From Dendrophyllia cribrosa (taxonomy: Eukaryota; Cnidaria; Anthozoa; Scleractinia; Dendrophylliidae): 64,000 nucleotides of DNA. The DNA is taken from assembly GCA_024195265.1 (NCBI GenBank), contig JAJLRJ010000004.1, forward strand, positions 39,253,030 to 39,317,029, given 5' to 3'. Shown in pieces: positions 1 through 64,000 of this stretch. The notes beneath the pieces were generated by a model. That model was not told the DNA's origin, did not search any database, and saw only the letters and a program-made list of their open reading frames with translations. The position numbers and the translations under genes were made by a program. Numbering within the stretch: the stretch's first letter is position 1; each line of letters begins with the position of its first letter.

Positions 1-2706
1 GCAAACAATTTATTTTGTCTTTTCAGGCCCTGCAAACAATTTTTTCAATATTTCTCATCCCCTCCCCCCTCCAGAAAAATAACGGTCCGTCCTTTAGGGC
101 ACCTGATAGCAGGTTAAAATGTAAAAGAGTTGGAATTGGGAAAGGGTGGGGCAGAAGGGGGGGGGGGGCTTCCTTATCCCCAGGCTCTTACATAGTTTAA
201 GGGGAAAGCGGAAATCGAAAGTATGAGGCACAGGAAGGAAATGGGAAATGTCCGGATACAAGTTAAGTAGCTCTTTCTTCCGAGAAAAAGGGATTATAAA
301 CAGGCGAAAATTAACCGGTCCATCAACTCAACGAATAGATGTACCTACTGTAACTGTAAGGCCATTTTCATGATGGCGTCGCGTCATTTTAATACTACAG
401 CTCCCAGAATCCTTTCGTAATTGAAACTTGCCCTAAAAGCTGCGCGGAGATGTCTCCTATTTTCTTTACTTCACGCGGAAGCCAGGCGACGTCTGCTCTA
501 CCCGGGCTGCTCTACCCCATGTGCCCACCGGTAGTGGCTTTTAAATACTGGGGAAATTACCCACGAGGCGTTTACTGTAGCTTGAATAGAAACAAATGGA
601 TCCGATCTATATTACGTGTTATAAAATGAAAAAGTTGTAAGGGCTATACGCAAACAGCGGATGGTTTCCCACCTTTCACGGTCAGTGCGAGCAAAGCCGA
701 TCTCCTTTCGTACCCGGCCCCAAGGCATGGCTCAGCTCAGTCGAAAACATTGAAACAAAAAACAAAACGCTCCTGCATATTATAAATTCCTGCCTATTTT
801 TAATTAAAAAACGCTTTTACTTTGAACAACTCGTGACTTGATGTGGATTATCTTATTCTTAGTAGATTAACAAACTGACCAACACGAACAACGCCTCGAA
901 AGAACTCGGGGAAACCCCGGCGTGACATGAAAGAACCGAAAACTCGGTCACACAACGAAGTTTTAGGGAATTGGGAACAGAGGTTCGGCACAACAACATA
1001 AAAGGATGAAATAGTGTACCAGCTTCAGGTAAAAATCACATCCAAAAGAGAAACACTCAAAACAAGACGTGCCTGTATTCTATATTACAACTTTCTAAAT
1101 CATGATAAATTAATTTATCTTTTTTAGTCCGGAACTGTATATGGCGATGCAAGAGTTTTTCCCAGAAATCGATCCCGTGATTTAGGTGTCAAATGTCTTA
1201 GCTGCCTGTTATATGAATGAGTGCGTATTCGATTCTCTTAGATTTTCCTGTTTTTCTACGAACCAACTGACCCAGCCATAAAATTTGATGCAGCGATTTT
1301 ATTATATCATTAATTTGGGTGCAACTGAGGGAACAACGAAGAAGGACTTCTTTTATCGCAAGACAGGCAATATTCTCAACTGATCAAGGTAAAACATTAA
1401 TTTACTACATGATAAAATATGTCAATACGTAGCCTAGAAAGAAACTGAAATTGAAAATGCACCGTCGTTATTTCCTCAAATTACATTTTGGATTCATTTA
1501 TCTTTTTCGATAATTCATATTAAAGGGAGACAGATATTGGACAAACTCGACAAGATCGATTTACTTTTAAATAATCTGCAACGGTTATTGAACCATTGAA
1601 ACGAAATCTCTTTTCATGCATAATATATGTAGACTATTATTAAGAGAGACGCAGACGTTGCGATATTGGAGCCTAAAACTTGGATTTAGTTCGGTTGACG
1701 GGGAAATCGGACGTAAATCGTAAGAAAAAAGAAATGTGTTGTTTTCTTCCTCCAAGTTCAATTTGAAATATACCATGCGCGATTTAGGGGTAACACTTAT
1801 TCTTTTGTTAAAACAATAGAATATTAGAGCACAAAAGAACGACAATACAATAGAATACAATACCATAGAATATATTAGAATACATAATTTTACCTAATAG
1901 GTGGTTTGCAACCAATCTCTAGAGACATAGATAACAATAGTGAAACGAACAAATGCTGGTGGACGAACAAAAGGAGCTAATGATAGAACTATTGTTTATG
2001 TCCACCAGCATGGCGGCGATGACGTAACATGAAAACCACCTATACAATGAATGTGTACAATGTACAATAGAGCTAACACCCTAAATCGGGCATCATATGA
2101 TTTGAAATTGTTAAGCAATGTCTTCCGACGTTGCGTGACCAGCAATAATTTTCCCATTTTCACGTGGCTCCCGCGCTCTCGTATTAAGGGAAACGATTAC
2201 TACGCAGGCTACGACAAATCCACTTTTTATAACTTCCAAAACGCAACCACCAAACGAAGCGTCAGGTCTACAAAAGGCATATACCATATCAAACAACAGA
2301 ACCGCCTATGTGAAGGAATGTGAAGCATGTGCGATATTCAAATATGCCTTGCTGTGTACCCTGGTAACGCAACACTACACTGCAAGTACAATCGGAAACT
2401 CTGACAGAGATTATTGATCTTCTGTTTCGAAGATGTATATCCTATAAAATTTCGCGTATTAAAATTGTGGAATGGACCCTTAAGGGATTTTTAAATCGAT
2501 TTGATTATCATACCGGGGCTGGGGGAGTACACAAGAGTGTCCGCACCTCCACATTTTTAATGAAATATACAATGACAAATGCGTTTACACCAGTAGGTTT
2601 GTTTCAAATCCCAGAGACTTTTTATTATATTTTATAGTGTGCAGAATAATATTTAGTTGTTAATTCCCAGACACGCAAGTGGTAAGCTTATATTAAAGGA
2701 ACTACA
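1..2706. other. Intergenic region upstream of the membrane-protein gene
   Basis: No convincing coding exon is visible: the open frames are short and lack domain-like composition or paired splice sites. A G run lies near 159-169. A small inverted pair (AGGTGGTTT near 1901 and AAACCACCT near 2032) encloses about 140 bp that also contains inverted copies of TGCTGGTGGAC, so it could be a short MITE. The promoter of the plus-strand gene starting near 2707 presumably lies here, but no clear core element can be named. Confidence 0.4.
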
Positions 2707-5700
2707 ATGGGAAGTTGCTGTGCTACTCAAGCAACCAATGTTCCACGTCCTAACAAGCCCTTGGTGCGCATGTGCTCCTCTGGCAATCACTTCCCCAACT
2801 TTGCTGACATTGGGGATACAGTTGTGCTGTTTGTTGATTTTGGTGATCAATTCAAGCCAATCCCAAGTCGGAATCTAGATCACTCCCTGGGTGGGGCAAC
2901 TGCAGGCCCAGTTTGGCCTGATCGCCGTCACCGTAGGCCTGACGTTGAGGAGTATGAGGTGGGTTGCAAAATGAGAGTGATCAACATTAAATTCTTGTAA
3001 TAAGTTAACAATAACATTATCTACCAAGTGATGAGAATACAGAAAACACTGGGTATTAAAAGTACCCGTGCATCCACTCCCATTAAACAGAAAAATGACA
3101 TTCCCAACTTCTCATGAAAAGATCACATTACTATGTTAGTGGATTAAAAAAGGCATTTATCAAAATCCATTGCTGCTTCTTAAAAAAAAAATGGAAAATG
3201 TGATGATTGTATATAATTATTTAAACCTTTTGTATTGTAGCTGTGTTTGTTGTTACATTTTAGATATTTATTATTAGGTATTACTATTAGTTATTATAAG
3301 TAATTTCTAGATTTAGACCCACTATTAGTTTATTTTTTATTAATTTTATACATGACCCCACAAACAGTCGATGCTTAAAGTCTCATCATGTTTAAATAAA
3401 GATTGTATTATTGTAGCACCTTAACTATGGACACTTAAACTCCCTCCCATCACCCAACCCCCACATTTTGGAAATTATTGCATGTATTGTTATTCCAAGA
3501 GACAATTACCTGGCTAAAAAATTTAATTATATCGTATAATTTATTAATCTTTTTTTTAATATTATTTTTGGCAGATAAAGCTAGCTGGACTTCAAGCATT
3601 TTTGAAAAAGATCAAGCCACAAGATGAAAACTGTACAAGTTTTCGATCAGAAGCAAGAATTCTAATGACAGACGAAGTGTTGGAAAACCCTGGTGGGTTG
3701 GTGTCATTTACTGTCCCATACGCCAACAATAATGGTGAACACTTAGGTGCGGTCACTGAAAAGGATGTTGAACATGATGCTCAGCACATGGTTTACCATT
3801 GTAAGTATCATTATTGTAATTTGTTGCATTTTTATTTTATTCATTCATTTTCCATTCATTCACTCAACACTTATACTTACTAACTTTTTATTTTTCATTC
3901 ATTCATCCATTTGATTGTCTAACAGTGTGGCTTGGCTGACACCACTGTACATTCTTGTTAGAGAAGTAACAGCTAAAATACCTATGTGGCTGAGAGAAGG
4001 TCGTAATGAATTGACAGATAATAGAAGTATCTGGGATTGGACTAAGTATAATATCCGAGTTCACGCAATTCAGCATTCAAAACGAAAAGCAATGGAAAGA
4101 AAAGAAAAAGAGATGAAACTTCAAAAGGAATTTGATAAAGCAAAGAAAATATTTGATTCCGACCCTAATGACAACAATGCAAACGTTCTCAATTCGGCTA
4201 AAGAAAAATTAGAACTTCTTTATGAAGAAAAACTTCAAGGTATTATTATTCGCGCACGCGCGCGTTGGTGGGAACATGGTGAAAAGAGTACAAAATATTT
4301 TCTTAATTTGGAGAAAAGAAACCATGTTAAAAAACATGTGCGAAAATTGAAAACTAGTGGTGCGATTGTCACAGATCCCTTTAATATACTCTCCGAACAA
4401 AAACGTTTTTACCAAGAATTATACACAAGCAAGAATAAGAATGCAGATAACACGCAAGCGACGGAATTTTTCTTGAACAATTTAAACATTCCTACACTTA
4501 CAGAACAACAAACGTTATCGTGTGAGGGCAAAATAACTCCAGAAGAATGTGCTAAGGTTCTGGAAAGTTTTCCAAGTAACAAATCCCCGGGAAATGACGG
4601 AATTCCAGTTGAATTCTATAATACATTTTGGCCACTTATTAGCGAACCTTTCATTCATTGTGCGAATGAGTGTTTTGAAAAAGGCGAAATGTCGTGTTCC
4701 CAGAAACAAGCAGTAATTACTCTTATCGAAAAAAAAGGTAAGGATCGTTCTTTTTTAGAAAATTGGAGACCAATCTCCCTTGTTAACGTAGATGCAAAAA
4801 TTATGTCTAAGGTCTTAGCGACCAGGATAAAAAATGTTCTTCCAAATATTATCCATCACAACCAAAGTGGCTTCGTTAAAGATCGCTATATAGGTGAAAC
4901 TGTACGTTCGATCTTCGATTTAATGGATTTTACTCTTAAAGAAAACATCCCAGGTCTCATGATTTTTATAGACTTTCATAAAGCATTTGATAGCGTAGAG
5001 TGGAATTATCTTGTTAGCTGTTTGGAGGCATTTCGGTTTGGTCCTGATTTTATCCGATGGGTTAAGACACTGTATAAAAATATACAAAGCTGTGTTATTA
5101 ATAATGGTCTTACAACAGACTATTTTGCTCTGGAACGAGGAGTAAGACAGGGTGATCCCCTCTCTCCATATCTATTCGTGGTTGTAGTTGAAACTCTTGC
5201 TATAGCAATTCGACAAAATATAGCGATAAAAGGCATTGCAATTGGCAAAGAAGAAACAAAGCTTCTCCAATACGCTGACGATACAACAGCAGTTTTGTCA
5301 GACACAGAATCGGCACGCGTTCTTTTCAAACTTTTAGATGTTTTCAGAAAATTGTCAGGACTCAGGATCAATACATCCAAAACTGAGGGTATGTGGGTAG
5401 GATCTTCCAGAAGTAACAAGTCAAAACCCTTCGGTATTAAGTGGCCTGACGAACCTATTAAAGCCCTCGGAGTTTATTATTCGTATGATATTAAATTGCT
5501 ACACGAGAAAAATTTCATCGAGAGGTTAGATAGTGTTAAAAAACTTATAAATATCTGGTCTTCCAGAGGTCTTTCTGTTTATGGCAAAGTGACAATTATC
5601 AAGTCATTACTTATTCCTAAATTTGTTTATATTCTGTCACTTCTGCCTGCCCCTAAGGAAATCGTTCAAGAGTTAAACCGATTATTATTTAAATTTTTAT

Positions 5701-7252
5701 GGAAAGGAACGGATAAAGTAACAAGACTGTCCACGATAAATGAATATGAGAACGGTGGATTAAAAATGATTGACCTTGAAAGTATGATCAAATCATTACG
5801 GCTAGCCTGGCTGAAAAGAATCTTTGGGAACAATGAGGGTCCTTGGAAAAACTATTTACGCGTGACATTGGAGCGTTTTGGAGGGCTTTTTTTATTTTAT
5901 TGCAATTATGATATCAAAGATCTCGCTATTCCTTCCCAATTTTATTCCGAGCTTCTTCAGTGGTGGTCAGAATTCCGTGACGGTTTTGACACTGGAAAAG
6001 AATGGCAACTGGTAGTGTGGAACAACAAAGAAATACGTATAAACAACAGGCCTATCTTTTATCGGAATTTTTTTGAAAACGGCATTATTTATGTAAAGGA
6101 TCTTTTATTTGACACAGATACTTCAACCTCGCTTAAGATTATTTCGAGTAAAATCAGTAAAATTAATTTTTTAATTTGGGCAGGACTTCGTCATTCTGTA
6201 CCACCACACTTAAAAACAAACAATGGGGCCAGTGCCCCTTCGGAAATTTCACTATCTTTGACGATAGATAACAATGACTTTGACGTGTTAAAGAAGAAAT
6301 CTAAGGATTACTATACATTAATCAAAAGGACAAAAGCCCAGTTCCCAAATTATTTTCAATATTTGAGACAAACTTTTAATTTATCAGAAGACGACTGGAA
6401 AAGTGTTTTTTGGTTGCCTCATAGGGTGTCCTTTGAACCATACTTAAAAGCATTTCAATACAAAGTCCTTAATTCAATATTATTTACCAATACAAAGTTG
6501 TGTAAGATAGGATACATCTTAGATGATAAATGTTCATTCTGTAAATCGGAACTGGAAACCCTCCACCACGTTCTTTTTGATTGTCGCCATGTACAACGCT
6601 TTTGGAAAGATTTTGAATACTATTTCTACTTTTTGACAAGAGAATTCTTCCATCTCACCCTGCAAGACGTTATAATTGGAATAATATACGCAAAGTGCCC
6701 TTTACTAAACTATCTGTTACTGAATGCTAAATTGTATATATGGGATTGCAGAAGAAATCAGACACTTCCTAGCATAACTGCCTTTAAACTAAAGGTTAAA
6801 ACTAAGTATGAAACAGAAAAGTTTATATGTGTTAAAACTAATAGCATGGATAAATTCAATAAAAAGTGGGCTCCGTGCATGGGCTTTGCACCCGTGTAAA
6901 TAGATCCTAGTAATGAGTTTGAATGGTGTGGATGTAATCTTTATTTTATTTTAAGTATCGAAACTAATAGCAAGTAACTGGGTTAGTATTGTAAGTAGTT
7001 TTATTAGTATTGTAAATAGTGTAAGTAGCTTTAGTATTGTAAGTATCTGTCGTGATTGTTATTGTAAATAGTGTAAGTATCTTGAGTATGTAATTAGCTG
7101 TACTGTATTGTATGTAGTCATATTAGTATTGTGTAGTATGTAATTAGCTGTACTGTATTGTATGTAGTCATATTAGTATTGTGTAGTATGTAATTAGCTG
7201 TACTGTATTGTAAGTAGTCGCACTTTATTGTAAATAAAAATTGGCTGTTCAA

Positions 7253-7294
<42 letters not shown>

Positions 7295-10200
7295 GTACAT
7301 TCTTGATGTTATATATATTTTGAGCCATAACTCCCTTTGGCCACTTCTTTGTTTGGTTTCTCCCATTTGTTCCCTGAAAATACTTGTCTCACTGGTAATA
7401 TAATTAATTCTAAAACTTTAAGGTAATTTTGTGCGTTTCATGAATTTTGTATAATTAATAAAGAGTTACATTTATAGATTCATAAAACTAACAAAATTAC
7501 CTTTTCTTTGTGGTCATAATAAATTGTTGTTACAGCTTGTTTTTTGTTTTGTAAATTAAAAGAATTAGTCTACCATTAATTTGGTCTAACAACAGCTGTT
7601 ATTATTCTTATTTTGAGAAAAATATTAAAATAACAAATTTCCTCTTTATGATTTATTTTAAGATCCGTTGTGGGATGAATTAATCGTTCACAACCAGGAC
7701 ATAAGAAATGACCTTCGACATCGCACATCATCGAGACTTATTGAAAGGACATATGGATCCATGGGGCATCAGCAACGCAGCCTTCGGCAATCAGGAGTGC
7801 CGGTAGATGAAGTAGATGCAGCTGGTGCAAGTACAAGTGTGGAGGTTTTAACAGGGACTGACGAACAAGTTCCTCTTCTGCAGGTAATTTTATTGTTATT
7901 TTAATATGTAGTTTATAACTTCACTATGTGCATACATAATAAGATGATGCCAAGGCTGTTTTTAATCAAAGAGAGACTGGACAATCAAAAATCACCATGC
8001 CTCACTTTTGATAACCCCTTAATTTAGTGAATCCCCATTTCACTTAAGCGTGAGTGACACACTAGCAATTTTATATGCCTGTCACGGTGACAGGTGAAAA
8101 TTGCCAGGTGTGCCCATTTATGGCAAAAGCTATTTTTGCCAGCAATCAAAATCGTCTATATCTGACATGTTGAATATCTACGAAATTTGCTTGCAATTTT
8201 CACTGGTGATAAATTTTGCCATGATCCCAGTGTATAAAATCGCCTAGTAACTAATAGTGTGTTGTTGGCTTTACAAGCTTAACCTTCATTTTGTAGTTTA
8301 AACCTTCCTTTTTGTAAAATTCTCTTTTCTTAATGTGCTCTGATTCCACAGTGTGTGGAGGCATTATATATATGATAGTCTAAGCTAGTGGCATTAGGTT
8401 ATAATTACCTTGTACTCTTCATCTCTGGAAGTTGGTGGTTTAAGCCTATAGACCCTAACTGTTTAGCTTTGTGAAGTTGCTTCAGAGTTTGTCTCACATT
8501 TTAAAAAGTAAAAAAGTCTGGGGCTCATAGATGCCCGAGTCTCCAATTTACCATTTAATTGCCACATACCCCTACAATATAATTTACACAACCTTAATAC
8601 ATGGTTTAATATTTTGCTCAGAGAATGTTTTGGCATAATAAATTTATTGTAAGTTTTCCTTTACTACAGCCACGAGCTAAACGTTACTGGCCAGATTCTT
8701 GGCAGATGTCATGCTGGCGAAGCCTATGTTGTGATAAATACCTGCGGTCACGAAACTGTTTCACAAGATTCTGGGCCAGATTTTTTGTAGCACCATTAAC
8801 AAATGTGACAGGCCTGAGCCTTTACTATCAGCTGTACTTGACAGAGATATTCCACCTCAGATTTGCAACAAAGCTTGGCCACTATTTATTCATGGTATGT
8901 TTTTAAGTAGATGAAAGGATAATAATGTTAATTCACTTGAATTTGACAATGTGAGAAGCTTGACGTAGTGATTTTAAGCAACTTCAGTGCGCGAGTAGCA
9001 AAGAATTAAAACCTTAAAGAAGAAAAGCAGGCTTGCTGAGTAGGAGTAAAACCCATAATCTTGTGATACCAAAAGAGTGCAATTCTAGTCCCTTAGCCGT
9101 TTTTCATATGGAGGGTGACACTTCACATACCTGCTAACCCCCAGAGTACTGAAATCTGGAGATGTCTAGAAATCTTTGCATTGTAAGAATGTCATTTTCA
9201 ACAATGTCTGAATACTCTCTGAAAACTCTAACCGGGAGACCGGGAGATTTGATGAAAAACTTGGAGACTCCCGGGAAAACCGGGAGAGTTGGCAGGTATG
9301 ACATTTAATGGTAGATCATGAGTTTAAAATGCTAGCAACTAGCTAATGGAGAGCTTCTTATTTATGAGGTTATATCACATCTGGTATATTACATTAATAA
9401 TATATCTTAAATATTTTGAAGGTTACTTTTTTTTATAGAAAAATTATTACTTTGGCAAATTTAGCAACTGCATGTATACATAAAATCAATAATTGAAGGG
9501 GTGAGTAGAATAAAGCCTTATAATAAGTGACTTCTGATCAACTGCTAGATTCTCCTCCCAGTTTGTATTGTATATACTCATGTAACAAAGGGAGAATTTG
9601 ACTATAGATCCAGAGTCACTTAGGACCTTATTCCAAACATTATGTGGAATATCAGGCCCTAAGTGACTCCTGATCTGAAGCCAAATTCTCCCTTTGTTAC
9701 ATAAGCATATACAATACAAACTGGAAGGAGAATCTAGCAGTTGATCAGAAGTCACTTAGGGCTTTATTCCACTCACCCCTTCAATTTAAGTCAGTCACTA
9801 AAATAAATTTAAATGATTGCAAATTTTAAACATTTGCTTTAAAGCTGCGTATATATGTCCAGGACTGCGAAAACTACGAAAATATTGTCAACCCTAGCCT
9901 AGGAAAATATAAAAGGAAGGAACAAAGGACACACAGCAACTGATACTGCAAAATTTATGAACCCTGCGAAAATTACCAATTCTGCAAAAACCATGAAAAA
10001 TGGTAAAATATGTCAACCGTAGGAAAGGAGGGGCAGCTATGGATCGATTATGCGAAATTTACAAATACTTCAAAAACTGCAAATAATCGGATAAAATTTG
10101 TCAACCCTAAGGTAGCTTAATATTATAATAAGTTTGACGTAGCGATTTTTTGCAAGCCCATAAAAGATCCTAATTTAACTTGTAATCTGCATTCAAAATG

Positions 10201-13200
10201 CAATCCTGGACATATAAGTGGCGTATATATAACTGAGCCATAACCCAGCTAGGCTGAAGTATATTGTCAAACGGTGGAACATTTAGCACTGATATCATAG
10301 GCTAATACCACAGCAATATACAAGAAGACCTATTTTTTGAAGTTAGTCAATTGATAAACCCATACAAATACTGAACAATGGAACATTTACTTTCATATTT
10401 GTAAAAACCTTTTGTCATTTAGGGAGGCAGCGTGGTCGAGTGGTTAGGGCGCTGGACTTCAAATCGGGAGGTCCTGAATTCAAGTCCCGCTCTGACCACT
10501 AGCTGGAGTTGTTTCACAGTAGACCCAAATTCAACTCCTCAGCCATGCTTGTAAGTAGCCAACTGGTCTGCCTCCTGCCAGTTGGGATTTGTAATCTGTT
10601 ATGTTCAATTTGCAATATTTGTTTCCTTATTTGAGTGACATGCCTGTAAATTAGCTGCAGCAAATTTGCTGCTGGATAGCTAAGTGCTTGTCCACTATAA
10701 ACAATGTTTACATTTTTAATTTTTTTTAGATTTTTGACACATTATAAAATTCCATCTTTGGAGCTAAAATATTTTCAGGGACTGGTAGTCAAATTTGTTT
10801 TACTGCAATCTGGAACCCTGTTTCTGCACAGAGTGAAGGCATTTCTTCATATGTCATGCAAGAAAATACTCCACGATTCTAAGTTGTAGCCATGTAGCCT
10901 TGATCAGTGGTTTCTCTGCCCAACCACCACATTTAAAGTAGAGAAGGCCCTCGAGGTTGGAAATTGTTGATTGTTTATGCTGATTTGTGTTCACAACTAA
11001 TCCCTTCACAGCCTTTAATTGTGATGATGATGATGACATTCTTCGCACAATGGAGATTTGATGGACATTGTTATACTCTAGTCAACACAGAAGTACTTAT
11101 TCTAAATGGTGCTGCTGTCATGGCTTTTGTATTGTTGCTATGGTACACAATATGGGGATTAATACAGAAGACACGTTGGATGGGGGTATGTATCCCCATA
11201 TTTTGTTCTGTTTTAGTCCAGAAGACACCTTATTGCATTCAAAGAACGCAATCCTAATTACGTGTTGGTTGTCCTGCAGTTTATGTGCAGTAAAATTTGA
11301 GATTTTTTGGTAGATGGTCTTCCAAATGGCCGCCCCTATTGTTTTTTTTCAGGGGCTCATTTCCGCCGGAAATTCCTTTGAACGCGTCTCCATAATCTGT
11401 GATTACTGCTAGTAACATATATGGGGCATGCAGTATACCTGCAGGAACACAAATGGGCATTAGTCCAGAAGACACATTGCATGGGGGTATGCACAGGCAA
11501 CAGGCAAATTTAGAAGGGTTTGTATGGAGTCATCAGAGCGTGAAAGTGCCAATACCATTCTCACTCCAAAATTGCAACAAGATGCCGATTTTTGGAAAGC
11601 GGGCATTTTCCATCACGCTGTTTCTGAATATCTTATCAAATCCCATAATTTCACAAATTTAAGTATTTGGGATGTCACAGTTAAAGACTCGGCTATAGAT
11701 CACAACTCAGTTTAATCTGTACATTTCTTGCAGGTTTTCATGATAGTACCCCTGGTTGTTATCTACATCCTTGCAAACATAACATTTCAGATGGCCGTGA
11801 AGAATACTATAATACATGACATACATGTAAACTGTAACGCCTGTTGGAATCACACCGAATATCTAAGTCATGTGAAGTACTTCAATGCTTTCCAGCTCAT
11901 GTACTTGTACTACAACCCAGCCATTTGGGTACTTGTGCTTTGCTTTGGACAAGCTATGACCCACATGTTTGAACGTAAGTACATCTCCCCATTCAACTGA
12001 TTGCTCAAACTGTATTCAACCACACAACCAAAACTCTCAGCCAACCCTCATATGGTATCACACAAAAAAGTCAAATAAAAAAAAATCAATTAAAAATTCT
12101 GTCCCTTTGCTTTATTGCTCAATATATATACTAAAAGTTCAGCACAATTTACTGTATGTATACTCTTTTGTCTGTTCTAACAGCTAAGATCCCACCACGT
12201 GTCAATGATACTGCCCACTGGATGAGTTGCACTGACATGTTTAAGAGATATGGGACTCCCAAGACGTCTTTGATATTGATATCACAAGCAATATTTGGAA
12301 CTATTGATGAGGTTAGCATATGCGAATACGAAATGTTTGGACACTCCCCTCTCCTAGGGATTTTGCTACATCGACCCCCCCCCCCCCCCCCCCTCCACCC
12401 CCTGCATCCAAATCCCCACCCTCCCCTCCCTCCAATGTCATCCCCATGGGTAAGGCAGGTGACCATTACATATCGTGGACTCAGTGTTAACAGCTGATCG
12501 ACCACTGGAAGGAGTGAAAATTTGCATATTTTTCCCAGTGTGTATGCTATTACTTGTTTGATGCCTCACATATTCACAAGTTAAAAACTATGTTTTCCTG
12601 CCAGATAGTGGCCTAGAGACAAAAAAGTAAAGAGCAGAGCTTCTGAGATTATGTGAATGAACCTGAGATGTTGTGGTAAAAATGTTTTTGAAAGTTGGAA
12701 AAAGATTATTGTCCGTCTTAAACATAGTTACTGCTAATAATATTATTGCTCAGCACACCTTCTTTCAAGAGTATCACAGCCAAGGTCATGCAGTAGACTA
12801 ACAGACACTGTGTTAAAGTTTTTGCTTCTTTTGCTGCCTTAAATATTTTTACAAGCTGATTTCTGAATGGTGTAATTACTGAAACTTCACTAATTTAAAT
12901 ACTGATGGTTTTGATACGATTGATTCGATCTTGTGCACTTTTGCATATTGGTGGATGCCTCAGTGCAAGTTCATAATGTCTCAGGGCGCCCTCTGTATCA
13001 CCTTCAATTTCCACACATGCTCCAAGAAATGTCAAGGCAATTGAATAATCCCAAGAAAGTATGAGAAATTTGTTTTTAACAACATCTTCAAGTTGTGACA
13101 GAGATTCTTTTCTCCTGCTGATGTCTCGCAGTTTATGATAACACAGGTATTTCATGCTGTACATCAGTACAGAGGCTGGGATTGTACATAGTGGTCTGTA

Positions 13201-16200
13201 CTGTATTTCAAGAATGAATTCCTCTGGAATGAGTGAGGAATTCTCCAGCATGATTATAGAACTAACTGTAGCATGTTTCATTTTATAAGATAATGTGAAC
13301 CCTTTACCACACATAGTATCCAGGTATAATTTGTACTCATCTGGTGAATAAGTCTTCTTTCGTAAATGAATCAAACTTGGTTTCAGTTTCTTTTCAGCTT
13401 CTTCTAAAATCTCTAAAGCCTTATCACAATGGCCTAAATTATAATGAAAGCAAGAGAGCAGCAATGGACCACTCAAAAAATCTGATTCACCTCCAAGTGA
13501 AATATGATGCTGTTGATTGCAATTACTGTCTTCAGATATACCTGTGGCTTTTGAAATTGGAAGCATTTGGGCGATTTCTTGATGAACAGAGGATTTCAGT
13601 TTATTGATAACTCCTTGAACAAAACCATCAATCTCGGTTGTTAAAAGCATATTCTCTAGATCTCGAGCTGCCATATATGCCAAGTTAATATCATCAAAAG
13701 GATAAATATGCACAGTCCTAAAACACAGGAAGTCCAGATTAGCCTCTCGCTGTGCATCTGTTAAAACGTCCGACTGAAAACGAAACGATTCACAACGAAA
13801 GAGCGCAGAGCAACCCTCAGAATTGATCTTTGTAATCAATTGCAAAAGAATCTCTTTTTCCGCCCCAAGCATCCTTCCGCTGAACATGTTATTTTCTGGA
13901 ATGAAATAATTGGGACAGTTGCCATTAGCAATCCAAGATTTGAGTTTATTAAGACACATTGCAAAACAGTTCCAAAGGTTATCTACATTCCATACTTCGG
14001 CATCATTGTCCGTTTCTTCAATCAACCAAAACAGACATGTCTTTAGGAAGTACGAAGAAAGCAGATCTTTCACGTTCGAGTCATGTTCGAGTCCTTCCTT
14101 CAGAAAGATTTTCAGCAAAGCATAACAGAGAATTTGGGCATAATTCATCTTCAACATTAGTTTTTTTTCAGCTAAGATGAACGATATCCTCCACAAGATG
14201 CTGCGTTTTTCCGAGATTCTGGGTCCAACAGGAACCATCAAACATCCATCGGTTAATATTTCAGTAAGGAAATCATCTTTCAGCCATTTTGATTTACGAT
14301 TGCTAAATCTATCAATAACACTATCTGGCAAAAATGGGCAACGGATACATATGGCAAAGTCACGTTCCCCATCAGTAGAACATGGACCATGTGCTACTAG
14401 ACCACTTGCCAGAAACTGATCTCTGAACTGCAGAGAGGACAGAACAGTTGCGTTCTGCATGTAACTGTTAACTGACGAGTCGAGCAATGGACATATCTTG
14501 GCATATCCTGGGTAACTTTTATCAAACTCAACCAAAACAACGGTTTCGTCTTTAAAACCAACGTAGGAGGCATAAGATGGTACCACGGTTACATTTTTAA
14601 GAATGAGGGTAATGTCCTCGTCACTGCCTTGAATATTTAGTCCTTCAGCAAGACTTCCGCTTGAGATCGAAACAGAGTCAACATCACCATAAAAACCATT
14701 GATTTTATCCATTATTCGAAACACATCCTGTCTGTGCTTAACATCCTCGAATTTGCCAACTATTTGGATTAACTTTTCTGTAAGTTCCTTTCTACCACCG
14801 ACGTCTATGTCCATGCTTGCGAGCTAAAAAAAAACGCTTTGAATAGGCGATTTTCACGATGGCGTCTTTATACCAGGATTCCTACATGGATTCACGGAGA
14901 TCACAACACTCAGAAGGACACTTGTTTGGAACAAAGTTTCACTTGTTTTCAGTTACATTGGACTCTTCTTGGTAAACTACCTTTTTTTGGAAACAAACAC
15001 TTCAATTGAGATTTATCAAAAGATTCATCAAGAAACGAGCGTAGCGAAGCGAAGCGAAGGCTCTTGCTTCTGTCAAGACGACCGTGAGGGTCTTGTTTCG
15101 AATTAAAATCTGCACCTCTCGGGGATCGGGGGCTCACCTTAAGCCCCGTCTACACGAGCAATTTTTATGTGGCAATTTTCTCTGTGGCAATTTTTATTTG
15201 CCCGTGTAGATGATCGACAAATATTTGTTGTAAATATTAGGGACTGGGTTCTACAGATGACGTCGAAAAAATTGTCACATTTTATGTGGCGTCTCGTCTA
15301 CATGGACAATTATCGGTATGTGGCAATTTTTATTTGCCACATAAAATGTGGCGTCTCGTCTACACGGACAATTATCGGTATGTGGCAATTTTTATTTGCC
15401 ACATAAAAACTAACACTCCAGCTTTTCATCAAATACAGTTGTCACATAAAAATTGGCCATTTTTCATCATCTACACGGGCAAATAAAAATTGCCACATAA
15501 AAATTGCTCGTGTAGACGGGGCTTTAACCGCGGTCAAACGAGAGAAATTTGCAAAAGTTAAGCAAAGTACTTAAAAGTTAAGGTTGTCATTTTCACTGTT
15601 TAAAGTTTAATATATTGCCAATACACTGTCAATTTACCAAACGTTTTGAAAATTTACCACTGCAGAATTGTCGGCGCCATTTGCCAACATAACTTTGATC
15701 AGGCGCAAAGAGTTTTGATCAGTTTTCAACAGGAAAAAGCTCATCATTTTGCGAAAAATTAAAAGATAGTAACATCAAGTAATTTTTTTCATACATCCTT
15801 GCTCATATTTCCGTTTAATATTAAATAACATTCTACAAAATAAAACGAAAAACGCCTCAGACGTTTGACCGCGGTGGAGGGCTCACCTCTCGGCTGGAAA
15901 CTGGTACCCACTTCCAGCCTGCGCTCTCGGGCTCGGACAAGGACTCCTTGGGCTCGGGGTCAAACGAGAAAAAACGAGAAAAATATGCAAAAGTTAAATA
16001 ATAATAATAATACTTTATTCAAATACAGAAAAACGGTATTTAAAAAGGAGGACCGTGAGGTTACCCCTATTTTAGGTCCCCTAACTAACTAACTAACCAA
16101 CTAACTAACTAACTAACTCAATTAATAAACTACAAAAATATATAATACAGATGGTTAACAATGCTTGTAGAAAATATAAAATCTAAAATTTTGAATACGA

Positions 16201-17368
16201 ACATCAGGCACTGAAGCAGCAAAAAATATGATGTATAAATATGTAATCAGTTGATGTTCATCCACTTTTTTAAACTCATTTTAAATCTATTGATGTCGAT
16301 ATCATTTCCAAATAGATGGTTTGGTAAATTGTTCCAGTCTTTGATAATTCTTACAAAGAAGGAGTACTTCAAGGAATTAACTCTTGCTGACTTCGTTTGG
16401 ATCTTATAGGGATGGTTAGCTCTACACTGTTTTATAACATTCTACTAGGGACAGATATTCTCTTCGATGTTCAAGTGTGTTCCAGTTTAGCAATTTGCAT
16501 CGTTCTTCGTATGACATCTCACGGGGTTTTTGACCAAGAGCAATTCTCGATGCTCTTAAGCAAAGTACTTCAAAGTTAAGTTTGTCATTTTCACTGTTTA
16601 AAGTTTAATATATTTCCAATACACGGTCAATTCACTAAACGTTTTGAAAATTTACTAAAAAAAGTTCTAAGCGTTTAAAAACTGTGAACTGCAGAATTGT
16701 CCGCGCCATTTGCCAACATAATTTCGATCAGGCGCAAAGAGTTTTGGTCAGTTTTCAACGGAAAAAAGCTCATCATTTTGAGAAAAATTAAAAGATAGTA
16801 ACGTCAACTAATTTTTTTCATACATCCTTGCCCATATTGCTATTTAATATTAAATAAAATCCCACTAAATGAAACGAAAAACGCCTCGGACGTTTGACCG
16901 CGGTGTAGTGCATGCCTTTTGTGCATGCCACCATGGGAAATTATAAACCTAATGTTGACAACTGTAAGTCATAAGCTTGGTTTGGTTATTATATAAGTTC
17001 TGACCAACTAAAAATTTAATTTCCAGCTTCTAGCATCACAACGGCTTCTTCCCTTGTTGATACTGCGAATTTGTTTTACTTTGGGCTACCAACCCAAGGA
17101 ATGGGAAGTGCTTAGGATATTGGTTGAAAAGTCACTACAATATGGTAAGAATTTTTCACTGCTGTCACTTTTACCGTTATATGTTCTGCAGTATGCTATG
17201 GGTTGTATCAGAAGCTTATCACGTCTGTTATGAGCTTCTGGTTGTATTCAACAGTAGTTTCTCAGCGTTGTAAATTGAACTAGCTAGTGGTCTGAACTTG
17301 ATATGTAAGTCAGGGGCGTAGCCAGGACTTTTTCAGAGGTACGCACAATCAATTTTCAAACACTCTCC

Positions 17369-17407
<39 letters not shown>

Positions 17408-20341
17408 CTCCACCCTCAAGTCCCAAATCTTTCTTTTTTTTACCGACTTTTTCAGGTCCGCACGTGCGTCTGTGCATACAGGTAGCTACACACTATACTA
17501 TACTTGTGGGATATTTCACGATGTACCACTCAAAATCATTGTATTACTATTATTTAATGCATCCAGACCCAAATTTTCTGAAGTGTTAATAACCCTTCAA
17601 TCATACCAGACTGGCATTAAATCTCTGGTGGGCAGGACTCAGACAAACAACCTTCCAATAGAGCGGTTTTTCAATTGAGTATCGAAAGTAATTTTGTGAT
17701 TGCTTTGGTTTTGCATTGCTATGCTGTGATTGGCTAAAAAATCTCACGCCACTTTATCAACCAATCAGACCAAAGCCCATTGTGACTTGCTTGCACATGT
17801 TTTCCTGTTAGTACCTTATTATAGGCGCGTTAATTTAATGTATCTTAATTAATGTCGATGTCAATTTAATGCACTCTATTTTACAACATTGTTATTTTAA
17901 AGCACCTTTATTTCATTACAAAACCTAATTATTAGTTCATGACTCCTTTATTGGCTCTTCAGAGTCACTATCTGACAGGACGTCTTGGTTTAAAATCAAG
18001 TTCAAAATGTCTTTTGATTGATCTTGGTGATTTCACGGAGGCTTTGAAAGATCTTTTGAATTGATAGGAGTTAGGCTTCAAAACCAAATTTTCGGCTTTA
18101 AAAAAACTTAGAAACATCCGTGCACTTGTCTTGGAAGGTTTTATTGACGGAAGCCAAAACGCAGTTTGGCGTTCAGAAATGTAAAGTGCGAGTTTGCAGA
18201 ATTATGAAAATCGCAGTAAATAAAGCAAGATGCTTATCGAAAATTTCGCGTTAATTCAATGCATGTAAACCTAACTTTTGAAAAATTCGCGTTAATTTAG
18301 TGTAACGTAAATTTTCTTCGTGTTGTCAACGTGCATTGTTAATTTCCTATAATAAGGTATTATTTAATTGAAAGTCTTATGTTTAATTCTATGTTTACTT
18401 AATCAGGGGATCCTGCATTAGATTACATCGGCACAGGAGGTGCAGAGTATCTCCCCGAGGACTCAGTAATACCTGGTATGTACACCAATTAACAATGAAG
18501 AGGGGTGATGTCGCAGCTCTTAGAAGGCCTCACACCATTGGCTTGCCACCCTTAGATCTAACAATAGCACAAACAACACAACAATGGACCCTAACCCTAA
18601 AAACAATAGCAGCTGTGTTTTACAAGGCCAATGATATTTTTAGCACAAATAACCAAACTTTGAAACCATAAAAAGGCATTTTGCATTTTCTAACACTTCA
18701 AAAAAGGCATTTTGCATCGTCTCTAACATTTTTAAAACCCTTTAGTTTGAGGTAACAATATTAATAGTGAAACTACATAAATATATATAAACTCTCTTCA
18801 TGGACACTTTAAATCACTCATTATTATTTTCTTTTTTGCTGTTGTCCACAGAGGCTTCAATGTCTTCGAGTGTCACCAACAAAGAGGCTCTGGATTATGG
18901 CCATAACATCGGCTACAACATTGGTAAGACTTCCTGCTGCTTCAGTTTTGATCAATTTTTAACACTAAAATTAACCAGAAAAATAAACTGTAGCCCGTTT
19001 TAATAATAAGCGGGTTAATTTTAAAGGAAATTAATGGGATTTCTGCCAGGAACAAGAAAACTGTGCATAATAATGAGATGTCTGAGTGTACTAATGAGGC
19101 ATCAGAAAAACAGAGTTTGACTGCAGTTATTTACCCAGGAACCAGGAAATATTTTTGCGACGTATGTGACATCACATAATAAACTAGCCTGTTCCAGGCG
19201 TTTCGATTGTGTGGAGCAGCGAAAAGCGGCGCGCGGCGCTATAGGGTCGGCGCGGCTGATTTCCCTTTCGTAAACGGTCGATGCCATTTTTAACGGTCGA
19301 TGCCATCATTAGCATTCATTAGTAACCAAGCGTTTTGTTATGGTCGATGCTATTTCTCTCTAGTTTATGCCTGGATTGGGACGAAAATAGGCTATCATTA
19401 TTAAATAAAATTGGGCCTAGGTAAAGCGATTATTAGATCTAAGCTAGATTCGCGGTTAGGTAAGATTTAGGGTAAGGGTGACCCGTTATTGATATATATT
19501 AAGAAAACATTTTTTATAATTAAATTTTTCGTGGGTTTGCCGGATCAACCCAGTGGTCTAGTGGTAAAGGAGAGATGTTAGCATGCAGAGGTTCCGGGTT
19601 CGATTCTAGGTAATTAATTGCATTTTTCTTTTTCTGATAGAAAAAATAATTCTAAAATTTGTGAAAATTTTTCTAAGTGTCGCTAAAATGGCATCGACCG
19701 TTTACGAAAGGGAAATGTGCGTCGGCGCGAGGGAAGACTGGAAGAGAGGCCTCCCCTCGTTTTTTTTTTCTCCTGCGCCCAATTTTTCTTTCGCGCACCA
19801 CAAACTTAACGCCTGGAACAGGCTAATACTAAACTTGGAAGAGGGACACTTGACAAGGACAGTTTTTAAAAACTTATCATAAATTTAAATGTTGCATTAT
19901 GGTAAACAAAATATCAAAAGCCCCAAAACTTCTTAGTTGAGGCTAAAGATCAATTTTGTATTTCTCTTCAATTTAACAGCGAAGCTAAAAGTACATTTAA
20001 AACAGATGGAATCCACACTGACTGCAGAACAGAAAAAGAAGCTTAGTGACCCTCGAAAGCTTGATAGACATAATGTAGACGACTGGCTGGAACACTACAT
20101 TGTAGTGCGACACTACGTTGCAAAATATGAGCTCCAAGTTCATGCGTATGGCCCATTTCGTACAGATAAGCAGAACACTGAAGCTGAACATGACGACCAG
20201 CGAATGAAGAGAGACTTTCCAATGAACAAGCACGAAAGTTTTCGTAATTTCCTGACAGAGGTGCGCTTTCACCTTTGGTCGATGGAAGACGAGTTGATTG
20301 AAAAGAGAGCATTGTCTGATTGCCGTGAAAGGGAGCTATAG
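2707..20341 (+). CDS. Unrecognised multi-pass membrane protein, 11 exons, about 695 aa
   Basis: Eleven exons join in phase: 2707-2958, 3575-3800, 7663-7883, 8670-8894, 11012-11185, 11734-11974, 12184-12311, 17027-17144, 18407-18475, 18852-18923 and 19980-20341 (TAG). All introns are GT-AG. The predicted start MGSCCATQ fits an N-myristoylation site with adjacent palmitoylatable cysteines, which is why I chose this Met, although an upstream exon is possible. Residues 1-230 are soluble and partly disordered. Hydrophobic segments follow from about 309 to 510 (for example VLILNGAAVMAFVLLLW and VFMIVPLVVIYILANI), with Cys/Trp-rich loops between them. The C-terminal 120 aa are hydrophilic and charged (DDWLEHYIVVRHYVAKYE). 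I do not recognise the family and assign no function. One intron hosts a LINE and another a minus-strand Mab-21-like gene. Phase agreement over ten junctions makes the gene model strong even though its name is unknown. Confidence 0.72.
3958..6899 (+). CDS. LINE ORF2 fragment: reverse transcriptase plus C-terminal zinc motif
   Basis: About 980 codons are open with no frameshift. Visible RT signatures, in order, are SGFVKDRYIGETVRSIFDL, IFIDFHKAFDSVEW (first catalytic Asp), RGVRQGDPLSPYLF and YADDTTAVLS (catalytic YADD). A Cys/His cluster follows near 6535-6590 (CSFC, then HHVLFDC), as in the C-terminus of L1/Tx1-clade ORF2 proteins. The apurinic-type endonuclease that should precede the RT is absent because of 5' truncation, so this copy could not be autonomous. 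The first 14 residues of the longer open frame starting at 3915 are encoded by host intron and the TSD, not by the element. Confidence 0.93.
7086..7232 (+). repeat. 50-bp tandem repeat in LINE 3' UTR
   Basis: The unit containing TAATTAGCTGTACTG recurs at 7091, 7141 and 7191, a period of exactly 50 bp. A looser TAGTATTGTAAGTA repeat precedes it (6960-7085). Confidence 0.85.
8050..8262. repeat. Possible decayed MITE in intron
   Basis: Imperfect inverted ends (CACACTAGCAATTTTATA on the left; TATAAAATCGCCTAGT, then AGTGTG, on the right) enclose a segment rich in short inverted motifs such as CCTGTCACGGTGACAGG. No clean target duplication was found. Confidence 0.4.
9126..9300. repeat. MITE-like element with ATACCTGCCAAC-type termini
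   Basis: It starts CATACCTGCTAAC and ends GTTGGCAGGTATG, which are near-perfect inverted ends. The interior is rich in CCGGGAGA motifs. A second element with the same termini is at 58992-59356, so this is a dispersed family. Confidence 0.6.
9491..9786. repeat. Near-full-length palindromic MITE, about 296 bp
   Basis: The left arm begins AATTGAAGGGGTGAG and the right arm ends CTCACCCCTTCAATT. The arms are complementary almost to the centre (near 9640), sharing motifs such as CTTCTGATCAACTGCTAGAT and its complement. A single strand could fold into a hairpin of about 140 bp. It lies in an intron of the membrane-protein gene. Confidence 0.85.
10424..10640 (+). repeat. tRNA-derived SINE-like unit
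   Basis: The head GTGGTCGAGTGGTTAG resembles a pol III A box, and GAATTCAAGTCC, about 45 bp later, a B box. The overall pattern (CTGGACTTCAAATC in the anticodon arm) resembles a class II tRNA such as Ser. The acceptor stem is incomplete and an unrelated tail follows, so a SINE head is more likely than a working tRNA gene. Confidence 0.6.
12345..12600. repeat. Dispersed repeat with poly-C tract (pair with 25170-25490)
   Basis: An interrupted C run (12376-12412) is followed by CCATGGGTAAGGCAGGTGAC and AGCTGATC. The same order of motifs (C-rich tract, CATGGGTAAGGCATGCGACC, CAGCTGATCA, then TTTGCATATTTTCCC) occurs at 25170-25490. It lies just 3' of the donor at 12312. Confidence 0.6.
12895..14814 (-). 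CDS. Mab-21/cGAS-like nucleotidyltransferase with C-terminal TPR-like repeats
   Basis: This is a single 639-aa open frame. Residues 53-67 (GSLAEGLNIQGSDED) match the nucleotidyltransferase signature GS..EG followed by D-x-D metal-binding acidic residues. Residues about 195-310 (WRISFILAEKKLM, CYALLKIFLKEG, SSYFLKTCLFWLIEE) have the helical pattern of the Mab-21 C-terminal half shared by cGAS-like receptors. Residues about 465-635 contain TPR-like helices (LGHCDKALEILEEAEKK, ALTFLGACVEIEGDTEGA). In the family, active members sense nucleic acid and make cyclic dinucleotides that activate STING; cnidarians have many such genes. Ligand and product here are unknown, and no zinc-ribbon insertion is obvious. 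The coding sequence lies wholly inside a plus-strand intron (12312-17026). A TTTTTTTTTAG just 5' of the ATG suggests an upstream noncoding exon. Confidence 0.8.
   Translation of the reverse strand: MDIDVGGRKELTEKLIQIVGKFEDVKHRQDVFRIMDKINGFYGDVDSVSISSGSLAEGLNIQGSDEDITLILKNVTVVPSYASYVGFKDETVVLVEFDKSYPGYAKICPLLDSSVNSYMQNATVLSSLQFRDQFLASGLVAHGPCSTDGERDFAICIRCPFLPDSVIDRFSNRKSKWLKDDFLTEILTDGCLMVPVGPRISEKRSILWRISFILAEKKLMLKMNYAQILCYALLKIFLKEGLEHDSNVKDLLSSYFLKTCLFWLIEETDNDAEVWNVDNLWNCFAMCLNKLKSWIANGNCPNYFIPENNMFSGRMLGAEKEILLQLITKINSEGCSALFRCESFRFQSDVLTDAQREANLDFLCFRTVHIYPFDDINLAYMAARDLENMLLTTEIDGFVQGVINKLKSSVHQEIAQMLPISKATGISEDSNCNQQHHISLGGESDFLSGPLLLSCFHYNLGHCDKALEILEEAEKKLKPSLIHLRKKTYSPDEYKLYLDTMCGKGFTLSYKMKHATVSSIIMLENSSLIPEEFILEIQYRPLCTIPASVLMYSMKYLCYHKLRDISRRKESLSQLEDVVKNKFLILSWDYSIALTFLGACVEIEGDTEGALRHYELALRHPPICKSAQDRINRIKTISI
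15142..15523. repeat. MITE with TTA target duplication (PIF/Harbinger-like)
   Basis: The ends are perfect inverted repeats starting AGCCCCGTCTACACGAG and extending at least 35 bp. TTA flanks both sides (15139-15141 and 15524-15526), as expected for TWA-type target duplications. The interior holds two near-identical copies of a unit containing GGACAATTATCGGTATG, so it has an internal duplication. Confidence 0.85.
15527..15875. repeat. MITE, TIR ACCGCGGTCAAACG, copy 1 (intact)
   Basis: Starts ACCGCGGTCAAACG and ends CGTTTGACCGCGGT. It abuts the preceding MITE directly. A second copy of the same 350-bp sequence lies at 15955-16904 and is split by a LINE fragment. Confidence 0.8.
15955..16904. 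repeat. MITE copy 2 interrupted by a LINE 3' end
   Basis: The left part (15955-15997, GGGGTCAAACG to CAAAAGTTAA) and the right part (about 16557-16904, TTAAGCAAAGTACTTC to CGTTTGACCGCGGT) together match the intact copy at 15527-15875. The uninterrupted equivalent GCAAAAGTTAAGCAAAG in copy 1 shows where the insertion occurred. Confidence 0.78.
15998..16556 (-). mobile_element. 5'-truncated LINE 3' end (CR1/L2-like)
   Basis: Read on the minus strand, it encodes a typical LINE ORF C-terminus (SFFVRIIKDWNNLPN, then RFKMSLKKWM), followed by an AT-rich 3' UTR with (AGTT)n at 16083-16118 and a terminal (TTATTA)n repeat. It is inserted into a MITE, with a short TTAA-like duplication at the junctions. 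Confidence 0.7.
17352..17406 (+). repeat. Poly-C tract (about 40 nt)
   Basis: A near-uninterrupted run of C lies inside the intron 17145-18406. It sits next to a decayed repeat (GGGGCGTAGCCAGGAC) common in animal transposon relics. Confidence 0.9.
17658..17811. repeat. Partial copy of the 24672-24958 MITE
   Basis: TAGAGCGGTTTTTCAATTGAG and the following sequence (GGTTTTGCATTGCTA, TGATTGGCTAAAAAATCTC) match the complete MITE at 24672-24958. The right half is missing; the next element (17812-18359) begins at the break. Confidence 0.72.
17812..18359. repeat. Non-autonomous DNA element, TIR TACCTTATTATAGG
   Basis: Perfect 14-bp inverted ends TACCTTATTATAGG (17812-17825) and CCTATAATAAGGTA (18346-18359). 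Subterminal GCGTTAATTTA motifs are also inverted. TTA next to each end suggests a short target duplication. No coding content was seen. Confidence 0.75.
19548..19615 (+). repeat. tRNA-like sequence, probably a pseudogene or SINE head
   Basis: AGTGGTCTAGTGGTAAAG (A box) and GGTTCGATTC (B box) are spaced as in a tRNA, but the anticodon and acceptor stems do not pair. It lies in the last intron of the membrane-protein gene. A functional tRNA is unlikely. Confidence 0.45.
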
Positions 20342-22970
20342 AAGGGAGCTAAATAGAGGCAGTGTTTGTAACGCAGTTGCAATATTTAACAGTTAACCAA
20401 CGAGGCGCCGCGCCGAGTTGGTTATATATCAGCTCATATTCGGCGAGGCCGAGATGAATAACTGTTTTAGTAAATTTTCAAACACTCAAATAACCGTAAA
20501 TTGGAAAAAAAAAATTATTTCCGCTCCAAAAAAATACATGACTGTCACGTCAGTGAACAAGTGTCACATGACCGCTTCGCAAATCGAAAGCGAGTAAATG
20601 CTAACAAGAATGTCTCTTTCAAAAGCAGTTTCCTTCAAAATAAGATCGAGAAGAATTTCAAAGTTTCCTTCAAAAATAAGTCTTAATAATTTTTTTTCGC
20701 GTAATTCGTCATCATTTTTCCATATTTGGGCAAATTAACCAATAACGACTCAGATCGGTAGCGGTGGGACCAATCAGAAATCTAGAAAATCATTATCGAG
20801 AGGTAAAAATTTACTAATGTGGTTTAACCTGGTGTTTATAGAGGTCTTTATACATGGCAATTGTGAAAAGTTCAATGGTAAAATTGTGTTGTTTTCAGAA
20901 ATTATGATATTTTAAATGTACAGTGCAAAAGGCAACTGCCATCTTGAAACTACATCTTTAACAACTGAGTTTGTGTAAATACTTCCTAAATATGGTTAAA
21001 TAATGATCTGGATCTGACAAGAAGACAGAAATTTTTTTCCTGCTGGTTTGCGCTTCAATTTCGAGTAAAAACGTATGCAAAAAACTCAGCGGCGCTTTTG
21101 GTGATATTTTGTTGAACAAGAAACAAACGAAACCTTTTGTTTTCCTGATCAATGAAATCAGCAAAGCATTGCATAGCTGCTAGTTGTTCCTTCTGATTGC
21201 ATACGTTTTACTCAAAAAACAAAGCGCAAACCAGCGGAAAAAAATAAAGGGAAGTGGTTTTCTATTAAATTGGAGACCACATGCAAAAATTCAGCCCATT
21301 TGGCGAAAAAAAGACCAAAATTCAACATAGAATGGTTATGCTTCGATGTCTTCAGTTAATGTAATGGTTAATCCAAAGTAGTAATAACAGTTATTATTCA
21401 TAATAGGAAGCCTAGATATACTACATGTGAGCAAACATTCACAGCAGCTAGGTACTCTTAATTGATTGTACCTTTAGATGGGAATAACTGTCACATATTT
21501 TAGTTTTCCTTGAAAAACCAAAACAACATTTGCATTAATGAAAGCCAAAAAAATAGCTGTCCAGTTTCATTTTAAATTACTTGACTACTAGTGCCACTTA
21601 TGTCCAAGACTGAATCATTGCAAGTATTGTTTAATGAATACATCATATTTGACAGAGTTATTTGTCATTTTCAGATAAGGATACTTTGTGATGCCTATCA
21701 TGGAGTACCATGCACCCCTTCTGCCTGCAATCCTAGACATTACTCACTGATGCACAGGGTTTGAGCAAGGATTTGAGGAGTGGGGGCCAATTTGTCCCTT
21801 CAGTAAAGGTTTTCGGGGACATTTTTCATTTCAGAGGGACAATAACTTTAAACCCAATGACAACCACCATTTTGAATTTTCCATTAGCATACATGACGAA
21901 TATATGTTTCAGGGCGATTTTGAATCGCATGGCTTTTTCTAAATTTTCTCGATTTGAGAGAGAGCCTTTTACAGCGAAATCAACGGTACAAACAGCAAAA
22001 GTTGTTTTCTTAATGTTTTTGGAATCAAAGACTTTCTTGTATCTTTTTTATAGGCCATTTTCTGAACAGATGTCAAGGGGACTGATTGTCCCCTTGTTCG
22101 TTTTTGTAAGGGACAATGTGAATTGAAGTGCAGGATTGGTGCAATGGCGCGGCCTGGCTCAAACCCTGGATGCACTGAAACTGTAATAATTACTTTAAAA
22201 GTAATAATTAATTATTACTATCCTTGGCTACTGATGGCTTGGATAAAAGTGGATTGCAACTCGAAAAAATAGAGCCAATTTGTTCCAGGTCTTCACATTA
22301 TGGATTGCTCTTCCTTCCAAGGATTCACTTGATGAGTTCCTCTTGGTGTTTTAGCAGCATTTTGTGCATGAGAAAAAGTTCGTTTTGTTTTTATACAGTT
22401 TTAAAATTAAGGATCGTAAAAGCCAACATGCCATAACCCCTTTCAATCAAGACAATGTCAAAGGTTTTAATAATAAAAAATATATATACCGGTATGGTAT
22501 TTTCTGCATGTTTAAAATCAATTTTTAAAAGCTCTGTTCATAAAAGATTTGTCTTCATAAGACATAAGTAATATTTTATAAAATAATGTCACTGATGTGA
22601 CTGAATCTATAGGAGTGGTATTTTTAATAGTGACTAATAAATTCACTCTTAGTTACTTCAGAATGGTTAAGAGATTATTATTGTTTAAAGTTATGGGTTA
22701 TCACTCAAATAAAATCATTTTTATTATTAATATTGTATGTAGTACTTTCCAGTGATAATGTTGATTTTTTTCCTCAGTGATCAACAAATTTACACTATAG
22801 CATGGTTCACCCAAATTGCAATAAAATATACAGATCTAAAGAAACTTACTCCAGTTAATGAGAGCACTGTGTAGAGGCCAGGTGGTATGGCTAACATGAA
22901 AGTGCTTCAGCCTGGTCTCTGCCATAATACTATTTACTTAACACAAAACTATTGCCCAGTCCAGAAACTA

Positions 22971-23084
22971 TTAAAAATACCATAATACTCTTTAAAGTAC
23001 AGGTTTGGGTGGTGCTTGATGTAAGCCTCATTTTTTTTCACCCCGGTGAGGCTGAACCTGCACATAAAAGAGTATTATGGTATT
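22971..23084. repeat. Short hairpin MITE (AAATACCATAATACTCTTT ends)
   Basis: AAATACCATAATACTCTTT at the left and its complement AAAGAGTATTATGGTATTT at the right enclose about 70 bp that again contains inverted GGTGAGGCTGAACCTG-like motifs. Confidence 0.75.
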
Positions 23085-23841
23085 TTTCGGGGTGGCCACC
23101 CAGGTGACAGTATAACTGAGTACAGGCTAACCATTAGGAAACCAATGGGAGGTGAACCTGGACTGGCAGGGGTGGAGGGGGGGAGGCAGGGAGAGGGGAC
23201 ATGGGAGGAAGGGGGGCACAGGAGAGGAGTACTAAGAGGGTGGAAGTGGAAGACAGATGCAAATGCTTATGTTCTCCGTTTACTATTGTGTTATAATGCT
23301 ATCAAAAATAAGTAACTTATGAGGTTCTTTTGAGATAAATTATGAGGTCCTAGAAACTAAAAAACTAAAATCCGTGCTTGTGCAAAAACAGGCTCAATTC
23401 CAGTAAAATGGTAGACCGTTTTCCAGTGGTTTTGTCATGTGTCATGAAAGGTCAAGCATCAAGTGTGGTACAATGTCAGAGCAAGTTAAAACTACATTAC
23501 AGTGAGATTTATATTATGGTGTTAAGGGAAAATTATTTCAAAAGGAAGGTAAAAATAAGGTTGCATGGTGTTAACACGGGTTTCTGAATCCTTCTTATTT
23601 ATGGGGGGCAGGAGTTACACCAAAGGGGTGGGAGTCGGTAGAGAAAGTGAGAGAGGTGGGATTCCCCACAGGGTTGCTTTATCCTTTAAAAACCTTGTCC
23701 ATGCGAGCCAACTTGTGGCCTGCAAACAATGTAACCTAACGAACGTGCTACAATCAAGTACATTGCAAATACATGTTTTTTAGTTTTAAAATCATACATC
23801 ACCAGACCAACAGTTGAGTTGTAAATCAAAACACTGGAACT

Positions 23842-23847
23842 TTTATT
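23842..23847 (-). terminator. Polyadenylation signal AATAAA of the OSCP gene
   Basis: AATAAA on the minus strand lies about 40 bp downstream of the OSCP stop codon. Confidence 0.6.
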
Positions 23848-23883
23848 GTACAATCACAAAAGCTTGGCTAAAGTCCAAGGATG

Positions 23884-26800
23884 TTACACACTTGCGCGTA
23901 GAGCATTTGTAATATTTTTTATCTTTTTGGCCATGGACATGTCAATGTGTTTGTCGCCAATTTCAATAACCATCCCACCAATAACTGTGGAGTCAACCTG
24001 AAAAACACCACAGAATTGCTAAATATAATTGCCTTATTTTTTCCACCCACCTCACTAACTGCATGTTTTTTTACTAGCAATTCAGATACTCGAGTCTGCA
24101 AATAATTATTTCCTGTAAGGTGGTAATTTGACAGGTCAATAAAGTTTGTCCTAACAAGAAACTAGTCTGGTGATAACAGGACACATTTAGCATTCCAGTT
24201 CCTCCACAATTCTGTAATAAGCAATTTCAGTGACCCTTTTGAGTATTCCTATTCCGGATATAATTGTTGGCAGCATACACATTTGTAAACATTACCGTTG
24301 ATTGAGTTGTTAACTTCAGAATGTTCATGTTACTGAAGAGTATAGTAAAATACATTGTAAAATTCATTAATTCATATAGGTACTAACAAATAGAAATGAG
24401 CCATTCCAATCACGATTACCCTGTATAGGCAGATACAACTCACAAGTGGTTGTATCTAATTTACACGTGAATGTGAATTTCACAAGTTGTTTACTACATT
24501 CGCGTCCGTGTTGTATCAGCACTATACATTCACTCGCCTTCGGCTCGTGATTGTATAGGCCCGATACAACACTCCCGCTCATGTAGTAAACATTACTTGT
24601 AAAATTCATTAATAATTCACAAGGGTACTAACAAATAGAAATGAGCCATTCCAATCACATGATTACCCTGTATAGAGCAGTTTTCAATTGAGTGTCGAAA
24701 GCAATTAAACAATTGCTTTGGTTTTGCATTGCTACGCTTTGTGATTGGCTAAAAAATCTCGCGCCACTTTCTCGACCAATCAGAAGTAAAACCAAAACCA
24801 ATCGTGACTTGCTCGCACGCGTTTTCCCGCGCTTGGCGCCACCGACATGTAATTGCTTCGAGCTCTGATTAGTTCATTGGATTGTTTACGACTGCTGTGA
24901 TTGGTCAGAGTAATTACTTTGGTTTTGGTTTTACGACACTCAATTGAAAACTGCTCTAAGCAGATACAATCTTTACATGTGAATGTGAATTTCACAAGTT
25001 GTTTACTACATTCGCGTCCGTGTTGTATCGGCACTATACATTCACTCGCCTTCGGCTCGTGATTGTATAGGCCGATACAACACTCCCGCTCATGTAGTAA
25101 ACATTACTTAAAAGACTCCTATGAGCCAATTCGTGAATATGAAATAACCTTTAGATCCTTCCATCTCCCAGGCATTTTGCTCCACTGACCCCCCACCCTC
25201 CCCTCCCCTCCCTCTAACACCATCCACATGGGTAAGGCATGCGACCATTACATACATGTATTGTTGGCTCAATGTTTACAGCTGATCAATTTAGTGCAAA
25301 TTTGCATATTTTCCCCTTATGTTTTTACTTTAGCTATATTTAAAATATTACATTATGATTATGTTTTTAATAGAATTGTACATGCAATGCGCATTTGATC
25401 ATTTTACGGAATGTGCGCAATAGAAATTAATAAATTATTATTATGTTATAATTCGTTCAATGCTTTGCATATTCGTGAGTTAAAAAAGCATGAATTCCTT
25501 GTCTTCTGACCTTGGTTTCAAGCTTGAGAGTTTCAGTCTTCTTGATGAAACCTTTCAGTGCTGTCTGAAGTTCCTTGAGTTGTGATTTATCCAGCTCCTA
25601 AACAAGAAATAGAAACACAAAAACAATAAGTGCATTAATTGATAAGGCAAAAAAAAGGTGGGAGGCAAATTCCCCAATGTTAGTCCCAACCAGACCAATA
25701 AATGAAACTGATTTCAGATTAAACAGTAACCTCAATAGCTTTGCATCAATTTGTTATGTTCATGTTTGTGCCCATGCTCGAGCACTGTCTTAGAGCATCT
25801 CATATGAACTGGACCTTCTTTCAAATAACCTCCAACCAAAAATGGAATGTGTGAACATTTTTATGGGCCTCCAACCCAATACACAGTGTCACTCAAACAA
25901 TGCAGGAATGGAATTTAACAATCACTCATTTGAGTACCAAATTGCAAGTTCCAAATCTTTTTGGGTGAGTGTAAACTGTACATTTTTAGGTGCAGTTGTG
26001 AAAGTCACTCACTCCAAAATCATAAAATTCAAATCCACCTCCCCCCCCAAAAAAATAAATAAATAAATAGCCAATGTACAAAAATAAAACTCTCACAAAA
26101 GAGAATCTAGTGTCAAAGAATAATCATTAAAACAAACCTTAGCAGTTGTCACTGAACACAACACTTCACCTCTAGCAGCACTCATTAGTTTACCAAAGGC
26201 AGTCACCACATTGTGCACCAAACGAAGGCGATTGTTCTCTGCTAAAGTCCCTGAAAAATTGAAGAATTTGTTGTTTATTTTTACATGATCCACATGTTGA
26301 TCATTTCTTGCCGTAATTTTATTTATCGCACAGATAAAGTGTGAAAATTCAAAAGAAAGTTACAGTGTTAAGCATTACTTTCTACGATGAAGTTGGGTTT
26401 TCAATTTTTCCCAAGGTTGTGGATCGTGTTCTTTTGATCTGAGAAGTTTCCTTATAAATGCAAGCCTTCTTACAGTATGTATCTAAACAACAACCTTTAA
26501 AAAGTACATGTACAGTTTACAAGGATTGCCTTTCAACAATCAAAATCACTGGAAACGTTGGCACTATATAAACTTATAAACTTACATAAAAAACGTTTAT
26601 AACAATTTGAACATATGAATATTAATAATAGGACAGTACTGCAAACAAGATCCTGCAATGCTGACACAAAGATAACAACTTACCAAATAGATTGACTGTC
26701 AGATCAGAGTACTTCTGTGATTTCAAGACATCAGTTAAAAGTGCTATGAAAACAAAATCAAAGACCACAGTAATTAAATTTACCTTTGATGTAGGAAATT

Positions 26801-28695
26801 AACACAAATTTAAAAAAATTGCATTAATTTATTATTATTATTATTTTATTTTTTTTGCATTAATTTAAGTTGCATTAATTTTTTTAAGCATTATTTTATG
26901 CAACCTTAATTAAGTACTGTGTTAATTTCTGCACTACTTATTAACGGTACTGGTCAAATGTAAGTTGACAGTCACTCGTGAACTTCAAGTTTCAAGATGA
27001 GAAACTGCACTTCACTTCGTTTTCAAGGACCACATTGTGCAGATTTATCGCAAAGATAATTGGACGTGCTCTGATGTAGTCCAATTCAACATAAGCCAAA
27101 AAGTAAGAAACAAAAAAATATACAATTCCTGACAGTAGTGCCTTGAGGATGTTTGCATGAAAAAGAAAATTATCTATCCAAAAAAAATAGGAGTCACCAA
27201 CTATCCAAGGGAGTTAAATCTAAGCAAAGTTAACGCAACGGCTACCAACCCTTTATATGTTTAGGTTTTTTCTCTTACGCGTGCTTGTGCATAACGTAGA
27301 ATGGTGTTGTGACATGAATTGTATGCGCAGTGAGGTTGTGCATAAACATTTAGCGTGAACATCCTTTAAGATTCCGACTTTAATTTGAGATACTTACATT
27401 GTTTCTTGTACTTGTCCAAGGTAGGGTTTGCCAGATATTCAGATAGCTTTTCATTTGATCTAATGAGCTCATCCACCTGGCTCAATTCACTCTCAACCTT
27501 CTCCAAATTCTTTTCTTTGGCTGCCGCTGAATACATAGCATGGGCATATCGACCCTCTATGCCAAACACTTGAATGGGAGGCTACAATAAAAAAACAGCC
27601 ACTGTTAAATCATGGCTTATAGTATAGCACAAAAGTGAAATTACTACCCCTTCATGTCTCACAATTTGTGAATCACATCCAATGCTATAGACCCTATGCA
27701 TAAATGGCGGCCTATTTATGTATTCTTTTATATTCATGCTAATCAGCCCAACTAGCCTCACTAGCCTCATTTTAGAGCAAAAATTCTTTTTAATTTTGCA
27801 CATGCTAACGAGGCTAGTTGGGCTGATTAGCATGAATATAAAAGAATAATAAACTGGCCGCCATTTATGAATAGGGTCTATGCGATTTGCATCCTACACC
27901 ACAAGAATCACAAAGTACTTAAACACTGTAAGTATAATGACTGAAAATCATTGCGTGATGTTAACAATGGTATGAACAAATTTTGGTGTTATTTCAAGCA
28001 AAATTATGAAAAACTGTTTTGCGAATTCCTAGAGCATTCATTGTTTGCTGCTTACAGTCCATTATATTTAGGGAACATGGTTCATGCTGTCTGCTACTCC
28101 TGTTGTACTGCCTACTACAAAAAATTTTGAGAGATGACTTTAACAGACAGAATACTTGTTGATGTTTTGTCTGATCTCTGTAAACTTCAGCAACAGAAAT
28201 GAACTTACAATTCTAGCAATAACAGACTTTTACAAACTTTTTAACACGACTTTATGAGACAAATCTTATAGATAATTACAAATTGCTGATACGATATTGT
28301 CCCTGAGTAATAGCTGTGTTAAGTTGAGCTCAGCTGCAATACTACTCTCACATTGCAGCCTGTATAGACGGTTACTCTTTCAAATAAATTTTAAGACACT
28401 CTGCAGTTAATTTAAATTGATGAAATAACAAATTACTGGCACAAAAAAAGGCAATAAAAATGTATTATAAGTACCCACCTTGGCGGCGAGTTCAGCGCAA
28501 CGAGCTGACGAAACACTTAAACTTCGAGCCTGTCATTGACACAAGAATAATTGAATTTAAGGTTAAAGTATTTCTCCGTAAAATGGCGCATCACATATTT
28601 GACAAATTCTCTCATCATAATTGTCGTTACAACAAGAAACTCACCAAAAATGGAGCTCTTTCTAACAGTCGGCATCCCCTCACTATAGCCGCCAT
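23884..28695 (-). CDS. ATP5PO: Mitochondrial ATP synthase subunit O (OSCP), 7 exons
   Basis: The oligomycin-sensitivity-conferring protein links the F1 head to the peripheral stalk of mitochondrial F1Fo ATP synthase. Seven in-phase exons on the minus strand give 219 aa, the usual family length: 28645-28695, 28479-28529, 27398-27581, 26684-26743, 26138-26250, 25511-25597 and 23884-23997. The first two exons (MAAIVRGCRLL, ARSLSVSSARC) form an Arg/Ser-rich, acid-poor mitochondrial presequence. The mature part begins VFGIEGRYAHAMYSAA, the conserved OSCP N-terminus. Then come ENNRLRLVHNVVTAF and MSAARGEVLCSVTTA, and the C-terminal IGGMVIEIGDKHIDMS, all conserved. No frameshift or missing exon was found. 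The introns carry MITEs at 24672-24958 and 27687-27883. Confidence 0.96.
24365..25115. repeat. Tandem pair of about 240-bp repeats, second copy split by a MITE
   Basis: Copy 1 (about 24365-24606) and copy 2 (about 24607-25115) share CAAATAGAAATGAGCCATTC, TTGTTTACTACATTCGCGTC and CACTCGCCTTCGGCTCGTGA. Copy 2 is longer only because of an inserted MITE. Confidence 0.85.
24672..24958. repeat. MITE with TA target duplication, TIR GAGCAGTTTTCAATTGAGTG
   Basis: Inverted ends GAGCAGTTTTCAATTGAGTG and CACTCAATTGAAAACTGCTC are flanked by TA on each side. The neighbouring repeat copy has the unoccupied sequence CCCTGTATAGGCAGATA at the same site, so the insertion point and the TA duplication can be read directly. 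TA duplication suggests Tc1/mariner-type mobilisation. The interior contains several inverted CCAATCA/TGATTGG motifs. Confidence 0.9.
25170..25490. repeat. Dispersed repeat related to 12345-12600
   Basis: A C-rich tract, then CATGGGTAAGGCATGCGACC, CAGCTGATCA and TTTGCATATTTTCCC, in the same order as at 12345-12600. It ends beside OSCP exon 6. Confidence 0.6.
27687..27883. repeat. Palindromic MITE in OSCP intron
   Basis: The left arm ATAGACCCTATGCATAAATG continues with CATGCTAATCAGCCCAACTA; the right arm is its near-complement, ending CATTTATGAATAGGGTCTAT. The arms are about 90 bp, so the whole element can fold back. Confidence 0.85.
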
Positions 28696-28770
28696 GTTGG
28701 TGTCTGCCAGTAAAACAAACTCCCGGATGTACCGCTAGTATCCAGGCTTCTACGAGCTTCTACTACAAAG

Positions 28771-28776
28771 ATGGTG
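28771..28776 (+). other. Possible divergent start codon at a splice donor
   Basis: ATG at 28771 is followed immediately by GTGAGT, 75 bp from the divergent OSCP start. A first exon ending in its start codon would fit a bidirectional promoter, but no downstream exon was found and the sequence beyond is repeats. Confidence 0.2.
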
Positions 28777-29494
28777 AGTGGGGTAGGGTGGGGAAGAAGC
28801 GCTGAAGGGGGCAGTTTTTAGTCTGTTCAGCGAAGCGAGCCGATTTCTGTCGCACTAGGGGCTCGTTCTCGCGCGCGTTCGCTTCGCTCGCCCTGGCCCC
28901 TGGGCTAAAAAATAAATCGGTCTGTTGACAGACTAGGGCAGTTTGTACATGTTTGTATTCATGTTTGCTTCCATGAACGAGATCCAAACACAAAGACATT
29001 AAAAAATAGGCAAAAAGAAACCTTTTTTGTAAAAAATTCTATCTCTGTAGTAGTGTCAGTAGTCTTCAGAACAAAGATATGGAGAAAATAAATTTCAGAA
29101 ATTTACAACATCCTCACCCTGGGTGCCAGAGGTTTTTATTTTTTAGTTTAAACCAGCGCAACGCGCCGAGAATTCTAACCGTTTGTACGGTTAATTTCAC
29201 TCATGATATTCAGAGAACGGACATCTGGATCCAGGTCCTGTGCAACATCCTTGACGACACGGGCAGTTTAGTTGGGATGCCAAAGCAAAAATTCGGCACC
29301 CACACGGCTGTCATGCGCAGCCTTTATTATCGCCTTGACTGATCTTCTTTTTCGGCCAATTTTTCATCGATTTCATTTAAAAGTTCAGAGGTTTTTCATG
29401 TTTGAAGTGTCGGCTTTTGCAAAATTTAGTCTGTAACAACAACAACAACAAAGCTTTATTGTACCCAGAGATGTTGAAATAACTAAAAAGTTAA

Positions 29495-29760
29495 CTAGAA
29501 GTAATCACAGATTAAAGTGCGTCTCTTTAGGTACGTCGTTGTGACATAGCATTCGCGTTTCAGGTATATTTCTGGTTCAAAACACGCGCTAAGCATGCGG
29601 AATACTATTGTGACGTTTGATGACGCACTAAGCATGCTGGATACTATTGTGACGTTTCAAGATGGTGCAGATTTGGTACCGACACTTTTCTCGATTCGTT
29701 CCGCCTAGCCGACAAGATTAGGAAGCGTCTCCTTCGTCGACGCAAAAATGTCAGGGTGCC
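29495..29760 (+). repeat. Dispersed repeat with inverted relative at 47345-47650
   Basis: AGAAGTAATCACAGATTAAA, ACTATTGTGACGTTTCAAGA and CGATTCGTTCCGCCTAGCCG occur here on the plus strand, and on the minus strand at 47345-47650 in matching order. TACTATTGTGACGTTT is also duplicated internally. Confidence 0.8.
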
Positions 29761-29799
29761 GGATTGAATAAAGTTAATTAAATGTTTGCAGCGGAGGTA

Positions 29800-30130
29800 C
29801 AATATGGAGAATACATAATAACTTATACACTATCATACACACAAACATAATGTAAAACAATTAAGATAATCAAATTAATCCTAACTATACAGAGAATATG
29901 ATGCAATATTTTAAGTTAAAGCTAGTTACGAAGAGCATCATCAATATAATAAAAGATGTTCCTTTAGACTTGATTTAAATTTTGAAAAAGAACAGTTTTA
30001 ATCTGTTCTTTAATTGAATTCCAGATCACAGGCGCCCAAAATCTTATATTAAATTTAGTTGGTTCCAACTCTGGGAAGATAATATAATTGTTTCGCTGCA
30101 GGATCTTGTATTATATTGATGAATCTCACT
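29800..30130 (-). mobile_element. Decayed LINE ORF C-terminus
   Basis: The minus-strand translation shows PTKFNIRFWAPVIWNSIKEQ, then FQNLNQV and a stop. This is the characteristic end (P.IWNSIP..IK) of CR1/Jockey-type LINE proteins. Only the 3' end remains. Confidence 0.65.
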
Positions 30131-31127
30131 CACTTGAGAAAAGAAGGTATAAAAAACAAGAGGTAATAATCTATTTTTAAATCTATACATAAACAAGAGG
30201 CTACACTTAGCCTATACTCATGCGCAAGAGACTCTGAGACGCGCGATTGAAGTTACCAATTTTTCTGTGCTCGCTTTTAATATTTAATTTATTGATTCCG
30301 ATCAAATCCACACCCGTCTATAACTTTCCAAGCTGTGAATTATTTCTGTTACATTTGAAAAGACTACTTAAAAAAATAGGCAGTAGATGACAGGCTGTAA
30401 AAGAAATTTGATAATCAATATAAAGATTTAGTTTTCCTGTGTTACTTAATCGCATGCAACCAGTGTAAAATGGGTTATTCCAGAAAAAATCCCCCCCCCC
30501 CCCCCCAGGACGGATGCAATATTTTTTTACCCCTCCCCCGCCCGGATTTCCCGGCCAGGGCGACCAACCCTCGCACCTTGATTTTTAACCCAGATACCCC
30601 CTCCTGCCCGGATTGCCATTAACTTTTTGTAGGCCCTAAATAAACAGGAAATCGTATTCAGGAGATCCGGGATTTTTTTAAAGTTTTCAAATCTTTGGTG
30701 AGAATTGCTATGAATTGGTCAAACATTTTGTAAATAAACGTTGCGTGACGCATTCACTAAAATCTTTCCGTGATTTTAAGACCAAATCGAAATGAAATGT
30801 TTCCATAACTTAAAGCTGGTTCTTTAAAAAATGCTTTGATTTTGCTATCTATAATAAGTTTTTTCCAAGCTTTACAGTTTCTTCAAAGTGTTGTCGCAAA
30901 TACACAATTTTGCTTTATGCAAATTTTATGTCAAATGTAATTTGATATCAAGGTGTTTTTATAATCACTGAATCCAAAATATATTTTCTATAAAAGGTCA
31001 AAACTTTTGAGTGAAACTCATATTTCCTTGAATGAAAATGTCTTTCCTTTGATTAAAAGAGTCAAACACCTTTCAGAATTCAGTGATTTTCTGCTTCTGG
31101 AAGTCTTGGCGATTTATTGTATCCTAA

Positions 31128-31180
31128 TGCACTAGTCATTTGTTTCCCCCACCCCCCCACCCCCGCGACATAGCGGGGGA
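31128..31180 (+). repeat. Left TIR of element A
   Basis: TGCACTAGTCATTTGTTTCC, then a C-rich stretch and CCCGCGACAT; it matches the right TIR read on the minus strand. Confidence 0.85.
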
Positions 31181-31299
31181 ATTTGCAAACAAGCGACGCT
31201 AATTTATGGTAATTCCACCACCCACCAGGGCAGAATATCTTTGCAAAACCACCACCCCCCGGGGGTTCCCGAGAACATTCCACAAACAATGGTCACAAA

Positions 31300-32130
31300 T
31301 AAGTGTATCAAATCCTTTTGTTATGTATTTATTCTTAAAACAGAAAAACAACATTAAACCATATTTTTACTTGCACATTGTTTGTGTACTTAGACTAATG
31401 GTTACACATGAATGTATCAAATCCTCTTGTTGTGTACTTTATATTCTCAAACAGAAACATTAATCCATCACTTATTGATTGTTTGTTTACTTAACAATTA
31501 CACATGAATGTATGAAATCCTCTTGTTGTGTACTTAATATTCTCAAACAGAAACATTAAACCATCATTTGCTGATGGTTTGTTTACTTCACAATTACACA
31601 TGAATGTATCAAATCCTCTTGTTGTGTACTTTATACTCTCAAACAGAAACATTAAACCATCATTTGCTGATTGTTTGTTTACTTAACAATTACACATGAA
31701 TGTATCAAATCCTCTTGTTGTGTACTTTATATTCTCAAACAGAAACATTAAACCATCACTTATTGATTGTTTGTTTACTTAACAATTACACATGAATGTA
31801 TGAAATCCTCTTGTTGTGTACTTAATATTCTCAAACAGAAACATTAAACCATCATTTGCTGATTGTTTGTTTACTTAACAATTACACATGAATGTATCAA
31901 ATCCTCTTGTTGCGTACTTAATATTCTCAAACAGAAACATTAAACCATAATTTGCTGATTGTTTGTTTACTTCACAATTACACATGAATGTATGAAATCC
32001 TCTTGTTGTGTACTTTATACTCTCAAACAGAAACATTAAACCATCATTTGATGATTGTTTGTTTACTTAATGGTTACACATGCCAGTGAATGCTCTTGTT
32101 GTGAATTTATTCTCAAACAGAAATTAACAT
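31300..32130 (+). repeat. 96-bp minisatellite, about 8.5 units
   Basis: CACATGAATGTAT or a variant recurs at 31405, 31501, 31597, 31693, 31789, 31885, 31981 and 32077. Every interval is exactly 96 bp, with point differences but no indels. A divergent partial unit precedes the first and the last is degenerate. It lies just downstream of the element A gene stop, in its likely 3' UTR. Confidence 0.93.
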
Positions 32131-32137
32131 TTAAGTA

Positions 32138-35100
32138 TCACTTGCACAGAGGGCAGAACCACTCCTTTGTTTTGGGTTTCCCCTTAAGACCCACGCACTG
32201 AAGATGGAACCACTCTACGCTACATTCTGCTCCATCGCAGCCAACCATCAGGCCATACTCGCCTTGGTTACATAAACAGTACAAGACCTCTTCATCTGCA
32301 AATTAATAGTTTAGGGTCTTAATAAATGTTGATATTAAAGATATTTTACTATTGTATTTCTTGTTTGGTTGTCTTGAAATGTGTGGTACATACCTTGACA
32401 CTCGGGACAAACCCATTCCATAGGTGGAGGATGTTTCAACCCAAGGCAGTCTAGACAGTATGTGTTGCTACATGTGGCTGAACAAGCAAGCTCTGCCTTG
32501 TTGCTGCACACAATACAAGAACCAATACTAGCATCATCTGCAAGATAAGGAAAAAATTGTTCAGACAAAGCATAAGAAGTAAAACATTTTTATACATCTG
32601 AACCAGATAAAAAATATGACATACCCGAGTTGTTCTTCTTCTTGTTCTTGTTCTTTCTAGCAATTGCTGCTTGTTTCCGTCTTTCATTTATACCACGGTA
32701 GTGATCTAGATGCCACTCCACCTCTTGGGCAGGCAGCAGAAGTTTCTCAGCCAGCTCTTCTACTGGAGTACCTTTGGGGTAATAGAAGACTGATTAACTG
32801 AATGGTCATTGATATTATTGGCTGCTAAGTATATTGTCATATTACTCACTGTTAGTTTTAGCTGCAGCCTTCAACTCTACACTAGGTGGTGACATCATTC
32901 TGTTTTCATCGTTATCAGTACACAGCAAGTCTTCGGGCTTCATAAAGCTTCCAGGCCTTTTTGGGTCAGGGACAGGAATTGGCAACCAGGTAACTGAGGG
33001 TCCACCTTCATACCATTTCATTTCACAGCTGGTTTCACCATTCTTGCATCGTGGATGAATACATTCAGGTTCCCCCCAGAGAGTTAAATGGAAGATGTAA
33101 TTGGATGGTACAGTCTTGCTCATGTGCCGATTACGTACATCCCAGATTTCTTGAAAATATCTGTGAAGGTCTGGATCACTGGTTCTAAGTAGCTCTTTGT
33201 CCTTCTTGTTGCCTTTGAGAAAGGTGAGTAGCTTTTGGCGGCGTGACATATCAGACTCTGCCCCCTTGAAGAGTTGAACTGGGCTTCCACAGCAGCTGGA
33301 CCCTTGGACACGGTCAATGTACACCTCAGTGGCAATTTCCAAATTTTGCTTGAGCTTTGGCTTGTCTAGTCCACCAGGGCCATAATTGCTTCCACTTAGA
33401 GTTGACGGAATAAAAAGGTTGGTATGCGCTTGAGAAAGCCCACCGTTCATTAATTCCACTCGGTTTAAGTATGACCCTCCACTGTGACGGGATGTCACAA
33501 GAGTAGCAACCTTAGCTTGTTTTACATGTCGCTCTGTCCAGTAAAACTGAACTTCTACATGGCTTGGACCTTCGTCGCTTGCTCCATCGACGCGAATGCA
33601 GTCTATAGGCCTGTTTTCCACCCATGGTTGGAGATCTGGTGAATTCTGCAGTAATTCCAAATCAGCCGCATGTTGAGCTGCATTCTTTGGATAAGTGAAG
33701 TGGGGCTTAACGACGCCCACACATGCCTGCTTGCTGGTGTCGGTTTCCATAAACAGGTAAGAAGTGGTTTGAATCACTGAAGGGTAATCATTTACAAAGT
33801 CTGTTCGTGTTGTCAGTGCTGGCCTGTTGGTGAGAGTTATGGTTTTAGAGTGCTTGTGATCATATGTTGTGTCAAGTCTAAAACCAGACTGGTCATCACG
33901 GTTTAAAAGAACTTTGTTGCTGCCCTCCTTCAGTTGAATATAATCAAGCCCTCGATACAAAGCACAACTCCAGTGTGCATCTGGATTTATTCGAACAGAA
34001 AACCCCTTTCGAGCCCGCCTGCATGTAATCTTGGCCACATTCTGGTATCGTTTAGTGGAGAGACGCCTCTTGTTCCGGGCATAACAAAGCTGCACTATGC
34101 TTCCATAACCAATTTTCGTATTGTATTTCTCTTCAAGATGAGCTTGTATAGACTTATAGGTAACTTTTTTCCCACGTCGCCTTTCACCGTCGAAAGTAAA
34201 AAGTCCCGTTCTCCTCCACGCATCTGCTCCGACTTTTTTGCTCTCAACAAATTCTTCCATATCCTTTCCAATAGTTGGAAACTTTTTCTGTAACCTACTT
34301 GCTGATGGAGGGATTCTACGTTTAAGAATGCATGTTTTGGCTATTTCTTCAGCCATTCTTCTCTCTGCTCGCCTCCTAATGCGCAACCTTTCAGATTGTA
34401 TTTTCCTTAGCGTTTCCTCCCCAAGCACATCCGTTATTTCCACTTCTTCCCAGTGTTGATCCTCATCATTGTCAGAATCTGCTTCAATTTCTGGTTCATC
34501 TAAGGGACGCCTCCTTTGCACCTCTAAGAAAGCTTGACGTGACACTTCGACGCGCATTTCTTCGTCTAATGTAAGATCACTGAAAGGCAAGTGGTCTGTG
34601 AACTGAAGGATGACGTGATTAAGCACTTCAGAAGTATAGTTCCTTAAGTACTGTCTGACCTCCTCAAAAAAAGTGAACCAATTTAAGTCATGTTCTCTCA
34701 ACCAGCTTAAAAGAGTATCATTGGATGGTGCTGGATTTGTTAATGTTGTTGTTTTGCTGATAGCATCCGGATCATATGAACTATTCGGGTCACTGGGTGT
34801 GGTAGCTAGCTGTAATGCTGGGTTCACTATTGCTGTTCTGTTAATAGCATCGTGATCAAATGAATTACTCGTGCCACTGGGTGTGGTAGCTACTCCAACA
34901 GTAGCTTGGGGATCCTGCTTTCTGCTGGATGTGTCAGTATTTTCACTGGGATGAGTTAGATCTGGAGGCTCAACATCTTCCACATTGCCATCATCACATA
35001 CATCATCAGTTGGCATTATTTCACACGCTTCAACTTCAAAGTCAACACTGTCCTCCTCTTCTTCGTTTATGGCATCTTCTAACCTAAGTGACCTCATCAA

Positions 35101-38059
35101 GGCTTTGTCTTCAATCTCTGCAAGCTCAATAATTGATTGTCTTATTTCTGCTGCTTCTTGAAGAGCCATGCGCACCTTTTTACTTACATCTTTGTATGAC
35201 GCAATTCCATAAACTTTCCGCGCCTGTTTTGAGGTAAGACCAGCTCCCTCACACGCAGCAAACTTAAGCAGTGTGCGGTCCTTATCACTGGATGCTAGTT
35301 TACACAGGGCTGTCAAAGTGGATTTATCTAAACCTTGAACCTGTTCAGGGACAATCAGCTTGTTAATCCAGTGCACCAGTCTCTTGTAATCAACAGAAGG
35401 GCAGTACTCAGTTACATGCAGTCGAGAACCCAAGTACCTTTCAAGTGCAAATATTGCAACTGGTAGCTGAAGCAGTCTCCTAACAGCTTTGTCTGATTTG
35501 TATGTCTTACCAGGAAAAAATTTGTGGTACAGGTCTGAAACGTTGACAATTCCTTTGTCCTTAATGTAATTTGCAATTTCAATCAAAATGCTACATTCTT
35601 TGCAACTAACAGAATGATGCTGCTGGCAATGTCTTCTTCTAAAACTGACAAATTCAACGAGAGTAAAACTGTTAAGTTTTGATATGTACAATGAGTTTTC
35701 AACTTGACATGAGGCCACGTTCCCCAATGTTGACCTTGTTAAAGACAAGAATGTTGCGTATTTGCCAGCAGCGTATGGGATAAAAAAGAGTTATCGCAGG
35801 TTTGGTTAGGTTGAAGGCCATCAGCAGGGTCTGCTTGTTTGGTGTCTGAACTGTTTGATGCTATCTTGGCAACTTTAGGATCTAGTACAGTAGGTAGTTG
35901 GCCATCAACATGCTCTGGCGTCTTACTGGAAACTTGGGGAAGGAAACTTGTGATTTTTGCATGACTTGTGTTCAAGGATCTTGTCTTTGCATTTTGCTTT
36001 TCACATTTTCTTCTCTTGGTTTGAAGCATGGTGAGTTCTTCCTCTAGTTTTCTTTTTCTTGCCCTCAGTTGCGAAATCTGTTCTGTTAAGGTCGCAGCCT
36101 GGCCAAACTGTTTCACACTGATATGTTTTTCGCGCTGCCTGGTCAGAAGTCCCATTTGTGTGTCAGAATCAGTTAAGTCTTCTTGAATCTCTTGCAATCT
36201 TTTTACTTTAAGCGAGTCACTAAGATACCCTCTCTTTGGTGCTCCAGTACTACTCTCTCCAAATTGTTTTGATCTGCTTGTCTTTTTCTTATAATTGTAG
36301 CCACTATTGTGCAACATCTTGCGCGCCAATTCACATAGTTTTTGTTTATCATTCACTACGCTTGGGTCATCTAAAGCTAGTTTAAATGCTGCTTTGTTGA
36401 GTTCTGTATAGTAACTGAACATCTTATGACTAGGGTCAATCTTTGAGGTGTCATATATCTTACTCTTCTCTTGAATTTCCTTCTCATCAATCTTAACTGT
36501 AACTGTGTTCTGCTCAACAGGCATAACCTAGAAAGTAGACCAATTTCTTATTTCAGCAACATCGAAGTTATAGTAATTTGGGGAGGGGTGGCGAGGAGCA
36601 TCGCCATTTGCGGTCATTTCCATATTTGGTCAAAATATCTATACTATGGCCCACAGACTTTGACCACACTCTTCTGTCTACAATGCATCTCCATAATGAC
36701 TAATTCGTTGCATGCGCACATCAATGAGCTAAAAAAATGTTTTGAAGAGCAACTTGCCTGCAACTCAGGGCCAATCGTTAAACTGCCATTGTTCACAAGA
36801 ATTGTAGATTGGTGGGATCTTGAAATAGTACTTGGAGGAGTACTCACAGCCTCAGATGACCTGGATTCAGGTAAACTGGATGACGAATTTCTGGTAAGCT
36901 GTTAAAAAATGGTTAAGATAAAGATGAGCATTCAATAGAAGTCTGATCTTAATAAGAAAACTTTCACTTTTACTTAGTTTTCAGAATTTGAGCAACCAGG
37001 ATACATCCTGGTTGCTAAAAAAAACATAGGAAAGGAAATACAAACAACGAAAAAGGCAACCCTTTTTTAAATGTAGATGTGAAATTCAAAACAAAAATAT
37101 TCCATTGCCACAGAGAGATTTTGGGTTGCGTAAACACATAAAAACCTTCATACAAATGACAAACACTATATTTGTCACTTGAAAATTCCAGAAGGAATGG
37201 GGGATCCTTTATCAAATTCCCCTCATGGTATGGGTATGGTTTATTTTTGAACAACCAGAGACAGAGTTGATACACTAGAACACAGAACCTGTCACACCAA
37301 ACAAGAAACAAGTGTACATCATCATGGGAGTTCTGTGTAATTTCCATATATAATAAAAATGCGCAAAACTGCAGAATGGCCCATGAAACATAATCAGCAT
37401 TTTAAAAATGATATTATGACAAACCTCAAATACAGTTCTTAATAATAAGTATGTACTGTACCTTGATATGTTTTAAAATAAGCAGAATGTCTCCCACAGC
37501 AGTTATTCCAATTTCACGGATGCTCTCTTTGGTGATATCATTAAGCACATCCTCTGTTATGCTTAAGAAGAAATTAAAAAGAAAATACATCAGAAAACCC
37601 TTGACCTCAAGAAGGCAAGAAATATTAAATCATTCTGAGGTAGGAGGAGGTCACAAAAAATAGAAAGAAAATTTAACTAGGCATTATTTGTAAACATGAG
37701 GTTCTAGATCTGGGCTAGGCTGAGAAGATATATTAAACGATTAATTCTTCCAAAAAGTGTATTTGTGAATTGTTGCATTGTGTACTTACCGATTATCAAC
37801 GAAAAGCTTAGCATAGTCCTCAGCTCTGTCCTCGAGGCCAGCCTTTGAAAAAAAAACCTTCCATCTAGAATGATGAAAGTGAAATCACTTATTAAACGGA
37901 ATACGCGCAACAACAAAGCCTAAATATAGTGTCTGGATAAAAGGTCAAAGTGTTTTCTTTCAATTGCCATCATACATATCAATGGATGCATTCATTTACA
38001 TAAGAATTGACAAGGATTGTTTACACTTACTTCGTCACGCTTTCCGCTCTGTTCGCCAT
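32138..38059 (-). CDS. Element A protein: SAM, coiled coil, DDE-like region, tandem PHD fingers (-1 frameshift)
   Basis: Eight exons: 38031-38059, 37790-37864, 37462-37561, 36758-36898, 32850-36527, 32625-32771, 32394-32537 and 32138-32295. Phases agree at every junction if one -1 shift occurs at 35781-35787. The product would be about 1,490 aa. Residues about 1-68 form a SAM domain ([36 protein letters not shown]). A Ser/Pro-rich linker and a Lys/Glu-rich coiled coil ([19 protein letters not shown]) follow. After the shift lies an acidic and then basic region, and a core with spaced acidic motifs ([29 protein letters not shown]) that resemble a D-D-E triad. The C-terminus has two Cys-rich PHD modules ([45 protein letters not shown]). 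It is probably the transposase; the DDE call is tentative, the SAM and PHD calls firm. The intron after exon 4 has a GC donor. Confidence 0.75.
32850..35789 (-). CDS. Element A -1 frame segment (DDE-like core)
   Basis: The frame is open from a TAA immediately upstream of the slippery site to the donor at 32849. The first ATG lies about 190 codons in, past conserved-looking sequence, so independent initiation is unlikely. Candidate catalytic motifs are [20 protein letters not shown] and NRVELMNGG. The C-terminal part includes a Cys/His cluster ([21 protein letters not shown]). Confidence 0.72.
35739..36527 (-). CDS. Element A zero-frame segment (coiled coil, ends TAA)
   Basis: This is the upstream half of the large exon. 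It enters from the acceptor TTTCTAG at 36528 in phase 0 and runs to TAA at 35739. Without frameshifting the gene would make a SAM plus coiled-coil protein of about 375 aa, which could act as an accessory or inhibitory short product. The frame passes straight through the slippery heptamer and terminates about 40 nt later. Confidence 0.72.
   Translation of the reverse strand, partial: VMPVEQNTVTVKIDEKEIQEKSKIYDTSKIDPSHKMFSYYTELNKAAFKLALDDPSVVNDKQKLCELARKMLHNSGYNYKKKTSRSKQFGESSTGAPKRGYLSDSLKVKRLQEIQEDLTDSDTQMGLLTRQREKHISVKQFGQAATLTEQISQLRARKRKLEEELTMLQTKRRKCEKQNAKTRSLNTSHAKITSFLPQVSSKTPEHVDGQLPTVLDPKVAKIASNSSDTKQADPADGLQPNQTCDNSFLSHTLLANTQHSCL
35781..35787 (-). promoter_or_regulatory. Candidate -1 ribosomal frameshift site U UUU UUA
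   Basis: In the upstream frame the codons read AAC TCT TTT TTA TCC, giving the heptamer T TTT TTA in exact X XXY YYZ register. Slipping back one base continues ATC CCA TAC into the long downstream frame. TAA in the -1 frame lies just before the heptamer. A homopolymer sequencing error or an indel in this copy is the main alternative. Confidence 0.6.
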
Positions 38060-38267
38060 GTTGGATCACTGCTTCTAGGAATGCATCCAGAATCCTTTGC
38101 ACGCAGTCTCCTCGTGAGCGCTTTGTTTTCGAAAAATTCCCCGTCATTTACCCCGGGGTTCCCCGGGGAAATTTAAGGTCGAGCAAATTTGAGGTAAAGT
38201 CCCTGGGGGTCTGGGCATAAAATCATCGCAAACCTCCAGTAATTCCACCGCTATTGCCCGACAAAGT

Positions 38268-38317
38268 CCCCGCATGTCGCGGGGGTGGGGGGGCGGGGGA
38301 AACAAATGACTAGTGCA
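38268..38317 (-). repeat. Right TIR of element A
   Basis: The complement of the left TIR: minus-strand sequence begins TGCACTAGTCATTTGTTTCC and continues through a C-rich run to CCCGCGACAT. Confidence 0.85.
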
Positions 38318-39583
38318 TAATGGATGCGAGGAATCGGCTAGCGTCTGCGAAAATATAATAAACATCACAAAATAATTCAATTCAGCAACCTATTTTTATT
38401 ATGCTTTCTAAAATCGCCGACTTTTCCTGTGTAATAGAATGCCAATCTTATCCGGGAAAATGATTCGTATAATAATGCTTTCGCTAATAAAAAAACAGTT
38501 CTGAATGGTCAAAGGTACAGAAATGAAATGCTGGCGGCGTTTGAATCATGAGTTCGGATAGCTCATGGTCTGCTAACAAACACTTCGATTCACAGCTCGA
38601 TTTTTCACTAAAACCTTTTCCCAAACCACGAAAACACCTAAAATAATATTTGAAAACAATACTTGGCCACATTTGGTGAAAGCTGTGCTTGGTAAAGCAG
38701 TAAAAAGAACGAGAAAGCTCCGTTTACCTTTTCCACGAATCCAAAGCGCGCACGTACAAACAGAACTGCCTTGACAATCGAGTCGTCTATTAATCCAATA
38801 TCAGAACTGTCTCATCGTACAGCAATCGGGTGAACTTGGCACAACTTCGCGCTTCGGAAAGTCGGACTTACTTACACAGGTGACAACATAGTGGTTACTA
38901 GTAACCTAGTAACCACAAAAAGCAATAAAGTCAGTAAAAATCGACATTAATATGACACGCATTCCCTAGTCCATAATCCACAGAAGTCCAGTCCCAATGT
39001 CCAGATGTTTTATTAAATCTGATGGGCTGAAGTAACGACGCTGTTTTGCCGTGTGTTTCTATTGTTCTTTCTTGAAAAAAGTCTTGAAATTACTCACCAC
39101 AGGCAGCGAGGACTGCTCCGATACAGCAATGCAAAGAATCGGCAGTAAAACGGGAAATAAATTGCGAATGCGAGAGATCGATGTTTGACATTTTTGCCTA
39201 GGAAGAACTCTGATTAAAAATAGCTCTTAGTTTTTTCAGAATCCCGACAAATTCGGCCTCAAGTTGTATGCTGTGTATAAAAGCAACGTTCACCTCTGTG
39301 GGAGAAATACAGGACTGACTTACACACCAATAAGACCAAATGACGGAAAATGTTTGTCATGCGCATGCGTATCAAACATTTGTCTTATACTTCAATGTAC
39401 CATAAGAAAAGAAGCAATTTATATTTTAATAATTTAAACAAGACAAGAAGACGTCCGACATGGAGAATTCAGTCATCGTACCTGCAAACTACGTTACTAT
39501 TAAATGTTTTATAAATGAAGGCTGTACCACAATGAAGCCAGTCATTCTTGTGAAAATAATATATACCTGACGTGAACGCTAGC
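38318..39583. other. Spacer between elements A and B
   Basis: No supported exon. It contains a small palindrome (GTGGTTACTAG to CTAGTAACCAC, about 38889-38914) and AT-rich, otherwise unremarkable sequence. Confidence 0.4.
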
Positions 39584-39617
39584 ATGGATAATAAAGAGAC
39601 TGGATTGGAAACTATGA
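39584..39617 (+). repeat. Left TIR of element B
   Basis: A 34-bp sequence starting ATGGATAATAAAGAGACTGG, identical to the complement of 44651-44684. Confidence 0.92.
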
Positions 39618-39714
39618 CTGACGTCACACGGAAACCTGGTGGAAATTTGTGACGTCAGTCAAAAACAACAATTTTCAGAGCGATTTTGATTTCGGAGGAC
39701 CGACATTATAAACT

Positions 39715-41088
39715 ATGGATATTGAAGATTTTTTTGAGGAGTGGGATGAAGACGATTTGGTAGAACTTTTAGAAGACGACGAGAGGGTGATAAACCCGGT
39801 AGAGGCTGTAGAGGCAGAAGACAGTGAAGGCGAAGAAGAAAGCGAGAACGAAGATGATGGCAGTACGGTGTTTACATGTAGCAAGTGTAAAAAGCGGTAT
39901 CATCTGAAAGCGTGGTTGCAAAAACACGAAAACACTTGCAGTGGCGAGGCACCTACCAAAAAAGGCAAAGCCAAATTGTCCGTACACCAGAAGAAAACCA
40001 GAGAAGTGCTTTCTTCCCTCGGTTTTGATGATTTCTTTACATCTGAGTGCGTGCCGAGTTTAATAACATCACTCAACAAATTATCTGCAACAAGCAGTGA
40101 AACGGCCAAAATACGAGGACCCAGGTTCGCATCTGCACAGCAACAAGCTGAGAAACTTAAAACAGAATTGGAGAAAGGAGACGAGAATGTCATGTCATTT
40201 TTTCGCTACGTTGGTGCGACCATTTGGACGATAGTCTTCGCGCGGGATGATCTTGTCAGCTCGTCACGCAAACAACAACATATTGCTCAACATCTGCATG
40301 AATTTCGACAAGCGGCAGTGCTGACATTAAAGTGGTCTGAACTGTGCCGTATTGCATGCATAAATTCTTCTGATACTCTTTTACTGCAGATGATGATAAG
40401 TGAGTGTTTTCGGAACATCTCTTCTTTCCGACATAAATCTGTAGTCCACGCGATGAAGTTAAGAGAGGAATACGCCGGAGAGACTTCAAGCAAACCATTC
40501 CTTACTCCGCTTGAGAAAGACATAGTAGCCTACATTGCTGGGTACGTCTGCAGAAAAACGAAAGATCGACTACAACGGTATAGCTGTGAAAGGTTCTCGA
40601 GTATAGTCACCGTATTAAATCAGAAGTTACCAGGCGTTAAAACACAAGCACCTACAATGTCGTACCCCAACTTAATGACACTGTCTTTGACTAGAGGAGG
40701 CCTTTACCAAGTGGATCACACAACATTTAATTTCTTTTGTTATCTCGAAGTTTCAGTTCGCCCTTTCTTAAACTTAACAAGTTTTCGTTGCAGCGCCCGA
40801 CGGTCGGACAGTAACCTTCTGGAGCAATTAATAAACAATTCTTCTCTACTGAAGCCAACCTGGCCTTTTTCGTCAACGCTTTCATCGGAAGACAGCAATT
40901 TACTTTTAAAACTCTTCGTCGACCTTTATTTTCGAGTGAGGAAGTGGTCGTACCTCAAAACTTACAAGGAGGAAAGAAAATTGAAAGAAAAAAAAAGCAG
41001 CTCGGCACAAACTGCTGAATTACACGGAAAGGACAGCATCAGAAAAGCTCTGATGTCCTCCAGCGCCATTGACATCGATAAGTTATAA
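39715..41088 (+). CDS. Element B zinc-finger protein (transposon protein, family unrecognised)
   Basis: A single-exon 457-aa protein starting 98 bp inside the left TIR. Residues 1-50 are strongly acidic (DIEDFFEEWDEDDLVELLED). A C2H2-like finger follows at about 54-76 (CSKCKKRYHLKAWLQKHENTC read as C-x2-C...H...C). A globular region contains MSFFRYVGATIWTIVFARDD and then AYIAGYVCRK at about 271-280. The Y-I-A-G-Y motif recurs in several transposase families such as P-element/THAP9 types, but I see no complete DDE set here. It may be a DNA-binding partner of the catalytic protein, or a shortened transposase. The frame is intact, with no stops. Confidence 0.75.
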   Translation: MDIEDFFEEWDEDDLVELLEDDERVINPVEAVEAEDSEGEEESENEDDGSTVFTCSKCKKRYHLKAWLQKHENTCSGEAPTKKGKAKLSVHQKKTREVLSSLGFDDFFTSECVPSLITSLNKLSATSSETAKIRGPRFASAQQQAEKLKTELEKGDENVMSFFRYVGATIWTIVFARDDLVSSSRKQQHIAQHLHEFRQAAVLTLKWSELCRIACINSSDTLLLQMMISECFRNISSFRHKSVVHAMKLREEYAGETSSKPFLTPLEKDIVAYIAGYVCRKTKDRLQRYSCERFSSIVTVLNQKLPGVKTQAPTMSYPNLMTLSLTRGGLYQVDHTTFNFFCYLEVSVRPFLNLTSFRCSARRSDSNLLEQLINNSSLLKPTWPFSSTLSSEDSNLLLKLFVDLYFRVRKWSYLKTYKEERKLKEKKSSSAQTAELHGKDSIRKALMSSSAIDIDKL

Positions 41089-43336
41089 TTCTTTTCTGCA
41101 AAAATTCAGCTACAAGTTACCAGTTTTTAATTTAATGGTTAACCAGACAAAAATCTGTCATACCTGAAAAACAACTTCAATCTTGTAAACAAAGGTCATT
41201 GTGGATAGGCAAAAAGTTTGTATGCGGACCCCCGGGGAAACGGCATTACAGAGCAAAGTTACGCTGTTTTGTCATTTTTCTGTAAAAATTTACATTTTTT
41301 CTATGGATTTTTAATCAATGTGAAGACAGTTTCTATCAGTTCCTTGTTTGTATAAGGCAAGGTGTAATTTTATATATTTTTTATTTTTGGTATGTTGCAT
41401 TTTACAGTAAGAATGCACTTGGGAATGCAAAAATCCAAATTAACAGCACAGCTGTTGCTTCTCATATTTCCTGAAGAAACACTTGCATCCCACTTTAAGC
41501 CGAAAAAGTAAAGATTTGAGTTTTTTTTTATTGTGTAATCCTCTATTAACACAGTTATATAATTATCAAGTACCACATGTTGCTTTCTTTGAATGTTTTT
41601 AAAAATTCATATCAATGCTGTCAGTTTTAAAATATAGTACAATGTGCAGTTGAACCTGTTTAGTAATGATCCAGATAACAAATATAGCACTAGTGGTGAA
41701 GGAATGCAATTGCCATTGTACGAAACTTCTGATTGGTTTAAACAGTTAAATTTACTAGAACTTCATAAAGCAGCATGTATATCAATCCCTAACTTCATGC
41801 TAACTTATCAACTAATTTCCTTGTAACAAAATCTCTTCTGACTGTATCTAACACAGAAATCCTGTGTGGGGAATGTGGCAAAATTATAAGCTTTTTTGGT
41901 CTATTGTTTGAAATTTCTTATCACAGAAGAAAAATGTTTTTAAAATGGGATTAAAATACATTATATTTTGCAAACCACTGTCACACGTACTAGTTAGCAT
42001 TTTAAAGTCTCATTGCTCCAATTCTTCAATGCATTTCCAAAACAATTGAACAAAGCATGACTTAATATTGTTGTAGTAAGAATAAAAGCTTCTGGCATTT
42101 TCCAGTCTGAAAATAGACTTAAAGCCATAAAAACAAACATATGAGTGGCTTCATCTGGAGTAATTGGGGAATTTTGTTTAGCAGACAAGCATTGCTCCAA
42201 ATCATCAATGCTATTCTGGACTAGACCCTAAATTAACAAAACCAATCAATTTTCCAAATCATCAAACACAAGGTCTTTTCTCAGAGAAACTCCATCATGA
42301 ATGATACCCACCCACACATCATAATCTATAGGATTAGACCTATTGTTAAAATCTTTCTTCGCCAAATCTAAAAACCCTGAATCCAACCCAGAGTCCACCT
42401 CAATGCAATTACTATAGTACCTCCTGGAATCTCATCATCACCAGTGCTGGTATGGTTGCAAGGATAAATAATTAGTGTTAAATCAGTTTTCTGCAACTGA
42501 AACTTTCTTTCTTTTGTAGCTCATAATATGCAAGTTAATCAATGCGGATGTCAGTAACAATCTAAAGGCATACCTTTCAAGGGATCTTACCCTGGGCTTT
42601 CAGCCTTGGGAATATCATCACAGCATTCACAGGGGAATTAAAAACCATAATACATGTTGGAGATGGGGAATTTGAGAGCTGATGAAGAGGGGGAGGTACA
42701 AACCCAAAAAACTTCCTGTGAGGAAAATATTGTTTAGGTGTACATGTATAAGATGTGAGGTGTTAAACTAGTTTTTGAATGAACTACATTATGCAGAAAT
42801 TCTGTTTATTTTTTTTTTTATTATTATCTGCAAGAAAAACATTGTACAGTGTTTTTTAAGGAATGCTCTTATTTATCATCAAATAAGAATACAGTAATTC
42901 GCCACTCCAGATACTATGGGGCGCTAAGCTTTTTGGGATCGTTTGGGTAACCAGCGTCAGATATGATAGGTTGTTGGTTTCCAAAGGCTACTATTAACCA
43001 ATCATAGGTCATACTGGATACCCGAACGATCCCAGAAAGCTTAGCGCCCATAGTTTCTGGGGTGGTGAATATCATTTTGTACATTTTCTTGTTTTAAAAA
43101 AGCACATTAAACTGACACTTCCTGTCAAATCAGTATTGGACAGATATACAAAACAGCATACAGTAAGTGAAATTACTACTTACACAATGCATTAGAGCAT
43201 GTTTCATATGTGTCATAAAACAAATATTGCACAGGCCAAAGGAGCCAAGTTATCTTTTTGGTATGCGCATGCAAAGCTAAGCATTTCTCATTTTTAGGTG
43301 TGTTGTTGTACATTCATCAATAGCTTCCCAAAGTAA
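41089..43336. other. Interior noncoding part of element B
   Basis: AT-rich, with no long coherent frame. Contains the palindromic MITE at 42892-43068. It may represent decayed introns or exons of the minus-strand gene. Confidence 0.45.
42892..43068. repeat. Palindromic MITE nested in element B
   Basis: Left arm AATTCGCCACTCCAGATACT then GGCGCTAAGCTTTTTGGGAT; the right arm is its near-complement, ending CTGGGGTGGTGAAT. Arms of about 55 bp enclose about 65 bp. It is younger than element B. Confidence 0.82.
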
Positions 43337-43983
43337 CTAGCCAATCACGAAAGGAAGTTGCACGCAATCACAAAATACTTTATAGCCTGATAAGCTAAAC
43401 AATTTGCAATTAACAGGCCTTATGATGTCACCATTATATTTGGCTTTAATTTCTCCTCTGCTGTCCTTGAAAATGCCATTACGTCCTCCTGACTTTGCAA
43501 GTTCATGCAGTTTATCATTACCCTTTATTCCAGAGCAAACAACAGATCTGTCCACATGGTCCAGAAGTTTGGTAAAGTATTCCACATTAACAATTCGATC
43601 AGGAATGTCTGTGAATGAGTTCAGAGGTACATGTACATTGCATGATATCACTCTAAATGTAAAGTCGGTATTCACAATGATGGTTTTCTCAGGAACCGGT
43701 ACTGCAGCTTGAGTGAAAGTGCATAACATCAAGAATAAATCTGATGTTCGATCAAGTTCCACTTGTTGTTAAAAACAAGATCCCTTGACAAACTGGAGAA
43801 CACAGACGAGTAGTTGTTGATCGAGGGCTGGTTCATGACTGCCGGAGGAACATTGCGAAGAGAAAATAGGTACTTGAAAGGTAAAGAACTGGAAGTAGAG
43901 GATTGTACTTGCCTGTTTTCTTTATTCGCTGACTTGGAATATTTCCAGTGGGAATGCTTTCTCATCCTACCAATTTTACCCAT
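43337..43983 (-). pseudogene. Element B second gene, probably decayed
   Basis: An 84-codon frame starts ATG at 43983 (MGKIGRMRKHSHWKYSKSAN), just 3' of a good acceptor (TTGCAG at about 43998). The Lys/Arg-rich start looks nuclear. It ends at 43729, while a second frame (about 43762-43337, including PEKTIIVNTDFTFRVISC and YKVFCDCVQLPF) overlaps it in the -1 register. No canonical slippery heptamer lies in the overlap, so a frameshift mutation or unrecognised intron is more likely. GTAAGT donors near 44550-44565 suggest upstream noncoding exons reaching the right TIR. Function unknown. Confidence 0.5.
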
Positions 43984-44650
43984 TCTGAGAGACCTGCAAC
44001 GATCAAAGCAGACAAGTCATGCAGAGGTTAAAATACCTGGATGATCCGGATATGAACATCAAAACATACTCATACCAACACTCTCACCCATGTGATCCTT
44101 CATAATACAAATGCATACTCAAACACATCTCCGGTACATTCTTATCAGCTAAGGTATGTAAGCTATATTTTTATTTTTTCTTCTTAAAATTCATTTAACC
44201 TTCTTGTAACTACATTCAAGCCACAAAGTAACAATCGAAGGATCAATTATACGTTTCACCGTAATTTTTTATGTTCAGAATAAGGTAAAAAATGAGTCCC
44301 AAAATCGGCAAAATTCCACTGAAATATTGCTAAAATGAGGTCATTTTTGGGGGTCAATTTGCTAAATTCTCACTACAAATTGATGCAAATCATCGTATCA
44401 CATGCTCACCTTGTTCTCTCAAGCGTGGATTAGGCGGGTGATTTTCGACATAAAAGGAATGGAAACAGAGAAATAGTTCGTTACGGAATCATACATGACT
44501 AAAATATATAAAAATCAGGCAAACTCAGGGTAAAAAAGACCATACTTACGCCAAACTTACGCCATTTTCTTCGTCACGAATTTCCACTAGGTTCCACCAT
44601 CTTGAAATGAAAAAGCAGCCAATCACCGCGCTTGAAATACCCCCACGTGA

Positions 44651-44684
44651 TCATAGTTTCCAATCCAGTCTCTTTATTATCCAT
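44651..44684 (-). repeat. Right TIR of element B
   Basis: Exact 34-bp complement of the left TIR. Confidence 0.92.
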
Positions 44685-44934
44685 CACGGTACTAATATGA
44701 GTAGGGTTGTAGGAGACGCTGTCGTGACACTTAAGTAACGATGTTTTGCCGGAAGTGAGAGTTGCCGGAAGTCACTAAACCGGAAGTGTAAAAAGCAAAG
44801 CTGTGAACCGGAAACACAATTTAAAATATGCGTGAATAAATTTGCATGCAAAATCGTGACACAAAAAAAAATAATAAAAAGAAAAACGAAGCCCATTTTA
44901 TAACTCATGCCGCTACGCGCATGAGTAATAATAC

Positions 44935-45340
44935 AATAAAAACCCGAGACTAGATCATGTAGTTTAATTTTTTGAATAGAGGACTTGAGTGCTCATCAAA
45001 ATTTGAAAATGTCATGAGGCGTAATGCTTTTTTCTGTAAAACAGAGGTTGTAGAGTAGCTGGATAAGTGTTGCCCCAGGCAATTATTCCATAGATTAAAA
45101 AAGGTTATATCAGAGTATAGGATAGGCTATTAGGATAGTGACATCTATATAATAACAGATTTTAGATAATATTCCTAATTTTTCTTCAACTTTTTTTAAA
45201 TGTACTGGGCTCGTGGTTTCCATGATAAATTTGAGTCGTAAAGACACCAAGGTATTTAATATAATCTTTCCTGTTTAAGACACGTGTTATTTATCATCAA
45301 ACTGAAATCACCAGTTATCTTTTATAGTATTGTTAACGAC
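44935..45340 (-). mobile_element. Decayed LINE reverse-transcriptase thumb/C-terminal fragment
   Basis: Minus-strand translation in shifting frames gives YLGV-like sequence, KKVEEKLGILSKICYY, WGNTYPATLQPL and LQKKALRLMTFSNFDEHSS. This order is typical of CR1/Jockey-type RT proteins. Several frameshifts make it a relic. Confidence 0.7.
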
Positions 45341-45475
45341 TTCCTGTTAACAAACTTCCTGAGACACCGTCAATAGCATTGTCTACACACATGCACAGTA
45401 GACACAAAATTTGGATAAATCCGCCCTTTTGTTGTGTAAGTACCAGAAATGTATTTATAAATATTTGGTTTTGGA

Positions 45476-45562
45476 TAGGATGGGTGGGGATAGGATTGAA
45501 TGGGATGTGGTTGGGATAGAATAGGATGAGATAGGATAGAATCAGATAGAATTAGGGGATGG
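45476..45562 (+). repeat. GGATA-rich simple repeat
   Basis: Imperfect (GGATA)n with variants, in the intergenic space 44685-45846, which otherwise holds only the LINE relic and AT-rich DNA. Confidence 0.75.
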
Positions 45563-45846
45563 AGATAAGATAGTTTCATTGTGGTCATTGTGGTTTTAAA
45601 AGATCTCTACTTTATATATCTTATCCTAAAACCTGACTGCAATGTCAAAGAACAACATTAAGTGAGGCAGTTTGTGCAATAACGGAGACAACTTTTAATG
45701 AAACATCTTTGGCATTACTTTTACATGATAACATTTCCTTTTCAAGATTTTACAAAATGAAATTTTGAATTTTTCTTGAAATATTTTGATTTTTGGCACT
45801 CTTGGGAGTTAAAGTCTAGGGTTTAAATGGTACAGTACCAAAAAAA

Positions 45847-48038
45847 TCACAATGAATTCCACCACTCTCCATCCAAGTCATCATCCACTTTAAACAAATC
45901 TTCTACCAGCAGAGATTTGGTTACACCTTCACTATCATTGGAGGCAGAATACGATAATTTTAATTGATCCTGATCTTGACTTATTTCCCCTAACTTCCGA
46001 GAAGGCAATGTTGTTTTGTCATGATATTCACCTGCCATAAAAGTTTCCTGAGAATGAGTAAGACTAGCTTCTGTGATTTCAAGAGGTTTATTCTGTAATG
46101 ATGAAGAACTGGACATAAATTTTGCCCACTTTGATGAACAGGAGAATCCTTTCCCCTGATTACCCATAGAACCTGAAAGCTTAGTTGACGGCGAGGCATC
46201 CCTGGTGGCCCTAGCAAAATACACATTGCATTTGTTCTGGCAAGTTTGTTGATTTGCCTGCCAGTTGCCACAAGAATGTAATCCGCCACCACTACTTTGA
46301 GCTTGTGCGCATTCTGTCTCTGGTGTCATACCATCAGGCTCAAGCATGTGAGTTGAGAGGGCTTGCGTCCTCAGATCTGAATAAAATTGCGAAAAATGCC
46401 TCACATCTGTAGCAGTATTTAAAGTAACATTTTCATTTTTACGAGAGAACAATTCACCAGCAATGGTGTGGTTGTCATGGGTATTGTTTTTCGATTGTTT
46501 TTGTTTATGGTAGGTATTTGTTTTGCAACCCTGCTGCACCCACTTTCTCTTTCCTCTTGTTGAAACTTTCTCAAAAGCATTCCTTTCTGTTGTTACATTA
46601 AAACCATCAAAACATTCAGCACCTGTAAAAGTAGAAAAGGTAAACACTGTAATTAATTATTCTACCTTACTGCATGTCAATAATTAAACTGGTAATAACT
46701 TTGCTTGAATCTTTTTTTACGGTCATGTTAAAACGCAGACTGCAGACTGCAGACTGCAGACCGTGCAGACCATGCAGACCGTGCAGACCGTGCAGACCAG
46801 TCTGCACAGTCTGCATGGTCTGCACGGTCTGCAGTCTGCGTTTTAACATGACCGCTTTTTTTACTTTATTTTTGCGATCTACTTTTTCTTTATTGTACTG
46901 ATAACACAATACTTTACACTAAAACAATACACTTCCTACAGTAAACTACACTATTTTTACTTTCATTGCTTAGAACTATAATACTCACTGATAATATTTA
47001 CAACACAATTTTTGCTTGGGATACAGTTATGTACTTATATTTCATTAAACGACACTACATTAATGTTGCCCTCAATCTACCAGTGGTTAATATTGCATAA
47101 CTAGTATACATGATGAAAGAAGGAAAAACTTGCTTGAATCTTGAAAAAGTCAACTCAAGCAAAACATTGCTAAAAAAAATTCCTTTGATCTTGATTTGAA
47201 CTGAAACAAAAGAAATCCACTCCTCTTTTCTATTAGTTGTCCTGAGTTTTGAGGAAAATAGACTAATTCTAGCTTTTTGGAGCAGTTTGAATTTCAAGGT
47301 CAAACCAACGCATACAATAATTTTGCTTTGAACCCTTCAATATTTGCATCGACGAAGGAGACGCTTCCTAATCTTGTCGGCTAGGCGGAACGAATCGAGA
47401 AAAGTGTCGGTTCCAAATCTGCGCCATCTTGAAATGTCACAATAGTATCCTGCATGCTTAGCGCGTGTTTTGACCTGCGTGCGCACTTTTTTGCTGCCGG
47501 CGTGCTCTGACAGCTCGTTTGACAACGTACAACATTCCACAACTACAAGCCGGCCCTAAATTAAGAAAGAACCAGAAACATGCCTGAAACGCGAATGCCT
47601 TGTCACAACAAGGTGCCTAAGGAGATGCACTTTAATCTGTGATTACTTCTAGTATTAACAATATTTTATTACAAAAAAACGACTGCAAAGAAACCCAACT
47701 TTACCATCATCACCACCAGGAGTGGTATTCTTTGTGAACTTTGTCCATTTGCTCTGTCCAATAGTACGCTTGGTATGCGGGTCTTCGCATGTTGTATCCC
47801 TGCCAAGCACAGGTACATGTACATTTACTGCACTTGGGGTGTTTTCAGAAATGTTGCAACAGTCATTGTTGTTGTCACTGTCATATGCCAAGTCTTTTGC
47901 TAATTGAGCTTCACCACATCTCATATTCAGTCTCTGCACATGCTTGCGGCAGTCCTGACCGCTGCCCTGTGCATACACCTTCTTGATCGACTGCTTTTCT
48001 CCGCAAACTTTGCAAACCCACGTTTTACTCTTCTTTAC
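45847..48038 (-). CDS. MRNIP: MRNIP (MRN complex-interacting protein), last two exons
   Basis: MRNIP binds the MRE11-RAD50-NBS1 complex and supports ATM signalling and fork protection. The penultimate exon (47705-48038) enters in phase 0 with KSKTWVCKVCGEKQSIKKVY and AQGSGQDCRKHVQRLN, the conserved zinc-ribbon second half. It ends in phase 1 and joins exon 45847-46622. The rest is low-complexity with two short W motifs (SKWTKFTKN, SSKWAKFM) and the conserved acidic C-terminus (SLLVEDLFKVDDDLDGEWW) before TGA. The first exon, with the Met and the first Cys pair, was not found between 48038 and the window end; it may be divergent, or lie beyond element C or outside. The intron between these exons holds the hairpin at 46721-46854 and the repeat at 47345-47650. 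Confidence 0.88.
46721..46854. repeat. Hairpin element built from GCAGAC/GTCTGC repeats
   Basis: GGTCATGTTAAAACGCAGAC at the left and its complement at the right enclose tandem GCAGACTG/GCAGACCGT units that switch to the complementary GTCTGC units at about 46797-46802. The whole 134 bp forms one long hairpin, in an MRNIP intron. Confidence 0.9.
47345..47650 (-). repeat. Dispersed repeat, inverted relative of 29495-29760
   Basis: Matches the other copy on the opposite strand, including CGGCTAGGCGGAACGAATCG and TTTAATCTGTGATTACTTCT. This copy has an extra segment around 47480-47560. Confidence 0.8.
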
Positions 48039-48544
48039 CTGAGTGTTATAAAGTGAAAACTTTCATCAAAAACTCTTTCATTCCCATACCCAAGCAAATC
48101 TTGAGTCCTGTAATCATTAATATGGTTGTTGCTATAAAGGGGCTATGTCACCCATTTTTTGTATCACTTTGAAAAGCCAAAAAACATATTATTTTCGATG
48201 GAAACCTACGAATGGTCCAGTTTTGTTAACAAATACTGTACCAGTGCATAGCAACTAGTATTTGTTATCTTTGGCTGCGAATGGCCAGGATGGAAATGGA
48301 TTGCAACTTTAAAAAATTGGCCAATTTTTTCAAGTTCCTCCCAAGTGTCGAGGAAAAATCACAGAAAAACTGATTATGATTTGTTCTTACTTGAATAAAT
48401 CACTTGATATTTTCTTCTTGGTGTTCAAGAACAATTTTATGTTTGAGCAAAAGTACCTTGTCAACTATTTGGTGTATTTTGACCAAAACACAGCAGAATC
48501 TGTGTGACAATGGCCCTTCAAGTCTGTGCCAGATGAAATTCTGA

Positions 48545-48768
48545 AGTGTGATCAATTATAACCCTTTCACTCCCAGAGTCAATTATGGAGATATGTAGTG
48601 TAGTTCGAACATTTGAGTCTTTGGACGAAATCCAATGGTGTGACCATTCAAATGAAACCTCTTCTGCAGTACTTTTGCATGTTACCATTTGTTTTTCAAT
48701 ATTTTATAAAACAAATTTTGGAATTTTTCTAGAATTTTGGCACTCTTGGGAGTTAAAGGGTTAAATCT
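48545..48768. repeat. MITE-like repeat with TTAACCCTTT..ACTCCCA ends
   Basis: ACCCTTTCACTCCCAGAGT at the left and ACTCTTGGGAGTTAAAGGGT at the right are inverted. Related sequence (TGGTGTGACCATTCAAATGA core) recurs near 60760-61020, and single ends near 45790 and 63190-63470. Confidence 0.65.
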
Positions 48769-48904
48769 GTTGAGTCAAACTTTTCTGTCTTTTCTGTGGT
48801 GCTGTTTATTGTGCTGTATAAAGTGCTTTGTACTTTTCAGTCTCTAGATGAAACCTTAAGTGTATTAAAGAAGCACTTCATGAACACCAAACTATGGTAA
48901 AAAC

Positions 48905-49261
48905 CCCGGGGGGGGGGGGGGGGGGGAGGGACTCCCATATAAAAATGATGGGGGTGCTTGTCGTACCTTTTAGGGGTCAAAATTTGTAGTTTGGTACCGC
49001 TAAGGGTATGAAAATCTAAAATGACCACCGATAGAATTATCGCGGTACCTTTTAAGGTATTGAGCCAAAAAAATGACAGAAATATGACATGTTGTTTTGA
49101 ATTGGTACCTCTTAGGTGTAAAACGTCTTTTGAACCATACCCATCAAACCAGATTCTTGTACCTTTTAGGGTGTATTTTGACAATTTCTAACGAGCAGCC
49201 CCGTCATTTTTATATGGGAGTCCACCACCCCCTCCCCCCCCCCCCCCCCCCCCCCCCCCCA
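48905..49261. repeat. Foldback element bounded by G and C runs, copy 1
   Basis: The left end is a G run followed by GGGACTCCCATATAAAAATG; the right end is CATTTTTATATGGGAGTCC followed by a C run. Inner motifs (TACCTTTTAGGGGTCAAAAT and its relatives) are partly inverted or repeated. The related copy at 61096-61436 has the same layout. Confidence 0.8.
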
Positions 49262-49490
49262 GGAAAAAACTGTGAAAAAAACCTGTGGAAAAAGTCAAAT
49301 TTGTTGATTGATAATTTTAGGCCGTTAGTCAACAGTTGATTACTATTACTTGGTACATATACATTATATACCCAGGGTAGATAAAAACGTGACATTATGT
49401 AGAATGCTCAGTTACTGCGCCTTTCAATATCATGCAAACTCTGAAGTTCAAAGTCCAACTAAGGTTTATGTTTTATTCTGCCATCAATCA

Positions 49491-50095
49491 TAATTAGGCT
49501 CATGGCTGGTGTATGACGACTGTATTGTATTGTGTTAGGTTGTATTGCATGTCCAAAATGTCGCTGCTAGACTCATTATGGACATACCCAAGTTCTCACA
49601 CGTAACATCAGCTCTCTACGAACTTCATTGGCTTCCTATTGCTTATCGAATTAAGTTTAAGATTCTAATTCTTACTTTTAAATCAATTCACGGAGGCGCC
49701 ATCTTATCTTAGTGACTTGATAAAAGTTAAGCAAAAGAGCTCACACTCATTACACTCAAATAATAGCCTTATATTAGAAGTTCCACAGAAAATAATGCGC
49801 CCAACACTTGGTGGCAGGTTTTTTACTTTTGCCGCACCAGCTCTATGGAACAGCCTGCAGGCTGAACTGCATGTTGCTGCGACACTAAGTGTCTTTGTTT
49901 TGTTTAGGTCAGCATTTTATTTTTAATTTATTTTCTTTTTTATGATAATTTTTGGTATATTTTTCTTCTTTATTTTTCATTTATTGTATATAAGTAATAT
50001 AGCACATTTTTATTTTATTATTTCTGTAAAGCATTTTTGATCAGAATATGTATAAAATGGCACTATATAAGTTATTAAATTAAATTATTCTTATC
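49491..50095 (+). mobile_element. Decayed LINE 3' part (CR1/Jockey-like)
   Basis: Frames show VQNVAARLIMDIPKF, ALYELHWLPIAYRIKFKIL, then after a frameshift RPTLGGRFFTFAAPALWNSL. This is the usual order in the C-terminal region of such LINEs. Stops and frameshifts are present. It ends with AT-rich sequence near 50095, just outside element C. Confidence 0.8.
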
Positions 50096-50251
50096 ATTGT
50101 ATTTGGCTTTATGACGTCAGTCAGGTCATTGTACACCATCCATAGCGACAAACATATGACCCCAAAAACAAAAACTGACAAAATGGATGGAAATCCACCA
50201 ATCACAACCTACCAACATGACCTTTGGACCATTTTGCAAAAAGCAGTTGTT

Positions 50252-50532
50252 TATGGGGCGCCATACTGGACATTATTGCAAACCTTTCTTATATGTGCTA
50301 AACTACAGTTTGATATCCTCATTGTCATATAAACATGCTAAACTCCAAATAAATATGGTGTAACTACTAATATTTCATATGGTCATTGTCATATAATCAT
50401 GCCAAACTTCAACTAAATAGCCTTCAATAAATAAGTACAGCCTATTTTTTCCGCTACATTTGCAGTGTTCTCTGACAAAAATAAGCATGCTAAACTTTTC
50501 ATTTCGTATGGTATGATGCACCGCGCGCTTTA
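50252..50532 (+). repeat. Left TIR arm of element C
   Basis: About 280 bp, starting TATGGGGCGCCATACTGGAC and ending near CACCGCGCGCTTTAAG; complement of the right arm with small differences. Confidence 0.9.
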
Positions 50533-50610
50533 AGCAATACCGTCACCAGATTCCTCTCGGCCAAAACCAGGCCGCCATTTTGAAGCTCGTCTGCTTTCAA
50601 TCAGGTTGCA

Positions 50611-53250
50611 ATGGTGGAAAGAAGCGAAGATTTTCGTTCTGCATTATCAAATATCGCTCGCCAGGCAAGGTCACTATTGGACAATTTTAATGATGGTAAT
50701 GTGCAGCCTATTGAGCAGCGAATGTTGAGTCAGAGGCGTCATGAATCGGGAGTGCTGTCGACGCGAACGCCATCATCATCAAGTCAGACTGGGAGTAATG
50801 TAAACAACACAAATCCAAACAGCACAAGTTCAAGAAATGTGGAAAGCACATCGGTCACCGCTCAGTTAAGGAACTTATTCCCGACTATTGGTAAGAGATC
50901 ATTTGGTGGCAAGTCATCTGACAGCAAATCTAGTAAAGGTAAAAGGCCTCCCCCCAAGAAAGCAAAGAGAGATATAGTGCATAAAGATGTCGTTCTTCTT
51001 CCTTCTCCTGACACGAAGTCAGTTCCTACGCACCAGACACGATGTCGGTTAGAAAACAACGGATTTGTTGTTCATGCATTTCCAGTGGATAAGTCTCTGC
51101 AGGAAGAAGATCTGAGAGCTCAAATTAGAGAGTCATTCCCAGCTCTTAAAGAAACAGACTTTGAGTTTGTAAAGTCGTGCTATGGTCAAATAATCACACC
51201 AAAGTTAGCCACAGGTGTGTATTTCTCACCTTTGCGTGTTCTTAGCCTTGCTGGGCAAGGGAGCATATACATTCGACCAGAACATGATATCTCTGCCATC
51301 CTTGCTACTAGCGACAGCGACAGTCCTCCCCAGAGTCCAGACCTAGTTCAAGTGGAAAGTGCTGACGATGAAGCATCCAGTGGTCTTTCAAATGCTCCAT
51401 ACCTTTCAGTTGCTGGCCCATCCAGTAGTGCAGCAACATCCAGCAGTGCAACAGATCAGGAAGAGCTAGACCAATTAAGAGAGATGTTTCCTGATAAAAC
51501 CAGCAGCATTCTACAGCATGCCCTTACCTGCCATGGGAGTGTCAGTCGAGCTGCTCTTTCCCTCTCCCAAAATCTTCCTGATGAAATTGATGCAGATGAG
51601 GATGTTGACGAGAGCCTTTTAAAACCTGCTTTTCTGCCAGCTAAAGCTGATTCATTGGAGGCAGTGTTGAATGAGCTTCAGAAAGGTTTGAGTACACAGA
51701 AAGAAAAGCTCAGAGTTGATGAAGAAGATATCTTTAGTGATGCCATGGCATACTATAAAGATCCCAGCTTTGATCCTAGCAAGCGCTTACGAGTCGTTTA
51801 CACAGGACAGCCTGCTGTGGACACAGGAGGAGTAACCAGACACTTTTTTAGCCAACTTCTCCAAGCCATATCTAACATGTTCTTTCATGGTAGCAATTAC
51901 AAAAGTCCTGTTTACAATGCTGATATCGTTGCTTCTGGTATGATGAAATACATTGGGACAATCATAGTACACAGTATTTTACAAGGCGGGCCAGGTTTTC
52001 CAGTCTTTAGTCCTTCAGTGTATCGGTACATAGCAACAGGCGATGTTGACACAGCAATGGTGATGCTAAATTATGGAGACTGTTCTGCGTCTGTGAAAGA
52101 TTTCATTGACAAGGTACACTTAAATAAATACACTTAAGTAATACACATAAATGTACATTTGTTCCAACATGCCTACTGTTTTTAGTTCACTGTAAATGAT
52201 CAACAACTAAATTAAGGCAAATAAAGAAATGCTTTTTATACGACTGTGTACTCAGCCATATCAAATTGACTCTCCTGCATTAACGACTTCTGATCCAACT
52301 ACAGACGTCTCAACAGCTTCTGGCTACTTGCATAAATAGAATGTATGCATTTGACTTCCTAGCAGCCATATTAGTTTACCCTAATGATTTACAAGATGAT
52401 ATTAATTAACTTCTTTTGTTAGCTACACCAACCTGGCTGCCATGGCCTTTGTCTTTTAAGTCCCACAGGACTGAGTGCATAGATGTTTGTTCAACAGATA
52501 CATATCCTTTACAGAAATATAAGGATTGACCACATAGTTTTTATTAAATAACAGGTTGCACAGGCTGAAGATGTGTCTACACTTGATCAAGCAGAATGTG
52601 CAAGTTTCTTGTCTGAGTGTGGCCTGGCAGTAGTTTTAACTGTAAGTCTCAAAAACTAATATTATCTTCAGTGATTTCTTTTATTAATAAACCACTTTGT
52701 GACAGACCTGTAAAAATATCATTCAAATCATTTTTTCTGTTTGTAGAATGACAACAAAATGAGGGTTATCCAAGGGATGATAATTCATGATGTCATAAGC
52801 CGACCCAAGATCGTTTTGGATCAGCTGGGAGAGGGATTGGCTGTACTTGGTTTTCGTGCCAAAATGAGAGATTACCCTGAGATGTTTGAGGAGCTTTTTG
52901 TGCCTAGCAATGAGAGTAGGTTAAGTGCAACTCAGCTGGTTGATGTACTACAGTTTCCAACCGAGATGAGTGAAGATGACAGAACTGTAGAGAATTACCT
53001 TAAACAGTTCCTGCATAAGGCAGAAATTGAAATGTTGGAAAATTTTGTCTTTTTTGTCACCGGGTCCACTTCTCTGCCCACATTTGGGCTAGGTAAAATC
53101 AAGGTTAAATTTGACAACACTCCTTCCATTTTTGGTTCAACGTGTTTGCTTTCGTTAACTCTTCCAAATCATTTTGAAAGTGAAGAAAGTTTCAGTTTAT
53201 TGCTGGAATCAGTTATTGCTTCTGCAAGGAAATCCTTTAACTGTGTGTGA
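50611..53250 (+). CDS. HECT-domain E3 ubiquitin ligase-like protein carried by element C
   Basis: Three exons in phase 0 (50611-52113, 52555-52641, 52747-53250) give 697 aa. HECT ligases take ubiquitin from an E2 onto a catalytic Cys and pass it to a substrate. Residues 1-130 are Ser/Asn-rich with a basic patch (KGKRPPPKKAKRD) that could be a nuclear signal. Residues about 284-322 resemble a CUE/UBA ubiquitin-binding fold (ELDQLREMFPDKTSSILQHA). The HECT region spans about 370-697: RVVYTGQPAVDTGGVTRHFF in the N-lobe, and IFGSTCLLSLTLPNHF with the candidate catalytic Cys at about 663 in the C-lobe. All expected C-lobe landmarks are present. It lies within TIRs opposite a transposase gene, so it is element-borne rather than a host gene. 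Its target is unknown; it could modify the transposase or host silencing or repair factors (speculation). Confidence 0.9.
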
Positions 53251-54963
53251 TAAGTATTAACAGCTAATAGTGCTCTTAATAACCAAGGATTTCTCAAGTC
53301 ATAATGTTGATAATTTCTGATCCATGATGTTGTTGTTTAAGGGTGTATTTCCTCACTCGTTTAGAGACATATACTGATACTTGGCAATATTATTGTCGTT
53401 GTTACATTTTATGCTTTTGAAGAGGTATTTCGAGCATATTTCGTTATTGGTAGAATATCATTGTTATTGTTCATGCCCATGGCATATGTCAAAACCTATT
53501 CTTTGAAAGTTATTTTTACTTGATGTGTGACATGGACTATCCAATGGGAACTCAGAAACTAACTCATCTTTGAGGGCTTTTTGTTTGAAAGCTAACTATC
53601 CTGCAATTCTGATTCAATAGTCCATCTCCACACTTTTGCACTGACAAGTTATGATATCGTTACTGTTCATGTTCATAAAAGGGAATACCTTTATCCCCAT
53701 GTTATTTCTCATTGTAGTGTTTTGCATGAAACAAACATTTTTTTTGTAATTGGCCAAAATGGCTGGGAACGCTTAAAATGCAATGTACATGTAAAGTACA
53801 TTTATTAAACATTGTTCTTTCCTTTCCCATACTATGTCTCCAATTGTGTTTGAAACAAGTAACAGTCATTATATAAACTAAGATTGTTTACCTCGTAATT
53901 TATATACATGTACATCATGTATATGTAAGAGAAACTCTTGGGAATGAATGAGTGCTTAAGAAAACTCATAACTTTGGATAATTTCTGAAGCAGCAGTTGG
54001 ATATCTGGGAAAGTTTGGATTATTCCTTTTGTTGTTGTTTTTTTTATTACTTTTTTAGTTGCTTTGCCTGAAAGAATTGCAAAGAAAGGCACAGAAACAT
54101 AATTTATTTTTACAGTTGCTGTCCCTCAGTACAATTCAAAACATGGACCTAAATGTCCTGCTTTCATTTAAAAATGATTGTCTCAAAGTGTATTTGTTGA
54201 CAGTTTTCTTGTGATAACATTACAACCTGTTTTGCTGCTTGATGCGAAAATCAACAATATCAACCACTGTTCAACAATGCAAAACTAAAGAAATCAGAGC
54301 AAAACAAATGACCATCAATTTCACTATTACGTGACCTTTAAAATCATAACTCAACTGAATGGTTTGAAAGATTTCTGTCAATCACAAATGTCATACCTTA
54401 TATGGAAGTGTTTGATTTTAACATGAGAAAAATTCAAAAATGATCAGCTACTAAGAAGGTGAAATAGTTCCAAACTATTCTTTTAATTTACGCTGGCGAG
54501 TGGTTTATTTGCTAGTGAAAGCATTCAGATTCAAGAATGTTAATACATTCATGTGGGGCAGACAAACATAGCAACATAAATCTTTTAAAAATTGCTCAGA
54601 GGAGTTTTGATTTAAAAGGGTTTGTAACATTGAAATGGGTGTGCACCTAAATTAATAAATCTTACAAGGAAACATTAAATGTCAATTTTGTGACATATGC
54701 AAGTTGTTTCCTTAACTGAACTCACATGCTACACATTGGACACCACAAAGGAGAAGCCATATTCCTTGTTGTAAAATGAGTGGCAGACACTGCACTAAAC
54801 GAATTGTTACCAGCATGATAGGGTTACATAGAAATGCATTTCTACCTTGAAAGTTAATTTCTGCAAACCTAAAAGAATGGTAAGCTCTTGACACTCAGCC
54901 CCCTAAAACGGCCAGTTGCTTGATCCCCAGGTCCTCCCCCTTCCCCACTCTCCAAACCCAAAC
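53251..54963. other. Spacer between the convergent genes of element C
   Basis: AT-rich; presumably holds both 3' UTRs. No conserved frame or clear repeat seen. Confidence 0.5.
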
Positions 54964-56505
54964 TCAAATCATTTCATGAACAACCCCCACAAGCTCAACA
55001 TATTTGGGGATTCTTTCACTCCTTGTTAGGTTTGTCGGTACTAGGGAATGAAGGTATTCCAGCTGATCTTCACTTAAAGGTATGTTACTGTTGGGAACAA
55101 CTACCCCTTGATACTCTTCTGGGACAGAAATGGCATCCTCTTCATCTACCCCATACCAAAATAATTCTTCCTCTGTTAAAATAACATCCAGGGGCGAGTT
55201 CCTGACATTTGCAGTTCTTAGAATACCCTCAGTCCAAAGCTGAAGAGGAGATGAACCACCACCTGTGCTGAGGCCATGGTAATTCCATTGCCTGGTAAAT
55301 TCATCCAGAGATTTCTTAATTTCCTGTGAAAATACAAGGTGAAGTGACAGTAAATGGACTTCATTAATAGGATCTAATAGGCCAGATCTTTCCATCATGT
55401 TGAACTCATCTATATAGTTTTTAAGAACACCACTGGTCACATCCCTGTGAAGCCATTCTACTCTTTGGTTGTGAACAGAACTTCCAGTTATCATGCTCCC
55501 CCTGTTGACTCCCCTACACTCCAACATCATTCGGGCAACACCCACGTTTTCGAGACCATAGTCACTTCTAACCCTTGAAGGTATTCCATAACTTTGGCAG
55601 GCATTCTGAAACAGTTCTAGAACTGTATCTGATTTGTTGTTGTTTGCACAGTACACATACGGTATCAACCTAGAATATCCATCAATAGCAGTATGTACCA
55701 CAAACCGCCAGCGTATCATCTTATGATTTCCATCAATGTGCCAGAGTGCATTTGGACATCGTACATTATACTTTCGACGACAAATGGTTCCTCTCCACCG
55801 AAGTGCTGTTCCAACTGGATCCAGCTCGCGCATTAGTTCTCTGACTTTCCACCGCTGCACCCTTATTCCCCTGCTATGCAATGCACCTATCATCCGGGTT
55901 TGACCAATCCCAGGGGTAACACTCATTATTTCTTGCATGATTTCTCTTCGTTCTCCATTTCCAATTGAAGAACAGTTAACCTTTTCCTCATCTTCAATTT
56001 GAAACTCTTGCCGTCTTCTGGTTAGGGTTTTTGTGGAAATTCCGAGAAGTTCCGCTATTCTGACCCAAGGAAAGTGCAACTCTCGAAGAAATTGTATTTG
56101 CCTTTTGGAAACTTCAAATTTTGGTTGACCTCTCATACCTGTGTAGTTCCTTTCGCATTGGTGGGTTGGTACATTCAATGTGTTTTCACTTAAATCATCT
56201 GCCATATTCTCAAAATATACTCGGAGTCTTGTCAAGTATAAGGAAAGCTCATCCATATTGCTATGAAAGTTTTCCATTTCCAAATCACGATCCGAACTGG
56301 TGAGTTCGGCAGCTCTCTCTTTCAAAATAAAAACAGTTTCTCTAGCCTCTGACAATCTTTCATGTAACATCTCTATTCCGTCTATGTTTTCAATTGATGG
56401 AAATGCAGAAATGTATTGTTCCGCTTCTGCAAGAAGTGCTTTTGTCCGTTGAAAAAACGATGTAAGTCGATTCTCCGATCCCGCTATACCACCCAGGGCC
56501 GCCAT
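54964..56505 (-). CDS. IS3/retroviral-integrase-like DDE transposase of element C
   Basis: A single-exon 513-aa protein. Residues about 20-105 are helical, possibly coiled coil. Residues about 130-170 form a helix-turn-helix (IAELLGISTKTLTRRRQEF), as in IS3-family and related recombinases. The integrase core spans about 250-400: ALWHIDGNHKMIRW (Asp258), RVRSDYGLENVG (Asp315) and NQRVEWLHRDV (Glu350). The last two are 35 residues apart, giving the classic D,D35E geometry. The catalytic set is complete and there is no frameshift. The start codon lies 50 bp inside the right TIR arm. Similar eukaryotic proteins are usually annotated only as integrase core domain proteins. Confidence 0.9.
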   Translation of the reverse strand: MAALGGIAGSENRLTSFFQRTKALLAEAEQYISAFPSIENIDGIEMLHERLSEARETVFILKERAAELTSSDRDLEMENFHSNMDELSLYLTRLRVYFENMADDLSENTLNVPTHQCERNYTGMRGQPKFEVSKRQIQFLRELHFPWVRIAELLGISTKTLTRRRQEFQIEDEEKVNCSSIGNGERREIMQEIMSVTPGIGQTRMIGALHSRGIRVQRWKVRELMRELDPVGTALRWRGTICRRKYNVRCPNALWHIDGNHKMIRWRFVVHTAIDGYSRLIPYVYCANNNKSDTVLELFQNACQSYGIPSRVRSDYGLENVGVARMMLECRGVNRGSMITGSSVHNQRVEWLHRDVTSGVLKNYIDEFNMMERSGLLDPINEVHLLSLHLVFSQEIKKSLDEFTRQWNYHGLSTGGGSSPLQLWTEGILRTANVRNSPLDVILTEEELFWYGVDEEDAISVPEEYQGVVVPNSNIPLSEDQLEYLHSLVPTNLTRSERIPKYVELVGVVHEMI

Positions 56506-56554
56506 TTTGCTTTACCGCCATTGGCCGCGAGAGGCCTGGTTACGAAATCAGAAT

Positions 56555-56839
56555 TTAAAGCGCGCGGTGCATCATACTATACGAAATGAAAAGTTTAGCA
56601 TGCTTATTTTATTCAGCGAACACTGCAAATTTAGGGGAGGGAAATAATCTGTACTAATATTTATTGAGGGCTATTTAGTTGAAGTTTGGCATGATTATAT
56701 GACAATGACCATATGAAATATTAGTAGTTACACCATATTTATTTGGAGTTTAGCATGTTTATATGACAGTGAGGATATCAAACTGTAGTTTAGCACATAT
56801 AAGAAAGGTTTGCAATAATGTCCAGTATGGCGCCCCATA
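56555..56839 (-). repeat. Right TIR arm of element C
   Basis: Complement of the left arm; ends GTCCAGTATGGCGCCCCATA, followed by the GTTGTT duplication. Confidence 0.9.
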
Positions 56840-56845
56840 GTTGTT

Positions 56846-58068
56846 TCCTGAGACGTACCTGCCATAGCCATGATATTTGTGGCAGTAAAAAACGAAATTT
56901 TTTGGTTGACATTTGAACTTCAGGGTTCGTGTGTTATTTAGCCTGTGCGCAGACGTCTCCGATTTCCTTGCTCCCCGTGGAAACCAGTGGGGAGAGAGGA
57001 AATCGGAAACGGCTGCAGGCAGGCCCGTGTTTTCAAAATGCGCAGGAAAGCCAAATTCAGCCGTCATCTAATTAAACCACTGTTCATTATGATTCACAAG
57101 GTGGTTCTATTTTAATTTAAATTTGAGCCTACGATGTGACCATTCAAATGAAAGCTCTCCAGTATATTTATCTAACAGGATTATTTATATTTATTGTAAA
57201 ATTTCATTTATTTAATAAGCTGAACTATTGAAAGCTGACTAATTCACGTGTATGGGAAACCTTTGTGAATTATAATTATAGATGTAGATGTAGTAGTAAG
57301 CTTACTTTCATTTCTTGAATTGCAGAAGGAAAGCCTAAAATGAGAACACTTTAAAATGGCGAATCAGTTGAAGGCTAAAAAATTGCTAAAATACTTACTT
57401 GGTGAACTTGGAAAGTCGTACAAGAAAAGCACTTGAGGACCATAAACTCTTGTACCATACTTTTAATATTTGAAACTCTCCAAGAAAATACGAAATAAGC
57501 AAAAAAAGGAAATGGCTTCCAGTTTTTTCTTCATTTACGTAGAATGAAATGTCTCTTTTCTAATCAAGTCCAGTCTCTCTCCAAAACAACTTGTTGATCG
57601 ATCTTGCAGCCTCTCTTGCAGCAACTTCCAAGGTCGACATAGGGGCGATTTGAAAATACCGAGATCACCTTAAAAACATCTCCGACGAGGCGTATTTTTG
57701 TTCAGGTACAGTAACTAAATGCGTGTAAAAGCTTTTGCATAGGCTGTATATCTTCCTCGGCGATTTCTGTTTCGCACTTTGCGGTGTGAAAATAACTGCA
57801 TGTGTTGCAAGTTTGATTTCAAGATTCGAGAATGCTTGAGCAATATATAAGCGGTAATGAAATTTTGCAAGCTAATTGAGCTGTAGTTGACTTACTTTTA
57901 ACGTCTTTCACCATGTGAAGCACTTAAACATCTAAAAGGCGATCCCTGCTGCACTATATGCATTTTATTAGTGTTGCCTTGATACGAATTTCATTTTTCT
58001 GTCGTAGAAGTGAAACCCCGCCGGCACAGCGCTGATTGTTTTGGAATTCTTAAGCCTGAATCTGCACA
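56846..58068. other. Intergenic region upstream of the receptor gene
   Basis: No supported exon. One short minus-strand frame (MSTLEVAAREAARSINKLF near 57565-57640) has no visible partner. The promoter of the gene at 58069 should lie here. Confidence 0.35.
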
Positions 58069-61000
58069 ATGTCGGATAACCCTGAAATAAATGTTCATCC
58101 TGAAGATACAAGTCATACAAGTGTTACTTCCTATTCATCTACGGGCAGCGACAGACCTCTTATACCCCATGAGAGAAATCGCCCCCTAATCGCTTTTGTG
58201 GCAGTGATCAGCTTGATTTTCGTCTGGGCCATTGCTCTGCTTCCGGCGATTTTTTATGCAAACAAATTGCCAGCTCCCTCGGAACCTAAAGTGAATATAA
58301 GGTAAAAAATGCTTTGTCTTTATTAGTATTCTATTTTTTTTGTAGGCAGCACCATTTAGGGAGCATTCATTTTTTAGAAGGGGGGGGGGGGGGGGGGGGG
58401 GGGGGGGGAGGGCCGAAGGAATCTGGGGAGGGGGTCATCCAATTTTTACACTATTATAAAGGGAGGGTCACCATCATTTTCCTTCTTGAAAAAAAGTGGG
58501 GGGGGGGGGGGGGGGGAGGGTGCAGCAAAAAACACCACCACTTTGTTGGCTTTGAATAGCTTTATTTTCAGTTGAGATAACCAACAACAAACCAACAAGT
58601 ACAAACTATAAATAACAACAAAATTGCATCAGAGATCAAAATGTAGTTCTTAATATGTTAGATATTTATGACCAAGTTTTACATGGTCAAAGACAAAAGG
58701 CAACATTTATACTGTGTATATGTTGTGGTTCAAATTTTTCTTTGGTTTAAATTTTTTTAAACCAGTTTGATTTTTGTTTTCCCTTGTCTCAGAATATGGT
58801 AATGAATCTGAGACAAAAGAAAATAAAAATTAAACTGGTTTAAAAAAATTTAAACCAAAGAAAAATTTGAACCACAACATATACATATATACATATATAC
58901 ATATATACATATATACATATATACATATATACATATATACATATATACATATATACATATATACATATATACATATATACATATATACATATATACCTGC
59001 CAACTTTTTCCGAGTGATAGGCGTGAGATTTTTTTTCGTGGGAGTGCCAGGATTTCCAAAGGTGACCTGATCTATTCAGAAGATGTTCTGAAGAATTTGG
59101 AAGTTTCCATGGACCTCAGACCTCCATTTAATAGCATTCAGCTGTAATTGTAATGTTCAGAACGATAAAAACCTACATAAAAGTGCCATATTTTCATGAA
59201 TGTGACTATATTTTTAATTGGATCATGCAATCAGTTAAGGCTGATAGCTCAAATCTGTAAGTCAGGCATGAGAAATTGCTCCATAGGCATGAGATCAGAG
59301 TTTTGGACTCGTAGGTGTGAGACTCACGCCTAAGGCGTGAGACTTGGCAGGTATACTGTGTTGAGAAATAAGAAATATATAATGAGTGTAGTGGGTGCCT
59401 TAATTTGCTTATTAATAATCAGAACATTAAACGTGTGATTATTTCAAACAATTATTATCATAAGGTTATTTAAAGATATGTACAGTGAAAGAGTCTTTGA
59501 TTTAAGTAATGCTTCACATAAGAACTATAGTAAACTTCATTGTTCTGCGGCAATGGCTCTTTCCCACATAGAATATCTTTGATTTTAAGAATAGGGGAGG
59601 GGCTGATGGTTCATAATTATATTTCATTATAAAAATACAGAAAATCCATTTGCATCAAATATATTTTAGGAAATGTTTGTGATTAACCAATCAGAAAAGC
59701 AGAAGACAATAGCTACTAATTTTGATTATTTGATGAAGTTCACCAAATACAATATCTTTTAAAAATTGCATGTTGTGCGATTGGGTCTCAAAATACTTAA
59801 AACCTTAAATAAATTAGACATTATGCACCTTGAACCTTAACTTTTTAGCGGTTTTTGAGTCTGGGCCAATGAGATCACTAGTTGTAACAATGAAAATAGT
59901 CGACATTCCATCGTGCATTGCCGTTCAGCACTATCCTTCTTATGCAGATCATTACTTAATAATTAAGTAATTACAATTATTGTTAACTTGGAAAATGGCA
60001 AGTAATACAAGGAACAGACATCATAAATTTTCAATTACTACTCCGACCCACAAAAAGGAAACAAACAACTGCATTTTTATTAAATATGTCATCATCAGAG
60101 ATTCCAACCCTCCCGATTTGATCTGGAGTCTCCCGATTTGATGTCTTGCCTCTCGCTCTTCCGATTTTTACCAAATTCTCCCGATTTATTATAAAATTCT
60201 GAAAACTAGAGAAAAATGGCTAATCTTTAGAATTTTTTGCGATCTGTCACTGTGAAACACACATGAGAATAGACCCTATAGAATAACTCAGGCCGGAATG
60301 ATGTCAAAATGCAGGAAATGGCACTTGAGAGAACCTAAATTTGCAAAATTTCTTGGGGAGGGGGGCATGCCCACGGACCCCCTAGAAGCTCGCGCCTTCG
60401 CTGCTCGGAATAGCGCCTTCGGCGCTAATGATTACTCCCTATTTTCCATCACATGGGGTTGGAATCTCTGCATCATTTTTTTGTGTGCTATGGAGTCGTC
60501 CTTCAGTAGCATCGTAATTAAAGTAAGTATAGTCAAGTGAGGCCTTTAAGCTACTGTATCCAAGCCCGAAAAAGCCTGAAAAAAATTTCAGGGCTTTTCA
60601 ACGGGAATCGAATCTGTGACCTTCGCATTACCGGTGCGACGCTCTACCAACTGAGCTATCAAAACCACATGTTGGGAGCAGGTCAAATGTGAGACAAAGT
60701 AGACTCGGCCCAAGTCTAAGTTCAGTGAACGTTGTCGTCCTTCAGTAGCATCGTAATTAAAGTAACCCATTTAACCCTTTACATGTAAGTCCCAAGGTGA
60801 GTGCCAAATATGACCAAATATCAAATTTCAAGAAAAAATCCCAATTTTCATTTGTACAGTAAATATTGAAACACAAAATAATCAATGGTTCCATGCAAAA
60901 GTACTGCCAAAGATGTTTCATTTGAATGGTCACAACATAGGATTTTGTTAACAGACTCAAAAGTTAGAATTACACTACATGTCTCCAAAACTGACTCTGG

Positions 61001-62078
61001 AAGCCAAGAGTTACGCCTTACATCAATCAACACAGACTCCAAAATAAAATTATTTTAGTCTTCAAAATGTAGGATACCTCAGTGCTGCTCTCCCAAGAGA
61101 GGGGGGGGGATTCTTATATAAAAGTGATGGGGGTGAATGTCATATCTTTTTGGGGTTTAAAATTCATGGTTTGGTACCACTAACTAAAAAAGGGGTCCTT
61201 AATTGAAAATAACCCCTGTCAGTGTTATTCTGAAACTTTTGAGATTATAATTAAGCCAGAAAAATATGCTGACACCGGAACAACTTTTCAAAAAGAAATG
61301 GTACCACATCCAACACTCACAAAACAGGTTTCTGATACCTTTTAGGGGTCTGTTTTAAAATTTCTGACTGTCACCCCTGTCAATTTTATGTAAGATTGCA
61401 CCCCACCCCCCCAACCCCCACTCCCCCCCCCCCTTTCCCAGGGCTGCTTTTTTTATGTGGCATTATTACCAGTTCATGTTCTTATTTTTGCTTTTTCTTC
61501 AGCATTTTACCAAAGCCTATTTACCCATGTAATCTTCCACTTGTACTCAATGAAAAGACGATGATGTGCGAACCTCCATGCCCTTGGATTTTCCTCTCTG
61601 CATCTGAAGACTTCGCTCTAAAAATGGTTGACAACTTTTCTATCGCTGTTAGCCTGCTTGGTTTTGTCATTATCCTGGCAACTTGGATCAGAATCAAACG
61701 GCTGTAAGTTACAAAAAAAAATTGTGAAATGATATGTATGAAATAAATCATTTTGACAAAAAAAATTATTGTATAAGGAAACATCACTTTTTGATGTGTC
61801 AAAAGTTTGCTTGGTGACCTATCCAGTTTGTTTTATCACTAAACAATATACAGTATTTTGCTTCTTTAATCTGTTAAGGTTTTCTTGTAGCAATTGTCTT
61901 TTGTAGCTGACTCAACCTCTAAAACAGAACAAAAATAATAGGTCACTAAGTTTGTTATTTTTAGGTTATTGTCTAGAGATAGCTTTAATACTATTTGCAA
62001 TCTGTTTATATTTTGTTGGCAGGCGGCAATTTCCTCATATAATTCCACTGTACATTCAAGGCCTTTCTGCAGCCATCT
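58069..62078 (+). CDS. Probable Frizzled-like seven-TM receptor, first three exons (partial)
   Basis: Exons 58069-58301, 61503-61703 and 62023-62078 join in phases 2, 2 and 1, and the gene continues past the window. The predicted N-terminus is cytosolic or disordered ([18 protein letters not shown]). Then come a hydrophobic segment ([19 protein letters not shown]), a short Cys-containing extracellular stretch ([20 protein letters not shown], then [11 protein letters not shown]) and a TM helix ([17 protein letters not shown]). The sequence [20 protein letters not shown] follows and resembles the first cytosolic loop and start of TM2 in class F-like receptors. No complete Fz Cys-rich domain is seen. 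The family call rests on this short region and is tentative. The long intron holds poly-G repeats, a microsatellite and MITEs. Confidence 0.6.
58381..58516 (+). repeat. Paired poly-G tracts
   Basis: G runs at 58381-58408 and 58498-58516 bracket GAATCTGGGGAGGGGGTCAT and related sequence. This may be a remnant of the G-run foldback family. Confidence 0.75.
58716..58883. repeat. Near-perfect hairpin, 168 bp
   Basis: GTATATGTTGTGGTTCAAAT at the left and its complement ending CCACAACATATAC at the right, paired almost to the centre (CTTGTCTCAGA / TCTGAGACAA). The microsatellite begins exactly at its right end. Confidence 0.88.
58878..58997 (+). repeat. (ATACATAT)n microsatellite, about 15 units
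   Basis: Perfect 8-bp repeats; the Tyr/Ile-rich frames across it are artefacts. Confidence 0.95.
58992..59356. repeat. MITE-like element with ATACCTGCCAAC termini, copy 2
   Basis: Starts ATACCTGCCAAC and ends CTTGGCAGGTAT; the interior has inverted GGCGTGAGA/TCACGCC motifs. Related to 9126-9300. Confidence 0.65.
60495..60765 (-). repeat. tRNA-derived SINE-like unit flanked by 32-bp direct repeats
   Basis: The minus strand reads GATAGCTCAGTTGGTAGAGC (A box) and AGATTCGATTCCC (B box), with anticodon arm TCGCACCGGTAATGCGA. The sequence GTCGTCCTTCAGTAGCATCG plus 12 bp is repeated exactly at 60495-60526 and 60734-60765. An inexact acceptor stem argues against a working tRNA. Confidence 0.65.
61096..61436. 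repeat. Foldback element bounded by G and C runs, copy 2 (diverged)
   Basis: A G run plus ATTCTTATATAAAAGTGATG at the left; CAATTTTATGTAAGATTGCA then a C run at the right. TTTGGTACCACTAAC inside matches copy 1 (48905-49261). Confidence 0.7.
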
Positions 62079-62130
62079 GTAAGTATGAATGATCATACAA
62101 TATGTATGCACTCAATCAAAACTAAACATT

Positions 62131-62677
62131 AAAGTGTATATGACGGTGATTTTTTTATTTGCTTGATCGAATCTACATGATGTTCTGATAAGAAAATGGA
62201 AAAAAATGTTCGATATCGATTTTCCTTCTCCGCGTGTTGGCCGTCTTAACATGTGAAATTTCACTTCCAGTGTGTTACAAAACCACGCAAGAAGAAAGAC
62301 TGGAAATAGTCCGCTGTGACGTCAATACAGGAATGCCAGTGTCGCGATTTCTCAGTTCCTCGGTTTTTTGGTGCGTGTTGCTACAACCATAGACACCACA
62401 CCTTAATAGAACCATGTTTCTTCCTCAAGGCGCATCAAAACATGTGAGGAACTTAGAAACCTTGACACCGGCATTCCTGTATTGACGTCACAGCAGACAA
62501 TTTCCAGTCTTTCTTCTTGCGCGGTTTTGTAACACACCGGAAGTGAAATTTCACATGTTTAGACGGCCAATACGCGGAGAAGGAAAATCGATATCAAAAA
62601 ATTTTTTGGCATTTTCTTATCAAAACGTCATGTAGATTCAATCAAGCAAATAAAAAAATCACTGTCATATACACTTT
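62131..62677. repeat. 547-bp foldback element with 7-bp TSD
   Basis: The ends AAAGTGTATATGACGGTGAT and ATCACTGTCATATACACTTT begin arms of about 230 bp that are complementary almost throughout (including GTGACGTCAATACAGGAATG and its complement). AAACATT flanks both sides (62124-62130 and 62678-62684). It lies in the intron after receptor exon 3. Confidence 0.9.
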
Positions 62678-62865
62678 AAACATTTTCAAGAATGTTAACA
62701 TTTTAAAATATTTTGAACATGAATATTTAAAACTTACACTTTATATTAAATTATGTATTTTATACTTGTGATATTTTATACCTTGCATTTATTTTTTAGT
62801 TTGTTTGGCTTTTTTCTCTTCTTGTAATTTAACCCTCAGACATACACAAACTGGTGTTGAAACCC

Positions 62866-64000
62866 CCCCCCCCCCCCCGGTTTGGGTTTTTGCAGTGTTA
62901 AAATATTTTGAAAAAGATTTTACCTTTAATATAAGTTGAAATATTATTTTTGAAAGAAAAAAATCAAGATTGAAGATCAAACTACAAGAAAGTGTCCACC
63001 ACAATAATTCTCATTACAAATGCAAAGCATTTTGATTTCACCTTACCTCCATATTTAGCAATGTAATTGAAGGGCTTGGGGCATAACTGACCTATGTTGC
63101 TTTTTAGGTCATTTTTTTTTCCTTTTTTGCTCACATTTGCCTTATTTTATGGGACAACGAATAATATCACAAACCCTTGTCGAATTTGCACTAACCTTAA
63201 CCCATTCACTCCTGAGAATTTTTACCTTTTTGAGCGATTTTCTGCATTTACACGCCCCATAGGATTTCGTAACTCCATATTTAAAGTAAGCATTGAAAGT
63301 GCTGCTGTTCTAAAACACTGAAGGCTCGAGTTTACTGGAAACGTCATTGTGACGATCTCATTTTGCTTGGTTGATTTGCAATAAAGGGTCCAATATGAAT
63401 TATCTACGATTTTTGGTAAGTTCACAGCCATTTTTCATCTTTAGTAGCTGCCTGATGAGCATCATTAACCCATTGACACCTGAACCGCCCGTAACCGCCC
63501 GTACAAGACTCCACTGCTTTAAAAAATTGTAACTTTATCAATCGTGCGAACATTGCCTTAACTAGCAGTTGTGAGCATTGACTAGAAAGTCTTTCAAATT
63601 GAGATACCCAATAAACACAAAAAAGTCAGCGTTTTTTGCAGAATATCAGCGTTTGAATTTGGACAATAACAAAAATTACCGTTTTTAACGTCATAGAAAA
63701 ACAACAAAAATCACGTTTTTGCCTTTAGTTTTTTTTATTCAAATCATCGTGGCAAACCCAAAAGTCAACATTTACAGCAAAATTCAGTCCTAGTCCTAGC
63801 TTAGCAGTGAATTTTTTTGCTATTATTCGTTGCTCGGGCCGTGCTACAGCTTCTTATTCTAGGGCATACTCACCTTGCCTCGATTTTCAACATCACCACC
63901 ACACTGCATGCTGGGAAATAAACAGATTTTTGGACAGCGCCCATTCTGTCCTCCACAATTTTCATATATATAGTTTTTTTTTTACTACCGGTAAGTCCAC
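62866..64000. other. Distal sequence, no exon identified
   Basis: Contains a C run (62864-62878), single ends of the TTAACCC..ACTCC repeat family near 63196 and 63466, and AT-rich DNA. The next receptor exon was not found; a donor-like GTGAGT on the minus strand near 63870 is isolated. Confidence 0.35.

Follow-up and report, generated by a model that had tools for sequence, protein, structure and literature searches.

A cut-and-paste transposon of the coral Dendrophyllia cribrosa whose transposase is probably expressed by programmed -1 ribosomal frameshifting

The element and its overlapping frames

The window, a stretch of 64,000 nucleotides of the Dendrophyllia cribrosa genome (contig JAJLRJ010000004.1, positions 39,253,030 to 39,317,029), contains a whole DNA transposon with a multi-exon gene on the minus strand (Table 1). 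The ends lie within a target TWA, and TWA was repeated on the opposite side in seven of the eight copies in which both ends were found, L009 being the copy that differed.

Table 1. Features of the transposon and its gene (window coordinates)
Feature	Position	Strand	Remarks
Whole DNA transposon, 7190 bp	31128..38317		ends TGCACTAGTCATTTG.../...CAAATGACTAGTGCA, inserted at TWA; from copy comparison and flanks
Left terminal inverted repeat, outer part	31128..31150	+	
Right terminal inverted repeat, outer part	38295..38317	-	
Exon 1	38031..38059	-	start codon, GT donor
Exon 2	37790..37864	-	SAM domain, first part
Exon 3	37462..37561	-	SAM domain, second part
Exon 4	36758..36898	-	linker, GC donor
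Long exon, ORF1 part	35739..36527	-	NCD2-like region, coiled coil, linker; zero-frame stop TAA 35741-35739
Slippery heptamer T TTT TTA	35781..35787	-	zero-frame codons TCT TTT TTA
ORF1 (zero) / ORF2 (-1) overlap	35739..35790	-	52 nt
Long exon, ORF2 part	32850..35790	-	N-terminal helical and Cys/His region, DDE RNase H-like core (residues about 593-838)
Exon 7	32625..32771	-	basic region after core
Exon 8	32394..32537	-	first PHD-type finger
Exon 9	32138..32295	-	second PHD finger and stop codon

The initial annotation had recognised a SAM domain and a coiled coil in the upstream frame and a DDE-like core followed by PHD exons in the downstream frame; both assignments were confirmed, and an NCD2-like region was added upstream. 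It had also described an overlap of about 50 nt in the -1 register and a downstream frame that lacked an ATG for about 190 codons. The overlap is bounded by the position from which ORF2 is open after a TAA (35790) and the end of the ORF1 stop codon (35739), and the first ATG in the ORF2 of the window family is codon 208. ORF1 has 262 aa within the long exon, which is entered at 36527, and ORF2 has 982 aa in the -1 frame. The in-frame near-cognate codons before residue 26 of ORF2 are ATC (codon 4), TTG (15 and 22) and GTG (25). Residues 6-18 form a predicted helix within a stretch that can be aligned across the family, the block mean pLDDT being 58 for residues 1-10 and 90 for residues 11-20.

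The heptamer, in the context AAC TCT TTT TTA, follows the TAA of the -1 frame and is in exact zero-frame phase, as had been stated initially and as could be seen directly in the sequence. It is an in-phase X XXY YYZ heptamer inside the overlap with the downstream frame at -1, the arrangement of a programmed -1 frameshift site, and no second canonical heptamer is in phase anywhere in the ORF1 exon (786 nt). When the codons were shuffled 20,000 times, T TTT TTA occurred in phase within the overlap in 0.085% of the shuffles and any canonical heptamer in 4.9%. A stimulatory RNA structure 5-9 nt downstream is usual for -1 frameshifting, although not obligatory. Folding downstream of the heptamer was weaker than in shuffled sequences (z +1.6, MFE) and middling to weak relative to the rest of the transcript; no stem-loop was found there by MFE, and no H-type pseudoknot in a crude scan. 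Consequently, a low basal rate of frameshifting or an unrecognised stimulator must be assumed.

Copies of the element in the genome

A search of the 627 Mb genome with the junction segment found at least 11 copies of the element. Both ends were present in eight of them, including the window copy, while L010 was without the left end and L015 and L018 were without the right; in a twelfth locus, L030, an internal deletion takes out the junction. The other ten copies differed from the window copy by 1-3 bases over the parts compared, one of these differences being unique to the window copy. Outside these copies, the closest genomic match reached 67% over 261 ORF2 residues, at a locus with stops, and the closest intact one reached 60%. 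The element looks very recently active, so that the ideas put forward below are directly testable.

The initial annotation had proposed that the T run be aligned over the genome copies. The alignment gave six T (T6) in 11 of the 11 copies found, all at separate sites, with no T5 or T7 version, and ORF1 and ORF2 were intact in every one. Runs of 4, 5, 7 or 8 T in the junction context were absent from the loci compared. Since copies at separate sites share T6 and have both frames intact, it is the T6 form that has spread, and no T7 donor is visible among the loci compared. The loss of a T by mutation or assembly error, initially regarded as a serious alternative, is contradicted by these results. 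Transposable elements can be mobilised in trans, so T6 could in principle be an inactivating deletion, or an assembly error, in copies that were moved by a T7 source element. However, besides the uniform T6 and the intact frames, no close relative with another arrangement was found, and the same -1 relation recurred in other families (below). We regard a T7 source as the least probable of the explanations considered, and as hardly credible.

Two minor features of the copies were noted. At window position 33076 (ORF2 residue 905), the window copy alone carries a missense change, at a residue that hardly varies and on which the ten other copies agree; this copy may therefore be defective. L015 and L018, which are about 314 kb apart on C3, both cease to match at one and the same internal point (window 37481), which suggests a shared truncated form or a duplication.

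Related families in the same genome

The family set consisted of loci at which the junction was covered (Table 2); L042, L045 to L047 and some further genome matches were left out, and L040, L043, L049 and L053 had no readable junction. A family was considered anchored on both sides when tblastn tied the upstream zero frame and the downstream -1 frame to a homologous protein. The -1 relation at NNU UUU was found in six families anchored on both sides, the window family and five others, and in three that were partly anchored (L031, L044 and L048). The stretch of L031 homologous to ORF1 was out of frame with the tail that reaches the run; in L048, the stretches homologous to ORF1 and to ORF2 were both in frames other than those used at the run.

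Table 2. Codons at the run and frame relation in the families of the D. cribrosa genome
Locus or group	Zero-frame codons	Frame relation	Anchoring and remarks
Window	TCT TTT TTA	-1 frame open beyond run	both sides anchored (tblastn)
L038/L039	CAT TTT TTG	-1 frame open beyond run	both sides anchored; heptamer T TTT TTG
L032-L037	AGT TTT TGT	-1 frame open beyond run	both sides anchored; T TTT TGT
L056	GAT TTT TGA	-1 frame open beyond run	both sides anchored
L041	GAT TTT TAA	-1 frame open beyond run	both sides anchored
L054	GAT TTT CTT	-1 frame open beyond run	both sides anchored; T TTT CTT
L031	AAT TTT TAG	-1 frame open beyond run	ORF2 side anchored only
L048	TCT TTT TAA	-1 frame open beyond run	agreement by open frames alone
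L044	CTT TTT CTC	-1 frame open beyond run	ORF2 side anchored only; T TTT CTC
L051	TCT TTT TAG	ORF2 at +1	misfit; broken copy
L055	AAC TTT GTG	ORF1 and ORF2 parts share a frame of 245 codons	misfit; decayed, U_UUU gone

The arrangement was present in six of six loci of the near-identical, intact L032-L037 group (99.2-99.8% to L032) and in both members of the intact L038/L039 group, which are 99.8% alike, one sister having an N in ORF1. These two groups and that of the window are intact and recent; L031, L041, L044, L048, L054 and L056 all show at least partial decay. A canonical heptamer occurred in just two of the nine families (window and L038/L039). A stop codon directly follows U_UUU in L031 (UAG), L041 (UAA), L048 (UAA), L056 (UGA) and the broken L051 (UAG), and the ORF1 of these loci thus ends Phe-stop at the putative slip site. 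Upstream of the run in the ten unfused loci, third codon positions were T in 467 of 1633 cases and the Phe codon was TTT in 17 of 25, so that the presence of NNU UUU in all ten exceeds what composition would give, bearing in mind that the families are related and not independent. U_UUU and the -1 relation were kept under divergence, the misfits being the broken L051 and the fused, decayed L055.

The length of the T run across the families was just 4 to 6 T, which is probably too short for slippage by RNA polymerase II. This bears on the suggestion that the polymerase adds a U within the run, bringing some of the mRNAs into frame, an event with which the frame relation is compatible and which has bacterial counterparts, since a review by Atkins describes a substantial number of IS elements that use slippage (PMC5009743). 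Given the short runs, transcriptional slippage is judged very improbable here.

The same loci bear on splicing, in which an intron would remove the overlap and join ORF1 to ORF2, with the T run belonging to the 3' splice site; such an intron had been foreseen as an objection in the initial annotation. In each of the nine other unfused loci, the run is followed within 2-8 nt by the end of an AG. In the window, the ORF1 exon offers 4, 15 and 4 in-frame GT donors, respectively, to the three AGs closest to the run; a GTAAGA donor lies at 36463 and another at 35926, and both would be joined to the AG that ends at 35703. The scan across the overlap covered canonical GT-AG introns. However, the first AG in the window ends at 35735, 47 nt past the run, and no in-frame join would spare ORF2 residues 1-18, which hold the predicted helix and the family-alignable stretch. 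Because each usable AG lies beyond the conserved helix, splicing is disfavoured in the window. Moreover, 1) database relatives P0124-P0128 read SNK, not SSK, at the 35926 donor, where, to judge from the protein, the GT has probably been lost, 2) the base after the AG is at codon position 1 in two relatives, 2 in three and 3 in four, unlike one conserved intron, and 3) splicing leaves unexplained why ORF1 stays open up to the run and ends there. Splicing is therefore considered unlikely, though less so than the other alternatives.

A further locus, L057 (C20:7437250-7438500), has an ORF1/NCD2-like exon without an ORF2 match and is possibly a host NAB-like gene.

Relatives in the databases

The named relatives include sequences from Montipora, Exaiptasia and Paramuricea. 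ORF1 queries yielded 43 proteins, 17 of which have a Phe among the last four residues. In 16 of the 43 the Phe fits the motif and stands at the end or within two residues of it (HFLS, SFLL, HFLC, HFLV, HFIV, DF etc.); the remaining one, P0126, has a Phe in the terminal region, but the protein has run into another frame. The motif lies further in in two (P0123 and P0135) and is absent from 24 further matches (25 of 43 including P0126), many of them fragmentary or no longer in frame, but P0124 and P0147 appear to be genuine exceptions.

Two of the proteins could be placed on the D. cribrosa loci. P0148 aligned to L056 and P0158 to L041, each up to its last residue, which falls exactly at the run, and at both runs ORF2 continues at -1. 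In P0123, from another data set, the zero frame stays open across the run and leads into the tail seen in the window with one residue different; P0123 is for this reason also T6. The close ORF2 relatives P0003, P0004, P0006 and P0008 start at codon 25 and are not fusions, which fits T6 but depends on the gene caller. An ORF1 protein (P0132) and an ORF2 protein (P0005) are separate entries whose contigs, of 8848 bases each, are probably one contig. In the comparison with relatives that had been proposed initially, the genome copies, the diverged families and the database relatives were in agreement with a programmed -1 shift, and nothing in them spoke for a lost T. A search of IMG/VR for the DNA of relatives gave 24 pattern matches, none of which was confirmed by tblastn.

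Many of the database ORF2s begin with Met near the homologous place, and in the L032 group ORF2 contains an ATG shortly after the run, as might be expected if ORF2 were translated independently, by reinitiation or from a non-AUG start, with ORF1 as a separate protein. In the window family, however, an initiating ribosome would have only the near-cognate codons listed above before the distant first ATG, and in-frame fusions occur among the relatives: P0035 is a single 1431-aa chain that carries ORF1-like and ORF2-like parts, and L055 has both in one frame. Independent translation is accordingly rated slightly below transcriptional slippage, as very doubtful.

Five named public gene models, P0022, P0033, P0043, P0044 and P0096, have no ORF1 part and start inside or near the start of ORF2. 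An annotation pipeline that overlooks a frameshift would be expected to produce headless models of this kind.

Probable programmed -1 frameshifting

Programmed -1 ribosomal frameshifting at U UUU UUA is the best explanation of these observations and a probable one, and the reading proposed in the initial annotation gains support, at the level of sequence comparison, from the genome copies, the diverged families and the database relatives. Counted against it were the failure of MFE folding and a crude pseudoknot scan to reveal a stimulatory structure, the small number of canonical heptamers, the at least partial decay of six families together with the frame disagreements in L031 and L048, the early ORF2 ATG of the L032 group, the AG near the run in relatives and the +1 relation in L051.

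Most ribosomes would read ORF1 to its stop codon, giving a 377-aa SAM/NCD2-like/coiled-coil protein. A minority would slip back one base at the heptamer, where the Phe and Leu tRNAs could re-pair with UUU UUU, and would then continue through ORF2 and the PHD exons to produce the full transposase. We infer a shift at the ribosome, not during transcription, and a low efficiency; the ORF1-only product may serve as a regulator or dosage partner. Both tRNAs could re-pair in the window and L038/L039 families (UUU UUA or UUU UUG to UUU UUU). In the other families, only the P-site Phe tRNA would re-pair well, and in four of the nine a stop codon comes next.

On balance, and with less assurance, we favour the broader view that animal cut-and-paste transposons of this superfamily have kept a -1 ribosomal shift at U_UUU between a SAM/NAB-like regulatory part and a DDE transposase, some of them with a zero-frame stop in the A site. 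In members with UAA, UAG or UGA after U_UUU, a ribosome would face either termination or a slip, and these variants would be natural test cases for how that choice is made.

Relation to known systems

The arrangement resembles that of the bacterial IS3-type orfA/orfB elements. In these, the second of two frames overlaps the first, often in the -1 register, and encodes the catalytic part, the first encodes a DNA-binding or regulatory part, and the transposase is the fusion of the two; a low rate of frameshifting is the norm in bacterial insertion sequences (PMC5009743). In contrast, the element described here is in an animal-type genome, has a spliced mRNA and carries SAM/NCD2-like and PHD domains, and the likeness is one of arrangement. 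The HIV-1 gag-pol site is U UUU UUA (PMC5009743), identical to that of the window in heptamer and phase. Unlike retroviral gag-pol, the window has no downstream stem-loop or pseudoknot that we could find, and the element is a DNA transposon, not a retroelement. In the fused relatives P0035 and L055, an ORF1-like part is followed by an ORF2-like part, as in the window family, but within a single frame, so that no frameshift is needed.

Ciliate frameshifting is generally in the +1 direction. Frameshifting has been proposed for two eukaryotic DNA transposons of ciliates, Oxytricha TBE (PMC5009743) and Euplotes Tec2, in which the shifted gene is a tyrosine recombinase according to a cited title (PMC4724952, PMC3212892); most TBE frameshifts are, however, treated as mutations or artefacts (PMC4724952). 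The likeness to the window family lies in their being eukaryotic DNA transposons with proposed frameshifting. Frameshifted transposases are thus already known in bacteria and proposed in ciliates. In the open-licence literature searched, we found no animal cut-and-paste transposon described as using a -1 frameshift; the initial annotation had remarked that such elements rarely do, and the present case is new as far as we could find. If the interpretation is correct, animal DNA transposons share a mode of expression with retroviruses and bacterial insertion sequences, the shift would be a simple means of keeping the transposase scarce relative to the regulatory half, and the headless form of several annotated relatives would be partly accounted for.

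Transposase class and other features of the locus

The ORF2 core is RNase H-like with conserved acidic residues, as in DDE/D transposases. No transposase family matched ORF2 in Pfam-A at E values up to 1, nor 15 relatives at 0.1, in what was a sequence-profile test only. Foldseek returned nothing at E<=0.001, and a match to Mos1 was found only on a second look.

Five groups, IS481EU, Zator, Harbinger, CACTA and Tc1/mariner, were considered, and no superfamily name was assigned. The 3-bp TWA target duplication is a PIF/Harbinger trait and was present in seven of the eight two-ended copies; a recognisable Harbinger-type transposase domain was absent by the Pfam-A sequence-profile test. Tc1/mariner was rejected because the apparent duplication is TWA and not TA. 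CACTA/EnSpm elements have ends that start with CACTA and a 3-bp duplication immediately beyond them; here the ends read TGCACTAG, and the flanks directly outside CACTAG are ATG and CAT, which do not form a repeat. IS481EU was set aside as a group of parabasalids with other duplication lengths, and Zator is a 3-bp-duplication group (PMC10045372).

Self-comparison of the window revealed a tandem array with units of ~96 bp (about 31315-32100), which lies within the element and close to the left end. A separate open frame of 458 aa lies outside the element at 39712-41088 on the plus strand.
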